From Cryomorpha ignava (GTDB lineage Bacteria > Bacteroidota > Bacteroidia > Flavobacteriales_D > Cryomorphaceae): a stretch of DNA of 64,000 nt. Below the pieces are notes generated by a model that did not search any database, was not told the origin of the DNA, and was given only the letters and a program-made list of their open reading frames with translations. The translations under genes were made by a program, and so were the position numbers. This document shows positions 1 through 64,000 of the stretch, in pieces. Each line of letters starts with the position of its first letter. Position 1 is the first letter of the stretch. The stretch lies in assembly GCF_010686655.1 (NCBI RefSeq), contig NZ_JAAGVY010000012.1, forward strand, positions 1-64,000. Direction: 5' to 3'.

Positions 1-3000
1 TTTGCCATGACTCACTTTTTTACCATTTTGAAGCAATTGATATAAATACAGTCCATCGGTCAGTTTACGGGTATCAATCAATTCTTGTCCATCATATATT
101 TTCCCAATATTCCGAGAAAGTACTTGTCTCCCAAGGTTATCATATACCAGAAGTATAGATTTTTCCTCTGCCCTTAAGAAATTGAATTGAATGGTCACAT
201 AAGAACTCGCAGGGTTTGGATAGGCTGATGTTGTATTTACTTCAGCAATTAACTCATTGTAAGTCGCTTTCGGTTTTTGTGGTGTTGCAATGCTTTTTGG
301 ACTTCCAATAGCATCGTAACAGATATTGTAATGAAAACACAATAGATTTTGTGCTCTAAATCCAGCTAACCCCGCATCCGGGTTTTCAACGATTCCTTTT
401 ACCATTGCAATCTCTGCTGTACTTAAATTTGCCTCCGTTCTATTGGCTGCGTTTGCACTTTCCAGCAGAGAATAGAATGATTTTAATGCAACACACTCAT
501 TTTGTCTAGAAGCATCCAACTTATAAAAGTTAAGCATTGAATCCAGTAAATTGATTGAAGCTGAATATTGGTTGCGATCAGCTAAAGCACTCGCGCGATT
601 ATAATTGGCTTCAACAGTTTTTACTTTACTCATATAATATATCATACTATCAGGTTCTGAACTGGTGCTGTCAGCAAAAGCTTTTTGACTAATAATTCGC
701 TTTTGAATGCGGCTAACTTCAAAATGAAGTTCACTTAATGCACTCTCCATACTTGTGCGCAAAGTTGTTTGATCTCGAGATGCCCAAAGTAGATCAATCA
801 TATATTGAGGCAAGGGGTTCACTAAATCATTTTCAAGTTTTAATATGACTTCACCGGAACGCAATGCATCGGGATTTGACAATAGCACTTCTAAAAGCAT
901 AGCGTGGGGCATAATTTCTCTTAAGGCAGCTATAATTAATACTTCTGCAGAGTTATAGGGTGAGCGTGCAATTAATTCATCGCGCAATTCCCATGCATTC
1001 TGTGGCCACGTTTGCTCAATTTCAGTAATTATTCCCTGCGTATTTCCATTGTCAATAATCTGACTATATGTATAATGCAAACCACCAAATTCATTTATTT
1101 TTTCATAAAGCTGTGGATAACCAACAACTACTATAGGTCCGGTTGTAAAGTTTGAAGGACAATTTTTACTTACAGTTAGTTGCGGCTGTATGGAAACCCT
1201 TCCCGGTGTCATTTCAGCATAAAGAGGTGGATCTGTATTATAGAAATAACCATATATATCTGTAGAATTAACCGTAAAGTGGGTAAACACAGTTGGATCA
1301 GCCGTTGGATCTGAAAATATATTTCCGGCCGGCCGCGCAGGGTTACCACTTCCTTGGTTTTGGCGAATGCCGGCGTTACTAAAATCGTCATTCTGAGTAG
1401 GAAATCTACTAACCTCAAAATCTATTTCATTGTCTTCATTGGTATTGCAAATAAATTGTAGTCCGGCTTGTCCTGCCGCTACACCACCTTCAGAGCTTGT
1501 GTTTTTATTAACCTGCAATCCATTTGCAGCTACTTTCAAGTTTGTAAAACTGTTTTTATAAATGGCATTTTCAGCACCTTCGCTATTGTAAACCAATACG
1601 CCATACCCATCATTTGCCGCTGTAGGCGATGCTTCAAAATCATTGTCTTCCAGAGAAAATACCAAGGTTTGATTAAAATAAACACCTAAATTGGTTTGAA
1701 CGAAAGTCACATCGAAATAATTATAAGGATGATCACCTAGATAAAAGTTATTATCATAAATTTCACTATTTTCTGCGCCGGCGATTTCAACCCCAATCAT
1801 ATTTTCATAAAAATCAGAACTACTCACAGATATGGCTCTCTTAGCTGAACCGCCAAGTGCTTCAATAGCTTTGTGCCATCCGGTAAATGTATTTCCTCTT
1901 TCATTTTGACATCCACCAACGGGCGGAAAATTATCATTGCAGTGCGCTTTTACAATATAGTTGGCGCTACTGCTATTGATAGCCTTGCCTCTATATTCGG
2001 CGAAAGCTACAGTTGATGAATTTGTAAAATTACAGCCTTCTATACGAAGTCGGTCAGTTCTATACAATGTAATTTGAGCCTGTGGAGCATAAGTTGTTAA
2101 ATCTAAGAATATATCATTATCCACATTGAAATCAGTGTTGTGAACATAACTTTTGTCTGGCATTTTAATAGGGAATGGTCCCCCGGAAGAAGAAAAATTT
2201 TGATAAGAGTAAAACTCAATGGCACGGCTACAGTTTTTAAAAGTACTGTTCTCCACTTGAACTATACCGCCTCTTTCATCCCAATGATTCCGATTCCAAT
2301 TGGTAATAGCTGTTGCCGAATTTTCGATAATGGAATTATTTTTTACTTTTAGTCGTCCCTGATAATATTGCCCTGCGGAATAGTCGTAGTACTGATTTTC
2401 ATCAGAATCGCCCCAAACATGAATGCCGGCCCAGAAATTATCGCAATCGCCACCGGAAGTTAAGGTGGAGTTATCTACAAGAAGAAAACCATTTGGCTCA
2501 ACATCAATTCTTGAGCTTATACTATTATCCGTTGCAAATTCAACAGTGGTATTGAGTATAGTTAAGGTTATTCCGGGCTTTACACGTACAGTTCCGAGTA
2601 CCTTTTTTGGAGTGCTCCAGGTGGTGTTAACATCAATATCTACTATACCATCTACATAATCTACAATCAGACTAGGGTCTTCTGGCTTGCCGTAGAAATC
2701 AGCTAAGCCACAATCGCTAGCTAATTTTACCAGATATGAATCATCCAGATTATCAGATGTGTTGCCACATATTAAGAGGCCACCATCTGTAGAAGATTGT
2801 ATGATACGATAGACACATTCTTGCTGTTTTAAATTCCCAGGCACGCATTCGCGAGGAGCATTGTCAGAACTATCCCATATTTTATCCCATTGCAAATTAA
2901 AATTAGAATCATATTTACGCACATATGAGCAGGTGCTCATAAGCTTCCAGAAAATATCTGAGGGGTTAGTAATGTATGCACAATTAGGAAATAGGGGTGT

Positions 3001-4557
3001 GAGACAATCGCCGATAGTTTGACCGGATGGATTGTTTAAATCCATAAGGGTATTCATGCCCGGTAGGGTGCCTGTGTCGTAATGGGCAGGCGATTGCCGT
3101 GAAGTAACCAATGCGAAGCCACCATCATCTGTGGGGATACCGCTCACCCACAGGTCATAAGCTCGTATTTCACCAAAATTTTCAATTGCTTCAAATGTGC
3201 CATCTAATTCCATCTGAACTACTACACCTTCAGCTATGCCATTGGCACTTATGGCAAATTCATTATTCGCTACAATGAACCAATACAGGTAATTGTCGGT
3301 AAAAATAGCTGATGTAGTTCTTCCATTTAAATCTGGGTCTATTTCATTATTGCTATTAATTGCTAGAGGAATATCATCAGGGGTATAATAAAAGTCGGGA
3401 GAGTCAAAAGAAAGGCTGGTCAAATTTCCAAGGGTATCGGTAACCAATGATACGAAACCTTGATTATAAATTCCACCGGGAATATGTGGCGAGGGTAAAT
3501 CAGCCCCAGAAATTAAATATTGATTGTTCTTCTTTGTAATTTCGTAAATTTCTCCGTCAGAACCTGGTTCAAATTCGTTTCTCCAGTTTACGTGGCCTGT
3601 AGTTTTATTTACCGACAAAAGAAATTTATTTTTACCCACGGGACCCGCAGCAGAGAATCCACCTGCAAGTAAATTATTCCCATTGAAGACGCCGGAATGT
3701 AGATGCCCTTGCAATGGATGTGCAGCTGCAAGCGTATTTGGCAATCCATAGTAATTATTCCAGATAACATCGCCGTTGGTACCGATTTTAATGATATTTG
3801 CTTTGCGTGCAAATCCTTCTGTAGAGGTGCAGGTTAAAGGAAAAACAGGCTGTGATGCAGTTGTTGGATTGTAATATATCGGGCCTGTGCCCAGTTGTGT
3901 TTCATTATTAGCATTTACTTCAATTCCTTCAGTCAGATTTCTAGCATTGCCTCCAAAACCAAAAAGGTAAATGTCTTCATTCTCATCTTGTGTTACGCCC
4001 CAAATTTCACCTAAGTTGTACCTATAAAAATCGGTAACATTCCCATCCAAATCGTAAAAAACAACAACTTGCCTTACATGCCCAAAGATTTCACCTATAT
4101 CTAAAAAGAAAGCGCACCCATCTGCGGCTGCAGTTGCAGTGTAACAATCTAAAACAGTAGACCCCGAGCCTTCTAATGTGAAGGTTGCAAAATCTTGATC
4201 ATGAGAAAAACCCACGGCAACGTATCCGGCTACATTTCCATTTTTCTTGTATTCAATTACATCAAAAAACCAATCCTGACTTGAATCATCTTGACTCATA
4301 GGGTTGCCCGCCATATTCGTTTCAGGCCAAAAAATATCTTTCCATTCAATTTGGGGCGAGAGTGGTGCACTAAGCACAGCAGGGGCTTGTGCTTTTAAAT
4401 CTTGGCTAATAAAGCCAATAAGAATAATTAGTAGAGAGAGCACTCTTAGAATTTCTGTTTTTTTACTAGACCAAAATGTACTGAAAGCTGGATTCGTGTT
4501 TTTACATTCTTGAGTGAAAGAATGAGAATTGCAAAGTTTCTTGGTGATTATATTCAT
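1..4557 (-). CDS. Giant T9SS-secreted protein (3' end cut by window edge)
   Basis: The frame is open from the ATG at 4557 down to base 1, giving 1519 codons with no stop, so only the last few residues are missing. A long basic N-region precedes a hydrophobic signal segment (about residues 41-57, ending DLKAQAP). Residues about 60-620 look like a beta-propeller built of repeated short beta stretches. Residues about 640-1020 are rich in Asn and short beta turns (for example NNSIIENSATAI), as in a right-handed parallel beta-helix. Residues about 1130-1420 are predicted helical. The tail from residue about 1445 has the YPNP motif followed by the DGLYLYQLLQNGKKV pattern of a T9SS type A sorting domain. 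It is therefore probably exported by T9SS and anchored at or released from the surface. I do not recognise its specific function. Confidence 0.8.
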   Translation of the reverse strand, partial: MNIITKKLCNSHSFTQECKNTNPAFSTFWSSKKTEILRVLSLLIILIGFISQDLKAQAPAVLSAPLSPQIEWKDIFWPETNMAGNPMSQDDSSQDWFFDVIEYKKNGNVAGYVAVGFSHDQDFATFTLEGSGSTVLDCYTATAAADGCAFFLDIGEIFGHVRQVVVFYDLDGNVTDFYRYNLGEIWGVTQDENEDIYLFGFGGNARNLTEGIEVNANNETQLGTGPIYYNPTTASQPVFPLTCTSTEGFARKANIIKIGTNGDVIWNNYYGLPNTLAAAHPLQGHLHSGVFNGNNLLAGGFSAAGPVGKNKFLLSVNKTTGHVNWRNEFEPGSDGEIYEITKKNNQYLISGADLPSPHIPGGIYNQGFVSLVTDTLGNLTSLSFDSPDFYYTPDDIPLAINSNNEIDPDLNGRTTSAIFTDNYLYWFIVANNEFAISANGIAEGVVVQMELDGTFEAIENFGEIRAYDLWVSGIPTDDGGFALVTSRQSPAHYDTGTLPGMNTLMDLNNPSGQTIGDCLTPLFPNCAYITNPSDIFWKLMSTCSYVRKYDSNFNLQWDKIWDSSDNAPRECVPGNLKQQECVYRIIQSSTDGGLLICGNTSDNLDDSYLVKLASDCGLADFYGKPEDPSLIVDYVDGIVDIDVNTTWSTPKKVLGTVRVKPGITLTILNTTVEFATDNSISSRIDVEPNGFLLVDNSTLTSGGDCDNFWAGIHVWGDSDENQYYDYSAGQYYQGRLKVKNNSIIENSATAITNWNRNHWDERGGIVQVENSTFKNCSRAIEFYSYQNFSSSGGPFPIKMPDKSYVHNTDFNVDNDIFLDLTTYAPQAQITLYRTDRLRIEGCNFTNSSTVAFAEYRGKAINSSSANYIVKAHCNDNFPPVGGCQNERGNTFTGWHKAIEALGGSAKRAISVSSSDFYENMIGVEIAGAENSEIYDNNFYLGDHPYNYFDVTFVQTNLGVYFNQTLVFSLEDNDFEASPTAANDGYGVLVYNSEGAENAIYKNSFTNLKVAANGLQVNKNTSSEGGVAAGQAGLQFICNTNEDNEIDFEVSRFPTQNDDFSNAGIRQNQGSGNPARPAGNIFSDPTADPTVFTHFTVNSTDIYGYFYNTDPPLYAEMTPGRVSIQPQLTVSKNCPSNFTTGPIVVVGYPQLYEKINEFGGLHYTYSQIIDNGNTQGIITEIEQTWPQNAWELRDELIARSPYNSAEVLIIAALREIMPHAMLLEVLLSNPDALRSGEVILKLENDLVNPLPQYMIDLLWASRDQTTLRTSMESALSELHFEVSRIQKRIISQKAFADSTSSEPDSMIYYMSKVKTVEANYNRASALADRNQYSASINLLDSMLNFYKLDASRQNECVALKSFYSLLESANAANRTEANLSTAEIAMVKGIVENPDAGLAGFRAQNLLCFHYNICYDAIGSPKSIATPQKPKATYNELIAEVNTTSAYPNPASSYVTIQFNFLRAEEKSILLVYDNLGRQVLSRNIGKIYDGQELIDTRKLTDGLYLYQLLQNGKKVSHGK

Positions 4558-4581
4558 AACAGATCTGGATTAAGGTTTTCT

Positions 4582-4589
4582 CAAATCTA
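4582..4589 (-). promoter_or_regulatory. Bacteroidota -7 promoter box
   Basis: Read on the minus strand this is TAGATTTG, an exact match to the Bacteroidota -7 consensus TAnnTTTG. It lies 25 bases upstream of the ATG of the giant secreted protein. I see no convincing -33 TTTG partner. Confidence 0.45.
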
Positions 4590-4699
4590 CTAAAAATAAT
4601 TGAAAATTTGTTAATTGCATTTTTTCATGCAATCTCTATTGTTCTAAATACCTTGTGATCAAGGATGGAGCTGAATATATCAAAAATGAAATTAAAGTC

Positions 4700-4800
4700 A
4701 AAAAATCAGTTGGCGTAAACGTTTTTCAAAAGCCAGATGCGCAGCATTCAAATCTTCAATTTTATAGGTTTTTTGAACAAAGAGATCTAGGTTTGAAAAC
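4700..4800 (-). pseudogene. Fragment of an oxidoreductase 3' end (duplicate)
   Basis: Translated on the minus strand this stretch contains VQKTYKIEDLNAAHLAFEK, which closely matches the C-terminus of the intact oxidoreductase at 5495-6517 (VQKTYKIGDLNTAHLALEK). The best-matching nucleotides are 4721-4795 against 5529-5603. The rest of the gene is absent, so this is a remnant. It lies on the opposite side of the hicAB module from the intact gene. It could be the scar of a paralogue or a duplication formed at an insertion. Confidence 0.7.
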
Positions 4801-4829
4801 AACCTCAATTTATATTTCAGTGTTCCTTC

Positions 4830-5168
4830 CTAAATCTCTTTCATCAATCTTGAGCGAATTGATTCTGCCACAAAAGTATTCAAAGAAACTTTTGACTCCA
4901 TTGCTAATAACGCAGCTTTTTGATGAAGTGCAGAAGAAATTCGCACATTAAAACTTCCTTTAAATGATTTTTCAGGCTTGATTCCATCTGATTTGCAATC
5001 TGCTAAATACGCATCAATAGCTTCTTTAAAATCTATTTCTAAATCCTTTCCGGTATTCCCTTCGTAAGATATTAAACCTCTAATTCCCAAAATTTTACCG
5101 AACAGTAGACTATCTTCCTCACTGTACTCGATAGTGCCATTATATCCCTTATAATCCAGATATTTCAT
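4830..5168 (-). CDS. hicB: HicB-family antitoxin
   Basis: This is the antitoxin of a HicAB type II toxin-antitoxin module. Such proteins have an N-terminal partial RNase H-like fold that binds the HicA toxin and a C-terminal DNA-binding domain that represses the operon. The N-terminus MKYLDYKGYNGTIEYSEEDS and the following GKILGIRGLISYEG are typical of HicB. The C-terminus (VRISSALHQKAALLAMES then SLNTFVAESI) is a ribbon-helix-helix-type segment. The ATG at 5168 is preferred over the upstream GTG at 5219 because family members begin at MKY and an AAAGGAG sequence precedes it. The ATG overlaps the hicA stop in an ATGA. The gene is intact although hicA is broken. Confidence 0.85.
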   Translation of the reverse strand: MKYLDYKGYNGTIEYSEEDSLLFGKILGIRGLISYEGNTGKDLEIDFKEAIDAYLADCKSDGIKPEKSFKGSFNVRISSALHQKAALLAMESKVSLNTFVAESIRSRLMKEI

Positions 5169-5441
5169 AACTCGAAAATCTCCTTTAATTGTTTTAATTG
5201 ATATTGCTTCATATACCACTCGGATGAGGCTTATGACGACTTATCGGTACCCCCATTGTTCATTTTGAAATTTCACCCGAGATCCAGATGATTTACCTTT
5301 TTTTACTTCAGTGAAGCCAAAATAGCCTAATAGCTTAACTGCTTCATTATGATGAAAATCCCGAGGCATTTTCAAAAAATGTTCAACTAGCTTATCTTTT
5401 GTACACAAAACGAATGTAACTGCATTTAGTTGCAAATACAA
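5165..5441 (-). pseudogene. hicA: HicA-family toxin, inactivated by two frameshifts
   Basis: HicA toxins are small double-stranded-RNA-binding-like mRNA interferases with a catalytic His in a conserved HKPHP-type motif. Frame one reads TKDKLVEHFLKMPRDF and then SGSRVKFQNEQWG before a stop at 5241. The missing HKPHPSG motif is present at 5215-5235 one frame away. The expected C-terminus MKQYQLKQLKEIFEL is in the third frame at 5165-5213, ending in a TGA that overlaps the hicB start. Two small indels therefore separate three parts of one ancestral gene. The 5' end is uncertain because no ATG is in frame; TTG at 5441 is one option. Confidence 0.85.
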
Positions 5442-5494
5442 ATATTCTTTATTGAATTTACAACAAGCTAAAGGAACAGATCAATCAGATGCTT

Positions 5495-6517
5495 TCACCA
5501 AAAAACAACAGTCTTCCCAATTGTACCCCGTTTTTCAAGAGCTAAATGCGCTGTATTCAAATCGCCAATTTTATAGGTTTTTTGAACAACCGGATCTAAC
5601 TTTCCATCTTCGGCTTGGGCAATTACAGCTTTGAGGCATTTAGCTATTAGTTCGGGTTTGTAATCGCCAAGTTTTAGAATATTGATGCCGATTAATGATT
5701 TAGACCGCATAATGAACGCGAGCGGGGTATAAAATCCGGTTTGAAAAAGGAGCTTTAAACCGGAAAAAATTCCTTTCCCGCCTCCTACGCGTGAGGCTGC
5801 TCCAAAGAGAACGAGCTTCCCTCCGGCCCCCAGAAGTCTCAAATCTTTTTTTATCGATTTTCCGGCAAGTGAATTAAAAGTAGCATCTATTCTTTGACCT
5901 TTAAGCAGCGAATTAATCTCTTTAAAATAATCATTTTCACGGTAATTAATGGTGTGGTGAACACCCATATTTCGCAAAAATTCGAGTTTTTTTTCAGAGC
6001 CCGCTGTTGCAAAAATCTCGCAGCCGGCGTTAAGAGCCATTTGGCAGAGCGCTATTCCTACACCGCCAGCAGCGGCGTGTATGAGCACACGATCTCCGCG
6101 ATAGAGATTCATGCTTTCATGGAAACACACGTAAGCAGTTGTGAATTGGGTCGCAACTGCCAGAGCCTTTTCGGCTGGGTATTGACCTGAAAAAGAACCG
6201 ATTGCCCGGTAATCTGTAACTGCATATTCGGCGTAACCTCCAAAACGAGTAAGCGCCACAACTCTGGTTCCCACAAAATCGCCCGTCACTTTATCACCTT
6301 GAGCTTCAACTCTACCAACAACCTCATAACCAATTATGCAAGGTCTGTCAGGCGTCTCGGGATACATACCGGTTCGCGCGAGCACATCGGCAAAATTTAA
6401 TCCAAAAGCTTCTACTTTTATCAATACCTGATCTGGGGCGCAGGTGGGAATTGCTGCGTCCCGAATTTCAAACGCCTGTTCGGGTGCTCCAAACTTTTTA
6501 AGAAAAACTGCCTTCAT
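5495..6517 (-). CDS. Medium-chain zinc-independent oxidoreductase (quinone reductase/VAT-1-like)
   Basis: At 340 residues this is the normal size for NADPH:quinone oxidoreductases of the medium-chain dehydrogenase family. The N-terminal GroES-like domain has GLNFADVLARTGMYP followed by GYEVVGRVEAQGDKV. The Rossmann domain shows HAAAGGVGIALCQMA, the cofactor-binding loop. It lacks the structural cysteine cluster of zinc alcohol dehydrogenases, which fits the quinone-reductase branch. It probably reduces quinones or enones in the cytoplasm with NADPH. Its 3' end (5529-5603) is duplicated at 4721-4795 on the other side of the hicAB module. Confidence 0.85.
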   Translation of the reverse strand: MKAVFLKKFGAPEQAFEIRDAAIPTCAPDQVLIKVEAFGLNFADVLARTGMYPETPDRPCIIGYEVVGRVEAQGDKVTGDFVGTRVVALTRFGGYAEYAVTDYRAIGSFSGQYPAEKALAVATQFTTAYVCFHESMNLYRGDRVLIHAAAGGVGIALCQMALNAGCEIFATAGSEKKLEFLRNMGVHHTINYRENDYFKEINSLLKGQRIDATFNSLAGKSIKKDLRLLGAGGKLVLFGAASRVGGGKGIFSGLKLLFQTGFYTPLAFIMRSKSLIGINILKLGDYKPELIAKCLKAVIAQAEDGKLDPVVQKTYKIGDLNTAHLALEKRGTIGKTVVFW

Positions 6518-6584
6518 AATTTTTTCTTTTGGATTGCAAACATCAATATTGTATTCGTAACAGTTTAGTCATTCTATCACAACA

Positions 6585-6640
6585 CTCCTATTTCATTATT
6601 CGAAATTCTTCATGCGTCATTCGTAATTCGAAATTAATTA
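6585..6640. repeat. Degenerate ATTCG-type intergenic repeat
   Basis: The stretch contains short imperfect repeats (attcgaaatt, cattcgtaattcgaaatt) just beyond the rsmI stop. It resembles other low-complexity intergenic repeats in the window at 22083, 36628 and 48020 in style, though not in exact sequence. No function is evident. Confidence 0.4.
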
Positions 6641-7309
6641 TTCCTTTCCTTTTATCACGATAACCATCTCACCTTTTGGCGGAGTAGTTTCAAAATGCTG
6701 TGCCAATTCGGCAAGTGTTCCACGAAGGGTTTCTTCGTAAAGTTTGGTTAATTCACGCGAAACAGTTGCCGGGCGATCTTCGCCAAAAAATTCGGCCATG
6801 AGTACAAGTGTTTTGACAATACGATGCGGCGATTCGTAAAACACTATCGTTCGCGATTCGTCAGCGAGCCCTTCTAACCGCTTGTTTCTTCCCTTTTTGG
6901 GCGGAAGAAATCCTTCAAAAATAAACCGATCGGTCGGAAATCCGGAGTTGGTGAGCGCTGGTATAAATGCTGTTGCTCCGGGAAGGGATTCCACTTCGAT
7001 ATCTGCTTCCACACAGGCGCGCACCAGCAAAAAACCCGGATCGGAAATTCCCGGCGAGCCCGCATCTGTTATGATTGCCAGCGTATCGCCACCAGCAATA
7101 CGCTCTACAATCCGCTCAACCATGCGGTGCTCGTTGTGCGCGTGAAAAGGGATGAGCTTTTGATCAATTTCAAAATGTTTCATCAGCCTTCCCGACGTTC
7201 TGGTATCTTCGGCCAACACTGCATCTACGGTTTTCAAAACCTCCAAGGCCCTAAGGGTTATATCTCCCAGATTTCCAATTGGCGTCGGTACTAAAATGAG
7301 TTTGCCCAT
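6638..7309 (-). CDS. rsmI: 16S rRNA (cytidine-1402-2'-O)-methyltransferase RsmI
   Basis: The enzyme 2'-O-methylates C1402 in the decoding centre of 16S rRNA using S-adenosylmethionine. The N-terminus MGKLILVPTPIGNLGDIT is the RsmI signature. AEDTRTSGRLMKHF, ITDAGSPGISDPGFLLV and the FYESPHRI motif follow in the expected order of a tetrapyrrole-methylase fold. At 223 residues it is complete for the short form, which lacks the C-terminal extension found in Escherichia coli. It lies 3 bp downstream of the M28 peptidase stop and is probably co-transcribed with it. Confidence 0.93.
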   Translation of the reverse strand: MGKLILVPTPIGNLGDITLRALEVLKTVDAVLAEDTRTSGRLMKHFEIDQKLIPFHAHNEHRMVERIVERIAGGDTLAIITDAGSPGISDPGFLLVRACVEADIEVESLPGATAFIPALTNSGFPTDRFIFEGFLPPKKGRNKRLEGLADESRTIVFYESPHRIVKTLVLMAEFFGEDRPATVSRELTKLYEETLRGTLAELAQHFETTPPKGEMVIVIKGKE

Positions 7310-7312
7310 AAG

Positions 7313-8602
7313 TTATAGAGTATCCAGATAAGTCACCAGCAAGGTAAAGAGTTCGTTGTAATTTGCCCAATCAAGCCCCGATGGAACATCGTACACATCG
7401 TGATACGCTTTGGCATTTCCTAGTGTATAGATAAAAACCGCCGGCACTCCCGCCTCCGAAAACCAATAATGATCGCTATTAGCCGCTTTTCCGCGCAATT
7501 TTATTTTGGGTAAAAATTCATTTTGAGTATTGATAGCTGCAAGGCTACGCATCCTTTCGGGAAAAAGGCTTCCATTAACTAATGTAATTCCTTCAGCAGC
7601 AGATCCCATCAGGTCGAGATTGACCAAAAACTTAATTTTAGACAGATCAAAAAGCGGATTGTCAACAAAGTATTTAGACCCGATTAATCCGGCCTCTTCG
7701 GCTGCAAACGAAATGAAATAAATATCTTGTTGGGGTTTATTTTCGGCGTAAAACCGCATTAAATCGAGCAGCATGGCCGTACCACTGGCATTGTCGCTAG
7801 CACCCGGAAACATGGCATTGCCCATCATACCCAAGTGATCGTAATGGGCAGTAATTACCAGGCAGCTATCACTCGATTCCCCCGAAATTTTTCCAATAAT
7901 ATTTCTGGCTTCATACTCAATTTCAGCATTTTGAACATCAATTCCCACTTTTCTCGAATCGGTGCAAAATTTCCCTTTTTCAATTTCTATAAGTGAGTTT
8001 TTGTAGCGCTGCGGACTAACCGACCACATTATCTTTTTGGGATTAAGCACAATTATCGGAGACTTTCGCAACGTGGCAATCTTGAAATCATGAAGAAGAC
8101 TCACCTCGTCGGGGGTATCAATTCCCGTAAGATCAATTACCGGAATAGCCTTTCTTTTTTTTGGAGTTGGCGATGAATTCTGAAAGCTCGTGGAATCGAG
8201 AAAAACCGTTTTGTATTTCCCATGCGAACTACCCGAACCGGGATTAATCAAATAATCGTACCCTTCGACCAGCGTATTGCCATTGCAGGAGACTATAGAT
8301 TTTTTCGGAAAAGTATTTACTTTAAAAATGAATGGCTGAAAATAGCTTTCGCTAACAGGTTTAGCTCTTAATTTTTCAAATTGAGCGGCCAAATAATCCG
8401 CCGCCAGATTAGATCCATCGTTTATATATCCTCTTCCAAAAAAAGCAGGACTGGATAATGTATCAACCTGGCTGTTAACGTAATCTAGATCTTGAGAGAA
8501 AACAGAAACAGGAATTAGCCAAATCCAAAATGCTCCGGCAAAGACGAAACACGTTTTCACAAGTGGAAAATAATTTTTTACGCTATGAGCCCTCATCTGC
8601 AT
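7313..8602 (-). CDS. M28-family zinc aminopeptidase, exported
   Basis: The N-terminal hydrophobic segment (CFVFAGAFWIWLIPVSVFSQ) is a signal peptide or anchor, so the enzyme acts in the periplasm or outside the cell. The di-zinc M28 ligands are visible in order: H in TAHYDHLG, D in GASDNASGT, EE in FAAEEAGLIGS, D in VNLDLMGS, and H in NSDHYWFS. The PA-domain-like insert common in the family lies before the first His. The reading frame continues upstream to 8665. The ATG at 8602 is preferred because it forms a TGATG overlap with the stop of the preceding gene, implying translational coupling. It probably removes N-terminal amino acids from peptides. Confidence 0.85.
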   Translation of the reverse strand: MQMRAHSVKNYFPLVKTCFVFAGAFWIWLIPVSVFSQDLDYVNSQVDTLSSPAFFGRGYINDGSNLAADYLAAQFEKLRAKPVSESYFQPFIFKVNTFPKKSIVSCNGNTLVEGYDYLINPGSGSSHGKYKTVFLDSTSFQNSSPTPKKRKAIPVIDLTGIDTPDEVSLLHDFKIATLRKSPIIVLNPKKIMWSVSPQRYKNSLIEIEKGKFCTDSRKVGIDVQNAEIEYEARNIIGKISGESSDSCLVITAHYDHLGMMGNAMFPGASDNASGTAMLLDLMRFYAENKPQQDIYFISFAAEEAGLIGSKYFVDNPLFDLSKIKFLVNLDLMGSAAEGITLVNGSLFPERMRSLAAINTQNEFLPKIKLRGKAANSDHYWFSEAGVPAVFIYTLGNAKAYHDVYDVPSGLDWANYNELFTLLVTYLDTL

Positions 8603-9354
8603 CACAGAAACCGTCTCTCTACCAATTCCATCATCTCCTTCACTGTGGGGCTTTTCATTTCCCATTCAAACCTATCGCCGGGCCCATTTTGAATGTATTC
8701 ATCAGCCTCTAAATAGGTGGCGCACGCATTAATCCTATCCAATGCCATTTCAAAAGCACCGGTATCGTTCTGAAAGAGCGTAGAAATAAATTTAAACTTC
8801 TGGTTAATCGTAATTGCGGTTTTCAAGTTAGCAATAGGCTTTTGGTGAAGCTTTTGCGCTAAAGAAGGACCCTTTTCACCAAAAGCATCATTGAGGCTTT
8901 TTTCCATTTCCCTTATTTCTTCTATCGAGTCAATCAGTGATATTTGGTTGGAAGGAATAATGGAATTTTCTATTCTAAAAGCAGCCCGCTCCTCGTTCAC
9001 TTCATTTGCTACAGGCTCTGGAGTTATTTCAGTTTTAGCCGGTTCGCTTTCCGGCTCTTCTTCCATTTGTGGTTGGGGCTCAACAGGTTTATCCTCCGCT
9101 GTCTCTTGAATAGCCGGTTCGATTGTAGACTCTGATTTTTCAATCACTTTCTCTCGCTCAATTTTTCCGGATACATCACCCTCATAAGCCTGATCGTACC
9201 GTTCTTCAAACGTTTTGTACTGTAGCACAATCATGCGCTCATGCAGCTGCCGCGAAAGTTCAGTCATTTCAATAATTTCATCGGCGTGAAGCTCTCCCTT
9301 TTCCAATTTTTCAGCCAGCTCCAAAATTTGCTTTGAAATACTATTTATAGTCAT
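8602..9354 (-). CDS. Acidic coiled-coil protein of unknown function
   Basis: I do not recognise this 250-residue protein beyond its resemblance to conserved hypothetical proteins of Bacteroidota. Residues 1-60 are charged and helical (ISKQILELAEKLEKGELHADE). A Pro/Glu-rich linker follows (about residues 75-120, with EEEPESEPAK). A helical C-terminal domain includes SLNDAFGEKGPSLAQKL and ends in VKEMMELVERRFL. It has no signal peptide or membrane segment, so it is probably cytoplasmic. Its stop overlaps the start of the M28 peptidase, so the two are co-expressed. Confidence 0.65.
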   Translation of the reverse strand: MTINSISKQILELAEKLEKGELHADEIIEMTELSRQLHERMIVLQYKTFEERYDQAYEGDVSGKIEREKVIEKSESTIEPAIQETAEDKPVEPQPQMEEEPESEPAKTEITPEPVANEVNEERAAFRIENSIIPSNQISLIDSIEEIREMEKSLNDAFGEKGPSLAQKLHQKPIANLKTAITINQKFKFISTLFQNDTGAFEMALDRINACATYLEADEYIQNGPGDRFEWEMKSPTVKEMMELVERRFL

Positions 9355-9489
9355 GTTAATCTGTTCTTTATCTATTAAAAACGGCGAAAATCCCCGAAGC
9401 GTATTTTCAGGGTTTATTAAATGATTATTTTAGCCGTTTGGCAAATCTACTTGATTCTGGCCAAAAGCCCCACCCACTTAAGGTAAAAT

Positions 9490-10095
9490 ATGTTTCTCGA
9501 AGATACACGAAAGGTAAAAAAACGCGGCGAAGGCTGGATAGAAGTGGTATGCGGCTCCATGTTTTCGGGCAAAACTGAGGAGTTGCTGCGCCGCTTAAAC
9601 AGAGCGAAAATTGCCAAACAGCGCATCGAAATTTTTAAACCCGAAATAGACACCCGCTACGACGATGAAGATGTGGTGAGCCATGATAAAAATGCGATAA
9701 GAAGTACACCGGTTTCATCATCTGAAAAAATTCTCTTGCTTACCGCCGATGCGGATGTGGTGGGAATTGATGAGGCTCAATTTTTTGACGACAACCTCCC
9801 AAGAGTTTGCAATGAGCTTGCCAATCAAGGAATTAGAGTGATTGTTGCCGGACTTGATATGGATTTTCAAGGACGACCTTTTGGCCCTATTCCACATCTT
9901 TTGGCCATAGCCGAATACATTACCAAAGTACATGCTATCTGCGTAAAAACCGGAACTCTGGCGCAATATTCACATCGCATTTTAGGAGGAGAAGACACAG
10001 TGGAGCTTGGTGAATTAGATCGCTACGAACCACTAAGCCGGCAGGCATACATTCAAGCACGCGAAGCAGAAAAAAAGAAAAAAGACGATGCTTAA
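9490..10095 (+). CDS. tdk: Thymidine kinase
   Basis: The enzyme phosphorylates thymidine to dTMP in nucleotide salvage. The P-loop [15 protein letters not shown], the Walker B-like DEAQFFDD, the [12 protein letters not shown] lasso-associated motif and the C-terminal YEPLSRQAY are all in place. At 201 residues it is the usual type II length. The structural zinc site is degenerate: only the first Cys of the CxxC remains (ICVKTG) and the distal Cys is Ser in YEPLSR. It overlaps murF-alr by 8 bp, and the two probably form an operon. Confidence 0.93.
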
Positions 10096-12565
10096 AGGCG
10101 GATACGAGATTGAAGATTTCAAAAATATTATTGGCGGCAGCTTCTTGCATAGAGCCAACCAAGCCGGCATAAAACATATTGTAACCGACAGCCGGAAATT
10201 TGAATTTCGGGAAGGATCTGTCTTTTTTGCACTCTCGGGATCGCGGCGAGATGGGCATTCCTATTTGCAGGAAATGCATGGAAAAGGGGTGCGCATTTTT
10301 GTGGTTTCATCAGAACTTGGTATTCCGGTTCTCAAAAATTCCACCATTATTACGGTCCAAAATTCGGTTATGGCTCTTCAACAATTCGCCGCTCACCACC
10401 GCAGTCTATTCCATATTCCTGTGGTGGGCATTACCGGCAGCAATGGAAAAACCATCGTTAAAGAATGGATCTATCAGTTGCTTTATACCGACTTTCATGT
10501 AATTAGAAGTCCAAAAAGTTATAACTCGCAAATAGGAGTGCCGCTCTCTGTATTGCTCATGGACGAATCGCACGATCTGGCAGTGTTTGAAGCAGGCATT
10601 TCCCGAAAGGGCGAAATGCGAAAGCTCGAAAAAATCATCAAACCGACGATTGGTATTTTTACCAACATCGGTCCTGCGCATCAGGAGAATTTTGAAAGCC
10701 TAAATGAAAAAATCGATGAAAAGCTCCAGCTTTTTATGGACTGCAAAACGCTGATTTATTGCAGAGACCAAGAGAATATTCACGAAAGGATCCAGTCGCA
10801 ATTAAGCAAACATACACTTCTTACCTGGTCGAAAAACCACGAGGCCAATCTTAAAATTATAAGCACCAAAGTAACCGGTAAAAAAACACGCATTACAGGC
10901 CAATTTGAGGGTAAGGAAAGAGTCATTGAAATTCCCTTCAACTCACCGACTTCCGTAGAAAATTCCTGTCACCTCTGGCTTTTGCTTCTTCATTTGGATA
11001 TGTCTGATGAGATAATTGCCAGCCATTTTACAACGCTTACTCCCGTGGCAATGAGGCTCGAACAGCTGGATGGAATAAACGGCTGTGTGCTGATAAACGA
11101 TGTGTACAATTCTGATATTAACACACTTACTATTGCGCTCGATTATCTGAAATACCTTAGTAAGAACAAGAAATACACGGCTATTGTAAGCGACATTTTA
11201 CAATCTGGCGAAGAGGAAGAAAACTTGTATCGCCGTGTTGCCGAGCTTTTAAAATCGCGCGGAATTACGCGATTTATCGGTATTGGAAAACAATTGAAAT
11301 CGCACGCCCACCTGTTTTCAGATCTAAAAGCTACTTTTTACGAAAGTACTGGTGCGTTTTTGCAAAATGCGAATAAGCGTGATTTTGCAAAAGAAAATAT
11401 TCTGCTTAAAGGATCACGAGCCTTTAAATTTGAGCGCATTGCTGACTTTTTACAAGAAAAATCGCACGAAACTGTTTTGGAAATTGACCTGACCAAAATG
11501 GTTGAAAATCTGAATTATATAAGAACCAGATTGCAATCCGACACAAAAATTATGGCCATGGTAAAAGCCTTTGCCTACGGTGCCGGAAGTTATGATGTAG
11601 CCCAGATTTTGGAATATAACCGTGTAGATTATTTGGCTGTGGCTTACGCCGATGAAGGTATCTCGCTGCGTGAAGATGGAATTACGCTACCAATAATGGT
11701 TCTCAATCCGGAGCTTTCGAGTTACGACGCCATGATACGGTACCACCTCGAGCCGCAGCTTTTTAGTTTTCGCACGCTCGAATATTTTACCGAAGCCTTA
11801 CAAACTTCTACCGAAGCGCGCAGGTATCCCATTCACATAAAGATCAATACGGGAATGAACAGGCTCGGTTTTGATTTTGCAGATTTACCAAAACTCGCCG
11901 AAAGAATACTTGAAATAGATGTATTGGAGGTGAAATCTGTCTTTTCACATTTGGCAGGAAGCGACGATCAAAAATTTGAAGCATTCACCCAACAGCAAAT
12001 TGCCGACTTTACAAAAGCCGCTGATTTCCTTTCCGACAAACTACCGAATCCTTTTATGCGACACATTCTCAATTCGAGCGGGATCTTGCGGTATCCCGAA
12101 GCGCAAATGGACATGGTGCGGTTGGGCCTTGCATTGTATGGAATTACAACAAGCCTAGATTTCCAAGGAAAACTAAAACCGGTGAGTACCCTTAGAACTG
12201 TCATTTCCCAAATTCGCGAAATTGAACCCGGTGAAGGTGTGGGCTATACGCCAAAAATGCCAGTGTCCGAAAAAACCAAAATTGCCGTTATTCCAGTTGG
12301 CTATGCCGATGGATTGCCTCGACTTCTCGGAAACGGTGGCGGTAATGTTTTGATTTCCAACACTGCCGTTCCGTTTATTGGAAATATTTGTATGGACATG
12401 TCGATGGTAAATGTAACCGGAATAGATTGCGAAGAAGGCGATGAAGTGGAGGTTTTTGGCGAACATCTGGATATTTACGAAATGGCTGATCATCTTCAAA
12501 CCATCCCTTACGAAGTACTTACCAATATTTCTCAAAGGGTAAAACGGGTTTTTATTCAAGATTAG
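10088..12565 (+). CDS. murF-alr: Bifunctional MurF ligase / alanine racemase
   Basis: The 825-residue fusion joins two steps of peptidoglycan precursor synthesis. The N-terminal half (about 1-450) is the UDP-MurNAc-tripeptide:D-Ala-D-Ala ligase, with the ATP-binding loop [14 protein letters not shown] at about residue 115 and the [19 protein letters not shown] region. The C-terminal half (about 455-825) is alanine racemase, with the PLP lysine in [13 protein letters not shown] and the catalytic Tyr region [11 protein letters not shown]. The racemase makes the D-Ala needed for the ligase substrate. This architecture is common in Bacteroidota. The start overlaps tdk by 8 bp. Confidence 0.95.
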
Positions 12566-12680
12566 CCTTCCAATTGTTTTAAGCGAATATTCCCCAAAAG
12601 CAACGTATTGATCCATATCAGTTTGCATTTAGCCTGATTGATTTGGTAAATTGACCCCTACTTGCAAAGAACCGCACTCT

Positions 12681-15350
12681 ATGTTGAAACTTTACACCCT
12701 CATTACCAGTTTATTTCTTCTTGCCTCTTCATTGGCTTACAGCCAAATGGACCACAAACCGGGCGAAATTCTAATCCAATTTTCAGCCGATTCTTCTCCG
12801 AGAGAGGTAATTGCCAAATATGCCTATAATCGCAATATACCGACGAGTATTGCCCTTGGCGACCTACTCTCCCCACCCATGAATATTTACCGGTTGGAAT
12901 TCAATCCTGAAATGATTGATGAAACTGTTCTTTTGGAAAAGCTTAAAGCAGACAAGCAAGTAAACAATGTGCAGTTTAACCACTATGTTTATCCGCGAGA
13001 GACCGTTCCAAACGACCCGAATCTTAACTCGCAATGGCACCATGTAAACAATGGAAATAATGGCCTTGCCGATGCTGATATTGACAGTGATCTGGCATGG
13101 GATATTACCACGGGTGGACTCACCGCTCTGGGCGATACCATTGTAGTATGCGTAATAGAAGGTGGAAACTTATTGCACCCGGATTTGATTGGCAATGCGT
13201 ATTTTAATTACAATGAAATTCCCGGAAACGAAATAGACGATGATGGAAATGGATACATTGATGATTTTAATGGCTGGAATGTGGCCAGCCAAACCGATGC
13301 CGGAGTTTATACAGGAAACCACGGAACCAGTGTAATGGGAATGATTGGCGCCAAAGGAAATAATGAATACGGAACTGTAGGTGCCAACTGGGATGTTAAA
13401 ATCATGTCGGTGGCAGGTGAGAATATTAATGATGAAGCATCTGTTGTACAGGCGTATACCTATCCGCTTATTCAGCGCAAGCTGTACAATGAAACTGCCG
13501 GAGCCAATGGTGCTTTTGTAGTTGCCACGAATGCATCATGGGGAATAGATAATGGAAATCCGGCCGAGGTGCCAATTTGGTCGGCATTTTACGACACCCT
13601 TGGCTTGCACGGAATTCTCAGCTGTGGCGCCACAGCAAATAACAACGTGAATATCGATGTTGTGGGTGATATTCCTACTGCTGTGGAAAGCGACTATATG
13701 ATAAGTGTTACGGCGACAAACTCAAGCGATTTCAGAACTTTCTCGGGCTTTGGAGCCACTACCATTGATCTCGGCGCGCCGGGTGAGGGCGTTGTTACAA
13801 CAGCCGGGCAAAGCGGTACAACGACTACATCGGGCACTTCATTTGCCTCGCCACTTACTGCCGGGGTTATCGGTTTATTGTATTCTGCGCCATGTGCAGA
13901 ATTTGCTCAGGTAGCCCGCGACAATCCGCAATTGGGAGCCGATTATATCCGCTACGTGCTTTTTGGCGGGGTGGATCCCATTGAAAATCTGGAGATTGAA
14001 ACAGTTACAGGAGGTCGGTTAAATGCTTACAACAGCCTGACAATGATTTTGAATAATTGTGCCAATAATTTTTGTGTACCGCCATTTTCATTCGCTTCTT
14101 CTGTAGCCAACGATACAAGTTTTAGCTTTAGCTGGACAATGACTGAAGATCAAACAGCGTCTATCCGGTTCAGACTTTTGGGCACAGAAGATTGGACTTA
14201 TTCAGAAATTCTCGATACCACTTATTATGCAATTGACACGCTATCTATTTGTGCCGATTATGAATTTGAAATTGCCACCAACTGCACCGGGAATATAGAC
14301 GATTTGAATTATGAATCCAGTATTATTCTGCAAACGCCCGGCTGCTGTGTTGCTCCTGAAACCGCAGAAGTAAATCTGACCACAGAAACCACAATTGGCC
14401 TGGACTGGATAACGGGTTTTAACATTACCGGATACGATATATTTTATCGTGAGGCAGATTCTACAGAGTGGATTCTTTCCGGATCGTCACCAGAAGGGAA
14501 TCATTTGATTAATGGTCTGGATTCTTGCACCAACTACGAAATTTTAATCAGACCAGAGTGCATTACAGGTTTTGAAGTAGGGGCATTTGTAAATCAGCGC
14601 ACTATTGGTTGCGGAACTTGTATTGATTTAGATTACTGCCCTTCGTTGGGAGAAAACAGCAGTGATGAATTTATTGAATCTGTTGAGATAGGCGATTATT
14701 TAAACGTATCAGCTAATAATGGAGGCTACGCTATCTTTGAAGATTCAGGCCTTGAACTGGAACTTGGTTTTGAGTATGGTGCAACACTAACTCCCGGGTT
14801 TGGATCTTTTCCATTTTCAGAAAGATTTAAGCTGTGGTTAGATTCAAATCAGGATGGCGAATTTTCGGATGATGAGATTCTATTAGAATCTGAAAGCGCG
14901 TCAAATTTAGCTATAACAGGAACAATTACTATACCCCAAAGCGCTCTGGAAGGAGCAACGCGCATGAGAGTGGCCATGAAATACGCCGGTGGTGGCTCAA
15001 ATGCTCCTACTGCCTGTGGTAATTTTCAATATGGAGAAACAGAAGACTATTGCGTTACCATCGTTAATACCACCGGTATTGAAGAAAATACTGCACTCTC
15101 TGTTTTTGAGCTTTATCCAAATCCTTCAAAGAATTCCTTTCATTTAAATTTTGAACCCCTTTCGGGAAATAACTATGCTGGTTATAGACTCGATATAGTT
15201 GATCTTGCAGGCAGAACGGTTTATCGCGGCCAGGTGAGCGCAGGAATGAATAGCGTATCACCGGATCTAAACGACGGAGCATATATGGTTCAGCTCTATA
15301 ATGCGAAGGGAGAATTACTAAAATCGGAAAAGCTGGTGGTAATTAAGTAA
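12681..15350 (+). CDS. T9SS-exported subtilisin-like (S8) protease with Glu at the catalytic Asp position
   Basis: The ATG at 12681 begins a clear signal peptide (MLKLYTLITSLFLLASSLAYS); an upstream in-frame ATG at 12651 would precede it awkwardly. The S8 domain shows the active-site His (GNHGTSVMGM), the oxyanion Asn (ATNASWGI) and the Ser (GTSFASPLTAG). The catalytic Asp motif, normally VIDTG, reads VIEGGN with a GAA codon at 13158-13160. Two fibronectin III-like domains follow, then a GEVED domain (WLDSNQDGEFSDDE), and finally a T9SS type A tail (YPNPSKNSFHLNFE to MVQLYNAKGELLKSEKL). It is probably a surface or secreted protease. Activity with Glu in place of Asp is uncertain. Confidence 0.88.
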   Translation: MLKLYTLITSLFLLASSLAYSQMDHKPGEILIQFSADSSPREVIAKYAYNRNIPTSIALGDLLSPPMNIYRLEFNPEMIDETVLLEKLKADKQVNNVQFNHYVYPRETVPNDPNLNSQWHHVNNGNNGLADADIDSDLAWDITTGGLTALGDTIVVCVIEGGNLLHPDLIGNAYFNYNEIPGNEIDDDGNGYIDDFNGWNVASQTDAGVYTGNHGTSVMGMIGAKGNNEYGTVGANWDVKIMSVAGENINDEASVVQAYTYPLIQRKLYNETAGANGAFVVATNASWGIDNGNPAEVPIWSAFYDTLGLHGILSCGATANNNVNIDVVGDIPTAVESDYMISVTATNSSDFRTFSGFGATTIDLGAPGEGVVTTAGQSGTTTTSGTSFASPLTAGVIGLLYSAPCAEFAQVARDNPQLGADYIRYVLFGGVDPIENLEIETVTGGRLNAYNSLTMILNNCANNFCVPPFSFASSVANDTSFSFSWTMTEDQTASIRFRLLGTEDWTYSEILDTTYYAIDTLSICADYEFEIATNCTGNIDDLNYESSIILQTPGCCVAPETAEVNLTTETTIGLDWITGFNITGYDIFYREADSTEWILSGSSPEGNHLINGLDSCTNYEILIRPECITGFEVGAFVNQRTIGCGTCIDLDYCPSLGENSSDEFIESVEIGDYLNVSANNGGYAIFEDSGLELELGFEYGATLTPGFGSFPFSERFKLWLDSNQDGEFSDDEILLESESASNLAITGTITIPQSALEGATRMRVAMKYAGGGSNAPTACGNFQYGETEDYCVTIVNTTGIEENTALSVFELYPNPSKNSFHLNFEPLSGNNYAGYRLDIVDLAGRTVYRGQVSAGMNSVSPDLNDGAYMVQLYNAKGELLKSEKLVVIK

Positions 15351-16932
15351 GACTGCCGCCGTGAATATCTGATTCGTACTTCAGATTTGGTTCTGTTTCA
15401 TTTTCATTAAATGGTTTTGAAAATAAACTAAAGAAGAACGCAAAAAAAGTAACTCCCGCCTGTGTTTCAACTGTATCTTCAGTAAGACACGAGATAAAAG
15501 CGATAAGTAAAAAAGCCAGAGCGAGGGCGTTCTTCCGCCGCACTTTAAACGTATAGCCAAAAAGGAAGAAAAAATAGCTAATACCGAGAATACCAAAGGC
15601 GACAAAAAAGGTAAGAAACTGATTGTGTGCTCTCAGCCAATAGCGCTCGTCGAGATGGGGATGCATTTCTTGGTGCATTGCTTTCATCTCATTTTTAACA
15701 TCGCCGGTACCTACCCCAAAAGCCCAATTTGGCTTTATAACGTTCCACGCTACTTTCCAGAATAGAATGCGCTGGAAAAAAGAAGAACCTGTAACATCGC
15801 CGGTAACCTTGTAAACGTGAAGCCCAAACATAAAAGAGTGAAACCGGAGTTTTAAACCCGATTCATTGGCGTAAATTTCATTTGGAAAACCGTTTTCAAT
15901 ATTGTGAATATCCCCTTCCGTCAAACCCATAACGCCGGCATAATCTTTTCGCAAGCCTTTGGAAGTGAGATAACGCATCAGCGTAAAATTCAGGCTGGCA
16001 TCATTTGTATCGGCCAGCATTTTTACATCGCTACGCTCATTCCACGCCTCAATCATTTCATCATTGGCGAAATATGCAAACGTGCTATTCCCATTTTCAA
16101 TCAGTCCTGTTTCAGCCAAGTCTGCATAATCATTTCCTCTTGCTGTTTTTTTATCGAAAGATTTCTCCTTTGGCTTAGCCACAAAATAATCGTGATAATA
16201 GTTTACAGAATAAAATACGGAGGCGGCTAAACCAATAATCAGAAGGGAAACTGTAATTATGACGGCTCGCGGCTTTGCTATTCCTATGACAAAATATACT
16301 GCATAAGCGCAAAGCAGTAAAATGAGAATAATTATTCCGGTAGCAGATTGTAAGACGTTAAAAAACACGAGCGTATTTATTAATACAATCACTCCGTATA
16401 TCTTCCACAATACCGATAGCTCTTTCCAAAGATAGATAATGGCCATTATGAGCATTACCATAAGCAGACTAAGCCTAATATGCGACACTCCCTGCACGAT
16501 TTCGCGGTAGTCTGTGAACCCATCAGGCAACTGAAAATACCGAATATATGCAGAAATTGCAGCCAGCCACACCCCCAGTGAAAGCGCCAGAAAAATCAGC
16601 TTTACCTGTTTTTTAGATATTGGAATACTTCCCAAAACCAAAGCCAGAATGGGCAATGGTAGTTTTACGCGTAGATCCTTTGTTGCATAATCAAAGTCAG
16701 AAGTGTTGATAAGCCAGATTATATGCAGCACAAAGAGGCCGGCGATCAGCAATGCGACTTTATTTTCCTTGAACTTCGAAAAACCCTTTTTTAGTCCGGG
16801 GGAGATGAGCCAAGTAATGAAAAGGAGAATAACTCCAAGACTCATCAATAGATTGAGGTTTGGCATTCCAAACGCCAAAAAGCAGAGCAAAAACGTATAA
16901 ACCCTATGGGTAGTTCCGGAGAGTTTTAGCAA
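15343..16932 (-). CDS. O-antigen ligase / Wzy-type polytopic membrane protein
   Basis: This 529-residue inner-membrane protein has about ten to twelve hydrophobic helices and one large soluble loop (about residues 235-400). The loop is followed by the region RAHNQFLTFFVAFGILG, whose RxHNxFL pattern is typical of the Wzy_C/O-antigen ligase family. Members ligate or polymerise lipopolysaccharide O-chains or related glycans at the periplasmic face. It converges on the subtilase gene with an 8-bp tail-to-tail overlap. Its glycan is not indicated by neighbouring genes. Confidence 0.8.
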   Translation of the reverse strand: MLKLSGTTHRVYTFLLCFLAFGMPNLNLLMSLGVILLFITWLISPGLKKGFSKFKENKVALLIAGLFVLHIIWLINTSDFDYATKDLRVKLPLPILALVLGSIPISKKQVKLIFLALSLGVWLAAISAYIRYFQLPDGFTDYREIVQGVSHIRLSLLMVMLIMAIIYLWKELSVLWKIYGVIVLINTLVFFNVLQSATGIIILILLLCAYAVYFVIGIAKPRAVIITVSLLIIGLAASVFYSVNYYHDYFVAKPKEKSFDKKTARGNDYADLAETGLIENGNSTFAYFANDEMIEAWNERSDVKMLADTNDASLNFTLMRYLTSKGLRKDYAGVMGLTEGDIHNIENGFPNEIYANESGLKLRFHSFMFGLHVYKVTGDVTGSSFFQRILFWKVAWNVIKPNWAFGVGTGDVKNEMKAMHQEMHPHLDERYWLRAHNQFLTFFVAFGILGISYFFFLFGYTFKVRRKNALALAFLLIAFISCLTEDTVETQAGVTFFAFFFSLFSKPFNENETEPNLKYESDIHGGSLT

Positions 16933-16955
16933 TTTTATAAGACCTTAGTTGTCTT

Positions 16956-18611
16956 TTAAACGGGTTTTAGAATAGCTTGGTATTCTGAAGGTTCTTTTAA
17001 AACTCTTTTTGCTTCAGCTACGGCTATGTCAGATGCGAGCGATGACTCAATTCTACCACGCTGATAGTAATAGCGAGATACAATTTCATTAACCAAAATA
17101 TCCTCTATTTCGTCTTTGAAAATGATGAGATCCTTCTTCTTCTTCGACTTCAACACCGTTTCGAGCGTACTAAATTCGCTTTCAGCCAGACCCCAGTATT
17201 TTTCTTTTTTGGCAATTTTCACCAATTCCTCCAGTTCCCTTTCAGTATCAGTGGTATAGCTATAGTTTTTATCTTCAAGGTAAGCCATAAATGCTTCATA
17301 TTCTTCATCAGACAGTCTGAATTCAGTTGCCGCTGCAATTTCACTGTGTTCGGCAGCGTACTTGTTGCTATACTTGAAAAAGAGACTCTCTGATAACAAG
17401 CTTGCAAGAATATGCGGAAACTCTGTTTTCTGAATCAATAAGTCAGGCTCAATACCCCTGCCATCCATTACTTTACGTCCATTTTCGGTATAGAAAACTT
17501 TAAGTAATGAATCAGGTACCTCCTCGGCAATACCATCATCATTCTTATGCGAATAATCCAGTTTTTGAATACATCTTCCACTGGGAATATAATATTTTGC
17601 GACAGTGAGCTTAAGCTTATTATTATACTGCAAATCACGCGTTTGCTGTACAAGTCCTTTCCCGTAGGTTCTGTTTCCAATTACTACTCCCCTGTCTAAA
17701 TCTTGAATCGTACCAGACACAATTTCTGAAGCCGAGGCACTTCCACCATCTACGAGAATAACGAGCGGTATATTGAGATCTACAGGTTCGCTAAGGGTTA
17801 TATGCTTGCGATCCCACTCTTCAATTTTTCCTTTGGTACTTACTACTTCCTGACCGCGGGGCACAAACAGGTTTACAATATTTACTGCCTCTCTCAACAG
17901 CCCACCACCGTTTCCGCGCAGATCGAATATCAATTCCTTCATTCCCTGCTTGTCTCTCAAATCAAGAAAAGCCTCTTTCACTTCCTGGCTTGCCGTTTGG
18001 GTAAAGCTCGTTAACCGTATATATCCAATGTTCTCATCTATCATCCCATAATACGGCACATCCGGAATTTTTATTTCCTCGCGTTTGAGCATTACTTTTT
18101 GAATCTCTCCAAAACGCTCAAAAGTAACTTCAAGCTGAGTGCCTGATTGACCTTTAAGCATTTTGCTGATTTCTTCCTGATCTTTTCCTTCTATAGTAAC
18201 TCCATCTATCATCAGCAGCTTATCGCCCGCTTTAAGGCCAGATTTAAATGCCGGAAATCCTTCATAAGGCTCTGATATATAAACATCGCCGTCAACCGAC
18301 CTGATCAAACTGCCTATTCCTCCGTACTGCCCGGTGGTCATAAACCGATAATCTTCTATATTGCTTTCAGTAATGTAAGTGGTATAAGGATCGAGCGACT
18401 CGAGCATGGCGTCAATACCGGTTTTCATCATATCACCGGGCTGCACATCGTCCACATAAAAGACGTTTAGCTCGCGGTAAAGCGTTGCAAATATTTCGAG
18501 GTTTTTAGATATTTCGAAAAAATTATCTTTTGCTGATGTAGCGAATATCCCTATTGCTCCGGTTGCCGCTAATCCGCCTATGACTAGCAATTTTTTAAAC
18601 CCTGTCTTCAT
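16956..18611 (-). CDS. S41 C-terminal-processing protease (CtpA/Prc-like)
   Basis: This serine protease has an N-terminal hydrophobic export or anchor segment (LLVIGGLAATGAIGIFATS), a PDZ domain (about 90-170, with YGGIGSLIRSVDGDVYI) and an S41 catalytic core. The Ser is in VDGGSASASEIVSG and the Lys in GNRTYGKGLVQQ, giving the Ser-Lys dyad. Residues beyond 400 are a helical extension usual in Bacteroidota members. It probably processes or degrades periplasmic proteins. It lies 94 bp downstream of rnpA on the same strand. Confidence 0.92.
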   Translation of the reverse strand: MKTGFKKLLVIGGLAATGAIGIFATSAKDNFFEISKNLEIFATLYRELNVFYVDDVQPGDMMKTGIDAMLESLDPYTTYITESNIEDYRFMTTGQYGGIGSLIRSVDGDVYISEPYEGFPAFKSGLKAGDKLLMIDGVTIEGKDQEEISKMLKGQSGTQLEVTFERFGEIQKVMLKREEIKIPDVPYYGMIDENIGYIRLTSFTQTASQEVKEAFLDLRDKQGMKELIFDLRGNGGGLLREAVNIVNLFVPRGQEVVSTKGKIEEWDRKHITLSEPVDLNIPLVILVDGGSASASEIVSGTIQDLDRGVVIGNRTYGKGLVQQTRDLQYNNKLKLTVAKYYIPSGRCIQKLDYSHKNDDGIAEEVPDSLLKVFYTENGRKVMDGRGIEPDLLIQKTEFPHILASLLSESLFFKYSNKYAAEHSEIAAATEFRLSDEEYEAFMAYLEDKNYSYTTDTERELEELVKIAKKEKYWGLAESEFSTLETVLKSKKKKDLIIFKDEIEDILVNEIVSRYYYQRGRIESSLASDIAVAEAKRVLKEPSEYQAILKPV

Positions 18612-18705
18612 GTTTCTTATTTTGAGAGAAGTTAAAAGTACACTTATCGTAGAATTGAAAACGCATTAATTCATTTTTCTGTACTTCTTTCGCGGTTAAT
18701 TCTTG

Positions 18706-19101
18706 TTAACCAGTGCCTCTGGTCAATTCTTTCTTAATTTTCGCCCCTGCCTGAAGGTAGTTCTTCTCTATTTGTGCGTATTCAGCTTCAGGTTTCCCGG
18801 TATAAATTATGGCAATAAGAATGGTTTTTCCAGGTGCCGCTTCAATTTTCTGATTGATTTTATTGAGCCTATATATTTCTCTGATTTGCCTTTTCAGCTT
18901 ATTCCTGTCCACGGCTCGTCGCACACGCTTTTTTGGCACTACCACCAGCACTTTTTGAGTCAGTTCATTCTCTACGCTTTCGCGAAATGCAAAGCGCAAC
19001 ACTATACTTCCATCGCGCACAGATGCTCCGTTTTCAAAAAGCAAGTCGATATCGTGCTTATTGCATATTCGTTCTGATTTTGGGAAGCTAAAGGCTGACA
19101 T
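18706..19101 (-). CDS. rnpA: Ribonuclease P protein component
   Basis: RnpA is the small basic protein that binds the RNase P RNA and pre-tRNA leaders. The sequence opens FPKSERICNKHDIDLLFENG and carries the signature RRAVDRNKLKRQIREIYR, equivalent to the RNR motif. At 131 residues it is the usual size. The hemD-like gene lies upstream on the same strand, separated by a terminator-like hairpin, an order I know from other Bacteroidota. Confidence 0.93.
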   Translation of the reverse strand: MSAFSFPKSERICNKHDIDLLFENGASVRDGSIVLRFAFRESVENELTQKVLVVVPKKRVRRAVDRNKLKRQIREIYRLNKINQKIEAAPGKTILIAIIYTGKPEAEYAQIEKNYLQAGAKIKKELTRGTG

Positions 19102-19113
19102 AGGGCAACATAT

Positions 19114-19140
19114 TAAAAAAGGCGACCTTTAAAGTCGCCT
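19114..19140 (-). terminator. Rho-independent terminator between hemD-like gene and rnpA
   Basis: On the minus strand, arms AGGCGAC and GTCGCCT with a 7-nt loop are followed by a run of Ts. The site lies just after the hemD-like stop (19163) and ends 13 bases before the rnpA start. It could attenuate read-through into rnpA. Confidence 0.75.
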
Positions 19141-19162
19141 CTTCAAATATGGGAAAAAATTA

Positions 19163-19909
19163 TTACTTAATTTTCTTAATATAGCTCTCAATTGCCATTG
19201 ACATAGAGGGCAGGCCGGGAGTAGGAGCATGCACATCAATATTGAGACCCGCTTTCTTAACGGCGTCGGCTGTCGTTGCCCCAAAAGCGGCAATGCGAGT
19301 ATTATTCTGCTTAAAATCAGGGAAGTTTTTAAACAGAGACTCTATACCAGACGGGCTGAAGAATACGAGCATATCGTAATTTACATCTGCTAAATCTGAA
19401 AGATCGCTACATACCGTTTGGTAAAAAACCGATTTGGAGTAGCGGATATTATGCTTGTCTAGCAAGTCAGTAATATTTCGTTTGTGAATATCGCTACACG
19501 GCAAAAGATAGCGCTCATTTTTATGCTTTTTGATTACATCAAGCAAGTCCTGAAAGCTCTGCTTACCGTGAAATATTTTCCGCTTGCGGTACACAACGTA
19601 CTTTTGCAAATAATAAGCAGTAGATTCCGATAAACAAAAATATTTCAACGAATCGGGCACAATGATGCGCATCTCTTCACACATTCTGAAAAAATGGTCT
19701 ACAGCATTTCTACTGGTTAATATTACTGCCGTATGTTCCAGAATACTCACGCGTTCTTGCCTGAATTCTTTGGCGGGAATTCCCTCAACGTGAATAAATG
19801 AACGGAAATCAATCTTTACCTTGTACTTTGCAGCAAGGTCAAAATAAGGTGACTTTTCCGTAGTTGGTTTAGGTTGTGAAATCAAAATAGATTTGACCTT
19901 ATCAGCCAT
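19163..19909 (-). CDS. Uroporphyrinogen-III synthase-like protein (rnpA-linked paralogue)
   Basis: At 248 residues this has the two-lobed HemD pattern: an N-terminal KSILISQPKPT strand, an EHTAVILTSRNAVDHFF motif, and a C-terminal YDMLVFFSPSGIESLF followed by RIAAFGATTADAVKKAGL. HemD closes hydroxymethylbilane to uroporphyrinogen III in the cytoplasm. A second HemD is present in the hemAC operon at 29694, so this copy may be a divergent paralogue with another role. It sits between DUF4271 and rnpA, the standard Bacteroidota arrangement, and is probably co-transcribed with DUF4271 (33-bp gap). Confidence 0.8.
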   Translation of the reverse strand: MADKVKSILISQPKPTTEKSPYFDLAAKYKVKIDFRSFIHVEGIPAKEFRQERVSILEHTAVILTSRNAVDHFFRMCEEMRIIVPDSLKYFCLSESTAYYLQKYVVYRKRKIFHGKQSFQDLLDVIKKHKNERYLLPCSDIHKRNITDLLDKHNIRYSKSVFYQTVCSDLSDLADVNYDMLVFFSPSGIESLFKNFPDFKQNNTRIAAFGATTADAVKKAGLNIDVHAPTPGLPSMSMAIESYIKKIK

Positions 19910-19942
19910 AGGGTGTTGTTCTGTTTTAAAGGTTTTTCCTAT

Positions 19943-20656
19943 CTACGCTATTTCTGTGTTGAACAGTTTCCAGACAACCATAAAAGGTAGAATTTCAAGG
20001 GTGCAAAGGTACAAAATAATATATACCCGTGAAACAGTGTAACTAAAACTCATCAATAGGCCCTGAAAAAGGCGAAAGAGGATAAAAAGCAGAAAGAGAA
20101 CACCAATAACATTGAAAAGAATATTAAGAGAGCCTACGTTAATAAAACATATCGCAATTGCTAAAGGCAAGAATATGACTCCCAGAGCCTTATTAACCAA
20201 AAAGACCTCAAAAAGATATTCCTTTACAATACCCGGATCATGCAGCACTTTTCGTAAAATAAAATTTAAGACAAGCTTTAGCAAATACACTCCCGCCACC
20301 AATGCCACATATATAAGGTAAAGCTCCCACCCCTCGGCCTGCGTAAAATTCCATCCATAAAATTTCGAAGCACCAAATAGAATAAGACCGATTACGAGTG
20401 CGAAATTGATAAATAAAAGCACAGAAACACGGTGTGAAAAAACCAACTCTTCGCGCATTACCTGGCGCAAAATCTGAATTCGCACCAAACTACTAAACAG
20501 CCGAAAAAGCCTCCTGGTGTAGGCAGCGCGCACATAAGCAAGCACAACGAGTATAACGAAAAATGCGGCAAGCATCCAATATTCATAAAGATTTGGAGTA
20601 TGACGCAGCTCTGGAATCAACTGGCCGGTGTTATTTATTTGAAGCAAAATATGCAC
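19943..20656 (-). CDS. DUF4271 integral membrane protein
   Basis: This 237-residue protein has about six hydrophobic helices (for example WMLAAFFVILVVLAYV, LLFINFALVIGLILFGA and VIFLPLAIAICFINVG). The order DUF4271 - hemD-like - rnpA identifies the family. It is an inner-membrane protein of unknown function, restricted as far as I know to Bacteroidota. Confidence 0.8.
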   Translation of the reverse strand: MHILLQINNTGQLIPELRHTPNLYEYWMLAAFFVILVVLAYVRAAYTRRLFRLFSSLVRIQILRQVMREELVFSHRVSVLLFINFALVIGLILFGASKFYGWNFTQAEGWELYLIYVALVAGVYLLKLVLNFILRKVLHDPGIVKEYLFEVFLVNKALGVIFLPLAIAICFINVGSLNILFNVIGVLFLLFILFRLFQGLLMSFSYTVSRVYIILYLCTLEILPFMVVWKLFNTEIA

Positions 20657-20874
20657 GGTGCGAATATCGTATAAATGAATCGGTTTTCTATGCTACATAT
20701 TAAGAAGCCGATTTCAATTATTATTTCGGATCCAAAAGGTTACTCAATCGTTCTAACCCAAGATTAAAAGAACTTCTTAGCTCCTCGTGTGTTTGGAATA
20801 TGAGAAAACAGCAATTTGGATTAGGGAACAAACCAACTTTTTAAATTACCAAAGAATAATCAAACTCTGGTTCG
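20657..20874. other. Divergent intergenic region
   Basis: This gap separates the divergent DUF4271 and acyl-CoA dehydrogenase genes. Apart from the -7 box immediately downstream I see no RNA gene or repeat in it. Confidence 0.5.
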
Positions 20875-20882
20875 TAACTTTG
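20875..20882 (+). promoter_or_regulatory. Bacteroidota -7 promoter box
   Basis: TAACTTTG matches TAnnTTTG and lies 20 bases before the ATG of the acyl-CoA dehydrogenase gene. The short leader suggests transcription starts close to the start codon. Confidence 0.55.
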
Positions 20883-20901
20883 CACCCGAAAAATTAACAC
20901 T

Positions 20902-22080
20902 ATGCGTACAGACCAATATCAAGGACACGACTATTTTGACATGGATGACTTGCTTAGCGATGAGCATAAGCTGGTGAGAGAGACTGCCCGTGCATGGGTA
21001 AAGAAAGAAATGTCGCCTATTATTGAAGAATATTTTGAAAAAGGAACTTTTCCACGTCAGGTAATACCGGGTATGGCCGATATTGGCGCCTTTGGGCCCT
21101 ATATCCCCGAAGAATATGGCGGCGCAGGCCTCGACCAGATTTCTTACGGAATAATTATGCAGGAATTAGAGCGTTGCGACAGCGGCTTACGCTCTACATC
21201 TTCTGTTCAAAGCTCGCTTGTAATGTATCCCATCTGGAAATACGGAAACGAAGAGCAACGCAAAAAATATCTTCCAAAACTCGCTACCGGTGAGCATATT
21301 GGATCATTCGGCCTTACCGAGCCAGATCATGGTTCGAATCCGGGTGGAATGGTAACAAATTTTAAAGATGCCGGCGATCATTACGTTCTTAACGGCGCAA
21401 AAATGTGGATTTCGAATTCTCCGTTTTGCGATATCGCTGTAGTTTGGGCAAAGAACGAAGAAGGCAGAATTCACGGATTGATTGTGGAACGTGGCATGGA
21501 AGGTTTTACCACACCCGAAACACATGGAAAATGGAGCCTTCGCGCCAGCAATACCGGCGAGCTTGTTTTTGATAATGTAAAAGTGCCTAAAGAAAATCTC
21601 CTTCCTAATAAATCTGGTCTTGGCGCACCACTTGGTTGCCTTGATAGCGCCCGCTACGGAATAGCTTGGGGAGCAATTGGTGCAGCACTTGACTGCTACG
21701 ACTCAGCATTGCGTTACTCAAAAGAACGCATTCAGTTTGGGCGACCTATTGCCGGATTCCAGCTACAGCAAAAGAAACTTGCAGAGATGATTACCGAAAT
21801 CACAAAAGCACAGTTGCTTACTTTCCGCCTTGGCCAATTGCGAAATGAAGGTCGTGCCACAAGCGCCCAAATCTCAATGGCGAAGCGAAATAACGTTGCT
21901 ATGGCTCTTGACATTGCCCGCGAAGCCCGTCAAATTCACGGTGCAATGGGTATTACAAATGAGTATCCGATTATGCGCCACATGATGAATCTCGAGTCGG
22001 TTATCACCTATGAAGGAACGCACGATATTCACCTTTTGATTACCGGGTTGGATATTACTGGTGAGAGTGCTTTTACTTGA
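20902..22080 (+). CDS. Acyl-CoA dehydrogenase, glutaryl-CoA dehydrogenase-like
   Basis: This FAD flavoprotein of 392 residues has the acyl-CoA dehydrogenase motifs GSFGLTEPDHGSNPGGM and RQIHGAMGITNEYPIMRH. The catalytic base Glu is in YEGTHDIHLLITG near the C-terminus, the position used by glutaryl-CoA dehydrogenases. The N-terminus (DMDDLLSDEHKLVRETAR) and RSTSSVQSSLVMYPI also resemble that subfamily. It probably acts in lysine or tryptophan breakdown, oxidising and decarboxylating glutaryl-CoA to crotonyl-CoA. It is a single-gene transcript with its own promoter. Confidence 0.9.
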   Translation: MRTDQYQGHDYFDMDDLLSDEHKLVRETARAWVKKEMSPIIEEYFEKGTFPRQVIPGMADIGAFGPYIPEEYGGAGLDQISYGIIMQELERCDSGLRSTSSVQSSLVMYPIWKYGNEEQRKKYLPKLATGEHIGSFGLTEPDHGSNPGGMVTNFKDAGDHYVLNGAKMWISNSPFCDIAVVWAKNEEGRIHGLIVERGMEGFTTPETHGKWSLRASNTGELVFDNVKVPKENLLPNKSGLGAPLGCLDSARYGIAWGAIGAALDCYDSALRYSKERIQFGRPIAGFQLQQKKLAEMITEITKAQLLTFRLGQLRNEGRATSAQISMAKRNNVAMALDIAREARQIHGAMGITNEYPIMRHMMNLESVITYEGTHDIHLLITGLDITGESAFT

Positions 22081-22082
22081 TT

Positions 22083-22126
22083 TGAGTATTGGGTATTGTG
22101 TAGCCTCGTCGATTTATCGCGAGGCC
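22083..22126 (+). repeat. Dispersed intergenic repeat, copy A
   Basis: The element runs from a TTGGGTATTGTGTAG stretch into CTCGTCGATTTATCGCGAG. The reverse complement of 48020-48066 carries the same sequence with a few substitutions, so two inverted copies sit 26 kb apart, each next to a gene 3' end. The CTCG/CGAG ends can pair into a small hairpin. Confidence 0.7.
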
Positions 22127-22184
22127 GTCCATTGCGAGTATGGAGATAAGATTAAGATACCAAATCCATTTTTGATAAACATTT

Positions 22185-22214
22185 AAGCGCGGATTTTCAA
22201 AAGAAAATCCGAGC
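22185..22214 (+). terminator. Terminator-like hairpin after acyl-CoA dehydrogenase
   Basis: CGGATTTTC pairs with GAAAATCCG around a short loop, followed by a T-rich stretch. The stem is almost the same as that at 25190-25217, after a different gene. Confidence 0.6.
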
Positions 22215-22553
22215 TTTCTTATGTGTTTACTTTCTTGGTGCGTATTAGGGTTATTTTCTTGACAAACAGCACTCTATTTATTAAGTTGAATAGAGGAAAC
22301 GGCCGGGTTACTTTGCTATAGGCCTGAACGAGCTTCTTGGTGATCTAGAATTTAGCTAGCCTTCACACTTTTTTTGCATGCGTCGGCGTCACATTGCTTT
22401 CATTCATCTGCTAATCATTGTAAATTGGCTTTTTTTAGTATTTTCGTTGCCTGTAAAAGCGATTTCAATTTAGGAAGGCGTATCACCTGCTTCCCAAATA
22501 AAGGGTAATTCTTTTTAAATCAGAATATTAGAATCAAACAGTAAAAACTTAGA
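22215..22553. other. Gene-free interval
   Basis: These 339 bases between the terminator and the next gene show no open frame of note, no tRNA and no clear promoter. No repeat was recognised. Confidence 0.4.
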
Positions 22554-23321
22554 GTGAACTTAATTTACAAAATCTTATTGTTAATTTATTTTTTGACAAT
22601 ACCATTTTTGGGTAATTCTCAATTCTCCTATATTGGCGCCGGAGTAGCTTTGCGAACTACAATTATTAATAAACCTCAGCTTAAAGGTTTAGATAAAACC
22701 AAAACCAGGGCAACAACCTTTGAGATAAATGGAATGTACAGACCCCTAAGGTTTTTTGCAATAGGAGCTAACATTAGCATTCCCGTTAATGAAGCTACAA
22801 ACTTCTCATTTGAGGAAGCAGAAACAAATTCTGGAAATCCTTTTAATGGATTTGGCTCGTCTGGCTTTGGTGCAAACAAGTATTCTGAATACATACCAGA
22901 AACATTTGAATATACAGTTGAGCAATCAATGGCTGTAACATTTAAAGCTCGTCTCTATGCTTTCATTAATAGCGGTTTATATTTCGACTTCAGGTTTTCT
23001 ATAATGAGCTTGACAGAGAGTTTAATTATTGAAAGGGATGCCCAAGTAAATATTCCAGATATTGATATTAATGAGAGAGAACAAACAGGAGTATTTTTTC
23101 CTGGATTTGGAGTTGGACTTCACGAGCACCTTGGTAAGCATATTTTTATTGATTTAAGTGTCAATTTCGATTTTATGAATATTAAGAACGATGGTTTTAC
23201 ATCTGATGAAGTTGTATACACGGGGCCTGATAGTGATGTGTACGAAGTTACCTTTGAAGATTTAATTAGCGGTAAAAAGAATTCTCATGTGTTCCAATTC
23301 TCTCTTGGTTATATTTTTTAA
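22554..23321 (+). CDS. Secreted protein, probable outer-membrane beta-barrel
   Basis: The start is a GTG giving MNLIYKILLLIYFLTIPFLG, a signal peptide. The mature part alternates hydrophobic and polar residues in amphipathic strands (for example FIDLSVNFDFMNIK) and ends in VFQFSLGYIF, with the terminal aromatic residue typical of outer-membrane barrels. At 255 residues it would make a small barrel of roughly ten strands. No specific family is recognised and the upstream context is empty. Confidence 0.6.
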   Translation: MNLIYKILLLIYFLTIPFLGNSQFSYIGAGVALRTTIINKPQLKGLDKTKTRATTFEINGMYRPLRFFAIGANISIPVNEATNFSFEEAETNSGNPFNGFGSSGFGANKYSEYIPETFEYTVEQSMAVTFKARLYAFINSGLYFDFRFSIMSLTESLIIERDAQVNIPDIDINEREQTGVFFPGFGVGLHEHLGKHIFIDLSVNFDFMNIKNDGFTSDEVVYTGPDSDVYEVTFEDLISGKKNSHVFQFSLGYIF

Positions 23322-23673
23322 ACCCATGAGTATAGAATGGGTTATAAACTAATTGGAAAATATGCTTTGTTTTTTTGTTCTCAAATGCAGAACCTTTCAT
23401 TATTCCATTCTAAAAAAAGACTTTTAAATGAACAGACTCTACTTATAGGTTTATTTTTAAAGACCTTATACTAAATCTATAATTGAATTTCGAAGGAATG
23501 AATAATAGCTTAAAATTCTTATCTTTTTCCTATGATTTTTTCGAATATAAAATACTCACTATTCGGATTTTGGCGCTTAGACGCACGCATATTTTTTTTA
23601 CCGATCAAACTTTAAAGATTAAGTCTACGCTATGGAAAAGCTAAAGCTTTAACTATGCCTTTTAATATATAAC
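23322..23673. other. AT-rich gene-free interval
   Basis: This 352-base AT-rich stretch between two secreted-protein genes holds no credible open frame or structural RNA. No consensus promoter stands out. Confidence 0.4.
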
Positions 23674-25152
23674 ATGAACAAATCAGCCCTCATTTTAATA
23701 GCTGTCTTCTTTACTCTTTCAGCCCAAGCACAATATCACTTTGACCTTTATTCAGTTCCCGATAGTGCTGCTGTGTTTATAAATGGCGATGAAACCTGCA
23801 CAACACCTTGCAGGGTAAAATTTTATTGGAAAGACAATGTAGATGGTAAAATTATATTTACAGTAAAGGCTCCTGGGCGAGAAACCTGGAGTGATACTTT
23901 ATTCGAGAAGCCGTTCAGATTCGATTTTCAAAAAACTGCTATACTTAAACACGAAGTTTCTAAATTAAAATTAGACTCGATCACCCCGGTTATAGGGTTT
24001 GACAAGTTGATTACTGAGTTTGAAGAAGGAACCAAAATTGGTACATTCCAGAAAAGTAAAAAAGAAATTCAAACGCTTAAATGGATTAACTCATACAAAA
24101 TTGGCGATGATTCATTTACCCAAAAATTTTATGATGTACTCAGCGAGCAAGGATTTCAAACACCCTTCAATGGGAAAATAGTCCTATTTAAGAATGATCA
24201 AGATAAAATTCGCTTACCTCGGTATTTAGTGGGGGCTAAAATCACCGAATTTAAGTTGCAGCTAGAAAAAACCAAAGACTTAGAAGGAGACCACCAAATT
24301 AAGGGCTTTACAGTTATGGGTGTAGACTGGAAAGTGCTCGATAAAAAAACAAACAAAGTAGTTCTTACCTATTCGAATAAAAATATGCTACACTATAGGC
24401 TGTCTCATTACAATAGATATCCAGATAATTCATTGGTTTTTGAAGAAGCGCTATATGAATTTCTACGCAACAGCGAATTTTATGAATTAGTAAACAGTTC
24501 TGAAGTAAGTATTGATTACGCAATGATTGGCGATAGTGCAAGCAATATACAACGTGCTATAACCATTCCTACAATACCGGAGTTTGAAAAGCTAAGCGAT
24601 ATGATTAAATATGCCAACCCTGCGTGCGTTACCATTATAACAGATGGTGGTTTCGGAAGCGGTGTTGTAATAAATAGTGAGGGCTACGTTCTTTCTGCTT
24701 ATCATGTTGTAGAGTCTGTAAATCAGATAGATGTCAAATTCTCAAATGGGCTTACGCTTAATGCAGACATTATAGCCTACGATTATGCAAATGACATTGT
24801 GCTGCTCGACATTAATGGTTCAGGTTTTCCAGCTTTGCCTGTTTCTATTGGCACAGAAGTTCCTTTGGGCGAAGAAGTAATTACCATTGGCACACCGGCA
24901 AGCATAGACCTTGGTCAAAGCATTGCCAAAGGACTTATAAGTGGAAAGAGATTGATAGAAGATCGCGTTTATTTGCAAGCTGATATTGCAGTAAGCCCTG
25001 GAAATAGCGGCGGGCCATTGCTGAACGCTCAAGGCGAAATAATAGGCATTGTGCAAAGCAAAATTGTGACGGAAGGTGTGGAAGGAATTGGGTTTGCATT
25101 GCCAATGGAAAAAGCTTTGGAGATGTTGAATTTAAGGGTGAAGGTGGAGTAG
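23674..25152 (+). CDS. PEGA-domain trypsin-like serine protease
   Basis: A signal peptide (LILIAVFFTLSAQAQ) is followed by a PEGA-like beta domain at about residues 22-95 (FDLYSVPDSAAVFINGDE). A middle region with no assignment spans about 95-300. The C-terminal 180 residues form an HtrA-type chymotrypsin fold: His in LSAYHVVESVN, Asp in DYANDIVLLDI and Ser in SPGNSGGPLLNAQGEIIGI. No PDZ domain follows, unlike DegP. The protein is exported and is probably a periplasmic or surface protease that uses PEGA for attachment. A strong terminator follows the gene. Confidence 0.82.
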   Translation: MNKSALILIAVFFTLSAQAQYHFDLYSVPDSAAVFINGDETCTTPCRVKFYWKDNVDGKIIFTVKAPGRETWSDTLFEKPFRFDFQKTAILKHEVSKLKLDSITPVIGFDKLITEFEEGTKIGTFQKSKKEIQTLKWINSYKIGDDSFTQKFYDVLSEQGFQTPFNGKIVLFKNDQDKIRLPRYLVGAKITEFKLQLEKTKDLEGDHQIKGFTVMGVDWKVLDKKTNKVVLTYSNKNMLHYRLSHYNRYPDNSLVFEEALYEFLRNSEFYELVNSSEVSIDYAMIGDSASNIQRAITIPTIPEFEKLSDMIKYANPACVTIITDGGFGSGVVINSEGYVLSAYHVVESVNQIDVKFSNGLTLNADIIAYDYANDIVLLDINGSGFPALPVSIGTEVPLGEEVITIGTPASIDLGQSIAKGLISGKRLIEDRVYLQADIAVSPGNSGGPLLNAQGEIIGIVQSKIVTEGVEGIGFALPMEKALEMLNLRVKVE

Positions 25153-25189
25153 GGTCTGGACACAAAGTCAGTCTGAATGAGAATAATAA

Positions 25190-25224
25190 GCGCGGATTTT
25201 CAAATCAAAATCCGCGCTATTTTT
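25190..25224 (+). terminator. Rho-independent terminator
   Basis: GCGCGGATTTT pairs perfectly with AAAATCCGCGC around a 6-nt loop and is followed by TATTTTTT. It ends the PEGA-protease transcript and can also serve the converging anti-sigma gene. Confidence 0.85.
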
Positions 25225-25253
25225 TATGGTTGATTTTTATTTTTTGTTCTTCA

Positions 25254-27725
25254 TCATTTTCTCAGCGTAAAGATTATAGGAAGATTGTATTGAACGGGAA
25301 CGGCACTTCCTCTTTGGCGCCCTGGAGTCCAGTTCGGCATCTCGCCTATCACCCGAAGTGCTTCTGCATCGATGTCAGGACTCACGCTCCTTAGAATCCG
25401 TGGATTTCCGAGAGATCCATCTGCATCTATAACAAAAGTGACATATACTGTACCGCTAATGCCGTTGTTCTTTGCTTCCGCAGGATATGCAATATTCTCT
25501 TGTAGAAACTTCATCATAGCCTTATCGCCGCCAGGGAATGAAGGCATTTGTTCTACTATGGTAAATACCTGCTGTTCAATCAATTTTATACTGGTAGTAT
25601 CAACCGGCAATCGTTCTTCAACTTCTACTGCCGTGCTCTGATTACAAGGAAAAGCTACCTCGCGAAGTTTAGAAATAACATCAGTAATTTCCTTTTGTCT
25701 TGCAACTTCGGCATTATAAGCCTCGGTCAATTTTCTCATTTCAATCCTTCTTGCTTCGCGCTTTTTCACTATTTCGCGTTGCTCTCTTTCCTGCCTTGCT
25801 TTATTCGCATTGATTTGGCCTAACCGATTCTTCAATCTTCCAAAATTCATTTCTACACCCAAAAGAGCAGTTTTTATTTCATCAATATCGGCAGAAGCCA
25901 TTGCAAAGTGAATTTCGTTTTCAAGCTTGGAATCAAAATTTTTATAACCCCAGTTGTAGCCGTCGGGAGTTTGCTCTATTGCAAAAACATGGGAAACAGA
26001 ATTTTTCGTTCGCTTTGGAAAGCGCGCACGATACTTTCCAGCATTTTTAACCAGACCTGTGTAGGTGTTGATTTCGCCCAACCATACGTTCACATCTGCA
26101 TTTTCCGATTCGTTTTCTATCTCAATTGCAACTTCTCTGCTATTGTTCGTCAATTGTGGCATCATGTATTTGTCAATATTACCCCATCCGGCAGAAGCCC
26201 ATTGCGTGGCGAATACATTAGACGAAGATTGCCTTACGGTTGATGGATTCAGGCTAGCCGGTAAACTTGATGAAAGCCCATCTCGTTTTGCAGCCAGCAA
26301 TTCTAATTTCGTTTGGTTCTTCTCATTGTAATCTGCCGAAATTCGGTTGTGGATATCGCGCAACTCCTTTCGCCTTTTTACATAATAAGCTTGAAGCCGA
26401 TCTGAATACAAAGCCGCATCTTTAATGTTTCCCAGATTCTGTTTTGCAAATTCTTCAAAAACCTTTTTCAGATTTCCGCCCGCTGCTTGCGCCACCAGCG
26501 CATCGCATACATAAAGGTCTTTATCCAAATCCCGAATGTAAATCTGAAGCAAGGCATCTCCGTTTTGCGCTTTATGGATTACTTTAATCCGTTCTTCAAA
26601 TGCTTTTGTAGCTATGAACGAATTCTGAAATTTAGCCTTTTTAATAGTTTCGATCGATGCCGGATCAATGCCGCAATCTTGCAATACACCCGAAGCTGTT
26701 TCATCTACTCCAAGCAATTCGTCCGCTTTCGGTATTTCATTAAGGCCCCAATTTAAGGAATAGTACAAACTGTCAACAACGGTATTGGTTGTTTTTTCAT
26801 AACTCAAAAAAGGCATGTTCGCAGAAACTTCATTGGCAAAGCCTTCCGGTAAAAAATCTAATTCAGAAAGCGGAACTGTAACTAAGAACTGCTCAAGTGG
26901 TTTTGGATCTACCCAGTTAATGCTGCCATCGGGTTTTACTTCACCCTGAAACAACCTCATTTCTGTGTCACTTTCAGGAGTTGGAATTTCAATATATAAT
27001 GGTCTTTTGGGATTTATTTTTACCGGCCTTCCGTCGATGGTGGTTTCCGTATAAAACATTCCGCCCGATTCAAGCACAGACCCATTGCTAACAGTATGCA
27101 AGTTGTAGAGTACCATTTCTGAAACACCAAATGCTTCAACCAATAATAATTCTACTTCGCCGCGAAGCTCTTTTCCGGTTTCATCGATAAAAGCATTCTT
27201 AGGAACGATTATTAGCATGCCGTCTTTGCCAACTATCGTGGCGCCATCATCGCTTTTGAAACTAAACTTTTGAATATCAGGAGTGACGTACAATTTCTTT
27301 CCACCCAATTCAGATATTTTATTCCCATTTTGATCCATCAGTTCTTGAGAAAAGGAATCTACCCCTAAAATGTTTTCGCCACTTGTTGAGATTTCAGTTG
27401 AAACTTCGGTCTTAGTCGCTGATGTGTTATTCGATTCCTCCAAACTTTGGTTTGGCCAAAGTGCCCATGTGGTCAAGATTACAGCCAGCCCAATTAATCC
27501 AATAATTAGAGTGGAATTCATCCCACCTTTCCGACGAATAATATCAATCTTGGAACGCAATTCTTTTCGGTTTATCGCTTTACGCAATAATCTTACCTCA
27601 GCCAAAGTTTCAGCCAGTTCGCCGTTTGTAGTGAGTTCATTTTCAAACTCTTTCCGGTCTTGCGCATTCAATTCATTATTCAAATAAATTTCAACGCGTT
27701 CAATATTATTTAGTGCTAGTCTCAT
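25254..27725 (-). CDS. Membrane anti-sigma-like protein with C-terminal TonB domain
   Basis: This 823-residue protein starts with a helical cytoplasmic domain (IERVEIYLNNELNAQDRKEF) like those of anti-sigma factors. One transmembrane segment (about 71-91, STLIIGLIGLAVILTTWALW) follows. A long periplasmic part includes beta-rich segments (FSFKSDDGATIVGKDGMLI), a coiled coil rich in Arg/Glu (about 645-700) and a TonB C-terminal fold (FPGGDKAMMKFLQENIAYP to PNWTPGRQRGSAVPVQYNLP). The gene follows the ECF sigma gene by 3 bp, so it is probably its membrane-bound regulator. The fused TonB domain could sense or touch an outer-membrane protein. No zinc-binding HxxxCxxC motif is seen at the N-terminus. 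Confidence 0.75.
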   Translation of the reverse strand: MRLALNNIERVEIYLNNELNAQDRKEFENELTTNGELAETLAEVRLLRKAINRKELRSKIDIIRRKGGMNSTLIIGLIGLAVILTTWALWPNQSLEESNNTSATKTEVSTEISTSGENILGVDSFSQELMDQNGNKISELGGKKLYVTPDIQKFSFKSDDGATIVGKDGMLIIVPKNAFIDETGKELRGEVELLLVEAFGVSEMVLYNLHTVSNGSVLESGGMFYTETTIDGRPVKINPKRPLYIEIPTPESDTEMRLFQGEVKPDGSINWVDPKPLEQFLVTVPLSELDFLPEGFANEVSANMPFLSYEKTTNTVVDSLYYSLNWGLNEIPKADELLGVDETASGVLQDCGIDPASIETIKKAKFQNSFIATKAFEERIKVIHKAQNGDALLQIYIRDLDKDLYVCDALVAQAAGGNLKKVFEEFAKQNLGNIKDAALYSDRLQAYYVKRRKELRDIHNRISADYNEKNQTKLELLAAKRDGLSSSLPASLNPSTVRQSSSNVFATQWASAGWGNIDKYMMPQLTNNSREVAIEIENESENADVNVWLGEINTYTGLVKNAGKYRARFPKRTKNSVSHVFAIEQTPDGYNWGYKNFDSKLENEIHFAMASADIDEIKTALLGVEMNFGRLKNRLGQINANKARQEREQREIVKKREARRIEMRKLTEAYNAEVARQKEITDVISKLREVAFPCNQSTAVEVEERLPVDTTSIKLIEQQVFTIVEQMPSFPGGDKAMMKFLQENIAYPAEAKNNGISGTVYVTFVIDADGSLGNPRILRSVSPDIDAEALRVIGEMPNWTPGRQRGSAVPVQYNLPIIFTLRK

Positions 27726-27728
27726 GGC

Positions 27729-28271
27729 TCAGGAGTTTTTTATAGAAGCAAGTTTTATGGCCTGCTCCATACATTTGTACTTTTGAGTTTTAGCAGAGTT
27801 CACACTCGAAAAACCCATCGCCACAGCGATATCCTTCATTGATTCCTTTCGGGAATAAAACCGGTTGAAAATCTCGCGGCAACGCTTTGAAATTTCATCC
27901 AGCACCTTCTCCAATGCCTTTGATTTTTCCTCTTTTTCTTCATGAATTCCTAATTCTTCATTGCTCAAAATCAAAGTGTCTTTCCACTCCAATTCCTTAT
28001 TAGATTGTTTTTTACGCAGCTTGTTTTTCCATAGTAAGCGGTTTATGCCATATAGATAGGTCGTTAGTTTTGATGATAGCTCAAAAGATGGTTCGCTCAC
28101 CTTTTCAATCAGCAATATCAATGAATCGTGAAATGTTTCTCGCGCCTCGCTTTTGCTTCCGCCAGATGCGGCTATCAAGGATTTGATTTTCGGGAATTCA
28201 CGATACAAGTACCTGATTGGCTCATCTGTCTTACCAGAGCGTATTGATCCTATTATTTCTCGGTCGTTCAT
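27729..28271 (-). CDS. ECF-type RNA polymerase sigma factor
   Basis: At 180 residues it has region 2 (ETFHDSLILLIEKV then TTYLYGINRLLWKNKL) and a C-terminal region 4 helix-turn-helix (FNRFYSRKESMKDIAVAMGFSS in outline, with SVNSAKTQKYKCMEQ as recognition helix). These match extracytoplasmic-function sigma-70 factors. The membrane anti-sigma-like gene lies 3 bp downstream. Two perfect palindromes lie just upstream of its start and may mediate control of its own mRNA or promoter. Confidence 0.88.
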   Translation of the reverse strand: MNDREIIGSIRSGKTDEPIRYLYREFPKIKSLIAASGGSKSEARETFHDSLILLIEKVSEPSFELSSKLTTYLYGINRLLWKNKLRKKQSNKELEWKDTLILSNEELGIHEEKEEKSKALEKVLDEISKRCREIFNRFYSRKESMKDIAVAMGFSSVNSAKTQKYKCMEQAIKLASIKNS

Positions 28272-28277
28272 GCTTTT

Positions 28278-28316
28278 CTTTTCACTTTAATGTCGAGAAA
28301 GTGAAAAGGTAACCTT
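28278..28316 (-). promoter_or_regulatory. Paired palindromes in the sigma-factor leader
   Basis: CTTTTCACTTT (28278-28288) and AAAGTGAAAAG (28298-28308) are perfect 11-bp arms around a 9-nt loop, only 6 bases from the sigma ATG. A second overlapping palindrome, AAAGGT-A-ACCTTT, lies at 28304-28316. They could form alternative mRNA hairpins that hide the start, or be protein-binding sites. Confidence 0.6.
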
Positions 28317-28488
28317 TGTTTTTTTGGAACAAAGGTTGAGCCAGAAATGTAATACCGAAAATAGAGCCATCATCTTGTTTAGCTGTAAGCTAAAGATTCA
28401 AGGCCTGATGTGATCATTTTCAAATTGAATGCTAGGCGAATACAATCGGTTTATACCGTTTAGGTGCACAGCAAAAAGATGGCTAAAA

Positions 28489-29103
28489 CTATGAGAAGTA
28501 CCCGTCAACTTCTTGAATTATTCTATTTTTAACATCGTTCCAAGTAACAGGTTTAAGCATTTTAGGCATTGGCTCAATATCTGCATCATTGAAGTAGGTA
28601 AGGCTCTTGGCGACTAAAAAATCAGACCCATCAGGAAATTTTGAATAATAATACTCAAACATTTGAGCCAACGACAAAGTTTTGAGTAGAAAGAACAGGT
28701 CGATAAAATCTTTTTTGGCTCCTCTACTTGTTATCGCCGATAATTTCATTGCAGCAATATCTTCAATTGAAGCTAAACGTATATTGTCAACCACTTCAAC
28801 CGGTCTCAAAAAATCATATTGATATGTAACAAAATCAACCTTGATATCATCAATCAAAATATTTAATACTTTAGGGGAATGATTGATAATTTTTATTTTA
28901 CCTAATGAGTCAATTTGGTCCAAGATAGGCGCAACTTCCAACTCTGAAAAAGCAAATAGATCTAAATCTACAGAAAGTCTATGACCAATTTGAAGAGCCA
29001 GAGCAGTTCCTCCAACAAGGCGAAAATTACTCAGATAATCAATTTCCTGAAGTCGCTTTAATAATTGTAGTGTTTCGGGATGGATTGTTGTATAATGTAA
29101 CAT
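28489..29103 (-). CDS. AbiEii/AbiGii-type nucleotidyltransferase toxin
   Basis: This 204-residue protein has the nucleotidyltransferase core of AbiEii proteins: FRLVGGTALALQIGHRLSVDLDLFAF, with the GG and the DLD metal-binding pair, followed by IDDIKVDFVTYQYDF and DIAAMKLSAITSRGAKKDFIDLFFLL. Such enzymes act as toxins in AbiE abortive-infection and toxin-antitoxin modules. It overlaps the preceding gene by 46 bp, so the three genes 29566-28489 form one unit. No AbiEi-type transcriptional antitoxin is visible; the DUF6922-like protein may take that role. Confidence 0.83.
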   Translation of the reverse strand: MLHYTTIHPETLQLLKRLQEIDYLSNFRLVGGTALALQIGHRLSVDLDLFAFSELEVAPILDQIDSLGKIKIINHSPKVLNILIDDIKVDFVTYQYDFLRPVEVVDNIRLASIEDIAAMKLSAITSRGAKKDFIDLFFLLKTLSLAQMFEYYYSKFPDGSDFLVAKSLTYFNDADIEPMPKMLKPVTWNDVKNRIIQEVDGYFS

Positions 29104-29357
29104 CTGAAGTTTTTCTTATCGATACCGAAATAGGTACTAAAAAAATTGAGTGTCAAGGGGTCTAAATGCCGCATCTGAAGAATTTCGCCTTTAATAAACT
29201 CTAGACCGTAATATGCCTTAATTGTAGCCCAATCTTTAAGCGAACCCCTTTGAATAACACGCTGGATAATAAAACGAGCATTCTTTTCATAGTCGAGCGT
29301 CTCTGGGTCAATATCCCAAAATAAATTATCCGGTAAAGATTTTAAATCCTGTCCCAT
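29058..29357 (-). CDS. DUF6922-like partner of AbiEii protein
   Basis: This 99-residue protein reads LPDNLFWDIDPETLDYEKNA, then FIIQRVIQRGSLKDWATIKAYYG and LDPLTLNFFSTYFGIDKKNF. These features match short Bacteroidota proteins that regularly precede AbiEii nucleotidyltransferases. It is cytoplasmic. By position it is the best candidate for an antitoxin or cofactor. It overlaps genes on both sides. Confidence 0.7.
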   Translation of the reverse strand: MGQDLKSLPDNLFWDIDPETLDYEKNARFIIQRVIQRGSLKDWATIKAYYGLEFIKGEILQMRHLDPLTLNFFSTYFGIDKKNFRCYIIQQSIPKHYNY

Positions 29358-29566
29358 TCTCCACGCATCGATTTAGTGTGCTCTTTAAAGCTCATCGCAT
29401 CCTCTTTCGTAAATACACCTTTGTATTTATCGGATAATTTCGCTTTTGAAGCACTTAAGTTTTCTTTGAGAATCTTAATCAGCTGCAGCGCTTCTAGCGC
29501 TTCTAGCTCTTGTATGAGCTTTAGCGTCTTTTTATTTGTCAACTGTATGGTAATTGTATTTTCCAT
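29342..29566 (-). CDS. Small helical protein heading the AbiEii unit
   Basis: This 74-residue protein begins MENTITIQLTNKKTLKLIQE and continues with an LEALEAL micro-repeat, then FTKEDAMSFKEHTKSM. The short beta strand followed by helices suits an antitoxin-like or DNA-binding peptide, but no family is certain. It overlaps the next gene by 16 bp. Confidence 0.6.
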   Translation of the reverse strand: MENTITIQLTNKKTLKLIQELEALEALQLIKILKENLSASKAKLSDKYKGVFTKEDAMSFKEHTKSMRGEWDRI

Positions 29567-29693
29567 AATTTAAAGTTAGTGAAATACCACAGATACTCCT
29601 CGATGCTTAGCATAAATATTTTAATAATCACCCAATCTATGCAAACAGAATTATCACCAAAACGAAAATAACTGTGATTGATTTTGCCAAAAG

Positions 29694-30353
29694 TCAAATA
29701 TACATACTTTTCAATATCGCTCCCCAAATCCACTCTTCTAAAGGATGCTCAGCGCGAATTTTATTCAAAACTCCGCGCTTTTCCAAAGCCGTATCTGTCG
29801 TTTTACCAATAGCTACAACAACCTGATTTTCACCCAATTCATACAAATCAAGATAAGCATCAGCATTGCTCGGCGATGTGAAAATCAAATAATCAGCAGT
29901 GCTTTTTGAAATTTCTGGTGCAGATACATTTTCATAAAATTCCCACTCTATCAACTGATTTTCAGGAACTATTCCATGCATCCGCTTCAAACTTTTGTCG
30001 CTACAAGCCATTATTACCGTTTCAGTGGATGGTAGCATTTCGGCAAATTCATCAATACCTTCTTTCGGATCTGTTCCTTTTGGTAAAAATGAAACTTGCC
30101 AACCTTGCTCTTCTACGGCGCGTTCTGTTCCGGGGCCGATAACACCAATTTTAAATGTACTTGCATCAAATTTTTCGGCGAAGAGTTCAACGCCTGAAGG
30201 TGACAAAAAGAAAATCCAGTCGGCTTTTGGAAGGGTCAAATCACTTTTTAGACGAAGCGAAATACAAGATTGCTTTTCGATAGTAATAGTGTGCTTGCGC
30301 TCGAGTTCGGTGAAAAAATCTCCTAGATAATCGCGACTAAGAAATAGTGTTAA
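29694..30353 (-). CDS. hemD: Uroporphyrinogen-III synthase, without its own start codon
   Basis: HemD cyclises hydroxymethylbilane to uroporphyrinogen III. The conserved opening strand (LTLFLSRDYLGDFFTEL) is at 30353-30303. The frame also contains ADWIFFLSPSGVELFAEKF, KIGVIGPGTERAVEEQG, and DYLIFTSPSNADAYLDLYE near the C-terminus, and ends at 29694. No ATG, GTG or TTG exists upstream of or within that opening strand. The first candidate is the TTG at 30239, which would delete about 38 residues. The frame is open upstream into hemC, one base out of register, across a run of nine A residues. It may be made as a HemC-HemD fusion by slippage, or the window may carry an indel there. Confidence 0.75.
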   Translation of the reverse strand, partial: LTLFLSRDYLGDFFTELERKHTITIEKQSCISLRLKSDLTLPKADWIFFLSPSGVELFAEKFDASTFKIGVIGPGTERAVEEQGWQVSFLPKGTDPKEGIDEFAEMLPSTETVIMACSDKSLKRMHGIVPENQLIEWEFYENVSAPEISKSTADYLIFTSPSNADAYLDLYELGENQVVVAIGKTTDTALEKRGVLNKIRAEHPLEEWIWGAILKSMYI

Positions 30354-31258
30354 GCCAGAACTTTTTTTTTGAGTTGAGCCGCAGCTTTTTGAGCCAGACC
30401 GTCAGTCGTTTTAGCTTTAAGGAATACAGACGAAGGCATCTCGCCATAGCGTGGCGACATAATGGCGCGTAGCTCCACACCTTCGGCTGTTTCTATGCAA
30501 TACGCACCAAGTGGCAATTGGCAACCGCCATCAAAAAGGTTGAGCACCTTGCGTTCTGTGGCCACCAAATTAGCAATTTTGGTATTGTGAAGGGCTTTTA
30601 GAATCTCTGCCAGCTCTGTGTCTGAAGATCTGATTTGGCAAGCCAAAGCACCTTGTGCAGGAGCCGGAATAAACTCACGTGGATCAAATTCGAAAGCATC
30701 CAAATCGCTAACATCCAGATTGAGTCGGTCGAGTCCAGCTTTCGCCAAAACAATTGCATCAAAATGTCCGTCGCGTAACTTTTGTACGCGAGTAGGAACG
30801 TTTCCACGAATGTCGTCAATTTCCAAATCGGGACGGTGAAGCGTCAACTGCATTTTTCGGCGGGCGCTCGAAGTACCAACTTTAATGTTTTTCTTCAACG
30901 TCCAGCGTTCATTGCTATCGGTAAAACCTTTGCGAATGAGCAAAATGTCAGCGGGATTGGCCCGGTTTAAAATGGCTGCAATACTTAAATCGTCAGGCTG
31001 ATTTGTCTCCAAATCTTTAAAAGAATGCACAGCTAAATCGACTTGGTTTGCGAGCAAAGCTGTTTCAAGCTCTTTGGTAAAAAAGCCTTTGCCTTCCATC
31101 TTGTCAAAACTCAAGTGCTGAATAATATCGCCCTGTGTTTTAATGATTTGAATGCGGACTGCGTGTCCTTCTTTCTCAAGTAAATCTTTGATATAATTTG
31201 CCTGCCACAAGGCCAGGTCGCTCCCACGCGAACCAATTACGATTTCAGAATTTCTCAC
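30350..31258 (-). CDS. hemC: Porphobilinogen deaminase (hydroxymethylbilane synthase)
   Basis: This 302-residue enzyme polymerises four porphobilinogens into hydroxymethylbilane. Seen motifs are IGSRGSDLALWQANYIK, SFDKMEGKGFFTKELE, VHSFKDLETNQPDDL, RGNVPTRVQKL and the dipyrromethane-cofactor cysteine in FDGGCQLPLGAYC. Its start overlaps the hemA stop by 4 bp (ATGA). The C-terminus ends KKKVLA, with the three Lys codons forming nine consecutive A residues at the hemD junction. Confidence 0.95.
   Translation of the reverse strand: MRNSEIVIGSRGSDLALWQANYIKDLLEKEGHAVRIQIIKTQGDIIQHLSFDKMEGKGFFTKELETALLANQVDLAVHSFKDLETNQPDDLSIAAILNRANPADILLIRKGFTDSNERWTLKKNIKVGTSSARRKMQLTLHRPDLEIDDIRGNVPTRVQKLRDGHFDAIVLAKAGLDRLNLDVSDLDAFEFDPREFIPAPAQGALACQIRSSDTELAEILKALHNTKIANLVATERKVLNLFDGGCQLPLGAYCIETAEGVELRAIMSPRYGEMPSSVFLKAKTTDGLAQKAAAQLKKKVLA
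30362..30370 (-). other. Nine-A slippery run at the hemC-hemD junction
   Basis: On the coding strand three AAA codons of hemC are followed by GTT CTG GCT TAA. A -1 shift on this run, or addition of one A during transcription, enters the open hemD frame as AGT TCT GGC TTA and skips the hemC stop. Confidence 0.6.
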
Positions 31259-32511
31259 TTCGACTTATTCAACATGACTTCCTTGGCCATTTTCATGGGA
31301 ACGGAAATATATTTTTTCTCCATATAGGCTATCACCTTGTCGAGCACTTCGCGCGATTCGGCATTCATCTCGCTTAGCTCTTTGGCATAAACGGTTCCTA
31401 AAGCAGTATCTCTAATTTCTTTAACTTTTTGGGGGATTTGACGCATTGCCAACTCCACTTCGCGATCTCTGTACATATCGTGAAACTCCATCAGCTTGGT
31501 ATCTATAATCACTTCGCAATTTTTAATTTCACTCGATCGCTCTGCTAGATTCTTATCGGCAATGACCTTAAGCATAGCAATATCGATATACTTAAGGCTG
31601 GTTTCGGCTTTCGCCAAAACATCAGTTGAAACATCTCCTGGAATGGCAAGGTCGATGATTACTTTTCTGCTTTTTTCGCCTTGAGCTAGCGTATCATAAA
31701 TTGCTTCTGTAAGAACCGGCTCACCAGAAGATGTGCAAGTAATACAAATATCAAATCCGGTGGTGTGGTTAGGAAGTTCGGTAAGGGCAGATGCTTTCGC
31801 TCCAACTTCATTGGCCAGAGCCACAGCTTTATCAACCGAACGATTGTAAATATGAATGTTCTTGTAGCCGTGCTTAGCCAAAAAGCGAATCATCGCTCTA
31901 TTGGTTTTTCCGGCACCGATCATTACAATCCGACTGTCGGCGGGCATATTCAAATCACGCAAACGGTGAAAACCGAGAGAAACTACAGAAACCGGCTTTT
32001 TGAAAATGGCCGTTTCGGTAAAGATCAGCTTAGCTGTTTCGATTGTTTTGCGAATCAAGAGACGGATAAAATCGCCAGTAAGGCCAATTTTATGACAATC
32101 TTCGTACGATTTACGCACTTGAGTAATGATTTCGCGCTCGCCAATAACCATCGAATCGAGCGATGCACTCACCCGAAATAGGTGCTTCACACCATCATCG
32201 GCACGGTGAACTTCGGCTCCTTTTGTGATAAGATTGAAGTCGGTTTCTGATAAATCCAAATCCATTGCCGCCACAAGATCTTTGGCATCTATCTGATTTC
32301 CGGGACTTTGAACAACCAAAAACTCTACCCGATTGCAAGTAGAAAGGTACATAAGCTCATCAAGCTTAAGGGTCTTTTTTAGTGCGGTAAGTTTGTCCTG
32401 AATAAAATTTGGATCAATATGAAATTTACCCACCATCTCCAAAGGGAGAACCTTGTGGGTAAAGGCAAAAACCGAAAATCTTCTTAAAGCCTGTGTAATC
32501 ATATTGACCAC
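31255..32511 (-). CDS. hemA: Glutamyl-tRNA reductase
   Basis: This 418-residue enzyme starts C5-pathway tetrapyrrole synthesis by reducing glutamyl-tRNA. The catalytic Cys is in LMYLSTCNRVEF, the substrate region in HLFRVSASLDSMVIGEREI, and the NADPH domain in RIVMIGAGKTNRAMIRFL. It is the first gene of the hemA-hemC-hemD operon. The C-terminal dimerisation region is helical as expected. Confidence 0.95.
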   Translation of the reverse strand: MVNMITQALRRFSVFAFTHKVLPLEMVGKFHIDPNFIQDKLTALKKTLKLDELMYLSTCNRVEFLVVQSPGNQIDAKDLVAAMDLDLSETDFNLITKGAEVHRADDGVKHLFRVSASLDSMVIGEREIITQVRKSYEDCHKIGLTGDFIRLLIRKTIETAKLIFTETAIFKKPVSVVSLGFHRLRDLNMPADSRIVMIGAGKTNRAMIRFLAKHGYKNIHIYNRSVDKAVALANEVGAKASALTELPNHTTGFDICITCTSSGEPVLTEAIYDTLAQGEKSRKVIIDLAIPGDVSTDVLAKAETSLKYIDIAMLKVIADKNLAERSSEIKNCEVIIDTKLMEFHDMYRDREVELAMRQIPQKVKEIRDTALGTVYAKELSEMNAESREVLDKVIAYMEKKYISVPMKMAKEVMLNKSK

Positions 32512-33007
32512 AAATTTCTATATAGAGTAATGATCTTGTGTCATGGAATTGTCAGAGCGCATTAGCGACGCTTATTTAGACGGATTTCAAATAGAGACAA
32601 TGTTATCTTTAGATGGGAACTTGGGTGAGAAGTTACAAAATGAATTAGAGAATTAGTCCGATACGCAAGCACCCATAATCAATCAGAATCTTTTCAGTAA
32701 ATTAGATTTACTTTTTAAACCGGTCATATCTGTAGAACTAATCACTCAATAAGTCTTTTACATAAATGCAAATTTTAGGTTTTCTTAGAAACCAGCCGTC
32801 ATTAATGATCTCCCTATTAAGGAATTATGTTTACTCAAAGTTGAAAACTACTAACAGACAAAAAATTTATCGTAAATAATTGTAGGCACGGACTTAATTA
32901 TCAGAGTATAACGAGCAATTATCAAGAAATTCTGATAACGTTAACGTTTCGATAAAATCATATTCATACGTCAGAACACCGTCAGCAATGAAAAATAATC
33001 TCCCCTT
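32512..33007. other. AT-rich interval with a tiny open frame
   Basis: This stretch upstream of hemA is AT-rich. The only open frame of note is a 37-residue one at 32543-32656 on the plus strand (MELSERISDAYLDGF at its start), which could be a gene remnant or chance. No tRNA or repeat is seen. Confidence 0.35.
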
Positions 33008-33361
33008 TCATACACTATCAAGATCTAACTTTTCGATGGGAATCTTTGAAAAATCAATATCAAAATATCCCTTAAATTTATATTTGTCATCTAAATCACG
33101 AATTATAGGTGAGATAATTTTACCCTTGTGATACGTAATGAAAGTGACTGATACATTGGACTTAACGCATTTATCATCTAACACTTGTAGCAAACCAATC
33201 TCGCAGGAGGGACAACTTGATTTCCCTAAAAAAATGAGTAATTGACATTTGTCAGAACTATAATCTTTATCAACTTTATTATTGCAACCGCTAGTTAGTA
33301 GGGCAATGAAAATTGCCGCAAAATAAAACCATTTGAAGTCGTATCGGTATTTAGAAACCAT
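33008..33361 (-). CDS. Thioredoxin-like lipoprotein
   Basis: This is a 117-residue protein with a lipoprotein signal (FAAIFIALLTSGC). A beta strand then a CxxC pair follow (LLIFLGKSSCPSCEIGLL), the arrangement of thioredoxin-fold proteins. It is short compared with a full thioredoxin domain, and its N-terminus overlaps the preceding gene by 67 bp. It is probably lipid-anchored in the periplasm. The surrounding cluster of small lipoproteins is not recognised. Confidence 0.6.
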   Translation of the reverse strand: MVSKYRYDFKWFYFAAIFIALLTSGCNNKVDKDYSSDKCQLLIFLGKSSCPSCEIGLLQVLDDKCVKSNVSVTFITYHKGKIISPIIRDLDDKYKFKGYFDIDFSKIPIEKLDLDSV

Positions 33362-33747
33362 GCCTCATCATTTCTAAAATTAAATGTAATAACTTCTGAT
33401 TTGAATTTACCGACATCCTGACGCGCCAAAACAGAATCTTCAAGCGTTATTTCTAAGCTTAGTTCATCAGAATTCTTATTTCGAATACAACGATAATGGT
33501 ATTGACCTTTATCAAAAGTGTCAGAATTTGCAATAACGACCTCGTCGATTTCGGGATGATCATTAATTAGGCGAGTCATTTCGCCAGATTCAGAAAAAAC
33601 TATAGTTTCATACTCGTTACAATATCGCTCCAGATCAACTCCATAGAAGGAGCCATAACTGGTTGTTAATTCCTTATCAGGAATGTCATGATAATAAGTA
33701 AGTGGTTCTGCTTTTAGTCTGAAGTTATTAAAAGAATCAATTTTCAT
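33295..33747 (-). CDS. Unrecognised protein, possibly a remnant
   Basis: This 150-residue frame has no signal peptide from the ATG at 33747. The frame is open to 33789, so the N-terminus may be lost. It has beta-rich segments (YYHDIPDKELTTSYGSFYG, IDEVVIANSDTF, FILRQFSLPY) and could be the C-terminal part of a beta-propeller-like protein of the kind found beside thioredoxin lipoproteins in Bacteroidota. That is a guess from context. Confidence 0.45.
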   Translation of the reverse strand: MKIDSFNNFRLKAEPLTYYHDIPDKELTTSYGSFYGVDLERYCNEYETIVFSESGEMTRLINDHPEIDEVVIANSDTFDKGQYHYRCIRNKNSDELSLEITLEDSVLARQDVGKFKSEVITFNFRNDEAWFLNTDTTSNGFILRQFSLPY

Positions 33748-33789
33748 TAACTCGGGTATTCTTTCCTTGTTGGCAGTAAAAGTTAAGTT

Positions 33790-33942
33790 TCATATTATCA
33801 GGCTTTCATCTTTCAGAACTTTAAAGGCTAAAATAGCACTCGGAATATTTGTTTCATGGGAGTTGAAATCGGTCAACGAAACGGAGAGTGAGCGCAGCAT
33901 TTCCAATGATTTATCTGCTAAACTGAATTTTAGATATGTCAA
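33790..33942 (-). CDS. Possible small gene or remnant (50 residues)
   Basis: From a TTG at 33942 the frame reads LTYLKFSLADKSLEMLRSLS and ends DESLII at an ATGA. It fills the space between the two flanking genes and has protein-like composition, but no known family and no ATG. It may be a degraded gene piece. Confidence 0.25.
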   Translation of the reverse strand: MTYLKFSLADKSLEMLRSLSVSLTDFNSHETNIPSAILAFKVLKDESLII

Positions 33943-34385
33943 AATTGTCTCATAAATTGAGCATCTTGCTCTTGGTATATAACATGATAGGGAAGAACTA
34001 CTACAACAACCAGATGCAAACTATTTTCTGAGACATAGAAATTCTCAACGTAATAATTTAATGGCTCAGCGTATTCCCTACTCATAAACGGGTAAGTTGT
34101 ATCGTTCTCAAAATGAAAATCTATCAATTCATCTACGATGTCAGCTTCATCTAAGCTGAAAAACAAGTTGGGATCTTCCCCTTTCGTTAGTTCGAATATA
34201 TCTGAAAGATCACTCAAAAAAAATAATTTATCGTCAACAACTTGAGTACTTGGTCGCACGGTGAGGTTAACAGAATGAACCTGCTCTTGGATATAGTTTT
34301 CACCTAAAAATTTATCCTCTTTTCCTGAATTTGTACAGGAAAAGAGGATATAGATTAACAAAATGTTAAAACAAGATTTCAGCAT
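33939..34385 (-). CDS. Unrecognised lipoprotein
   Basis: The 148-residue product has a short lipoprotein signal (ILLIYILFSC) and a mature part with beta segments (VNLTVRPSTQVVDDKLFFL and LHLVVVVVLPYHVIY). The early part resembles the opening of the 6-bladed propeller lipoproteins of Bacteroidota, but the protein is far too short for a propeller. It lies 3 bp downstream of the next gene in the same direction. Confidence 0.5.
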   Translation of the reverse strand: MLKSCFNILLIYILFSCTNSGKEDKFLGENYIQEQVHSVNLTVRPSTQVVDDKLFFLSDLSDIFELTKGEDPNLFFSLDEADIVDELIDFHFENDTTYPFMSREYAEPLNYYVENFYVSENSLHLVVVVVLPYHVIYQEQDAQFMRQF

Positions 34386-34388
34386 TGA

Positions 34389-34760
34389 CTAGTAAGCATC
34401 AAATAATTCATATTTCTTCGAATTGCCATCATCAATGGCATTTCCTACTCTTTTATTTGGTACTATTCTCTCAACACCATTCTCATTAAATATTACTGCA
34501 GGTAGATCTTTTTCTGGTATATCATATTGTGGCAGAACCTTATCAGTTACAATAATCATACAATATCCAGATACTGAGAGACAACTTACCCAACCATTAC
34601 TTTCGCCTTCAAAAATCCCACCAATTATCTGAATCCCAACAGGCAGAATTTTATTACTATTAGGCGCAATGGTATTAGCGTGGAGCACCTCAGATTTTGT
34701 TAAGGACAAATCCTCATCATTCTCATTACTCCCCATTAAAAGAGGCATTGCACAAAGCAA
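34389..34760 (-). CDS. Small secreted peptide-like protein with unclear start
   Basis: From the ATG at 34760 this is 123 residues. The frame is open further upstream and reads IKTFILLCAMPLLMG, a good signal peptide, but the codon in the expected start position is ATT rather than ATG. The mature part contains VGIQIIGGIFEGESNGWVS and YCMIIVTDKVLPQYDIPE. The function is unknown. It may be a cluster partner of the downstream lipoproteins, or a gene that has lost its start codon. Confidence 0.45.
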   Translation of the reverse strand: MLCAMPLLMGSNENDEDLSLTKSEVLHANTIAPNSNKILPVGIQIIGGIFEGESNGWVSCLSVSGYCMIIVTDKVLPQYDIPEKDLPAVIFNENGVERIVPNKRVGNAIDDGNSKKYELFDAY

Positions 34761-35230
34761 AATAAACGTTTTAATTAATATATCGAACTATTTTAAAATA
34801 AGCCTACTCTAGGTTTTCGGCATCCCCATCTATACTTATTCCTCAAGTATCTTTCAGATTAATCAAGTATCTTTCAGAAACTCAAACATAAAAAAAAAAA
34901 TTCGTAGTCATCCAACTTCAAGGTTTCATCTTCTTCTTATTATTTATATTATTTTAACATATTCCGGAGCTTATAATTTCGGTCAACCCACACCTAAAAT
35001 TTACTACAAAATTTTAAATTAAAATTGAGCTGTTCCGAATTTAACAAATAAAAACCCCTTTCGAGATTATACTGTCAACTTTCAAATTTTGTCATTGCCA
35101 TTATATGCCTAAAATATATTAACAAAACTATGAAATGTGCGTCACACACTATGTATAAAGGAGTTAACATTGTTTTAAGATTAGATTTAAATTCTTTTTA
35201 CCTTAATGAATATCTCAATTAACTAGTATA
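34761..35230. other. Very AT-rich gene-free interval
   Basis: These 470 bases contain poly-A/T tracts and a 16-bp direct repeat (TCAAGTATCTTTCAGA at 34843-34858 and 34863-34878). There is no credible open frame. The interval starts exactly where the normal C-terminal coding sequence of nrdB would be expected to continue. Confidence 0.5.
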
Positions 35231-36115
35231 TTACTTTACCATAAAGTCGAATGGGTTCTTAGCATTATAAACCTTATCATTTCCAAGCTCAACGAGTAGT
35301 CTGTCGGCTACAAATTCAATGTATTGTTGCATCAATTCAGCGTTCATTCCAATAAGTTTGACCGGTATGGAATCAGTAACAAATTCTTTTTCGATTTCAA
35401 CTGCGTCAGTTATGATTTTTTTCACCCGTTCTTTAGGGAGTTTATGCTGCAAGTGATCATTGTAAAGAAGACAGGCAAAGCCACAATGCAGACCTTCGTC
35501 GCGAGAAATAAGCTGATTTGAAAAGCTCAACCCGGGCATCAAGCCGCGGTTTTTAAGCCAGAATAGCGCACAAAAAGAACCCGAGAAGAAAATACCCTCA
35601 ACTGCTGCAAATGCAACCAATCGTTCCGCAAAGCTTCCATTGTCTATCCAGTTCAGCGCCCAATCTGCTTTTTTCTTTACGCAATCAAGTGTTTCAATGG
35701 CATTGAATAGCATTTTCTTCTCAGCGGCATCTTTGATATACGTGTCAATCAGAAGCGAGTAGGTTTCAGAATGCATATTCTCCATCATTACCTGAAACCC
35801 GTAATAAAACTTGGCTTCGGTATATTGCACCTCCGAAAGAAAATTCTCGGCAAGATTCTCATTTACAATACCATCGCTTGCCGCAAAAAATGCCAGAACA
35901 TATTTAATAAAGTGACGCTCATCATCGTTTAGCTTATTCTCCCAGTGGTCTAAATCCGGCTCCATATCAATTTCCTCTACAGTCCAAAAAGAAGCCACTG
36001 CTTGCTTATAGAATTTCCAAATATCGTGGTGAACGATTGGAAAAAGAACAAAACGATCTTTGTTTTCAGCCAAAATGGGCTCTATCTCACTGATTTCATT
36101 TGTCACTTCCGTCAT
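35231..36115 (-). CDS. nrdB: Ribonucleotide reductase beta subunit, C-terminally short
   Basis: NrdB holds the diiron-tyrosyl radical used by NrdA to make deoxyribonucleotides. The ligand sequences [12 protein letters not shown] and MENMHSETY (Glu, His and radical Tyr) are present, as are the later Glu and His ligands ([22 protein letters not shown]). The protein ends abruptly at NPFDFMVK after 294 residues. Relatives, as I remember them, continue about 30 residues with a KTNFFE-type segment and a tail that docks into NrdA. No trace of that tail appears in any frame downstream, and nrdA is not in the window. Confidence 0.9.
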
Positions 36116-36560
36116 GATTAAATTCTTAATTTTTACCTTTTCGTTAGAAAATTGAAAATTTCTAATATTTTCCAGCTACTAATGCTGGGTTTCAATCAAA
36201 AGTAACTGATTTATCCTTACCGAGTGTGGTTTTCGCTACTTCAGTGATCCATAAAGAACTGAAATATTCAAAATACGTTGCTGATTTTCACAATAACTAA
36301 TACTCAAAACAAAATGAATCCGGTTTAGCACGCACCTGGCGGGCCGCCAGAAGAAAAAAGCCTCGCGGGACGCTAGCCTTGAAGCAGCCTTGGAATTCTA
36401 TCTAAGTTGGCATACGAGCGAGTTTTTCGTTGAATTGATGGTTCCTGTTTTAACCGCAAAAACACTAAGATTTTACGCCAAGGTCGCAAAAAAAAATAGA
36501 TTGTCATACGCCGTTTTACCATCCACAGCCTCGGTATTGAAGCGTCTTATAAACAACATC
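36116..36560. other. Intergenic region with dispersed-repeat traces
   Basis: This gap contains a GC-rich palindrome (TGGCGG-G-CCGCCA near 36338) and a stretch near 36455-36492 resembling the CGCAAA/ACGCCAAGG low-complexity repeats common in bacterial intergenic DNA. No gene is supported; a 62-codon plus-strand frame here is repeat-derived. Confidence 0.4.
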
Positions 36561-36590
36561 AAAAGAGCCCGAAGCTAAACGTCGAGCTCT
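36561..36590 (-). terminator. Terminator-like hairpin downstream of susD
   Basis: On the minus strand AGAGC and GCTCT arms, with an adjacent CGA/TCG pairing, precede a TTTT run. It lies 89 bases past the SusD stop and would end the long uptake operon. Confidence 0.55.
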
Positions 36591-36627
36591 CTTAAAAATT
36601 CAATAAATTAATATCGTCACTATAACT

Positions 36628-36662
36628 CATTACGCAATACGCAATACACAATACTCACTACT
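36628..36662. repeat. CAATAC-type intergenic repeat
   Basis: Four imperfect copies of a 7-8-base CAATACxC unit (acgcaatacgcaatacac) lie just beyond the SusD stop. The same unit appears near 22090 and 48055. Confidence 0.55.
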
Positions 36663-36678
36663 CAAAGCGCATAAAAAC

Positions 36679-38115
36679 TTATTGCTCCCACCATCCCTTA
36701 CTATTAATATCATCACCACCCATAGCTCCCGCAGCTTCGGCATAATTCGCTGCATTGGTCGCCTGCTCGCCTTCGGGATACAGATAGCGAACGGGATACA
36801 TACCATTATTCAAATTGTCTGGCCCAGCAACAAGTGCGGGAATTCCGGTGCGGCGAATATTAAACCAGGCTTCGTGGCCGTTTGAAATCAAGCTCAACCA
36901 TTTTTGAGTCATAATTTTAGTCAGGTTGTTCGTCCCGTCAAGCGCTACATTTTCACGCGTAAAATAATCACCGGGCAAACTGGTGTTGTAATATTCAAAG
37001 CTGGCACTGATACCGTTTTGGTAATAGGTTAGGGCATCTCCACCCAAAATTCCACGCTCGCAAGCTTCCGCTAAAGCAAATTGTAACTCAGCGTATTGCA
37101 TAAACTGGCCATCAACTCCACCGGGTACATCCCTAAATATAGCGCCAAATAAACTCACATCGGAAAGGTCAATTCCTGAAGCAGCAATTGTTTCACGACT
37201 CTGGCCGTTTAGAATGCCATTAAATACGGGATTGCCTTCCAAAACACTATTCGATGTTGGTTTATAAAGCACATCAACTCTCGGATCTTCCCAAGCCGAT
37301 AAAATAGAATCTACTGTAGTCGTCATTCTGTGTTCCTGATATAAACCAAGGCTACTGTTAAACATCGGCCATTGGTTTGGTGCAGAGCTCAAATAAGGCA
37401 CCACTGCATTGTCCATATTTCCACGCATCAATCTATCTTCACTCACGAGCGTCTGCAACTGACCCGATACATCTACCCTGCCGCTTATCCTCAACAAATA
37501 GCGCACGCGAAGCGAATTTGCAAATCGAATCCATTGATCAAGGTCATTTCCAAACATCACATCCCCATCTATTGTAGCAGAAGTTTCATTGAGTGTCATA
37601 GCAGCATTCTGCAAAACAGCTAAAATGCCCAAATCCGGGTCGGTATAGATAAACTGCTGGGTATCGTATTTTGGCGTAATGTTGCCGTCAATAGCACCAA
37701 TTGCTTCACTGTAAGGCACATTGCCCCACATATCTGTAAGCTGTGAGTACATAAAGCTGCTCATAATATCGCAAACAGCTACATAAGCCTCATTGCTGTT
37801 TTCGTTTTCTTTTATAGAACGAATATCTGTTTGCAAATGGTAAAGCGTATTCCAATAGGTGCTGTTAGAACCCATTTCATACCGATCAATTCGCTCAAAC
37901 TCTACACTGGCAGCAAAATGCTCCAAATAATTAGCAAGCCTAAAGCCTTGATCAAACGTGTTTTTATCGGCAGCGACAGAAATCACATTTGCCAATAAAA
38001 ATTGCGGGCGCACGTCTTCGGGCGCATTTGGGTTTTCGTTTATTTCGTCAAACTTATCGGTACAGCCCGTGGTAAATAACCCGATGGTGAAGAGTGCTAA
38101 AAATATCTTTTTCAT
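36679..38115 (-). CDS. SusD/RagB-like outer-membrane lipoprotein
   Basis: SusD-like proteins form the lid over a SusC transporter and bind the nutrient. The ATG at 38115 starts the lipoprotein signal MKKIFLALFTIGLFTTGC; the longer frame to 38181 would run into susC. SusD features include DKFDEINENPNAPEDVRP, helical TPR-like repeats (QWIRFANSLRVRYLLRIS) and the C-terminal KWLSLISNGHEAWFNIRRTG block. At 478 residues it is typical of the SusD-like_2 type. The gap to susC is 10 bp. Its ligand is probably linked to the ABC-hydrolase-kinase genes upstream. Confidence 0.92.
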   Translation of the reverse strand: MKKIFLALFTIGLFTTGCTDKFDEINENPNAPEDVRPQFLLANVISVAADKNTFDQGFRLANYLEHFAASVEFERIDRYEMGSNSTYWNTLYHLQTDIRSIKENENSNEAYVAVCDIMSSFMYSQLTDMWGNVPYSEAIGAIDGNITPKYDTQQFIYTDPDLGILAVLQNAAMTLNETSATIDGDVMFGNDLDQWIRFANSLRVRYLLRISGRVDVSGQLQTLVSEDRLMRGNMDNAVVPYLSSAPNQWPMFNSSLGLYQEHRMTTTVDSILSAWEDPRVDVLYKPTSNSVLEGNPVFNGILNGQSRETIAASGIDLSDVSLFGAIFRDVPGGVDGQFMQYAELQFALAEACERGILGGDALTYYQNGISASFEYYNTSLPGDYFTRENVALDGTNNLTKIMTQKWLSLISNGHEAWFNIRRTGIPALVAGPDNLNNGMYPVRYLYPEGEQATNAANYAEAAGAMGGDDINSKGWWEQ

Positions 38116-38125
38116 AATCGTTGAT

Positions 38126-41100
38126 TTAAAATTGGGTTTTAAGGCTAAAGCCAAAGCTTCGTGCAGATGGATAGGATGCATCTTCTACACCATACGTAAA
38201 ATTGCGTCCCTGAATGGAGCTCAACTCTGGATCGAAATGCGGATTTTCTGTAAATAAAAGTAGGTTGCTTCCAATTAAACCAACTTCTATTTTTTGAAAT
38301 CCTATCGACTTACAAACCTTCTCGGGAAGCGAGTAATAAATGCTTACTTGTCTCAATTTCAAGTACGAAGCACTGTAAAGTGAGCTGGCTTCGTTGCCAC
38401 GGTCGTAGTAATTATTGTAATACTGACTTGCGGGAACTACCGTTGTGTTTGGAACATAAACAGGGCTTTCATCGTCGCCAATATTAACCACACCGTCACC
38501 CACAATTCCAGTTTCGCGACCTTCGAGTGTTTCTTTTAGTACGCCAGAATTACTTCCTAAAGCTTTGCTTCGCGAAACAATGGTACCACCCTTTCTCCAG
38601 TCGAATAGCACTCCAAGAGTGATGCCTCGGTAAGTAAATTGATTATTGAAACCAAGTGCGAAGTCCGGATTGTAATTGCCCAGCAAGCGGAGCGTTGCAT
38701 CTTGCACAGGCAATCCATTGTCATTGTAGAGCGTTTTTCCATCTATTTCTACAAAACCGGTTCCGTACATATCGCCTACTCTACCTCCTTCTTTGGCTAT
38801 ATAAAATACAGTGTTTGAACCCCCCGCTCCGGCAAAAACACTCGCCTGGCCAGTAACGTATTGATCTACGCCTTCGGGGAGTTTCGTAACGACACTCTCA
38901 AAAGTGGAATAGTTAAGCGACGAAACCCATTGGAATTTTTCCTTGTCAATAATTCTGGCACTTACCATGGCTTCAAATCCACGGGTGCGCACTTCGCCAC
39001 CATTTTCTACAATGTTGGTATATCCTGAAGCATCGGAAACCGGGCGCCCAATAATTTGATTTACACTCGTATTTTGATAGTAAGAGAAATCTGTTTGAAT
39101 GCGATTATTCAAAAACCAAATTTCTGCACCAGCTTCGTAAGCGTTAAGACGCTCTGGTTTCAAGTTCGAATTTTTCAAAATATTCTCATTCGTCAAGCGA
39201 AAAGAAGACCCATAATTTTGGTTGAACCGAAAGGTATTATTCAACTGATATGGATCGGTATCGTTACCAACACTCGATGCACTAAATCGAACTTTTGCGT
39301 AAGACATCGGCTTTGGAAGCTCGTATGCATTGGAAATAACATATCCCAAACCGGCAGAATAATAAGCAAAAGAGTTATTATTATCAGGCAAGGTGCTGCT
39401 CCAATCGTTTCGTAAGGTTAAATCGAGATAGTAAACATCTTGATACGACACATTTCCAATTCCGTAAAGGCTATTTATGCGTTTCTCAAAAGTTTGGCTG
39501 GCTCCCGTAAGCGGAACCCGCGAATTTGCAAGGGTATAAACCCCTGGCACGGCGAGTTGGCCTGCTTCTGTGTATTGATAGTGAATGTCTTGATCCATCC
39601 GGTTTCCACCTGCCGAAACAGAGTATTTTACATCCTTATTTATCTGGTCTTTCCATGTCAACAAGAGATCAGAATTTATTTCACTAAACGAGACATTATC
39701 TTCGCGGTAGGCGCCAAAAGGCCTTCGATTCGTGCTGTATGCGCGTTTAAAAACACGGTTATCGGTATAGTTGTCAATCCCTGTTCTTACACGTAAGCTC
39801 AACTTTTCAGTGAATTCATAATTCGCGGAAGCATTACCCAAAATCCTATTTTTCTTAAAGCTATTTGTGTTTTCAAAAAGGGTGAGATAGGGATTTGTGA
39901 GCCAGAGATAATTTAAATCGAAATGCTGAACCCCTTCCTGACCGGCTTGCCAGTAATCCTTAAGTGCTTCAATATTGGTTTGGCGACCCGTCCAGTTAAA
40001 TCCATACATCACATTTTCGTATCCAAAACCAACGGCAGGGCGGTTATCGCTGCGTGTGTAGATATAATCTGCAAAAACATCGACAGTCAACTTATCCGTC
40101 AAGTTTTGAGTCAGGCTCAAGGCAATTCCATCGCGATCGAGATCGGTATTTGGGATAACTCCCTTATTGCGAAAATTGGTGTAAGACAACCGCGCGCTTC
40201 CATTATCGCCATTTGACGTAACGGCAATATTGTTATTAAATGTTACCCCGGTTTCAAAGAAATTGCGAATATTATCAGGTCGCGAAATCCAGGGTGTTGG
40301 CGTAATGTCGGTATAAGATCCGTCAGCCCGGGTACGCGCAATTACATCGCCACCACGAACAATATTTCCATTTATATCAATTGATGGACTATCAAATTGC
40401 GCAATATTTAAACCTTGATCGAGCAATGGCCCGTAGCTGCTCAAGCCACCATCGTTTGTGCCGCCACCTGTTCCGTTTTGGAAAGCGTATTGTCCATTCG
40501 ATCCACCACCGTATTTATTCTGATGATCGGGGAGTGTAAGCACGCGATCTATGGTTACCGAACTGCTGGTGGTGACGCCAATTCCGCGTTGTTCTTTCCC
40601 GCGTTTGGTAGAAATAAGCACAACACCATTTGACGCGCGCGTACCGTAAAGCGCGGCAGATCCCGGGCCTTTCAAAATCGTGATAGATTCCATATCGTCG
40701 GGACTTAATTCAGAAGCACCATTTCCAAAATCAACTTCGTGAATGTTGCCACCATCGTTAAACAAGTTGCTGGTAATAAGCTCATTGCTTATTGGCACCC
40801 CATCAACAACAAATAGCGGTTGATTGCGGCCGCTCAATGAATTCTCTCCGCGAATAATAATCCGCGAAGAAGATCCTACGCCAGAAGAGCCATTTGTAGT
40901 TTGCACCCCAGCCACTTGTCCGGCAAGGCTATTTACCACATTTGTCATTGGCACTTGGGTTATTTGCCTATTGTCAATTTTTGTAATTGCCGATGTAAGC
41001 GATTGCTTTTCACGGTCTATTCCCAAAGCGGTAACCACAAACTCATTCAGTTGCAAGGTGCTGGCATTGAGTGTAATTGAAGCGGGCATTTCGCCATTAG

Positions 41101-41347
41101 ATACCGTTAAAGTCTTGTTTTCAAAACTGATAAATGAAATGCTAAGCGTGAAATCTGGCGTTGCACTTTTGATAGAAAATGCACCATTTGCATCTGATAT
41201 AGCGTACTCTTCCGTGCCAGTTACGTTTACCGTCGCACCAGCTATCGGTAGGTTTTCCGCATCGAGCACGCGCGAATTGTAGGTTGAGCTTTGCGCAAAT
41301 GCTGATGCGATTACAAGCTGGAATAGTAAGAGGAGAGTTAGTCTCAT
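38126..41347 (-). CDS. SusC/RagA TonB-linked outer-membrane transporter
   Basis: This 1073-residue protein has a signal peptide (LTLLLLFQLVIASAFAQ), a carboxypeptidase-regulatory-like domain (about 20-95, VLDAENLPIAGATVNVTGT), a plug (VNSLAGQVAGVQTTNGSSG then SAALYGTRASNGVVLIST) and a 22-strand barrel ending ARSFGFSLKTQF. It imports a ligand across the outer membrane with TonB energy, together with SusD 10 bp downstream. There is no N-terminal extension for anti-sigma signalling. It follows the kinase gene by about 97 bp on the same strand. Confidence 0.95.
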   Translation of the reverse strand: MRLTLLLLFQLVIASAFAQSSTYNSRVLDAENLPIAGATVNVTGTEEYAISDANGAFSIKSATPDFTLSISFISFENKTLTVSNGEMPASITLNASTLQLNEFVVTALGIDREKQSLTSAITKIDNRQITQVPMTNVVNSLAGQVAGVQTTNGSSGVGSSSRIIIRGENSLSGRNQPLFVVDGVPISNELITSNLFNDGGNIHEVDFGNGASELSPDDMESITILKGPGSAALYGTRASNGVVLISTKRGKEQRGIGVTTSSSVTIDRVLTLPDHQNKYGGGSNGQYAFQNGTGGGTNDGGLSSYGPLLDQGLNIAQFDSPSIDINGNIVRGGDVIARTRADGSYTDITPTPWISRPDNIRNFFETGVTFNNNIAVTSNGDNGSARLSYTNFRNKGVIPNTDLDRDGIALSLTQNLTDKLTVDVFADYIYTRSDNRPAVGFGYENVMYGFNWTGRQTNIEALKDYWQAGQEGVQHFDLNYLWLTNPYLTLFENTNSFKKNRILGNASANYEFTEKLSLRVRTGIDNYTDNRVFKRAYSTNRRPFGAYREDNVSFSEINSDLLLTWKDQINKDVKYSVSAGGNRMDQDIHYQYTEAGQLAVPGVYTLANSRVPLTGASQTFEKRINSLYGIGNVSYQDVYYLDLTLRNDWSSTLPDNNNSFAYYSAGLGYVISNAYELPKPMSYAKVRFSASSVGNDTDPYQLNNTFRFNQNYGSSFRLTNENILKNSNLKPERLNAYEAGAEIWFLNNRIQTDFSYYQNTSVNQIIGRPVSDASGYTNIVENGGEVRTRGFEAMVSARIIDKEKFQWVSSLNYSTFESVVTKLPEGVDQYVTGQASVFAGAGGSNTVFYIAKEGGRVGDMYGTGFVEIDGKTLYNDNGLPVQDATLRLLGNYNPDFALGFNNQFTYRGITLGVLFDWRKGGTIVSRSKALGSNSGVLKETLEGRETGIVGDGVVNIGDDESPVYVPNTTVVPASQYYNNYYDRGNEASSLYSASYLKLRQVSIYYSLPEKVCKSIGFQKIEVGLIGSNLLLFTENPHFDPELSSIQGRNFTYGVEDASYPSARSFGFSLKTQF

Positions 41348-41408
41348 ATAATATTGATTATTATCGGTTTATTTTGTAAATATCTTTAGGCATTTTGCCA
41401 ATATTTTG

Positions 41409-41452
41409 AGCCGTAGCATGCACTTCGACTCCGCTCAGTGACCACTACGGCT
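41409..41452 (-). repeat. Hairpin with a CACTTCGACTCCGCTCAG-type loop
   Basis: AGCCGTAG (41409-41416) pairs with CTACGGCT (41445-41452), overlapping the stop codon of the kinase gene. The loop holds CACTTCGACTCCGCTCAG, a motif I recognise as widely scattered in Bacteroidota intergenic DNA. It could stabilise or end the upstream mRNA segment before susC. Confidence 0.6.
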
Positions 41453-42440
41453 GTACTCCCTTGAGTGTATTTCTTGCTTCTTCCATTAAATCTTTTCGCT
41501 TCTCAAGGTTTATTTCCAATGGCAATTGTGCCAATCCAAGCATTCTGCGCAAGATTTCTGCGGCGCTGTATTTTTCGGTAAGCACGCTGTCTATTTTGGC
41601 TTTCGCCGAATAGCGATTCATTACGAATTCAATGATTTCAGCCGATTGATCTGCCATTTTTAAATGGGCACACATTACACCAATATCAAATTCGGGATCA
41701 CCAAAAAAGCAAAACTCGGGATCGATTATCTTAATGCCATCGGCCGTTTTAAGCCAACTTCCTGGAAAATAGTCACCGTGCAGAATTGCTGGGCCGTCAG
41801 CGAGATAGCGATCACCAAGTTCTTTTACTGCGACATGTAAGGATTTGTCGGCTTTAAAATCTTTGGCGAAAGCGGCAAGTCCGGGAAGGATTTCATCCAG
41901 ATTAATCCCATTGTTTTCCAGATAGGGAATCACAAAAATATGCTCAAAATTCAAGAAGCGCATTTCTCTGTTTCTGATAGGGTTATTGACCTTTTTCACA
42001 GGAAAGGAAGCGTGGAGATCTGCTGCAAAATCAACAAGTATTTCCAAATCGGCTTGATCGATATTTTCTCCTTCTCGGTAAAGTCGTGAATAGTCAGAGC
42101 CTGCCCCCAAATCGTCCATTATCATCACGCTATTTTCCTTATCGAGACCAATTACATTTGGGGTCATCGCTTTGAGTGCAGCATTTCCAGAAAGGATTTC
42201 GTAAAACCTTGCTTCGCTCAAAACGCGCTCAACGGGAGCGGCCACTTGCGGGTATTTCTCAACAAAATCGCGGCTTTGCTTCACTATAAAACTGCGCTCA
42301 CCGGTATCAACCCGAAGCGTAAAATTCATGTTTCCTTCACCGGGTTTTTCGATTTTAGCAATCTGCTCATCCGGCTTCAGCCAGCCCTGATTTTTCAGGT
42401 AAGCTTCAAGTTCGTTTTTATCTTTCAATAGTTTTTTCAT
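41445..42440 (-). CDS. Methylthioribose-kinase-like phosphotransferase
   Basis: This 331-residue APH/choline-kinase-fold protein has a nucleotide loop near EGNMNFTLRVDTG, the catalytic-loop sequence AILHGDYFPGSWLKT and the metal-binding IKIIDPEFCFFGDPEFDIG. These match 5-methylthioribose kinase (MtnK) and related sugar or thiamine kinases better than aminoglycoside kinases. It lies 4 bp downstream of the nucleoside hydrolase, so it probably phosphorylates the sugar or base released by that enzyme. The exact substrate is not determined by the sequence. Confidence 0.75.
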   Translation of the reverse strand: MKKLLKDKNELEAYLKNQGWLKPDEQIAKIEKPGEGNMNFTLRVDTGERSFIVKQSRDFVEKYPQVAAPVERVLSEARFYEILSGNAALKAMTPNVIGLDKENSVMIMDDLGAGSDYSRLYREGENIDQADLEILVDFAADLHASFPVKKVNNPIRNREMRFLNFEHIFVIPYLENNGINLDEILPGLAAFAKDFKADKSLHVAVKELGDRYLADGPAILHGDYFPGSWLKTADGIKIIDPEFCFFGDPEFDIGVMCAHLKMADQSAEIIEFVMNRYSAKAKIDSVLTEKYSAAEILRRMLGLAQLPLEINLEKRKDLMEEARNTLKGVQP

Positions 42441-42444
42441 GCGA

Positions 42445-43359
42445 TTATGCGTTCAAACTTTTCATTAATTTCTCGTGGTATCCTTCTGCCACGTCGTAGC
42501 AATACGTTACCGGGTAACCCTGATTTTTATCGCAAAGCAGGTAGTCTTTAAAATCGTTTTCGTCACTCACCGTGTCGTTCGGGTGAATTTCGATTCTGGC
42601 ATTTAGCTTTTCAGAAATAATGTCATTGGGATTGATAATGTAGTGGCTGGCAAGCACATCAAAAGGGTTAAATCCGTCGGCACCCTGATCTTTCCATTGT
42701 TGAAGCCAGTTCTTAGATTCACTGGCAAGCCACTTATTGCCGGCGTCTCCCGCAGCTTGTTGATCCAAATCATTTTGCTTGATCCATACCTTGCTCGAAA
42801 TCTCAAACGGACAAAGCACTACTGCCACTTTATGCTGAAACATCAATCGAAACGACTCGACATCCATATCAAAATTGGCGTCTCCGGCATTGCGGCCTTT
42901 GTTGCCAATAGCAAAATTATCAGTTGGCTTCCGCCGACCCGCTACCAAAACCACTTCTTCGATTTTCGAACTTAATTCGGGATATTTCAAGAGCAGCAGA
43001 CCCACATTTGTCGCCGGGCCAATAGCCATAATAATCAGCTTTTGATTTTTTAAGGCTTCCGCCAATGCTTCAACGGCTTCGTTTGTTTTGATCTTTCCAA
43101 GTTCTATTTTCTCGCCAGCTCCTTTGTAAACAGGAATTTTTTCGTAGGCAAATTCACTCGCCATTTTTTGGCAAAGCGGAAATGCATTCTTGATCGACGT
43201 ATTTCCAAATACCGCCGAAATTCCATGGATTTTCACATTTTCTGCTCTGAACAATTGCAAAATCGCGTAGCCATCATCTACATCAGAATATCCGGGGCGA
43301 TTTTCGCGCTCCATGCCTACCGATAAATCGCTGTCAATCCAAACGTGTTTTTTTGTCAT
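42445..43359 (-). CDS. Nucleoside hydrolase (IunH family)
   Basis: Nucleoside hydrolases split ribonucleosides into base and ribose using a calcium ion held by an N-terminal Asp cluster. The N-terminus has IDSDLSVGM then DVDDGYAILQLF, an Asp cluster with an unusual 11-residue insertion between its two halves. ISAVFGNTSIKNAF and the MAIGPATNVGLLL motif follow, and NFDMDVESFRLMF is the conserved late Asp-containing loop. The insertion suggests a divergent substrate range. It sits between the ABC ATPase and the kinase. Confidence 0.82.
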   Translation of the reverse strand: MTKKHVWIDSDLSVGMERENRPGYSDVDDGYAILQLFRAENVKIHGISAVFGNTSIKNAFPLCQKMASEFAYEKIPVYKGAGEKIELGKIKTNEAVEALAEALKNQKLIIMAIGPATNVGLLLLKYPELSSKIEEVVLVAGRRKPTDNFAIGNKGRNAGDANFDMDVESFRLMFQHKVAVVLCPFEISSKVWIKQNDLDQQAAGDAGNKWLASESKNWLQQWKDQGADGFNPFDVLASHYIINPNDIISEKLNARIEIHPNDTVSDENDFKDYLLCDKNQGYPVTYCYDVAEGYHEKLMKSLNA

Positions 43360-43379
43360 TTTGCTTGTTGTTTTAAATC

Positions 43380-43500
43380 CGTTACGCCGTCGTGAGAGTT
43401 TATCACGCCCTTCAGCGTGACGTCTCGCGAGGGACTATCTTTTACATACGCACCCCCAAAAGGTCGTCGGGCGTCTCGCCCGGTTTCTATATTCAATTTT
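43380..43500. repeat. Cluster of three hairpins between ABC ATPase and nucleoside hydrolase
   Basis: CGTGA/TCACG (43391-43407) and CACGC/GCGTG (43404-43419) overlap and compete, and CGGGCG-TCT-CGCCCG (43468-43482) is a strong third stem. This 145-base spacer is the only sizeable break within the operon. It could stabilise one part of the mRNA or attenuate transcription. Confidence 0.6.
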
Positions 43501-43504
43501 TCCA

Positions 43505-44257
43505 TCACTTTCGCAGTGTTTCACGTTCCACTTTCCCCGGAATCAAATTCTCCCAAAACCCAATTTCATTTTGTACGCCCGTCACCGGATCATTGATAAA
43601 ATCAGTTTTGTCCTTATACACCTTTAGTCTTCCACTCTGCATAAAGGCAATCTCGTCGCCCATCAAAATGGCTTCTTTCAAATCGTGGGTTACAAAAAGT
43701 GAAGTGATTTGATATTTCGCCGTAAGGCTCTTAAAAAACTCCTGCATGCGCTGCCGCGTTCCCGCATCTAAACTCCCAAATGGCTCGTCGAGAAGTAGTA
43801 GCGAAGGGCTGGTAATGATCGCTCGACCAAACGAAACCCGCTGCCGCTGTCCGCCAGAGAGTTGGTGCGGCATCTTGGTTTCCTGGCCATTTAGCTCTAG
43901 GCTTTCAACCATCGCATTTACTTTTTCCACGATTTCCTTTTCAGGAAATTTCTTGATGCGCAAGCCAAAAGCGATATTCTCAAAAATATTGAGATGCGGA
44001 AAAAGCAAATCTTCCTGATAGAGATACACCACATTTCGCTTGCCTGGTTTTACATTGTCAATATTTTTGCCGCCAAGGCTAATCGTTCCCGCATCGGCAT
44101 TTTCAAGACCGGCAACAATCTTGAGCATGGTGGTTTTTCCACATCCCGATTTTCCCAAAATGCTTAGCGTTTTATGGGCATCGAGCGAGAAATTTAAATC
44201 TCTCACCACCGCTTCGTTATGGAAGCTTTTCACGATATTTTTGACTTCTAAAAACAC
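43505..44257 (-). CDS. ABC importer ATP-binding subunit (YnjD/ThiQ/FbpC-like)
   Basis: This 250-residue ATPase has Walker [19 protein letters not shown]-loop [14 protein letters not shown], signature [14 protein letters not shown], Walker [13 protein letters not shown] and H-loop [10 protein letters not shown]. The sequence fits importers of the iron/thiamine/polyamine type, with no regulatory C-terminal domain. It powers the two permeases encoded directly upstream; its start abuts the permease stop with a 1-bp overlap. Confidence 0.92.
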
Positions 44258-45030
44258 TATATCAGTTTGTTAAAAACATATCTTTTATTGATGTAAAGCA
44301 GCAATACCGGCGGAAAAATCAGCAGGCAGCAGCTCAATGCGCCGTAATAAAAATTGGCTTCTTTAATGAATAAGAACACTTTGATCGTCAGCGTTTGCAC
44401 CTTTCCCACACCAATTATCGACGTAAGTCCGTACTCGAACCACGAAATCAAAAATGTTTGAAAAAAGCAGATGAGCAACATTCCTTTTGCGAGTGGTAGC
44501 AGCACTTTTAAGAAAGTCTGCCTGCGGTTTCCGCCCAAAGTCGCCGTCAATTCTTCATACTGACGAATGCGTTCATTCCAAAAACTGCTAAAGAATATCA
44601 AGGCGTATGGAAAAGCGATCATAAACTGTGCGACGATCACACCTGTAGCACTTCCAAAAAGACCAGTCATTAGAAAGAAATAGCTTAAACAAGCAGCAAA
44701 AACAACCGGAGCCAGAATATATGGAAAGTAGGTAAGGAGTGTAAAAAGGCGCTTTCGCGGATGGTAAGAAACCGAGCGGCTAATTAAAAACCCGGAAAGT
44801 GTTGATGTAAATGCGACTGAAAGAGAGATTACTATCGACAAGACAAAACTTGAAATCAAACCCGTTTCTGACGAGAAAATTTGCGTCCAATTTCGCAAGC
44901 CAAAATAGTTTGGCAACACATCGGGAAACCGCCATTCTGAAGCCATCGAGAGCAAAACCATATACGCAAACGGAAATACGATGAGCACGACCAAAAGAGT
45001 CAATATGAAAGGCTTCCAGCTAAATTTCAT
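44257..45030 (-). CDS. ABC importer permease 2 (YnjC-like half)
   Basis: This 257-residue inner-membrane protein has about six helices, starting with FILTLLVVLIVFPFAYMVLLS. The EAA loop that contacts the ATPase reads YEELTATLGGNRRQTFLKVLLP. In enteric YnjC the two permease halves are fused; here they are separate genes overlapping by 11 bp. Confidence 0.88.
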   Translation of the reverse strand: MKFSWKPFILTLLVVLIVFPFAYMVLLSMASEWRFPDVLPNYFGLRNWTQIFSSETGLISSFVLSIVISLSVAFTSTLSGFLISRSVSYHPRKRLFTLLTYFPYILAPVVFAACLSYFFLMTGLFGSATGVIVAQFMIAFPYALIFFSSFWNERIRQYEELTATLGGNRRQTFLKVLLPLAKGMLLICFFQTFLISWFEYGLTSIIGVGKVQTLTIKVFLFIKEANFYYGALSCCLLIFPPVLLLYINKRYVFNKLI

Positions 45031-45874
45031 TGAGCGTCATTTTTTTCCGTGAGAAAAGAGCGATGGCGGCAAGCGAAACCACAATGGTGTAAATAACGGC
45101 CACTACGTAGCCTTCAGAAATTTTGGAGAGATCGTACTGATTCAATTCGCGGATTATGAGCACCGAAAGCATTTGCGGCGATTCCTGTCCGAGAATTAAA
45201 GGCACTTCGTAAGCACCGAGTAGAAAAATAAAATAAAGCGCAATCAGCGTCCATGTTTTGCGAAGGATAATCGGAATTGTCACTTTCCAGGTAACCTGCG
45301 AACTATTCGCGCCAAGCGAAAAGGCAAGTTTGGACAATTCTTCAACCCGTTCGTTTTTATAGACATTCAAAAAAAGCAGCACAAAAAACGGCATAACCAC
45401 CGTGATAAATGTGAGCATAATGCCAATGGACAATTGGTCGTTAACCAGATCAGGAAAGAATCGCACTTTGGTAATCCATCCAAAACTATAGGCTATTCGC
45501 GAGAAAAAACCCGCTTTTGAAAAGAGCTGAAATGTGAAAAATGCCGCCACAATTCCCGGAATGGCAAGGGGCAAATAGATGATAAAAGACAGAAATCGCT
45601 TATTGAGTTCGCGGGTAAATTTGAGTGCTACCCACATAGCAATACTCACCGAAAGCAAAACAGAAATTGCAGCAACAACAGCGCTATAACCAAATGAACC
45701 CAGCACTTCTCCCGATGCAAAAACCGATTTCCAAAAGGCAAGGGTGAAGCCAGTATTCAAAACGCCAACCATGCCAAAACTGTAAAGCAGGGCATAAATA
45801 AATGCTGCACAGAAAGGCACTACGCCGATCAGCACAAAAAAGAGCAAACCAATATTTACCAACTTATTTTTCAA
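45020..45874 (-). CDS. ABC importer permease 1
   Basis: This 284-residue membrane protein has six hydrophobic helices (LLFFVLIGVVPFCAAFIYALL first) and an EAA loop (VEELSKLAFSLGANSSQVTW). It pairs with the second permease to form the channel. It overlaps the substrate-binding-protein gene by 11 bp, indicating tight co-expression. Confidence 0.88.
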   Translation of the reverse strand: MKNKLVNIGLLFFVLIGVVPFCAAFIYALLYSFGMVGVLNTGFTLAFWKSVFASGEVLGSFGYSAVVAAISVLLSVSIAMWVALKFTRELNKRFLSFIIYLPLAIPGIVAAFFTFQLFSKAGFFSRIAYSFGWITKVRFFPDLVNDQLSIGIMLTFITVVMPFFVLLFLNVYKNERVEELSKLAFSLGANSSQVTWKVTIPIILRKTWTLIALYFIFLLGAYEVPLILGQESPQMLSVLIIRELNQYDLSKISEGYVVAVIYTIVVSLAAIALFSRKKMTLNEI

Positions 45875-47087
45875 TCACTTCGGTTCTAAAATCTTCGAAA
45901 AGATTAATCATGTATTCTGGCGCAGGCTCCTGAATGGCTTTTTGCGCCATCACTTCCTGGTCTGGCGAATATTTTCGCTTGGGCACATTTTCAAATTTCT
46001 GCTTCCACTCTTCCGGCAAGAGATCCATATCCAAAATCGTTCGAGACTCGCGTCCACTGATAACTTTTCGGTTGTACTGCCCTTCCGGCGACATCATAAA
46101 GTTGATGGCGACCATTGCACCTGCTTTGTTTCCGGAGTTATAAGGGATTCCAAGAAAATTGGAGTTTAATACAGTTCCGTTATCCCAAACATAAGCGCGA
46201 GTCGATTTTGGATACAATCCCTGCTCAACTTTGCTTTCTACCCCACCTTCGCTAAATCCGTAGATAAGACCGAGCTCACCTGTTGCAAACATCTGATCCA
46301 TTTTGGTATGCTCTTTCGGGAAATTGGTTCCTTTTTTCCAGAAATACCGCTTATTACTATTGATGAAATCCCAAAGTTGTTTTGAAAGCTTGTCGTATTT
46401 AACCTGATCGAAAGGACCATCTAAACTCCCTGGCGAACCACCAAGCTCGGCCATAAAAACCTTGAGCAAAGTCATTCCAGAAAAATCGTTTGAAATGGTA
46501 AAAGAGCCGGGATTCGCCTTGATGTAAGTTTCGAGTTCAGTAAGATTTCGCGGTGGCACAGCCGTTCTCGCCGTATCGTACACCAGCGCAAACTGCCCCA
46601 TTCCCCACGGTGCTTCCATGTATTCTATGGGCTGCTGAAAATCTACGCTAATAAATTTATTATCGAAGTTGACATATTCTGAACTTGGTAGTTTCTCTAC
46701 AAATGGCCCCCAGAGTCCGTCAATTTTTCGCAGTTGGAAAAACGTTTCGCCGTTTATCCAAACCATATCTACCTGTCCATCATCGACGTTAGCCTGCTTT
46801 TCGCCCATCACAAGTTTCACAATTTCAGGACCTTGTCCACCGCTGATTTCCAAACGGATATCGTACTTTTCTTTTAAGGTAGGAACCAGATAATTATTGA
46901 TGTACTCATTTAGCACGGGGCTGCCCTGCCACATCATAAATGCAACTGTTGAGCCTTCGGCTTTTTTCTCAATTTCTGACCAGGAATCGTGTAGAATGTC
47001 GGTTTCCGGCACTGTGGATTCATTAACGCATGAAGACCACAATAACCCAATGAATGCAAGTTGCAGACACAGCTTTATACTGTTCAT
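45864..47087 (-). CDS. ABC importer substrate-binding lipoprotein (YnjB-like)
   Basis: The lipoprotein signal is LAFIGLLWSSC. The 407-residue protein has the YnjB-type pattern: GSTVAFMMWQGSPVLNEYI, VDMVWINGETFFQL, APWGMGQFALVYDTA and FTISNDFSGMTLLKVFMAEL. It also resembles thiamine- and iron-binding proteins. YnjB of Escherichia coli is of uncertain function, and a thiamine-related role has been suggested. The ligand here is unknown; the neighbouring nucleoside hydrolase and kinase favour a nucleoside- or thiamine-like compound. Confidence 0.85.
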   Translation of the reverse strand: MNSIKLCLQLAFIGLLWSSCVNESTVPETDILHDSWSEIEKKAEGSTVAFMMWQGSPVLNEYINNYLVPTLKEKYDIRLEISGGQGPEIVKLVMGEKQANVDDGQVDMVWINGETFFQLRKIDGLWGPFVEKLPSSEYVNFDNKFISVDFQQPIEYMEAPWGMGQFALVYDTARTAVPPRNLTELETYIKANPGSFTISNDFSGMTLLKVFMAELGGSPGSLDGPFDQVKYDKLSKQLWDFINSNKRYFWKKGTNFPKEHTKMDQMFATGELGLIYGFSEGGVESKVEQGLYPKSTRAYVWDNGTVLNSNFLGIPYNSGNKAGAMVAINFMMSPEGQYNRKVISGRESRTILDMDLLPEEWKQKFENVPKRKYSPDQEVMAQKAIQEPAPEYMINLFEDFRTEVIEK

Positions 47088-47145
47088 TTAAATTTAAAAA
47101 AGGGGTAAACTAAAATGTTTGATTTTGGCTGGTTAGCTCAATTGC

Positions 47146-47856
47146 CTATGCAAAGGCAAGGCCTACAGTGGGCGGACCGCGAAAACGGGAATTGGTAAGC
47201 AAAAATGAATCGGGGGTTGATTCATTCATTATTCTATAAAACCGGTTAGAATGCGATTTTAGTAAAGAAATAAGATGTTTGAAAACATATTGGAAACTAC
47301 AATCTTTCAGTAAAATCTTCAGATCGTTGAGTGAATTGATATCCCGCAGCGTTTCAAGAATGTTTGGCGATTGATCTTTCCCGATCAATTCGCGCAAAGC
47401 CGAAAATAATCGACCCGATTGCCAGGGAAGATTCTGAAATTCTGACTTATCGAATGATTCGCGCGTAAGGCCTATCAGATAGGTGCCGCCGCGAATAGAA
47501 GCGCCAAGCACCGTTTTTCCCGAAAGGAGATCCCGACTCACTTTTTGCAAGTCGATATTCACAATTTCGGGGGAGTCGTTGCCAATGGCAATTACACCCG
47601 AATACCCGCGATCAAAAACATCTTGGTAGGCATTAGCAAAGCGTTCGCCAAAATTTTTGCCGCGTTGGTTGCCTTCGTGAAAATGAAATACTGGAAGCCC
47701 GGCGTTTTTGAGAAAATCGCTCGACTGATCAATTAGAGCGCTTGCAACAGCGGTATTTCCCTGACGATTTGCTGATGCAAACCAGGTTTTTTTCCGGCTT
47801 TCTTCTTTCGCATTTCTGCTAAAGAAAAGTAGTGCTATTTTATTATTTCTACTCAT
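47146..47856 (-). CDS. DUF2064 / arsenosugar-type glycosyltransferase-like protein
   Basis: This 236-residue cytoplasmic protein resembles the nucleotide-sugar transferase fold of DUF2064. It shows KNFGERFANAYQDVFDRGY, VIAIGNDSPEIVNIDL (normally GxDxPxL), GKTVLGASIRGGTYLIGL and FQNLPWQSGRLFSAL. It is the first gene of the operon leading into the ABC importer, 58 bp upstream. It could make a sugar-containing metabolite, but no partner such as a radical SAM enzyme is nearby. Confidence 0.75.
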   Translation of the reverse strand: MSRNNKIALLFFSRNAKEESRKKTWFASANRQGNTAVASALIDQSSDFLKNAGLPVFHFHEGNQRGKNFGERFANAYQDVFDRGYSGVIAIGNDSPEIVNIDLQKVSRDLLSGKTVLGASIRGGTYLIGLTRESFDKSEFQNLPWQSGRLFSALRELIGKDQSPNILETLRDINSLNDLKILLKDCSFQYVFKHLISLLKSHSNRFYRIMNESTPDSFLLTNSRFRGPPTVGLAFA

Positions 47857-48019
47857 TAATCGGGTTGCGAGAGCTTACAATTCAAAGACTTTGTAAGCTT
47901 ACAACGCCAATGATAAGGAATCTCGTTTAAAAACTACGTTCACTGCGAAAAAATAGATTTTTAGAAGGGGGGTTTTTAGGAGCGTCGAAAACCTTAACCT
48001 CGAGATGAAACTTTGAATT
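47857..48019. other. Intergenic region upstream of the uptake operon
   Basis: It carries an imperfect inverted repeat around AGCTTACAA/TTGTAAGCT near 47875-47905, which could be a hairpin in the DUF2064 leader. No THI-box (TPP riboswitch) sequence is visible. No gene is supported. Confidence 0.4.
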
Positions 48020-48066
48020 TATGTTGCCTCGCGATAAATCGACGAGTCTACACAATACTCAATACC
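48020..48066 (-). repeat. Dispersed intergenic repeat, copy B
   Basis: This is the inverted counterpart of 22083-22126: CTCGCGATAAATCGACGAG next to CTACACAATACTCAATACCC. It lies just after the DUF3109 stop, again at a gene 3' end. Confidence 0.7.
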
Positions 48067-48068
48067 CT

Positions 48069-48644
48069 TTACTTAATACTATTGATATGCTCATCCGCCG
48101 CTTCCATCTTCTCAAAATACTCCGCTCCAAACTTTCTAATAATCGGTTCTTTCAAAAACTTAAAAACCTTTACATCCAGCTTGGCTCCACATACGCGTGC
48201 AGGATCGCAAACTGGCCAATAATTATAATTAACTGCCGTAAAATCTTTCAACTTATTAATCCGAATAGGATATAAATGACAGGAAATAGGTTTTGGGAAA
48301 TCAATCTTCCCATCGCGATGCGCCATTTCAATTGTGCATTTGGCTATACCATTGTTGTCGAATTGTACAAAAGCACATTCGGCATCATCTACTAAAGGCG
48401 TTACATATTCACCGTCGGTGTCAATAGTAAAAACACCCGTTTCTTCCACACGGTCAATTCCTTCCTGGCGCATATAAGGCTTCACTTCGTCCAGAATTTC
48501 TTCCAGAATTGCAATCTCTTCAAACTCAAGCGGAGCCCCGCTATCTCCTTCTACGCAACAAGCACCTTTGCATGCCGAAAGATCGCATAGAAAACGTTTT
48601 GAAAAAACGTCGTCCGAAACTAATGTATTGTCTATTTCTACCAT
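48069..48644 (-). CDS. DUF3109 cysteine-rich protein
   Basis: The ATG at 48644 (MVEIDNTLVSDDVFSKRF) matches the usual start of the family; the longer frame to 48680 is less likely. The signature CDLSACKGACCVEGDSGAPLE, together with later Cys and His residues (CAFVQF, KCTIEMAHRDGKI, CHLYPIRI, CDPARVCGAKL), suggests a metal or Fe-S site like that of YkgJ-type proteins. The function is unknown. The GlyRS gene is divergent. Confidence 0.85.
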   Translation of the reverse strand: MVEIDNTLVSDDVFSKRFLCDLSACKGACCVEGDSGAPLEFEEIAILEEILDEVKPYMRQEGIDRVEETGVFTIDTDGEYVTPLVDDAECAFVQFDNNGIAKCTIEMAHRDGKIDFPKPISCHLYPIRINKLKDFTAVNYNYWPVCDPARVCGAKLDVKVFKFLKEPIIRKFGAEYFEKMEAADEHINSIK

Positions 48645-48710
48645 TCTGCAAAGATAATCAAGATAAGCATCGTATTCCATTTCTACATTTTTAGTTAACC
48701 CTAATTAGTG

Positions 48711-48718
48711 TATTTTTG
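48711..48718 (+). promoter_or_regulatory. Bacteroidota -7 promoter box for glycyl-tRNA synthetase
   Basis: TATTTTTG matches TAnnTTTG and lies about 60 bases before the GlyRS start at 48778, with no closer match. Confidence 0.5.
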
Positions 48719-48777
48719 CCGCCGCGATCCCGCAAGGTTATCTCAGTTTTAAATGCTGTGGTTTAGCCTTTCGGCAA

Positions 48778-50337
48778 ATGAAAACAACTATTATGAAGCC
48801 ACAGGACGACCTGCTTAAAAAGATAATTGGACACTCAAAAGAGTACGGATTTGTGTATCCGTCAAGCGATATTTACGACGGTCTCAGCGCCACTTACGAC
48901 TATGCTCCTTATGGTGTAGAGCTCAAAAACAACCTACGCGCCTACTGGTGGGCAGCGATGGTAAAGCTAAATGAAAACATTGTTGGTCTCGATTCCGCCA
49001 TTTTTATGCATCCCACTACCTGGAAGGCTTCCGGACACGTTGATGCGTTTAATGATCCGTTAATCGACAATAAAGACAGCAAGAAAAGGTACCGCGCCGA
49101 TGTGCTTATTGAAGAGCATGCAGAAAAGTATGAAGTAAAAATAAGGAAAGACATCGATAAAGCAGTAAAACGCTTTGGCGATGACTTTGACGAAATTCAG
49201 TTTAGAGCTACGAACCCCAATGTGCTGCGCAACCAGGAAAAGATTGACGACATAAATGACCGCTACAAAGCTGCCATGGACAAAGATGACCTGACTGCTG
49301 TAAAAGAACTTATTGAAGATTTGGGTATTGCAGATCCAGAAACGGGATCGAAAAACTGGACCGATGTACGCCAGTTCAACCTGATGTTTAAAACGGAACT
49401 AGGCTCGGTCGCTGGCGAATCGAGCATTATCTACCTTCGCCCGGAAACAGCCCAAGGTATTTTTGTGAATTTCCTCAACGTGCAAAAAAGCAGCCGTATG
49501 AAAATTCCATTTGGAATTGCTCAAACGGGTAAAGCATTTAGAAATGAGATTATTGCACGCCAGTTTATTTTCCGAATGCGCGAATTTGAACAAATGGAAA
49601 TGCAGTTTTTCGTAAAACCCGGTACCGAACTTGAGTGGTATGAAAAATGGAAAGAAGCGCGTATCAAATGGCACAAGGCGCTTGGACTCGGCGATGAAAA
49701 TTACCGTTTTCACGATCACGTAAAGTTGGCTCACTATGCCAATGCTGCCTGCGATATTGAATTCGATTTCCCTATGGGCTTTAAGGAGCTTGAAGGGATT
49801 CACTCGCGTACCGATTTTGACTTGAAAGCGCACGAAAAGCACAGCGGCAAAAAATTGCAGTATTTTGATCCTGAAGATAAGGAGAGCTACGTACCTTACG
49901 TTGTAGAAACCTCCATCGGGCTCGATCGTTTGTTTCTGGCTACGCTAACAGCAGCTTATGTAGAAGAAGAGCTGGAAGATGGATCGAACAGACTTGTTCT
50001 GAAAATTCCACATGCGCTTGCGCCAGTTAAGGCTACAGTACTTCCGCTTATCAAGCGCGACGGTCTTCCCGAAAAGGCGCATGAGATAATGGACATGCTA
50101 AAGTTTGATTTCAATTGTCAATACGATGAGAAAGACAGTATTGGGAAGCGGTACCGCCGTCAGGATGCAATCGGAACGCCGTATTGCATTACTGTAGATC
50201 ATGAAACACTCGAAGATAATATGGTAACCATTCGCGAACGCGATACGATGACCCAAGAGCGCGTAGCAATTTCAGATCTTACAAGAATCATAGGCGAGAA
50301 AGTTTCTATGAATACGCTTTTGCGGAAGCTGGTATAG
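48778..50337 (+). CDS. glyS: Glycyl-tRNA synthetase (alpha2 type)
   Basis: This class II enzyme charges tRNA-Gly. The opening region KEYGFVYPSSDIYDG and YDYAPYGVELKNNL is diagnostic. Motif 2 appears around FGIAQTGKAFRNEI and FIFRMREFEQMEMQFF, and motif 3 in VVETSIGLDRLFLATL. The C-terminal anticodon-binding domain spans about residues 405-519 (ALAPVKATVLPLIKRDG). At 519 residues it is the normal Bacteroidota length. It carries the usual helical insertion at about 120-180. Its ATG at 48778 is followed by another at 48793; either could be used. Confidence 0.96.
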   Translation: MKTTIMKPQDDLLKKIIGHSKEYGFVYPSSDIYDGLSATYDYAPYGVELKNNLRAYWWAAMVKLNENIVGLDSAIFMHPTTWKASGHVDAFNDPLIDNKDSKKRYRADVLIEEHAEKYEVKIRKDIDKAVKRFGDDFDEIQFRATNPNVLRNQEKIDDINDRYKAAMDKDDLTAVKELIEDLGIADPETGSKNWTDVRQFNLMFKTELGSVAGESSIIYLRPETAQGIFVNFLNVQKSSRMKIPFGIAQTGKAFRNEIIARQFIFRMREFEQMEMQFFVKPGTELEWYEKWKEARIKWHKALGLGDENYRFHDHVKLAHYANAACDIEFDFPMGFKELEGIHSRTDFDLKAHEKHSGKKLQYFDPEDKESYVPYVVETSIGLDRLFLATLTAAYVEEELEDGSNRLVLKIPHALAPVKATVLPLIKRDGLPEKAHEIMDMLKFDFNCQYDEKDSIGKRYRRQDAIGTPYCITVDHETLEDNMVTIRERDTMTQERVAISDLTRIIGEKVSMNTLLRKLV

Positions 50338-50387
50338 TATTTACCATAAACTTTCTCAAAGTGAGAACTTAGCACTAACGGATCGAA

Positions 50388-50472
50388 GCACAAACTCCGA
50401 CCCGGTTCGGTGTCGCATGTTTGTAGTAAATTATGAAACAGAAAGTCCTCTCGACCCTGTAAGCGGTCGCAC
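50388..50472 (+). repeat. 85-bp direct repeat, copy 1
   Basis: By eye, 76 of 85 bases match copy 2 at 51166-51250. Both start GCACAAACTCCGACCCGG and end GCGGTCGCAC. The copies flank the palindrome-bearing tandem array. Neither encodes a credible protein. Confidence 0.85.
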
Positions 50473-50615
50473 AAGTCACCAAGCCAATAATGTTTTGGAA
50501 CCACTTCGCTTTATTGCAACGACTTCGTGCGGTTATGGTGCAAGATGCAGATGTGAGGAGTCATTCGGAATTTCAATTGCAACGTTCCGGTTATCGAATT
50601 TGAACAAAACAAACA

Positions 50616-50980
50616 CCCTCGAGGTCGATACCCCGAGGAGCGGTAAAAAGGATTTAGATCAAAAATCATTCGTGCATTCGTGGCCTTTAAACAACCATTT
50701 AAACAATCCTTTAAACAACCGCAACCAGATTCTCCCTCGGGGTCGATACCCCGAGGAGCGGTATAAAGGATTTAGATCAAAAATCATTCGTGCATTCGTG
50801 GCCTTTAAACAACCCTTTAAACAACCGCAACCAGATTCTCCCTCGGGGTCGATACCCCGAGGAGCGGTAAAAAGAATTTAGATCAAAAATCATTCGTGCA
50901 TTCGTGGCCTTTAAACAACCATTTAAACAACCCTTTAAACAACCGCAACCAGATTCCCTCGGGGTCGATACCCCGAGGAG
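50616..50980 (+). repeat. Tandem array of about 110-bp units carrying a strong palindrome
   Basis: Units begin at 50616, 50734, 50840 and 50956 (spacing 118, 106 and 116). Each opens with a hairpin of arms CCTCGGGGT and ACCCCGAGG around CGAT; the first has one arm mismatch. The rest of the unit contains 12-base sub-repeats (AAACAACCATTT-like), whose copy number explains the unit length differences. The fourth unit is only the palindrome. The array is clearly non-coding. Confidence 0.9.
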
Positions 50981-51000
50981 CGAAACGACCGACTGGATAC

Positions 51001-51038
51001 CTGATTTGGGTGTCCTGGGACACCCGGCTTAAAATCAG
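51001..51038 (+). repeat. Nested hairpin in the repeat region
   Basis: GGGTGTCC-TG-GGACACCC forms an inner stem, and CTGATTT (51001-51007) with AAATCAG forms an outer stem. It lies between the tandem array and the second 85-bp repeat. Confidence 0.7.
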
Positions 51039-51165
51039 CAACCCGTAACCACCTCATTTATTGATTCTTGCGAAATAGATGTTTCTGCGATTGTCGAAAA
51101 CACCTTAGAAAATTTGTCGATAATTTGCCGCTGTAGCTTAGCTGCTGCAAATCGAATGATATTTA

Positions 51166-51250
51166 GCACAAACTCCGACCCGGTAAGGTGTAGCATGTTT
51201 GTAGTAAATTATGATGCAGAAAGTCCTTTCGATACTGTATGCGGTCGCAC
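51166..51250 (+). repeat. 85-bp direct repeat, copy 2
   Basis: It has the same orientation and length as copy 1, with nine differences counted by eye. It ends 310 bases before the tssD start. Confidence 0.85.
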
Positions 51251-51501
51251 CAATTGAACCGAGGTATCCAGCTAAAGTATGAGTGGCATTTTTTTCTTGA
51301 ATGATAGCTGTGTTTTTTTACCACGGGACCTATTCAACTTATGGATTCGTATTGCACCAAAACTAGAGATCTCGTTATTATAAAAAGACCTACTTAATTA
51401 TCATTTAGAATATAAACGCACTTCATGACTTCAAAACTGTCGTTAATCCCCTAAAACCCCAATCTGCTGTATTTGAACACTATTGAGCTAGCACTACACC
51501 G
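51251..51501. other. Leader region upstream of tssD
   Basis: It contains no open frame or repeat beyond ordinary AT-rich DNA, and ends at the probable tssD promoter. Confidence 0.35.
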
Positions 51502-51509
51502 TATATTTG
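51502..51509 (+). promoter_or_regulatory. Bacteroidota -7 box upstream of tssD
   Basis: TATATTTG is an exact TAnnTTTG match about 50 bases before the tssD ATG. A TTG at 51483-51485 or a TTTG at 51472-51475 are possible but poorly spaced -33 partners. Confidence 0.6.
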
Positions 51510-51559
51510 TTTCATCAAAAAATTAATACAAATAAATTACTAACTAAAATCAAATTATT

Positions 51560-51949
51560 ATGGCATTTAGAGCTGACCTTACCATTGACGGAAAAACTTA
51601 CAGACTGCTACACTGCAGCTATTCACTACACAGAGATGTAGATCCTACCGGCCGTCCTTCATCAGAAGTAAAAGGTGGAACGATTAATTTTGAAATTGAA
51701 TCTACAGAAGATACCTCACTGTGGGATTTAATGATCGCACAATTCAAAAACGTAGATGGAAACATCATTTTTAAGAAGCGCGATGAAGACGCCAAAATGA
51801 AAGAAATGACTTTCAAAACAGCGTATGTAATTGACTATGCCGAGAGCTTTGACTCAGTAGGAGGAAACCCAATGACCACAAGGTTTACCCTTTCGGCAAA
51901 AGAAATACAACTCGGTGCTGAAGTTCATGAAAATGAGTGGCCGGTGTAA
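51560..51949 (+). CDS. tssD: Type VI secretion tube protein TssD (Hcp), Bacteroidota type
   Basis: At 129 residues with no signal peptide, it matches the Hcp-like TssD of Bacteroidota. The opening FRADLTIDGKTYRLLHCSYS, the phrase RDVDPTGRPSSEVKGG, then INFEIESTEDTSLWDLMI and the late YAESFDSVGGNPMTTRFTLS are characteristic. TssD hexamers stack into the tube that a contracting sheath pushes out, and small effectors can ride inside the ring. Two small genes follow at gaps of 70 and 45 bp, suggesting cargo. No sheath, baseplate or ClpV gene is in the window. Confidence 0.92.
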   Translation: MAFRADLTIDGKTYRLLHCSYSLHRDVDPTGRPSSEVKGGTINFEIESTEDTSLWDLMIAQFKNVDGNIIFKKRDEDAKMKEMTFKTAYVIDYAESFDSVGGNPMTTRFTLSAKEIQLGAEVHENEWPV

Positions 51950-52019
51950 GCAACCATTTACATAAGTTCGCGCGCGAAGGAGCGCGACCTTTCCTTTTTC
52001 TAACCAAAAACTTACAAAA

Positions 52020-52334
52020 ATGATTTACTATTATCACTACACAGCTAGAAAGAATATAGATAAAATTTTTAAAAATGGTGTATTCAAATCAGATTCAAAT
52101 TATACGAAAGATGAATATTATAATGCCAGAAACGCAAGTATGTACTTAGGAATTCCTATAGAAAGTGTAGAAGCTGTTCTCAAGTTTGCGGATGACGGCT
52201 ATTTCATCAATCGAGGTTTGGTTGCTGATTCTAATCGATATTTGGGAGGTGGTTCACAATATGAGCATCGCAGAGGAAACTTAAAACCCATAGCTTTAAG
52301 AAATATTCAAAGTACTAACTGGGAAAATTTATAG
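52020..52334 (+). CDS. Small ADP-ribosyltransferase-toxin-like protein
   Basis: The 104-residue product begins YYYHYTARKNIDKIFKNGVF, the opening of the YHYT (HYD1-related) ADP-ribosyltransferase toxin folds found at C-termini of RHS proteins. DEYYNARNASMYLGIPIES corresponds to the middle of such domains, and YLGGGSQYEHRRGN to their GGGxE-like loop, here with Gln in place of the usual Glu. It lacks a delivery domain or signal peptide. Directly after tssD, it may be a stand-alone cargo effector. A non-toxic homologue or immunity function is possible. The assignment comes from remembered motifs only. Confidence 0.6.
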   Translation: MIYYYHYTARKNIDKIFKNGVFKSDSNYTKDEYYNARNASMYLGIPIESVEAVLKFADDGYFINRGLVADSNRYLGGGSQYEHRRGNLKPIALRNIQSTNWENL

Positions 52335-52379
52335 CTCTCCGCCTTTTTCTCAAGTTACTCTAACCAAACCACTACCGCA

Positions 52380-53096
52380 ATGAAATCAATAACCATAGCC
52401 AACATTAACACTCAGCAGCATCAAGGCATTCTGTCAAAATATATTACGTCAAAAGCAATCTATCTCGCTACAAAAGTTACGCTAGAAAAAGCCGGATTGT
52501 TTACCCAGGTGTTTAGTCTTGGAAATTGCGATGGATTAAAAAATATTGACATGGATATGCAAATATTCAGAGAAGCCAAGAAAACAATTACTCAGGAAGT
52601 TAAAGACGACCTGACTAGAATTTCTAAACAAGGCAGAAACTGCTTGCCTAACTATCACAAATACCTCACCATAGTATCTGTGAGAACCACCAATATTAAA
52701 AAGGAGCTGGACATAGTTCGTAAAGGAGTTATCCAATACAACCACAATCAATCTAAGTGGGCAAGTTTATTCGGTAAACTTTATTCTACAATAAAACTGT
52801 CGGCAGATGTTGGTATAGAACTTCTTTCCACTCGGGTTGGCTCGGCAGGCATGGCCATATCTTACATGTACGGATTGGCTTCTGAATTAGCAACAACCAT
52901 CGCCGAGGCTGACAAAGCAGACTTCTGGAGTTTCAGCGGCTCGCTTGCAGCTCCTCACCTTCTGGCTTGGGACCAATCTATCAAAATGGTAAAACAACCC
53001 ACTCTGGGGGTGAAAGTTATCGGTGGCGGCTTAGATGTGCTGCCTTATGTTCTAATCACCGCAGGGTTTTTAGATAATCTGGCGAAATTTGAGTAA
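52380..53096 (+). CDS. Unrecognised protein downstream of the ART-like gene
   Basis: The 238-residue product has no signal peptide. Residues 1-150 are mixed alpha/beta and charged. Residues about 145-238 contain hydrophobic, Gly-rich stretches (AGMAISYMYGLASELATTIA and GGGLDVLPYVLITAGFL) that could be membrane-inserting helices. The third position in the tssD operon suggests a second effector, an immunity protein or an effector adaptor. No family is recognised. It converges on the TPR gene with a 42-bp gap. Confidence 0.6.
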   Translation: MKSITIANINTQQHQGILSKYITSKAIYLATKVTLEKAGLFTQVFSLGNCDGLKNIDMDMQIFREAKKTITQEVKDDLTRISKQGRNCLPNYHKYLTIVSVRTTNIKKELDIVRKGVIQYNHNQSKWASLFGKLYSTIKLSADVGIELLSTRVGSAGMAISYMYGLASELATTIAEADKADFWSFSGSLAAPHLLAWDQSIKMVKQPTLGVKVIGGGLDVLPYVLITAGFLDNLAKFE

Positions 53097-53138
53097 ACAG
53101 AAACACCCGTATTACATCGCAGTGCCGAGTGAGATTAA

Positions 53139-56099
53139 TTATTTCTGCTTTTTGTATGCTTTCAGTTTCTTTTGAACGTCTTTTGACTTGAAGTAATTTT
53201 TAAATCTAGGTTCATTTTCAAATTGCTCATAATCTACTCTCAAAGAGATTGCTTTCGTCAGATTTGCTAAAGACGACTCCTTGTGATTCAAATTGAACTC
53301 TGCCATGCTCAAACCGAAGTAAGGATCTGGATTGGTAATATCAAGTTTAACGGCCTCCTCAAAATTAGATTTTGCATTGGTTAAGGTACTTTCTATCACC
53401 CCCGAGCTCATTCCCGTTTCACGTGCTTTTTTAAGATTTATTAAACCCTGAAGATAATTGTGTTCTGAGGTGCCCACAAACTCATTGTTTCGCGAAACGA
53501 CCAAGTTCAAATTTGAAGACGCCTCCTTTAATTCATTTAAGGCAATAAATGTTCTCGCTTCGTTCAATAAATCTTCTTCCGATATTGATTTTTCATATTT
53601 AAATCTCAGTTGTTGAAATTCCTTCTTTGCTTTTTTATAATCCTCAAGTTTATAGTATGCAAGCGCAGTTGAGCTAAATACTGCATAGTCATCATACCCC
53701 TTAGAAAGGGCTTCGTCAAAATACTTAAAAGATTGCTTAACTTTTTTAGGATTTGCCAAATAAGTAAGACCCATCTCATAGTATCCTTCTCCCTTTTTCG
53801 GATACACCCTTATAGCCTTTTTTAGTTGGTCTTCTGATAATTTGTACTTGCCTTCTTTTCTGAAACACTGTCCAATGCGTTTATTTACAGAATAAATCAT
53901 TTCCTTATCCTTTCTTTTCCCCAGCCTCTCAAGCGCATTCTCATAATAAATTCTGGCAGACACAATTTCTCGATCTTCGGCATAAAAGGTTTCTCCCAGT
54001 TCATAGTTTGCGTTATAATTATCCTGAATTTTGAGCAAGCTATAAAGGCTTTCTTTCGATTCTCCATAATTATGCTGCGCTCTGCTTACCAGTCCTTTTA
54101 CCAAATATCCATTCGTGCTTTTCTCTCCAGACTGGTTTATGGCCGCGTTAGCAAAAACAAGAGCCCGATCAAAATTATTTTTTTCATTGCCCATATCATA
54201 ATAACATCTGGCAGCCATGCCCCATTCAGCATAGTACTCTGGAATATGGCCGGCCATGACAAACATTTTTTCATAGCTTTTGGCAGCTTCATAATCTAGC
54301 ATTGTCGTATTTCTATTATGAATGGCCCTGCCCTGATAGAGGGTTATAAGGCTATCTAACATATTTTTCGAGGTATTATCTAATGATTTATTGGAGTAAT
54401 TCTTTACATACTTTCGGGCATCGGGATTGTTCTCTCCATTTCTTTCAAGACTTGCATAAGCAGCCAGGATTGATGCTTGCGGAAGACTATCCAAATACAG
54501 TAGATTATCTAAGTTCCGTAAGGCAAGCGTATAAGCCTGATTTCTGATTTGTATCTCGGCCAGCCTTAGAAGTGCTTTTTGATTATTTGGATCATAGCTC
54601 AGTGCCTCAAGAATATCTTTTTCAGCCTTGTCAGCTTCGTTATTTTTCAAGTACTGCCCACTGCGCATCACAAAGTAGTTTGGGTTTTTTGGTTCAAAAT
54701 AAATCAAATCGGCCAGGTAGCCCAGCACTACATCGCCGCCACCTGTGCCAGATTCAATCAACTTTAATTTAGGCAAGGCAAATTCTGATCGGCAATCTAT
54801 TGCCTTCTGAAAATAGTTAAGTCCCGGCTCGTTTTGCACCAAGGCTATTTGTCCCAGAAAATAATATTTCTTAGCCAAATCTTCGTTTTTATCTGAACTT
54901 GTGCATGTTACAGAATTCACATCGCGCAAAAGCTCATCTTTAAAATGCTGTCTGAAAAGCTCATTATCCACCTTTCTCTGACTGTCATTCCAGCTGTTTT
55001 GCGCTTCAATTATTTCAGTCTGCTGATCTTTTATTTGTCTCGAATTATCATATTTCCGACTATTGAGATCTGTCCAAAAGCCAATTGCTTTCTCGTTTTC
55101 TGCAGCTATTTTTGAAGCTTCATCATAGTTCCACGTGATGAAAGCATTTGCAGCACGCTCATAGTTTTCTTCAATTTTTTTGGTCAGATCTTCACTTAAA
55201 CTAGCCTTATATTCTAGAAGAATCGGATTGTTCCGCTGTAGTTTTTCCGCTTTAGCAAATTCTTCAGCCGACCCAACAACGTCGTGGCGCATTTTTGCCA
55301 TATCGTATTTTTCCAAAATAGAAAATAACAGAGCTTCTTTACTATCACGTTTTTCTTTGGCTCTTCGCAGCGTTTCTTGAAATGCCTCATCGCTCATCAT
55401 TTCCATATTATCCATTGAGCTACCGCTTTTTTTCCATTCAAAGTATTTCTGGCTCAATACTGCAAGCTCTTCTTTCAGCATAAAATCAGGCTGCCTTTCA
55501 GTATCTAAAAAAACGACAGAGCGCATCTTTAAATCAAACCGTTGAGTAATGGAATCGCGGGTAGCGACAAAACTTGCCAGTTTTATGAATGGCTCCGTTT
55601 TAAGCGTATCGCCTTCTACATTTACAAAGTACTGCTCATAGGCGCCATAAAGCTCATACTGATGATATCCGGTGTTCTCAGGAAAAGTGAATTTAAACGA
55701 TTCGACCGGAATCAGAATTTGATTAATAGACGGATCGACTTCGTAGTTTAAAGCATACTTACTAATAGATATCGGATTTCTATTTTGGAGATAGCTTAAT
55801 GGTCGCGAATAATCCATATCTGATATAACACGTGCATTTTCTTTTTCTTCAAAAGCGTCGTAAATGTAATTGTAAACAGTGCTTTTCGCGTCTTCAGGTA
55901 TATTGGCGTGCAGGCTATTTAAATCGCCTATTAATCTTACGGTTAATTCCTGTGCCTCACCTACAATATACGGAATCTCGTAGTCAGCAATGGTATCTTT
56001 TTTAGCATTTGGCTGAGCCAGTAGTTCAGATGAGCAAAGCTGAAAAGCAAAGAGGGCAGTACTCAGTGATATCCACAATTTATTTGAAAGACGGTTCAT
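53139..56099 (-). CDS. 986-residue exported TPR protein
   Basis: A signal peptide (LWISLSTALFAFQLCSS) opens the protein. Residues about 35-200 are beta-rich (YIVGEAQELTVRLIGDLNSL, NQILIPVESFKFTFPENTG, RFDLKMRSVVFLD) and may share an NTF2-like domain with the two preceding genes. From about residue 260 to the end are tetratricopeptide repeats (for example ALSYDPNNQKALLRLAEI, AIRVYPKKGEGYYEMGLTYL and AVKLDITNPDPYFGLSMAEF), so this is a periplasmic or surface scaffold. It is the last gene of the eight-gene operon, 39 bp after the previous one. Confidence 0.75.
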   Translation of the reverse strand: MNRLSNKLWISLSTALFAFQLCSSELLAQPNAKKDTIADYEIPYIVGEAQELTVRLIGDLNSLHANIPEDAKSTVYNYIYDAFEEKENARVISDMDYSRPLSYLQNRNPISISKYALNYEVDPSINQILIPVESFKFTFPENTGYHQYELYGAYEQYFVNVEGDTLKTEPFIKLASFVATRDSITQRFDLKMRSVVFLDTERQPDFMLKEELAVLSQKYFEWKKSGSSMDNMEMMSDEAFQETLRRAKEKRDSKEALLFSILEKYDMAKMRHDVVGSAEEFAKAEKLQRNNPILLEYKASLSEDLTKKIEENYERAANAFITWNYDEASKIAAENEKAIGFWTDLNSRKYDNSRQIKDQQTEIIEAQNSWNDSQRKVDNELFRQHFKDELLRDVNSVTCTSSDKNEDLAKKYYFLGQIALVQNEPGLNYFQKAIDCRSEFALPKLKLIESGTGGGDVVLGYLADLIYFEPKNPNYFVMRSGQYLKNNEADKAEKDILEALSYDPNNQKALLRLAEIQIRNQAYTLALRNLDNLLYLDSLPQASILAAYASLERNGENNPDARKYVKNYSNKSLDNTSKNMLDSLITLYQGRAIHNRNTTMLDYEAAKSYEKMFVMAGHIPEYYAEWGMAARCYYDMGNEKNNFDRALVFANAAINQSGEKSTNGYLVKGLVSRAQHNYGESKESLYSLLKIQDNYNANYELGETFYAEDREIVSARIYYENALERLGKRKDKEMIYSVNKRIGQCFRKEGKYKLSEDQLKKAIRVYPKKGEGYYEMGLTYLANPKKVKQSFKYFDEALSKGYDDYAVFSSTALAYYKLEDYKKAKKEFQQLRFKYEKSISEEDLLNEARTFIALNELKEASSNLNLVVSRNNEFVGTSEHNYLQGLINLKKARETGMSSGVIESTLTNAKSNFEEAVKLDITNPDPYFGLSMAEFNLNHKESSLANLTKAISLRVDYEQFENEPRFKNYFKSKDVQKKLKAYKKQK

Positions 56100-56138
56100 A
56101 TCTTGAGGTTTTATGTGATTATTCTATAGCTTTTTTTC

Positions 56139-56975
56139 CTAATTCGTATTATTGATCCCCAATACTTGCTTTTGGTAAAGTCTTTTTTCAAGAAATGAAT
56201 CCACAGCTTTTACTTCAGAGATTAACCATCCTGTGTTTAAGCTATAATCTTGCGGAACATATTCCACTTTCATAATCCACCCGGAAATTTGAAGGAAATG
56301 GTACGTTATTCCTGTCTTTATTATCACATCCGTAACAGTTTTCCCGGCAATTAAATTGAGGTATTTGTCTGTATTAGATTCTTTTTGACTATCGGACACT
56401 ACGCTCTGAAAAAGGGTTGAAGATGACAATGCTGAATAAAGCTCTGGGAAATACGTGGCGTGGCTGCTCGCCGAAATGTAAAATTTGTCATGAGATTCCA
56501 TCTTTTCAAGCGATTTTGATTTGATTCCCACAATTGACCATTCTATGGAGTAATCGCTATTCATCTGAATTTCGAGTGTAATCGTCATATCAATTGGTAT
56601 GCTATCAACAGTAACTTGTGCAGGAACAGTTGCATACCAGAGGGCATCGTAGATATCAATATGCACTGGCCTTTCTGAATCTGAAACGTCTTCCACAAAA
56701 TTTTCCCTGACCGAGTCGAGAGATAAAGTAGTTTTGCGTTTATTAAACAGCGCATTTAGCACTCTCTTCCTATCCACCTTTTCTCTTGGATAAGTAATTT
56801 GAACATATTTATAGAATTGTGACTCTTCATCAAAATTAAACCGATCAATAAACTCCTCTATATGATTTACATGAGTTTGAACTGCCTCAGTAAAATTATC
56901 TTGGGCATAAAGATTTTTCGGGATAAATCCAGATGCGATCAAAACAATACCAATATAGATAATGATCTTTTTCAT
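56139..56975 (-). CDS. Exported protein with possible NTF2-like domain
   Basis: The likely start is the ATG at 56975 (MKKIIIYIGIVLIASGFIP, a signal peptide); the longer frame starts at 56990. The 278-residue product has HVNHIEEFIDRFNFDEESQF, RKRVLNALFNKRKTTLSLDS and VQVTVD-like strands through WSIVGIKSKSL. The pattern of helix, LF, strands and WSIVGI is shared in outline with the C-terminus of the next upstream gene. The function is unknown. It is 8 bp from that gene. Confidence 0.65.
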   Translation of the reverse strand: MKKIIIYIGIVLIASGFIPKNLYAQDNFTEAVQTHVNHIEEFIDRFNFDEESQFYKYVQITYPREKVDRKRVLNALFNKRKTTLSLDSVRENFVEDVSDSERPVHIDIYDALWYATVPAQVTVDSIPIDMTITLEIQMNSDYSIEWSIVGIKSKSLEKMESHDKFYISASSHATYFPELYSALSSSTLFQSVVSDSQKESNTDKYLNLIAGKTVTDVIIKTGITYHFLQISGWIMKVEYVPQDYSLNTGWLISEVKAVDSFLEKRLYQKQVLGINNTN

Positions 56976-56997
56976 TTTGTGTAACGTCATTTTTTGG

Positions 56998-58545
56998 TTA
57001 AAAGGGTTGTGTTTGGTTCACACCTATATCTGAAAGCAGAACCTCCCAATAAACCTCAGGAGTTGAGTCGCCGGTAAAAAGTTCTACTCTTCTTATTATA
57101 ACTGTTACATTCTTTTGAGTAATATCGCTGTAGCTCAATTGCTTACCATCTAGGTCGCCAAAGCCTTTAAATTGCTGGCTAAATGTTACAGTTGCAGACC
57201 ACGTTCCATCAGGGTTGCGTTTGAAATTAGAAACCTTGTGAATTTCAGAAAACACGATTTCAACTTTCTGATATGCTCCGGTAATCATGCGTTCAAGCCG
57301 TAGAAGATAGTCACCAATTAAATAGTTTGCTATCACATCAGAATTTACAGATGACACACCTACATTTGCACGCTCATTGATAAATAAATCTTGCACGGTT
57401 GTCTCTCTTTCTCTTTGTTTTTGCTGAGCCGTAAAGTTTCTGTTCACGAGCATTACAAAGCAGTCTTGCAAGCGGTATAGCTTATCTTCAGCTTCACGCT
57501 GAATGGCTTCTTTTTCTTCGGGAGTGATCGTGTCATCGAGTTTAGGCACATTTCGGGCACCCAGGTTCCTGTTATTTTCCTCGTTGCTGGTGGTTTCTTC
57601 AATTACCGGAACGGCTACACTTATTTCAGGTTCACTTTCAGACTCTGACTCGTCAATAGCTTCTTGAACACTTTCATCCGCTAAAATGGGAGTTTCACTT
57701 TCTGGTGTTTCTTCTTTTTCGTTTTCATTTGTATTAATTACTATCGCCTCATCGCCATCACTGCTTATGTTTTTCGTATCTGCTGAATCGTCCTCATCAG
57801 CAGTTGCCTCTTGCAACTTTTTTGAGTTATCCATTTTAGCGTAGCCCTCATTAAGCATGGCAATAATATCGTCTCTGTAATAGTCCAGTTCCAGCGGAGA
57901 AACTTTTACATTTACGGTGTATGATGAACCAATCCAATTGCTTGTTTTATAGCATTCTACAACGATATTATCACTTAAAACTAAGTCAATATCTTCCTTA
58001 TTGATATTATCATTTACTAGTTTTCTTACTGGTTCATGTGCCACTATGGGGTTCGATTTAAGATAACCGGCAGTAATAATTTTTCGATCTTTGGTTAAGC
58101 AGCGATAGCTAAAATGATCTGGAAAATCCAATAAGCCCATATTAATAGAGCAGAAAGATTTTCCGCGTTTATTAAACACGAGAAATCCGGGCGTTTCCAT
58201 GTCCTGATCTAATATAAGAGTTATACTCTTTGTAGAAAGATTAATTTGAGTTGTATCTCCCTGAGAATCGACCGATTTTAGGTAGACCGCCTTGCCCGAA
58301 ATAATTGGAGCACTTGTGGTAGCGATCGGGTTAGCATATTCTGAAGAATATACAATTTGCCTTTCGGACTGTGTACAATCTAATACTGTAAAATCACTGT
58401 ACGCAGCAGTGCTAATTTGTTCTGGATTGGCGTAAATATTGTCATTGGACTCGTTTCTTAATTCGAATCTGTTAGTTACTGTATTAAAAAAAGGCATAAA
58501 CCCGATCAACAGGCAGAAAATTTTCGTATTCAATGGGTTTAACAT
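56998..58545 (-). CDS. Exported protein with acidic linker and NTF2-like C-terminus
   Basis: The 515-residue product has an N-terminal hydrophobic export segment (FCLLIGFMPFFNTV). Residues about 30-250 are beta-rich. An acidic linker follows (about 255-335, such as DESESESEPEISVAVPVIEE). The C-terminal domain (about 365-515) includes QDCFVMLVNRNFTAQQKQ, QDLFINERANVGVSSV and SATVTFSQQFKGFGD. I see no known family. It is placed between the two small envelope proteins and the second NTF2-like gene in a compact operon. Confidence 0.65.
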   Translation of the reverse strand: MLNPLNTKIFCLLIGFMPFFNTVTNRFELRNESNDNIYANPEQISTAAYSDFTVLDCTQSERQIVYSSEYANPIATTSAPIISGKAVYLKSVDSQGDTTQINLSTKSITLILDQDMETPGFLVFNKRGKSFCSINMGLLDFPDHFSYRCLTKDRKIITAGYLKSNPIVAHEPVRKLVNDNINKEDIDLVLSDNIVVECYKTSNWIGSSYTVNVKVSPLELDYYRDDIIAMLNEGYAKMDNSKKLQEATADEDDSADTKNISSDGDEAIVINTNENEKEETPESETPILADESVQEAIDESESESEPEISVAVPVIEETTSNEENNRNLGARNVPKLDDTITPEEKEAIQREAEDKLYRLQDCFVMLVNRNFTAQQKQRERETTVQDLFINERANVGVSSVNSDVIANYLIGDYLLRLERMITGAYQKVEIVFSEIHKVSNFKRNPDGTWSATVTFSQQFKGFGDLDGKQLSYSDITQKNVTVIIRRVELFTGDSTPEVYWEVLLSDIGVNQTQPF

Positions 58546-58573
58546 GGCTATAGTATTAAATTAAGCACAATTA

Positions 58574-59200
58574 TTATTTTATTTTTTTAGATGCCCGTTC
58601 AATTCCTTTCTGAGCTTCACTAAATTCTAAATCTGTAGAAGAATATTTTAGACTTCTTTCAAAAAGCACTTTTGAACTCATCCATTCTTTTTTTCTAATC
58701 TCTTCAGTTGCCATTTCAATACAAAGCGAATAAAGCCACTGCTTCATTTCATTAGATTTTACCGAACCCAATAAGCTGAGGTATTCTTTATAGGTGTTCT
58801 CCAGACTATTTATCTCCTTATTTTGGTAGTATTTATATGCCTCCGACAATAAATTCTGACTCAAAATATTTTTTACATTTAATATATACTTCCCCTCTTC
58901 GCCATATTTGCTAATGTATTTTCGGCAGTTCTCATCTGTATTTGTTTCATCAGTAATCTCGGTATAGAGCAACTCTTCTTCAGCCCTTCTAATCTGCTCC
59001 AAAACGTAATTGTTTGAAGGCTGATTTTCAATAACCACCTGGTAATTTATCAGTGCCTCTTCATATTTCCCATCGTGAAACAAACTATTTGCCTGAATTA
59101 AATGACCATAGGTTTCATTCTCGGGCTGCGCCACGGCATACGAATAAGAGCACAAGAGATTGCCCAGTATTAGAATTAGAAAATGAAACTTTTTTATCAT
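58574..59200 (-). CDS. Exported TPR-like small protein
   Basis: The 208-residue product has a signal peptide (FHFLILILGNLLCSYSYAVA) and helical pairs reminiscent of TPRs: YGHLIQANSLFHDGKYEEAL, NYVLEQIRRAEEELL and SSKVLFERSLKYSSTDLEF. A periplasmic adaptor or scaffold role fits. It is 28 bp upstream of the preceding gene in transcription order. Confidence 0.65.
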   Translation of the reverse strand: MIKKFHFLILILGNLLCSYSYAVAQPENETYGHLIQANSLFHDGKYEEALINYQVVIENQPSNNYVLEQIRRAEEELLYTEITDETNTDENCRKYISKYGEEGKYILNVKNILSQNLLSEAYKYYQNKEINSLENTYKEYLSLLGSVKSNEMKQWLYSLCIEMATEEIRKKEWMSSKVLFERSLKYSSTDLEFSEAQKGIERASKKIK

Positions 59201-59216
59201 GTTATGCTGCTATTTT

Positions 59217-59702
59217 TTATTTTTTGCAATCCCTGTGGGCACGTTGTAAATCTTTAAAATAAGCTCTGCTAAAAGCAGATTCACGTTCTTTAAAAAACGA
59301 CAAAACGGCGTCGTAAGCCATTTGATCAGTAATTCGATTATATAATGTCGAATCACAAGATTCCTTATAGCTTTCTAAATTCCTTTGTAATTCAATTTTA
59401 ATATCGCTGTCGCTAAAACCTTTATATGATGATTTACTCACTTTATCTTTGAGCTTTTCTACTCTTTCTGACTTTAGTTTCTCTACTTCCTTTTTGGTTT
59501 CCGAATTTTGAATGACATCTTCTGTTAAGGTATCTTTCTCAATGTTTTCTATTGAAGTGATAACGCTCTCGTTCTTAACATCCTTCAAAGACTCATCCTT
59601 TCCACTTGAATCCTCAAGTCCACAACCCCAGCCGAATACGAGGAAAATCAACATACAACAGGTTGCGAATAGGTTTCGTATAAATATGTAATTCGCGCTC
59701 AT
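59217..59702 (-). CDS. Small charged lipoprotein
   Basis: The 161-residue product has a lipoprotein signal (LIFLVFGWGCG), a charged helical middle (KKEVEKLKSERVEKLKDKV) and a C-terminal helix region (AVLSFFKERESAFSRAYF). Subtype-iii T6SS loci contain a small lipoprotein, TssQ, but I cannot identify this one as such. It overlaps the permease gene by 4 bp. Confidence 0.65.
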   Translation of the reverse strand: MSANYIFIRNLFATCCMLIFLVFGWGCGLEDSSGKDESLKDVKNESVITSIENIEKDTLTEDVIQNSETKKEVEKLKSERVEKLKDKVSKSSYKGFSDSDIKIELQRNLESYKESCDSTLYNRITDQMAYDAVLSFFKERESAFSRAYFKDLQRAHRDCKK

Positions 59703-61306
59703 GATCTATTGTAAATTAAGTCGCCGGGCGGGCATGAAAGGAAAGATTTTAAGAGGTTTCTAAACAACACAAAAGAAACACCGCCGAAAACGGCAATGGC
59801 CAACCAGAGCCATATATTGGTAAAAACTTCCATATAGCCTAAAAATTCAGGCAAGTGGAGTGCATACATAGTCAAGCGAATCGCAAGAATTATTCCCGTC
59901 AAAAAAACCAACGAAAGCAAAGTTGCACTCGCAATAAGTCTGAAAATTATTCTCAAATATCCTTTGTAAAGAAATTCTTTGGGCATTCCAAAAGCCAGAA
60001 AAGTTCCCAGATTCATACTTATTTTCTCAAGGTGACTTTTCATCAGGTTGAAAAGATAAATCAGAATCGCGAATCCGGCAAAAAACACTAAACTCAAAAT
60101 AAGAAAAATGGACATAAAAGATACCACTCCAAAATTCTCTTTTGCTTCTACTTGACTGAGATCCAACTCCATTTTATACTTCTCCAGAACCACATCCTGA
60201 AAAGGAGAAATAGCTGAAAGATCTTCTATTTTAAAAGAGAGAATATCAAACATGTTTCCGGTAGAGTAATCCTTACTCTCAGGGTCGCCATATACCATAG
60301 ATTCGTGAGGAATAAGCAGAGAATGGTCATACATCAGTGCAGCATTGTACGGGTATAAATCTTCTGCCAATTTTGTACTAATTCTTCGCCGGGCACTTAA
60401 ATCTAAGTTCTCGGAAAGGTCATAAAAGGTCATCACCTTGTTTTGTGATAGAAGGTTCAAATCAGGCTTCGCTGCGCGCTCGTCTCCATAAGTCAGTCCG
60501 AATTCACTTTTTAAGAGTGCTGATATCTCTGTTTTTACGCGAGCTTCATTATCATTTACTTTTACGTACACTGAGAGTTCATTACTTTCGAAAGAAGAAG
60601 AGCCAGAGACATTGCTTTCGCCATAATTATTTAGCGTAACTACAAGTCTGTTTTCGGCAAAAACCTGCGATCTGTTCGGCAAAGATTTTACAACTGCAAG
60701 AACGGTAAGCGGTAGGTTGTCGCCATCCTGAATCATTATTTTGTTAGTCTTTAAATCGGCAATATCACATTCTAAATCTTTAACCAGATTGATACTTATT
60801 ATCACACCATCCTGTAGTTTTTCCGGGGTCAGGTTTTTGACATCTCCGAAATCGTAGATTAAATTATCTTCCTCACAAATGCTGTTTATCAAATCTTTAT
60901 CTTCCCAAAAGTTAAAACTTTGGACAAATGCCAATATCGTTCCTCCGCCTTCGCTTCTATAAAACTTCCAGAGAGCCCTATAAGACCCGGTACTTTTTGA
61001 AAATGAGAATTCATGGCTCGCCGCATTCTCATCAAAAAATTTCTTTATTTCGGCATAGTTATGTCTATAGCTATGATTTGAAACCGGAATATTAAACCAT
61101 TTAATAAATGGGTCGTTCATTTTATAATTCAGGTAGTCTAATCCGGCCTTGCCCAAAACCACAGAAAACAACGAAAAGAAAAGGAGTACCGTTAGCATGA
61201 CAAGAATTCCACTCTTCTTACCTTTTACAGAATTGTATTCTCGCCTATGGAAAATCCTTTCCTTCGGATGTTTAAACTTAAAAAATAAGGAGCGCTCAGG
61301 TTTCAT
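59699..61306 (-). CDS. MacB/FtsX-like ABC permease
   Basis: The 535-residue inner-membrane protein has one N-terminal transmembrane helix (about 34-54, GILVMLTVLLFFSLFSVVLG), a large periplasmic domain of about 330 residues, and three C-terminal helices (about 393-418, 447-472, 490-515). This is the topology of MacB, LolCE and FtsX permeases, which use the ATPase to drive work in the periplasm rather than transport through a channel. The periplasmic domain is larger than in FtsX. It overlaps the ATPase gene by 4 bp. Confidence 0.8.
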   Translation of the reverse strand: MKPERSLFFKFKHPKERIFHRREYNSVKGKKSGILVMLTVLLFFSLFSVVLGKAGLDYLNYKMNDPFIKWFNIPVSNHSYRHNYAEIKKFFDENAASHEFSFSKSTGSYRALWKFYRSEGGGTILAFVQSFNFWEDKDLINSICEEDNLIYDFGDVKNLTPEKLQDGVIISINLVKDLECDIADLKTNKIMIQDGDNLPLTVLAVVKSLPNRSQVFAENRLVVTLNNYGESNVSGSSSFESNELSVYVKVNDNEARVKTEISALLKSEFGLTYGDERAAKPDLNLLSQNKVMTFYDLSENLDLSARRRISTKLAEDLYPYNAALMYDHSLLIPHESMVYGDPESKDYSTGNMFDILSFKIEDLSAISPFQDVVLEKYKMELDLSQVEAKENFGVVSFMSIFLILSLVFFAGFAILIYLFNLMKSHLEKISMNLGTFLAFGMPKEFLYKGYLRIIFRLIASATLLSLVFLTGIILAIRLTMYALHLPEFLGYMEVFTNIWLWLAIAVFGGVSFVLFRNLLKSFLSCPPGDLIYNRS

Positions 61307-62085
61307 GATTTAACTCCTTCCTTAAAAGTGAATGCTTCTTTTTTCAGAACGCGCGTAGTAGCGTATCCATTTTTCGTTGGAAGAATCTCAATAATCATAT
61401 TCCCATATTCATGAGCTAACTCAGAGTGATGGGTAACAATCACGGCCACTTTGTTTTTCTCTTTTATATGATCACTGAGAATTCCGAAAAGCGCTTTTGA
61501 GTTTTCGATATCCAGATTTCCAGTTGGTTCATCTGCCAGTAGAATCGAAAATTGGCCTACAAGGGCTCTCACAAATGCTACTCGCTGTTTCTGTCCACCC
61601 GATATTTCCTGCGGCGACCTATCCAGAATATCATCGGGTAAACTCATCTTTTTTAATAGGAGTTTTACCTCTGACTCAATTTTATTTTGCTCGTCGGGTG
61701 TGAAATTAGCCGCCATCAAAATATTCTCAAGAACAGAGAAATTTGACATCAGATTGGTCGTTTGAAAAATAAAACTAAAGAGTTTTTCTCTGATCGATGT
61801 AAGCTTATTTTCATCTCTCTTCCAAAGATATTCGGGATTGAAATTTTCATTTAAAATAGAAAATTCAGAACTGGAATCATCAAAATTTTTAAATGTATTA
61901 CTCATCAAACCTATGCTTTCTAGCAGCGTACTTTTTCCAATCCCCGACGGCCCTATAATAAAGACCATTCCCGCTCGCGGAATGAGTAGGTCAGGAATAT
62001 TCAATATGACTTTGCTGTCGTAGCCAAATTGAATATTTTTAAAAAAAAATGCAGCATCATTTTGCATAAAAAGTGGATTAACCAA
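61303..62085 (-). CDS. MacB/LolD-type ABC ATPase
   Basis: The 260-residue ATPase has Walker A FIIGPSGIGKSTLLESIGLM, a Q-loop near FSFIFQTTNLMSNFSV, signature ISGGQKQRVAFVRALVG, Walker B ILLADEPTGNLD and H-loop VIVTHHSELAHE. DEPTGNLD is the pattern of LolD, MacB and FtsE. It overlaps the permease on one side by 4 bp and the VWA gene on the other by 8 bp, so it belongs to this complex. Confidence 0.88.
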   Translation of the reverse strand: MVNPLFMQNDAAFFFKNIQFGYDSKVILNIPDLLIPRAGMVFIIGPSGIGKSTLLESIGLMSNTFKNFDDSSSEFSILNENFNPEYLWKRDENKLTSIREKLFSFIFQTTNLMSNFSVLENILMAANFTPDEQNKIESEVKLLLKKMSLPDDILDRSPQEISGGQKQRVAFVRALVGQFSILLADEPTGNLDIENSKALFGILSDHIKEKNKVAVIVTHHSELAHEYGNMIIEILPTKNGYATTRVLKKEAFTFKEGVKS

Positions 62086-64000
62086 ATACGTATTCTAATG
62101 GTACCCAGTAAAATTTTGAATTCGTTCCTTCAATTTGGTAATAAACATCACCATTGTAGATATTTTGTAAGTTGGTATACGCGGTTTTAAAATACTTCAT
62201 TAACTGATCAATTTGCACATCACTTAGTTTCTTTTTACTCATGATATCACCTACAGTCAATCCGCCAAATTGCTCCAAATCATTTGGCAGCATTAGGTTC
62301 ATGTTTTCAATTCCCAGCAGGCGCTTTCTCAATTCTTCGATCGTTATATTTTCATATTTCTTATCGCCTCCCAGTACTGTTTGTGCCAGGCTGCTCCAAT
62401 ACTTCCCCAGACTTTCCTGCACATTGGCCTGCGTTTCATTTCTGAATTCGCCAGTGAGTTTTCTAAGATCTGCGAGGCGAGACGAAAGCTTATCTTCATG
62501 CATAAATAGCACGTATTTAAACAAGGGATACTTCAGTTTATCAGATTTATAATACGTATTTGATTTGATAAAAAGCTGAACCTTCTCTGCCGCACACCAC
62601 TCTCTGAAATCATTTAAAAACTCCTCATTGTTTACATCATTTTTAATCAATTCATCGATAATTAACGAAAGCACCGGAATTTTAAAATCACTTGCCCGAT
62701 CATTTAACGCCGACTCATCTTCTACAATCTCTTTTAAATTTGAAAGGAATTCTTTTGTCTTCAATTCGCAAGAATCTAATTCCAAAGCCATGTAATTGCT
62801 TACCAGATTTTCATTGTAATCATCCAGAAAATAGGATTTTATTTGGAAAGCGCTTTTATTCATTCTGGCTACCTTAGCGCCATTTATTGTCGTTTTAGAA
62901 AGCACCGGGGTTTCTGGTTGAGTGTTGCTGATAACGAACTCAATACCGAAGTATTTATTGGCCTGTGAAGTGGCAAGTTCAGGAAGAATTTCATCGCATT
63001 GATTTTCATAAAATAGCTTTCTGGTTCCAGCACTAACCTCTTTTGAATAGCCAATGAAATTGATATAATTCAAATCGATTTCATTATTTTTCAAAATGTC
63101 TCCCAAATCAATTGGGCTAAGCATTGTTTCGGGTTTTTGTGATTTAAACCAAGGGTCAACCGATGAATTGTCAGGCGCATTACCGATATGCACAATGACA
63201 TTAGATTGGTTTGGAGTGAGCATTAGAATAGCCTTTTTCATGGCATAGTAAACGGCTTCGCCCTCTGTTTTAAAACCTGCCTCGCCAATTGGGTACTCAC
63301 CGAGATTTTTGGCAAGTTCTTTGGCATTGGTACTTAAATCATAAATTCGGCAAAATTCAGATTCCGGATTCGCATCTATTGTATTGTCCGGAAATTCATT
63401 TTTGTAAAGAACGGCTCCGTATTTAGTGGTATTAATTCCACTGGCGACATTGCTTTCATAAGCTTTATTCAAAAAATCAATCACAACATCCAAATACCGT
63501 TTGGTGCCATCGCTTCCATCGAGCAAAAAAACCACATTCTTAAATTTCATGTTTTCGGCCAGCTCCTTGCTTTTCTTGCTAATTTGGGTGTAAACCGCAT
63601 CATCAAACCCTTCCACAACTCCACTGTTTCCCAAATTTGTTTTACCGGTAACTGCTGTAAATATTTTCGAATTGTCGGGATATCTCACGCCATTAAACAC
63701 CGGATATCTAAAAATTTCACCGTCCATTCTGGGATGTAACTCATAGTTACCCAAAGCGGGATCTCTAAGTGGTCCACCTACCAATGCGCTTCCACGTGCT
63801 CCGGTTGTACGGTATTTTTCAACCTGGTCTACTCCACCAAAATCACTCGTAAAAACAGTTGCAATTATATCTTTTTGAGCTCTTTCTTCGAGGGCAGGTT
63901 TATCAAAATTTGGTTCCAGGCATAGAGCCGTCTTCCAAATTTCAGTTCTTCCTTCATCTACCCACCCCAGTAGTGGAGAATTATCGTTGAGATCGTAGTA
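62078..64000 (-). CDS. TssR-like VWA-domain protein (5' end beyond window)
   Basis: The frame is open through the window edge: upstream of the TTG at 63784 it continues with residues such as GWVDEGRTEIWKTALCLEPN and VFTSDFGGVDQVEKYRTTG. It is thus much longer than the 568 residues from 63784. FKNVVFLLDGSDGTKRYLDV gives the metal-site DxS of a von Willebrand A fold; VIVHIGNAPDNSS is a later VWA strand and loop. The C-terminal part is helical. An SH3-like upstream segment, a VWA domain and linkage to TssD recall TssR, a periplasmic protein of subtype-iii T6SS. The TssR assignment is an inference. Confidence 0.6.
   Translation of the reverse strand, partial: YYDLNDNSPLLGWVDEGRTEIWKTALCLEPNFDKPALEERAQKDIIATVFTSDFGGVDQVEKYRTTGARGSALVGGPLRDPALGNYELHPRMDGEIFRYPVFNGVRYPDNSKIFTAVTGKTNLGNSGVVEGFDDAVYTQISKKSKELAENMKFKNVVFLLDGSDGTKRYLDVVIDFLNKAYESNVASGINTTKYGAVLYKNEFPDNTIDANPESEFCRIYDLSTNAKELAKNLGEYPIGEAGFKTEGEAVYYAMKKAILMLTPNQSNVIVHIGNAPDNSSVDPWFKSQKPETMLSPIDLGDILKNNEIDLNYINFIGYSKEVSAGTRKLFYENQCDEILPELATSQANKYFGIEFVISNTQPETPVLSKTTINGAKVARMNKSAFQIKSYFLDDYNENLVSNYMALELDSCELKTKEFLSNLKEIVEDESALNDRASDFKIPVLSLIIDELIKNDVNNEEFLNDFREWCAAEKVQLFIKSNTYYKSDKLKYPLFKYVLFMHEDKLSSRLADLRKLTGEFRNETQANVQESLGKYWSSLAQTVLGGDKKYENITIEELRKRLLGIENMNLMLPNDLEQFGGLTVGDIMSKKKLSDVQIDQLMKYFKTAYTNLQNIYNGDVYYQIEGTNSKFYWVPLEYVFG

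Follow-up and report, generated by a model that had tools for sequence, protein, structure and literature searches.

How can a cell make uroporphyrinogen-III synthase (HemD) from a reading frame that offers no start codon ahead of the conserved opening of the enzyme? This question is raised by the hemC-hemD junction of the window, i.e., the whole 64-kb stretch of Cryomorpha ignava DNA analysed here, whose features of interest are collected in Table 1. The sense strand of hemC ends in CTC AAA AAA AAA GTT CTG GCT TAA, the nine A appearing as nine T on the + strand, and the HemC translation ends three codons beyond the run. The first-pass annotation had proposed that hemD lacks ATG, GTG and TTG ahead of its LFLSRD opening, that its frame is open into hemC, and that a -1 shift on the nine-A run in the last hemC codons unites the two genes. 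Regarding the first point, none of the three codons is found between the closest upstream TGA of the hemD frame and LFLSRD. The second is right only in part: the frame does extend into hemC, but for just about ten codons before the run, where it meets that TGA. The third is confirmed, as the gain of one A or the loss of two A within the run converts the window hemC and hemD into one open frame. As encoded, the pair is not a plain HemC-HemD fusion, i.e., a single continuous ORF, for the hemC TAA intervenes and hemD is in the -1 frame.

Table 1. Features of the window that surround the hemC-hemD junction or encode a HEM4-family protein
Feature	Position	Strand	Details
hemC (hydroxymethylbilane synthase)	30350..31258	-	GTG start, 302 aa; PF01379 E=2.9e-73, PF03900 E=4.1e-6
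hemC stop TAA	30350-30352	-	from the ORF list
A9 slippage run (putative)	30362..30370	-	zero-frame AAA AAA AAA; CTC before, GTT after
hemD frame past the run	29694..30362	-	222 aa + stop; -1 to hemC; PF02602 (HEM4) E=4.5e-20
Conserved HemD opening LFLSRD (strand 1)	30330..30347	-	31-sequence HemD alignment; strand E4-8 of the model
TGA, closest hemD-frame stop upstream	30402..30404	-	31 nt 5' of the A9 run
TTG, first canonical start in the hemD frame	30237..30239	-	residue 42
hemA (glutamyl-tRNA reductase)	31255..32511	-	4-nt overlap with the hemC start; cluster hemA-hemC-hemD
Second HEM4-family (PF02602) gene	19163-19909	-	
DUF4271 gene	19943-20656	-	neighbour of the second HEM4 gene

The part of HemD that precedes any start codon belongs to the body of the protein. 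The AF2 model of the window HemD, built from a 30-row alignment, has a pLDDT of 96.2, and its best fold match in the PDB is 1jr2_A, a uroporphyrinogen III synthase (E=2.1e-11); by this model, the window hemD encodes the full domain and fold of a uroporphyrinogen-III synthase, with the corresponding activity predicted. The first four secondary-structure elements of the model all precede the first start codon, and initiation at the TTG would drop the strands 4-8, 26-30 and 34-38 together with the helix 15-23. Moreover, a VFISR-like block is common to start-less, fused and normally started HemD proteins in the 31-sequence alignment, the sequence of locus L187 being the most divergent. In practical terms, annotation based on start codons will either trim the first 41 residues of the window HemD or label the gene as broken.

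The next question is whether this arrangement is peculiar to one genome. The comparison drew on 296 Bacteroidia loci that encode relatives of HemC or HemD, six of them without one of the two genes, and the merging of identical junctions led to 238 unique loci, of which 152 have separate and 86 plainly fused genes. A run of nine (15 loci) or ten (4 loci) A was found in the last hemC codons of 19 of the 152 separate loci, distributed over 12 genera and six family codes: L001 (the window, g1) and L002 (g2) in f1; L020 in f5; L187, with A10, in f6; L102, L103 and L105 in f9 (g20); L010, L015, L058, L081, L207, L226 and L282 in f17; and L212, L222, L223, L224 and L225 in f24 (g121). The figure of 19 is a count of genomes and not of independent events, nor should 19 of 152 be read as a prevalence, because f9, f17 and f24 were searched on purpose once the runs had been seen, while most of the matched f8 genomes lie outside the set.

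At all 19 run loci, hemD is in the -1 frame and lacks a start codon, 18 of them by rule (ATG, GTG or TTG sought from 15 codons before to 3 after the HMM start) and L187 by inspection. As in the window, one additional A or two fewer A give a single open frame, of 516-589 aa, at each of the 19 loci, and other changes of length soon lead to a stop; past the run, hemD stays open for 215-224 codons in every case. Among the 144 unique separate pairs with an aligned HMM start, 18 have the run and no start, none has both, one has neither run nor start, and the other 125 have a start and no run (Fisher P=5e-22); in other words, 18 of the 19 alignable start-less loci carry the run. A looser rule, under which a start may lie as far as 15 codons into the domain, places the run loci L105 and L212 in the class with a start and changes the table to 16/2/0/126 (P=2e-19); the rule was tightened because the starts of L105 and L212 sit at +7 and -40 codons. 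Eight of the 152 were kept out of the table because their HMM start was unaligned; they include L187, which has A10 and no start and is counted among the 19, and three further ones (L176, L186 and L188) that have an ATG in context, as judged by eye.

The plain fusions of Bacteroidia, represented by the 86 unique fused junctions, have the same gene order and domains as the pair discussed here. Unlike it, they are one continuous ORF, and 85 of the 86 have no run of at least nine A at the junction, the exception being L090. The class-wide matches listed are mostly single frames of about 510-600 aa, and plain fusion is thus the commonest state among them.

Such runs are not scattered at random over these genes. 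At unique loci, the bodies of hemC and hemD (304,822 bp in total) contain only four runs of at least nine A, whereas the junction windows (16,602 bp) contain 20 (the 19 plus L090), which corresponds to an odds ratio of 92 (Fisher 1.6e-22). The 64-kb window as a whole has four A/T runs of at least nine, compared with about nine predicted by a third-order Markov model. The other three are at 34890-34900 (A11), 36488-36496 (A9) and 62041-62049 (A9), the last one inside an ORF and near its TTG start. The A run and the start-less hemD in the -1 frame, shared by 19 genomes from 12 genera, are thus best described as a conserved putative slippage site in a core pathway, one that extends beyond a single genome; the suggestion that slippage on the run gives a HemC-HemD fusion, first made for the window, is strongly supported by this comparison, and the fixed ratio of HemC to fusion that the first-pass annotation envisaged would be a possible consequence.

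Which enzyme would slip? The most convincing answer, and one that we regard as probable, is that RNA polymerase slippage on A9 yields both HemC and a HemC-HemD fusion, the latter being the only source of this HemD. According to this proposal, hemC and hemD would form one transcription unit, and the polymerase would slip on the A9 at the 3' end of hemC. HemC alone would come from transcripts that keep the nine A of the template, a HemC-HemD fusion of about 521 aa from those with one extra A, and one of 520 aa from those with two fewer A; the fusion would be the only route to the HemD of this locus. HemC works slowly and HemD fast, so that a little fusion could be enough for a larger pool of HemC, and a supply of HemC alone accompanied by a smaller share of fusion would presumably suit the pathway.

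Several properties of the 19 loci are in line with this proposal. As in recognised slippage genes, an A/T run of at least nine is placed at the frame junction, in the window and at every other run locus; an indel in the run unites two ORFs in 19 of 19; and run and frame are conserved over the 19 genomes and 12 genera, the run being invariant in g121. Its length is always 9 or 10 and never 7 or 8, nine A being a length reported to allow efficient polymerase slippage and to be avoided in many genomes (PMC1088944, PMC5009743). In addition, each of the three codon phases is represented among the runs (at 5, 3 and 11 loci), and the next base is G in 16 cases and C in 3. The -1 frame found throughout is favoured by transcriptional and ribosomal slippage alike. 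What speaks against the proposal is that all 19 genomes have a second HEM4-family gene, so the HemD made from the junction need not be essential, and that one close pair, L222/L223, has little constraint in the start-less part of hemD, in contrast to the two close pairs described below.

The rival that survives best is ribosomal -1 frameshifting on the A run, of the dnaX type, by which the fusion would be made either instead of or alongside polymerase slippage; we consider it possible, if rather unlikely. The slippery heptamer A_AAA_AAA is in frame at all 19 sites, hemD is always in the -1 frame, and A_AAA_AAG, the classical bacterial site of ribosomal slippage, is present at 10 of the 19, the window not being one of these. 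Moreover, the window genome has, among its typed tRNAs (one tRNA has no clear anticodon), a tRNA-Lys with the anticodon TTT only, and a single tRNA-Lys has been linked to ribosomal slippage in E. coli (PMC5009743). However, six or seven A suffice for a ribosomal heptamer, and no run of 7 or 8 was found; three of the 19 runs end in AAC, and six, the window included, are without AAG. The stimulators of the dnaX type, namely an upstream Shine-Dalgarno-like motif and a downstream stem-loop, do not recur over the 19 loci: the motif is present at just 3 of 19, and downstream structure reaches a z below -2 at just 3 of 19 (with mononucleotide shuffles, which make a weak test), neither being found in the window. 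From this comparison of sequences we infer that RNA polymerase, rather than the ribosome, would be the slipping enzyme.

It is highly unlikely that HemD is instead initiated, by coupling to the termination of hemC, on a non-canonical codon or on the internal TTG, although odd starts may occur, because one locus (L109, genome G017) offers only ATT and ATC codons. There, hemD overlaps the hemC stop, no A run is present, and no ATG, GTG or TTG is found near the N-terminus, the first coming no earlier than +14 codons. In the window, however, CTG, ATT, ATC and ATA are also absent from the hemD frame before LFLSRD, the first near-cognate codon being an ATT located 3' of it, and a protein begun at the internal TTG would lack the first strands of the model. 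At six loci (L002, L081, L102, L103, L105 and L187), a hemD-frame stop codon lies directly against the run or overlaps it, and hence the ribosome must enter this frame at the run or after it. The segment that an internal start would leave out is, moreover, conserved. For six pairs of loci, pN/pS was calculated over the hemD segment that extends from the run to the first start codon. The pair L102/L103 has 12 synonymous and 7 non-synonymous differences (pS 0.38, pN 0.06) and L224/L225 has 6 and 2 (pS 0.20, pN 0.02), whereas the short stretch of L222/L223 gives pS 0.16 and pN 0.14, i.e., little constraint, and the three wider pairs give pS 0.71-0.88 and pN 0.26-0.32. The start-less part of hemD is therefore under purifying selection in the two close pairs L102/L103 and L224/L225. 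The first-pass annotation had held that another start codon for HemD would undo its proposal; none was found at any of the 19 run loci.

A sequencing or assembly error, with a true run of A10 (or A7) and a plain fusion as in most Bacteroidia, was another explanation to consider, given that homopolymers are error-prone and that plain fusions prevail in the class-wide listing. It is hardly credible because 19 assemblies with unlike flanks, two of them single contigs (G025 and G722), always present the same relative frame, and both A9 and A10 are out of frame. For the same reason, the alternative of ten A, named by the first-pass annotation along with the advice to check the run length in related genomes, turned out to be very unlikely. 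The five g121 genomes agree with one another, the run being 100% identical in all of them while the preceding 30 nt are only 63-77% identical in nine of the ten pairs (100% in the tenth, L224/L225), and just one of the 86 unique plain fusions has a junction run of at least nine A.

Equally improbable is that hemD is a decaying pseudogene whose role was taken over by the second HEM4 gene, for which the presence of a second PF02602 gene in all 19 run genomes could be quoted. Against this stand the length over which hemD remains open past the run at every locus and the constraint seen in the two close pairs. As for the second gene, in the window it adjoins the DUF4271 gene, and the control genome Bacteroides ihuae has a HEM4 (PF02602) protein with no match to URO-D (PF01208), which suggests that the second gene may have another role, outside heme. 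Uroporphyrinogen is presumably needed in all 19 run genomes, as each of them has hemE (PF01208), and since each also has the second HEM4 gene, the HemD made by slippage is possibly not the sole source of the activity.

Phase variation, by which replication slippage would toggle the genome between A9, with the genes unfused, and A10, with the genes fused, has a negligible chance, for although coding homopolymers are hypermutable and this class of frame transition is known (PMC3711429), 19 of the 20 loci with a junction run are unfused (binomial 2e-5, or 0.0017 when counted by genus), and an enzyme of core biosynthesis would be an odd target.

Transcriptional slippage at the hemC-hemD junction would have precedents, which resemble it to different extents. 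In Thermus thermophilus dnaX, slippage on nine A is described as adding one or more A (PMC1088944, PMC5009743); the two cases share the sense-strand A9, and the heterogeneous mRNAs that lead to two products in dnaX are the counterpart of those proposed for hemC-hemD. They differ in that, in dnaX, the longer product is read from the genomic frame and the shorter one arises by slippage, both within one protein, while the genomic frame of the hemC-hemD pair ends with HemC and a second enzyme would be added by slippage. Closer in layout is tssM1 of Citrobacter rodentium, where an A run (A11) shortly before the stop allows slippage to extend the protein, with about 20% frameshift and with both forms needed (PMC4256274); yet tssM1 is an interrupted single gene, whereas hemC and hemD encode two enzymes of one pathway and the run is present in 12 genera. 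Overlapping ORFs united by slippage on A/T runs are also known for orfA-orfB of IS elements and for mxiE of Shigella (PMC1088944), but these are mobile or virulence genes, and hemC-hemD belongs to core heme biosynthesis.

Among the main texts of the open literature searched, no paper on hemC-hemD slippage was found, although a row in the GeneTack data of PMC3711429 is conceivable, and by word search hemC is not mentioned in the main text of PMC3711429 or in the first 300,000 characters of PMC5009743. If the proposal is true, a core metabolic pair would join a list that, in the examples seen here, has so far consisted mostly of replication, mobile-element and secretion genes; this second enzyme would then have no source other than slippage, which would also determine how much of it is made relative to the enzyme that precedes it in the pathway.

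How did such junctions arise? HemC-HemD fusions also occur elsewhere, e.g., in Leptospira, and in Bacteroidia the sister lineages of run loci carry a plain fusion or a normal start, which is why the run may be viewed as a recurrent intermediate of fusion or fission. The run label requires 12 changes on a 129-row HemC tree, with at least three forced by well-supported branches. With a 56-row tree, the grouping of the 19 loci into one clade is rejected (p=0.00028), with the proviso that several branches are long and that the trait itself served to define the group. Within f24, the run is present in each of the five g121 genomes, and each of the five g81 genomes has a plain fusion and no run, while f17 holds all three states, i.e., fused, slipping and separately started. 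This coexistence makes it testable whether a slippage site can carry genes between fusion and fission. On balance, we give even chances to the wider reading in which A-run slippage in Bacteroidia is a recurrent, selectively kept fusion/fission intermediate that replaces the start codon, sets the HemC:HemD ratio, and was gained or lost several times.

Some minor observations accompany these results. In L090 (genome G038), the linker of a plain fusion contains an A9 that is in frame, and its genus mate L104 has no run of seven or more A; this A9 might act as a mirror image of the window run, with slippage giving HemC alone, of about 299-305 aa. A divergent second type of HemC, with about 36-39% identity to the queries and a long branch, is found at L188, L189, L294, L295 and L296, and G804 has both types. 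Finally, just downstream of hemD in the window, an AbiEii-like nucleotidyltransferase gene (PF08843; 28489-29357, minus strand) comes after a DUF6922 gene, and the two look like a pair of the toxin-antitoxin type.

Follow-up and report, generated by a model that had tools for sequence, protein, structure and literature searches.

The closest described counterpart of the locus studied here is the T6SSiii of Bacteroides fragilis with its membrane complex TssNQOPR, in which TssR bears a lipoprotein signal and is essential for the T6SS (PMC10781749). TssJLM of T6SSi anchors the baseplate across the envelope in an analogous manner but has no homologous parts (PMC10781749). How the membrane complex of the Bacteroidota T6SS arose is unsettled; according to PMC10781749, an ancestral system was sought, and homologues of the complex, searched for in 1253 complete genomes, are stated to be undetected outside T6SS loci. 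FtsEX-EnvC, MacAB-TolC, LolCDE and YbbAP-TesA form a second set of reference systems, each combining a four-TM (transmembrane) permease, with a periplasmic domain after TM1, and a LolD/FtsE-like ATPase. FtsEX and MacB pass ATP-driven motion on to periplasmic partners, as described in PMC7668044 and PMC5985334. Neither a T6SS with such an ABC module, in agreement with the preliminary description of this DNA, nor, in Bacteroidota, any pairing of TssR with a module of FtsX or ABC type is described in the literature searched, which for the most part lay outside subscription journals and preprints.

The window analysed here comprises 64,000 nucleotides of Cryomorpha ignava, taken from the start of a contig of 118 kb. 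At its end, the preliminary description had placed a new system of eight tightly packed genes with 4- to 8-bp overlaps. ORF calling recovered all eight minus-strand genes and confirmed coordinates and overlaps (Table 1): the 161-aa and 535-aa genes share 4 bp, as do the 535-aa and 260-aa genes, the 260-aa and VWA genes overlap by 8 bp, and the remaining gaps measure 7-39 bp. Upstream of the VWA gene and in the same direction lie genes for proteins of 477, 1069 and 402 aa and for TssO (175 aa), separated by gaps of 3 bp or less or overlapping by 4 bp. The operon thus described starts with TssO at contig position 71005 and comprises 12 genes with no real gaps, in the order TssO, 402-aa TM protein, 1069-aa Ig protein with a T9SS sorting tail, 477-aa outer-membrane (OM) barrel, TssR, ATPase, permease, lipoprotein, TPR-like protein, 515-aa protein, 283-aa protein and, at its end, the 986-aa TPR protein. 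The eight genes are therefore the downstream part of a 12-gene T6SSiii membrane-complex operon; they stand as genes, not as a separate set. Chance clustering or a gene-calling artefact is ruled out by the consecutive triads found in other genomes (76/76, see below).

Table 1. Genes of the eight-gene block and the nearby tube gene, with positions in the window
Feature	Position	Strand	Evidence or remark
TssR homologue, VWA protein	62078..64000, cut by window end	(-)	full gene 849 aa, to contig position 64627
ABC ATPase, 260 aa	61303..62085	(-)	ABC_tran 6.3e-21 and motifs in translation
Type VII ABC permease (predicted fold), 535 aa	59699..61306	(-)	hydropathy, AlphaFold2, Foldseek, VIA-align
Small probable lipoprotein, 161 aa	59217..59702	(-)	imperfect lipobox GWGC in sequence
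Exported TPR-like protein, 208 aa	58574..59200	(-)	TPR_2 1.4e-3 (Pfam) and signal peptide in sequence
515-aa protein, no fold assigned	56998..58545	(-)	without Pfam match; phmmer homologues in G280, G285
Exported 283-aa protein, no fold assigned	56139..56990	(-)	without Pfam match over cut-off
Exported TPR scaffold, 986 aa	53139..56099	(-)	TPR families (Pfam); closes the operon
TssD (Hcp), T6SS tube protein	51560..51949	(+)	Pfam TssD 5.7e-48

The T6SS locus runs on beyond the window. The T6SS genes for which the preliminary description had pointed past position 64000 are present there: in addition to TssO, the opposite strand beyond the operon encodes PAAR, a metallopeptidase-like protein, DUF4123, a LytTR regulator, ClpV, TssB, TssC and then VgrG, followed in the same run by TssE, TssF, TssG, TssN and TssK. 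All core components of tail and baseplate (TssB, C, D, E, F, G, H, I, K) are present, with Pfam matches to TssC (1.5e-219), TssB (2.7e-8), TssD (5.7e-48), gp25, TssF, TssG, VgrG and ClpV; TssK has no Pfam match and is matched by phmmer in canonical loci at 4e-43. TssN (Pfam 1.7e-30) lies between TssG and TssK at contig positions 85995-86915. TssO adjoins the TssR cluster, its expected place; its Pfam value of 9.3e-5 is under the curated cut-off, and that of its orthologue in locus L123 (1.1e-6) is just above it. TssC, TssN, TssF, TssG, gp25, VgrG, TssB, TssO and TssD all fall within ~37 kb. No TssQ was recognised in the locus. The candidate for TssP is the 402-aa TM protein, which hhalign relates to the TssP of loci with a fused ABC gene at 77% (E 2e-5) and to canonical TssP at about 10%, so that its likeness to TssP is weak. 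Judged by these matches, the locus is a complete T6SSiii save for an unrecognised TssQ and a doubtful TssP.

Directly after tssD, a 104-aa and a 238-aa ORF (window 52020-53096) form a possible TssD-linked effector/immunity pair; the former has a weak match, below cut-off, to DarT-like ADP-ribosyltransferases (3.7e-4). Genes for PAAR, the metallopeptidase-like protein, a 201-aa lipoprotein-like protein and the DUF4123 adaptor (contig 71393-75335) make up an effector cassette that is partly kept in L123, G280 and canonical loci. Beside the T6SS locus, contig positions 89499-89894 encode a small YkuD-like L,D-transpeptidase protein (1.6e-3, below cut-off), a possible effector. An intergenic ORF at window 50417-50881 translates into two near-copies of ~35 residues and is perhaps a short DNA repeat.

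The VWA protein had been described as resembling TssR, and this likeness was borne out. Its part in the window matches Pfam TssR_VWA above the cut-off (5.9e-6) and TssR_C weakly (1.8e-3); at full length there is also a weak match to the TssR N-terminal domain (0.011). Relatives match better: G431 gives 4e-17 for TssR_VWA and 1e-11 for the N domain, and in L117 three TssR domains exceed the Pfam cut-off. In nine of ten loci, canonical T6SSiii TssR is matched by a profile of the ABC-linked TssR family at 1e-55 to 1e-99, and in the tenth at 3e-26. Against solved structures, the TssR profile matched only generic VWA domains. These profile matches establish the VWA protein as a genuine homologue of TssR. 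It has a signal peptide and no lipobox. The lipobox is also missing from nearly all ABC-linked TssR and from several canonical ones, so it is not a universal trait of TssR. An unbroken copy of the metal-binding motif of VWA domains, D-x-S/T-x-S, is present in 22 of the 36 TssR of T6SS-free genomes and in only one of the 25 of T6SS genomes, a split strongly tied to phylogeny; the TssR of the window reads D-G-S-D-G, a broken motif.

In the ATPase, the Walker A (GPSGIGKST), signature (SGGQKQR) and Walker B (LLADEP) motifs are intact, and NCBIfam places it as LolD/FtsE/MacB-like, with every match below the equivalog cut-off. The permease has a weak FtsX match in Pfam. Its hydropathy profile shows four TM helices (33-51, 400-418, 458-476 and 497-515), leaving a periplasmic domain of ~350 residues between TM1 and TM2. 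As a single sequence it matched no solved structure; its profile weakly matched YtrF and FtsX. An AlphaFold2 model from 66 sequences (pLDDT 83.4, pTM 0.75) retrieved LolE (1.6e-7) and MacB (1.7e-7) with Foldseek, and VIA-align Z-scores were 16.3 for LolE, 15.6 for MacB and 14.9 for FtsX. The predicted structure places the pump among the type VII ABC pairs, with a MacB/LolE-like fold.

Compared with the T6SSiii of B. fragilis, the locus agrees in the homology of TssR, in TssN and TssO, in the full set of baseplate and tail genes, and in that TssR is encoded near TssO and a TM/PKD-like protein. It differs in that its operon adds the ABC ATPase and permease, the OM barrel, the T9SS-sorted Ig protein, the lipoprotein and the TPR proteins, and in that TssP is weakly recognisable, TssQ is unrecognised and TssR, here without lipobox, comes from another branch of the family. 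Compared with the type VII ABC systems, the partner is the VWA protein TssR, and mechanotransmission is likened by analogy. The conserved set of the module lacks the MacA and TolC of MacAB-TolC, the second permease of LolCDE (there is one per locus) and the TesA-like hydrolase of YbbAP-TesA; unlike FtsEX, it has the large periplasmic domain in place of a short loop and no conserved hydrolase or EnvC-like partner.

Among the partner genes, the one for the OM barrel encodes homologous proteins in T6SS-linked loci and in those free of T6SS (hhalign 97-99%). In the relatives L067, L071, G285, G335 and L123, the permease gene is followed by one for a small protein about as long as the probable lipoprotein of the window, in many cases with a lipobox. 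The downstream genes are more narrowly distributed: homologues of the 515-aa protein (phmmer 2e-143, 5e-143) and of the 283-aa protein (2e-100, 3e-100) occur only in the same-family T6SS genomes G280 and G285, and the 986-aa TPR protein is conserved in G285 (8e-175). The 515- and 283-aa proteins had been thought to be NTF2-like, for which Pfam, NCBIfam and profile comparison gave no sequence support; an NTF2-like domain common to these two and the TPR proteins was likewise rejected, there being no significant profile match among them or to the OM-barrel proteins. Such a domain appears instead in the neighbouring OM-barrel family, where the model of the L123 copy (pLDDT 70) has an N-terminal NTF2/ketosteroid-isomerase-like domain followed by an 8-stranded barrel. 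At least one Ser/Thr kinase, PP2C phosphatase or FHA protein was found in 41 of 80 loci, at least two in 28. A role in anti-phage defence was also considered and dismissed: PADLOC has no match for TssR, the permease or the 515-, 283- and 986-aa proteins, and its matches to the ATPase, kinase and PP2C are generic.

A scan of 84,980 genomes with a 7-sequence permease alignment yielded 97 relatives, 80 of which were taken for loci. In each of the 76 loci with at least 3.4 kb of contig upstream, the genes for TssR, ATPase and permease follow one another directly or are fused, the other four of the 80 being contig edges; ATPase and permease are fused in four of the loci. The possibility, raised in the preliminary description, that the ABC pair is scattered independently in relatives is thus answered, as it never occurs apart from TssR in the testable loci. 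Reverse sampling from Pfam TssR hits found an ABC gene next to eight of nine non-canonical TssR genes (G000, G039, G064, G158, G803, G911, G648 and G823; without it, G874). No ABC pair adjoins TssR in any of the ten canonical T6SSiii loci (L147-L151, L191-L194, L200), and since canonical loci, e.g. that of B. fragilis (PMC10781749), work without one, it is not needed by T6SSiii in general.

By TssC profile, 10 of 50 module-bearing genomes have TssC and 40 lack it; all hits are 1.5e-99 or better, so that the split is clean. The profile found none in Portibacter marinus and P. lacus (G064, G158), both rated 100% complete, nor in G039, G431, G648 and G823; many of the other T6SS-free carriers are metagenome bins, in which a single absence of TssC counts for little. 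With four fifths of the carriers lacking TssC, the basic job of the module is not the T6SS. Among 299 genomes of the order, the permease occurs in 4 of 5 genera with T6SS and in 2 of 60 others (Fisher p 1e-4, counting genera, of which related ones are not independent). The triad is also present in the T6SS genomes G280 and G285, and L123 repeats the operon order of the window (TssO, ~400-aa TM protein, Ig/large secreted protein, OM barrel, TssR, ATPase, permease, lipoprotein) with a highly diverged TssR. In L117, TssR and a fused ATPase-permease directly precede ClpV-TssB-TssC-TssD-VgrG-TssE-TssF. Each module-bearing T6SS genome has one TssR (fragment-split in three; one has an extra weak VWA match), 6-29 kb from TssC on one contig in eight of them. 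If TssR is needed as in B. fragilis (PMC10781749), this ABC-linked TssR must therefore serve these T6SSs. In summary of these distributions, the TssR of the window belongs to a branch encoded with a type VII ABC pair, usually together with an OM beta-barrel protein; the module is mostly found in T6SS-free genomes and, in some lineages including that of the window, is built into a T6SS operon as the sole TssR.

The trees of TssR are unrooted, quick and long-branched, and gain and loss of the ABC pair are not separable on them. Canonical TssR forms one clade, joined with the TssR of fused-ABC loci (both 100*), whereas the TssR of the window clusters with those of G280, L123 and L144, within the set that is linked to the ABC pair and mostly free of T6SS. 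A single clade of all T6SS-linked TssR, with the window and canonical types constrained together, was rejected at p-AU 5e-43, a test limited by the long branches and the quick tree. TssC of the window, G280 and L123 falls among canonical T6SSiii TssC. Related T6SS cores thus carry TssR from two branches, which points to exchange or old paralogy. Fused-ABC loci also encode, beside TssR, a ~300-aa TM protein with PKD-like domains that is a homologue of TssP; the canonical TssP profile matches it in L197 (4e-31), L198 (2e-30) and L196 (7e-18). Genome G648 (L198), of 99% completeness, has this set of fused-ABC TssR and TssP and no TssC. The finding of TssR, and in one branch TssP, in T6SS-free genomes contradicts the published statement on homologues (PMC10781749).

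We propose that the operon of the window is a T6SSiii membrane-complex operon with a TssR-ABC module, in which the ABC pair drives TssR and the envelope complex by mechanotransmission; we give this reading a probability of about 0.6. The permease dimer, powered by ATP, would work in the manner of FtsEX, MacB and LolCDE, its motion moving or priming periplasmic TssR and, through TssR, the TssP-like protein and the OM barrel. As an outcome, the envelope might be opened, or the T6SS docking complex assembled or reset. In T6SS-free genomes the same lever would act on another envelope client, often under control of Ser/Thr kinases, PP2C and FHA proteins. Mechanotransmission onto TssR is favoured because TssR is always the partner and the conserved set includes neither an adaptor or duct nor a second permease or hydrolase. 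Ordinary MacAB efflux was discarded on the same grounds, as neither the operon nor the conserved neighbour families include a MacA-type adaptor or a TolC-type duct.

Alternatively, TssR and the ABC pair might be an independent trans-envelope machine that is merely sited in a T6SS locus and has another purpose there, for example to display the T9SS-sorted Ig protein at the surface or to attach it. Most carriers indeed have no T6SS, and T6SS-free loci share the OM barrel, the Ig protein with T9SS sorting tail and the lipoprotein with the window; yet here the module is interleaved with tssO and the weakly TssP-like gene in one operon and holds the sole TssR of T6SS genomes, a protein essential in B. 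fragilis (PMC10781749), so we regard such a separate role in the window as unlikely. Rather improbable is a dedicated Lol-like extractor sorting T6SS lipoproteins (the small lipoprotein or TssR) to the outer membrane: there is one permease instead of a LolC/LolE pair, TssR of the window and nearly all its ABC-linked relatives have no lipobox and no LolA or LolB gene was seen in the operon, even though LolE is the closest predicted fold by Z-score and a small probable lipoprotein gene directly follows the permease. A still smaller chance is given to an FtsEX-like switch of peptidoglycan hydrolysis that clears the path of the T6SS, with TssR as an EnvC-like adaptor. The modelled permease matches the FtsX fold (Z 14.9) and FtsEX does mechanotransmit through a periplasmic partner (PMC7668044, PMC11491553), but the conserved set includes no hydrolase or coiled-coil activator, and the predicted periplasmic domain is MacB/LolE-sized, not FtsX-sized.

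In the favoured reading, that of an ABC pair driving TssR within the T6SS anchor, some T6SSs would have an ATP-driven inner-membrane motor at the anchor, as the operon suggests. The preliminary description had left a T6SS part and an independent machine as alternatives; because the OM barrel-TssR-ATPase-permease core is mostly found in T6SS-free genomes, both hold, in different genomes. The particular tasks that it suggested (remodelling the cell wall, placing TssR, extracting lipoproteins) gained no support. The T6SS-free set of TssR and pump may be related to the system from which part of the T6SSiii anchor was derived. A bolder proposal, which we put forward tentatively and at somewhat less than even odds, is that TssR, the ABC pair and the OM barrel constitute an ATP-driven trans-envelope system, independent of T6SS and not described before, that is common across Bacteroidota, is often controlled by Ser/Thr kinases and was the source of the T6SSiii TssR and TssP, and that the T6SS of the window keeps the motor attached. 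The presence of TssR (and TssP in one branch) in T6SS-free genomes, including those of the cultured P. marinus and P. lacus, makes the origin of the membrane complex testable and indicates that Bacteroidota of the gut and the environment have an envelope system yet to be characterised.

Some further loci deserve mention. A very divergent T6SS lineage was seen in Saprospiraceae and relatives (L078, L142, G335 (L156) and the genomes of L077 and L079), with TssC ~26% identical on a long starred branch; in two of its loci the TssR-ABC module, together with a PP2C gene, lies next to TssK-TssN-TssG-TssF. L195 (G874), from a T6SS genome, encodes TssR, TssP, a possible OM barrel and a large secreted protein with no ABC, a layout intermediate between canonical and ABC-linked. 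Tubulin_2-family proteins (1.4e-28, 5.1e-43) occur near T6SS-free TssR-ABC modules in G431 (L037), L106 and L139. In L087 (11557-18414), where the module holds three TssR-like ORFs, SrfB and SrfC-like (Virul_Fac) proteins are encoded directly downstream.
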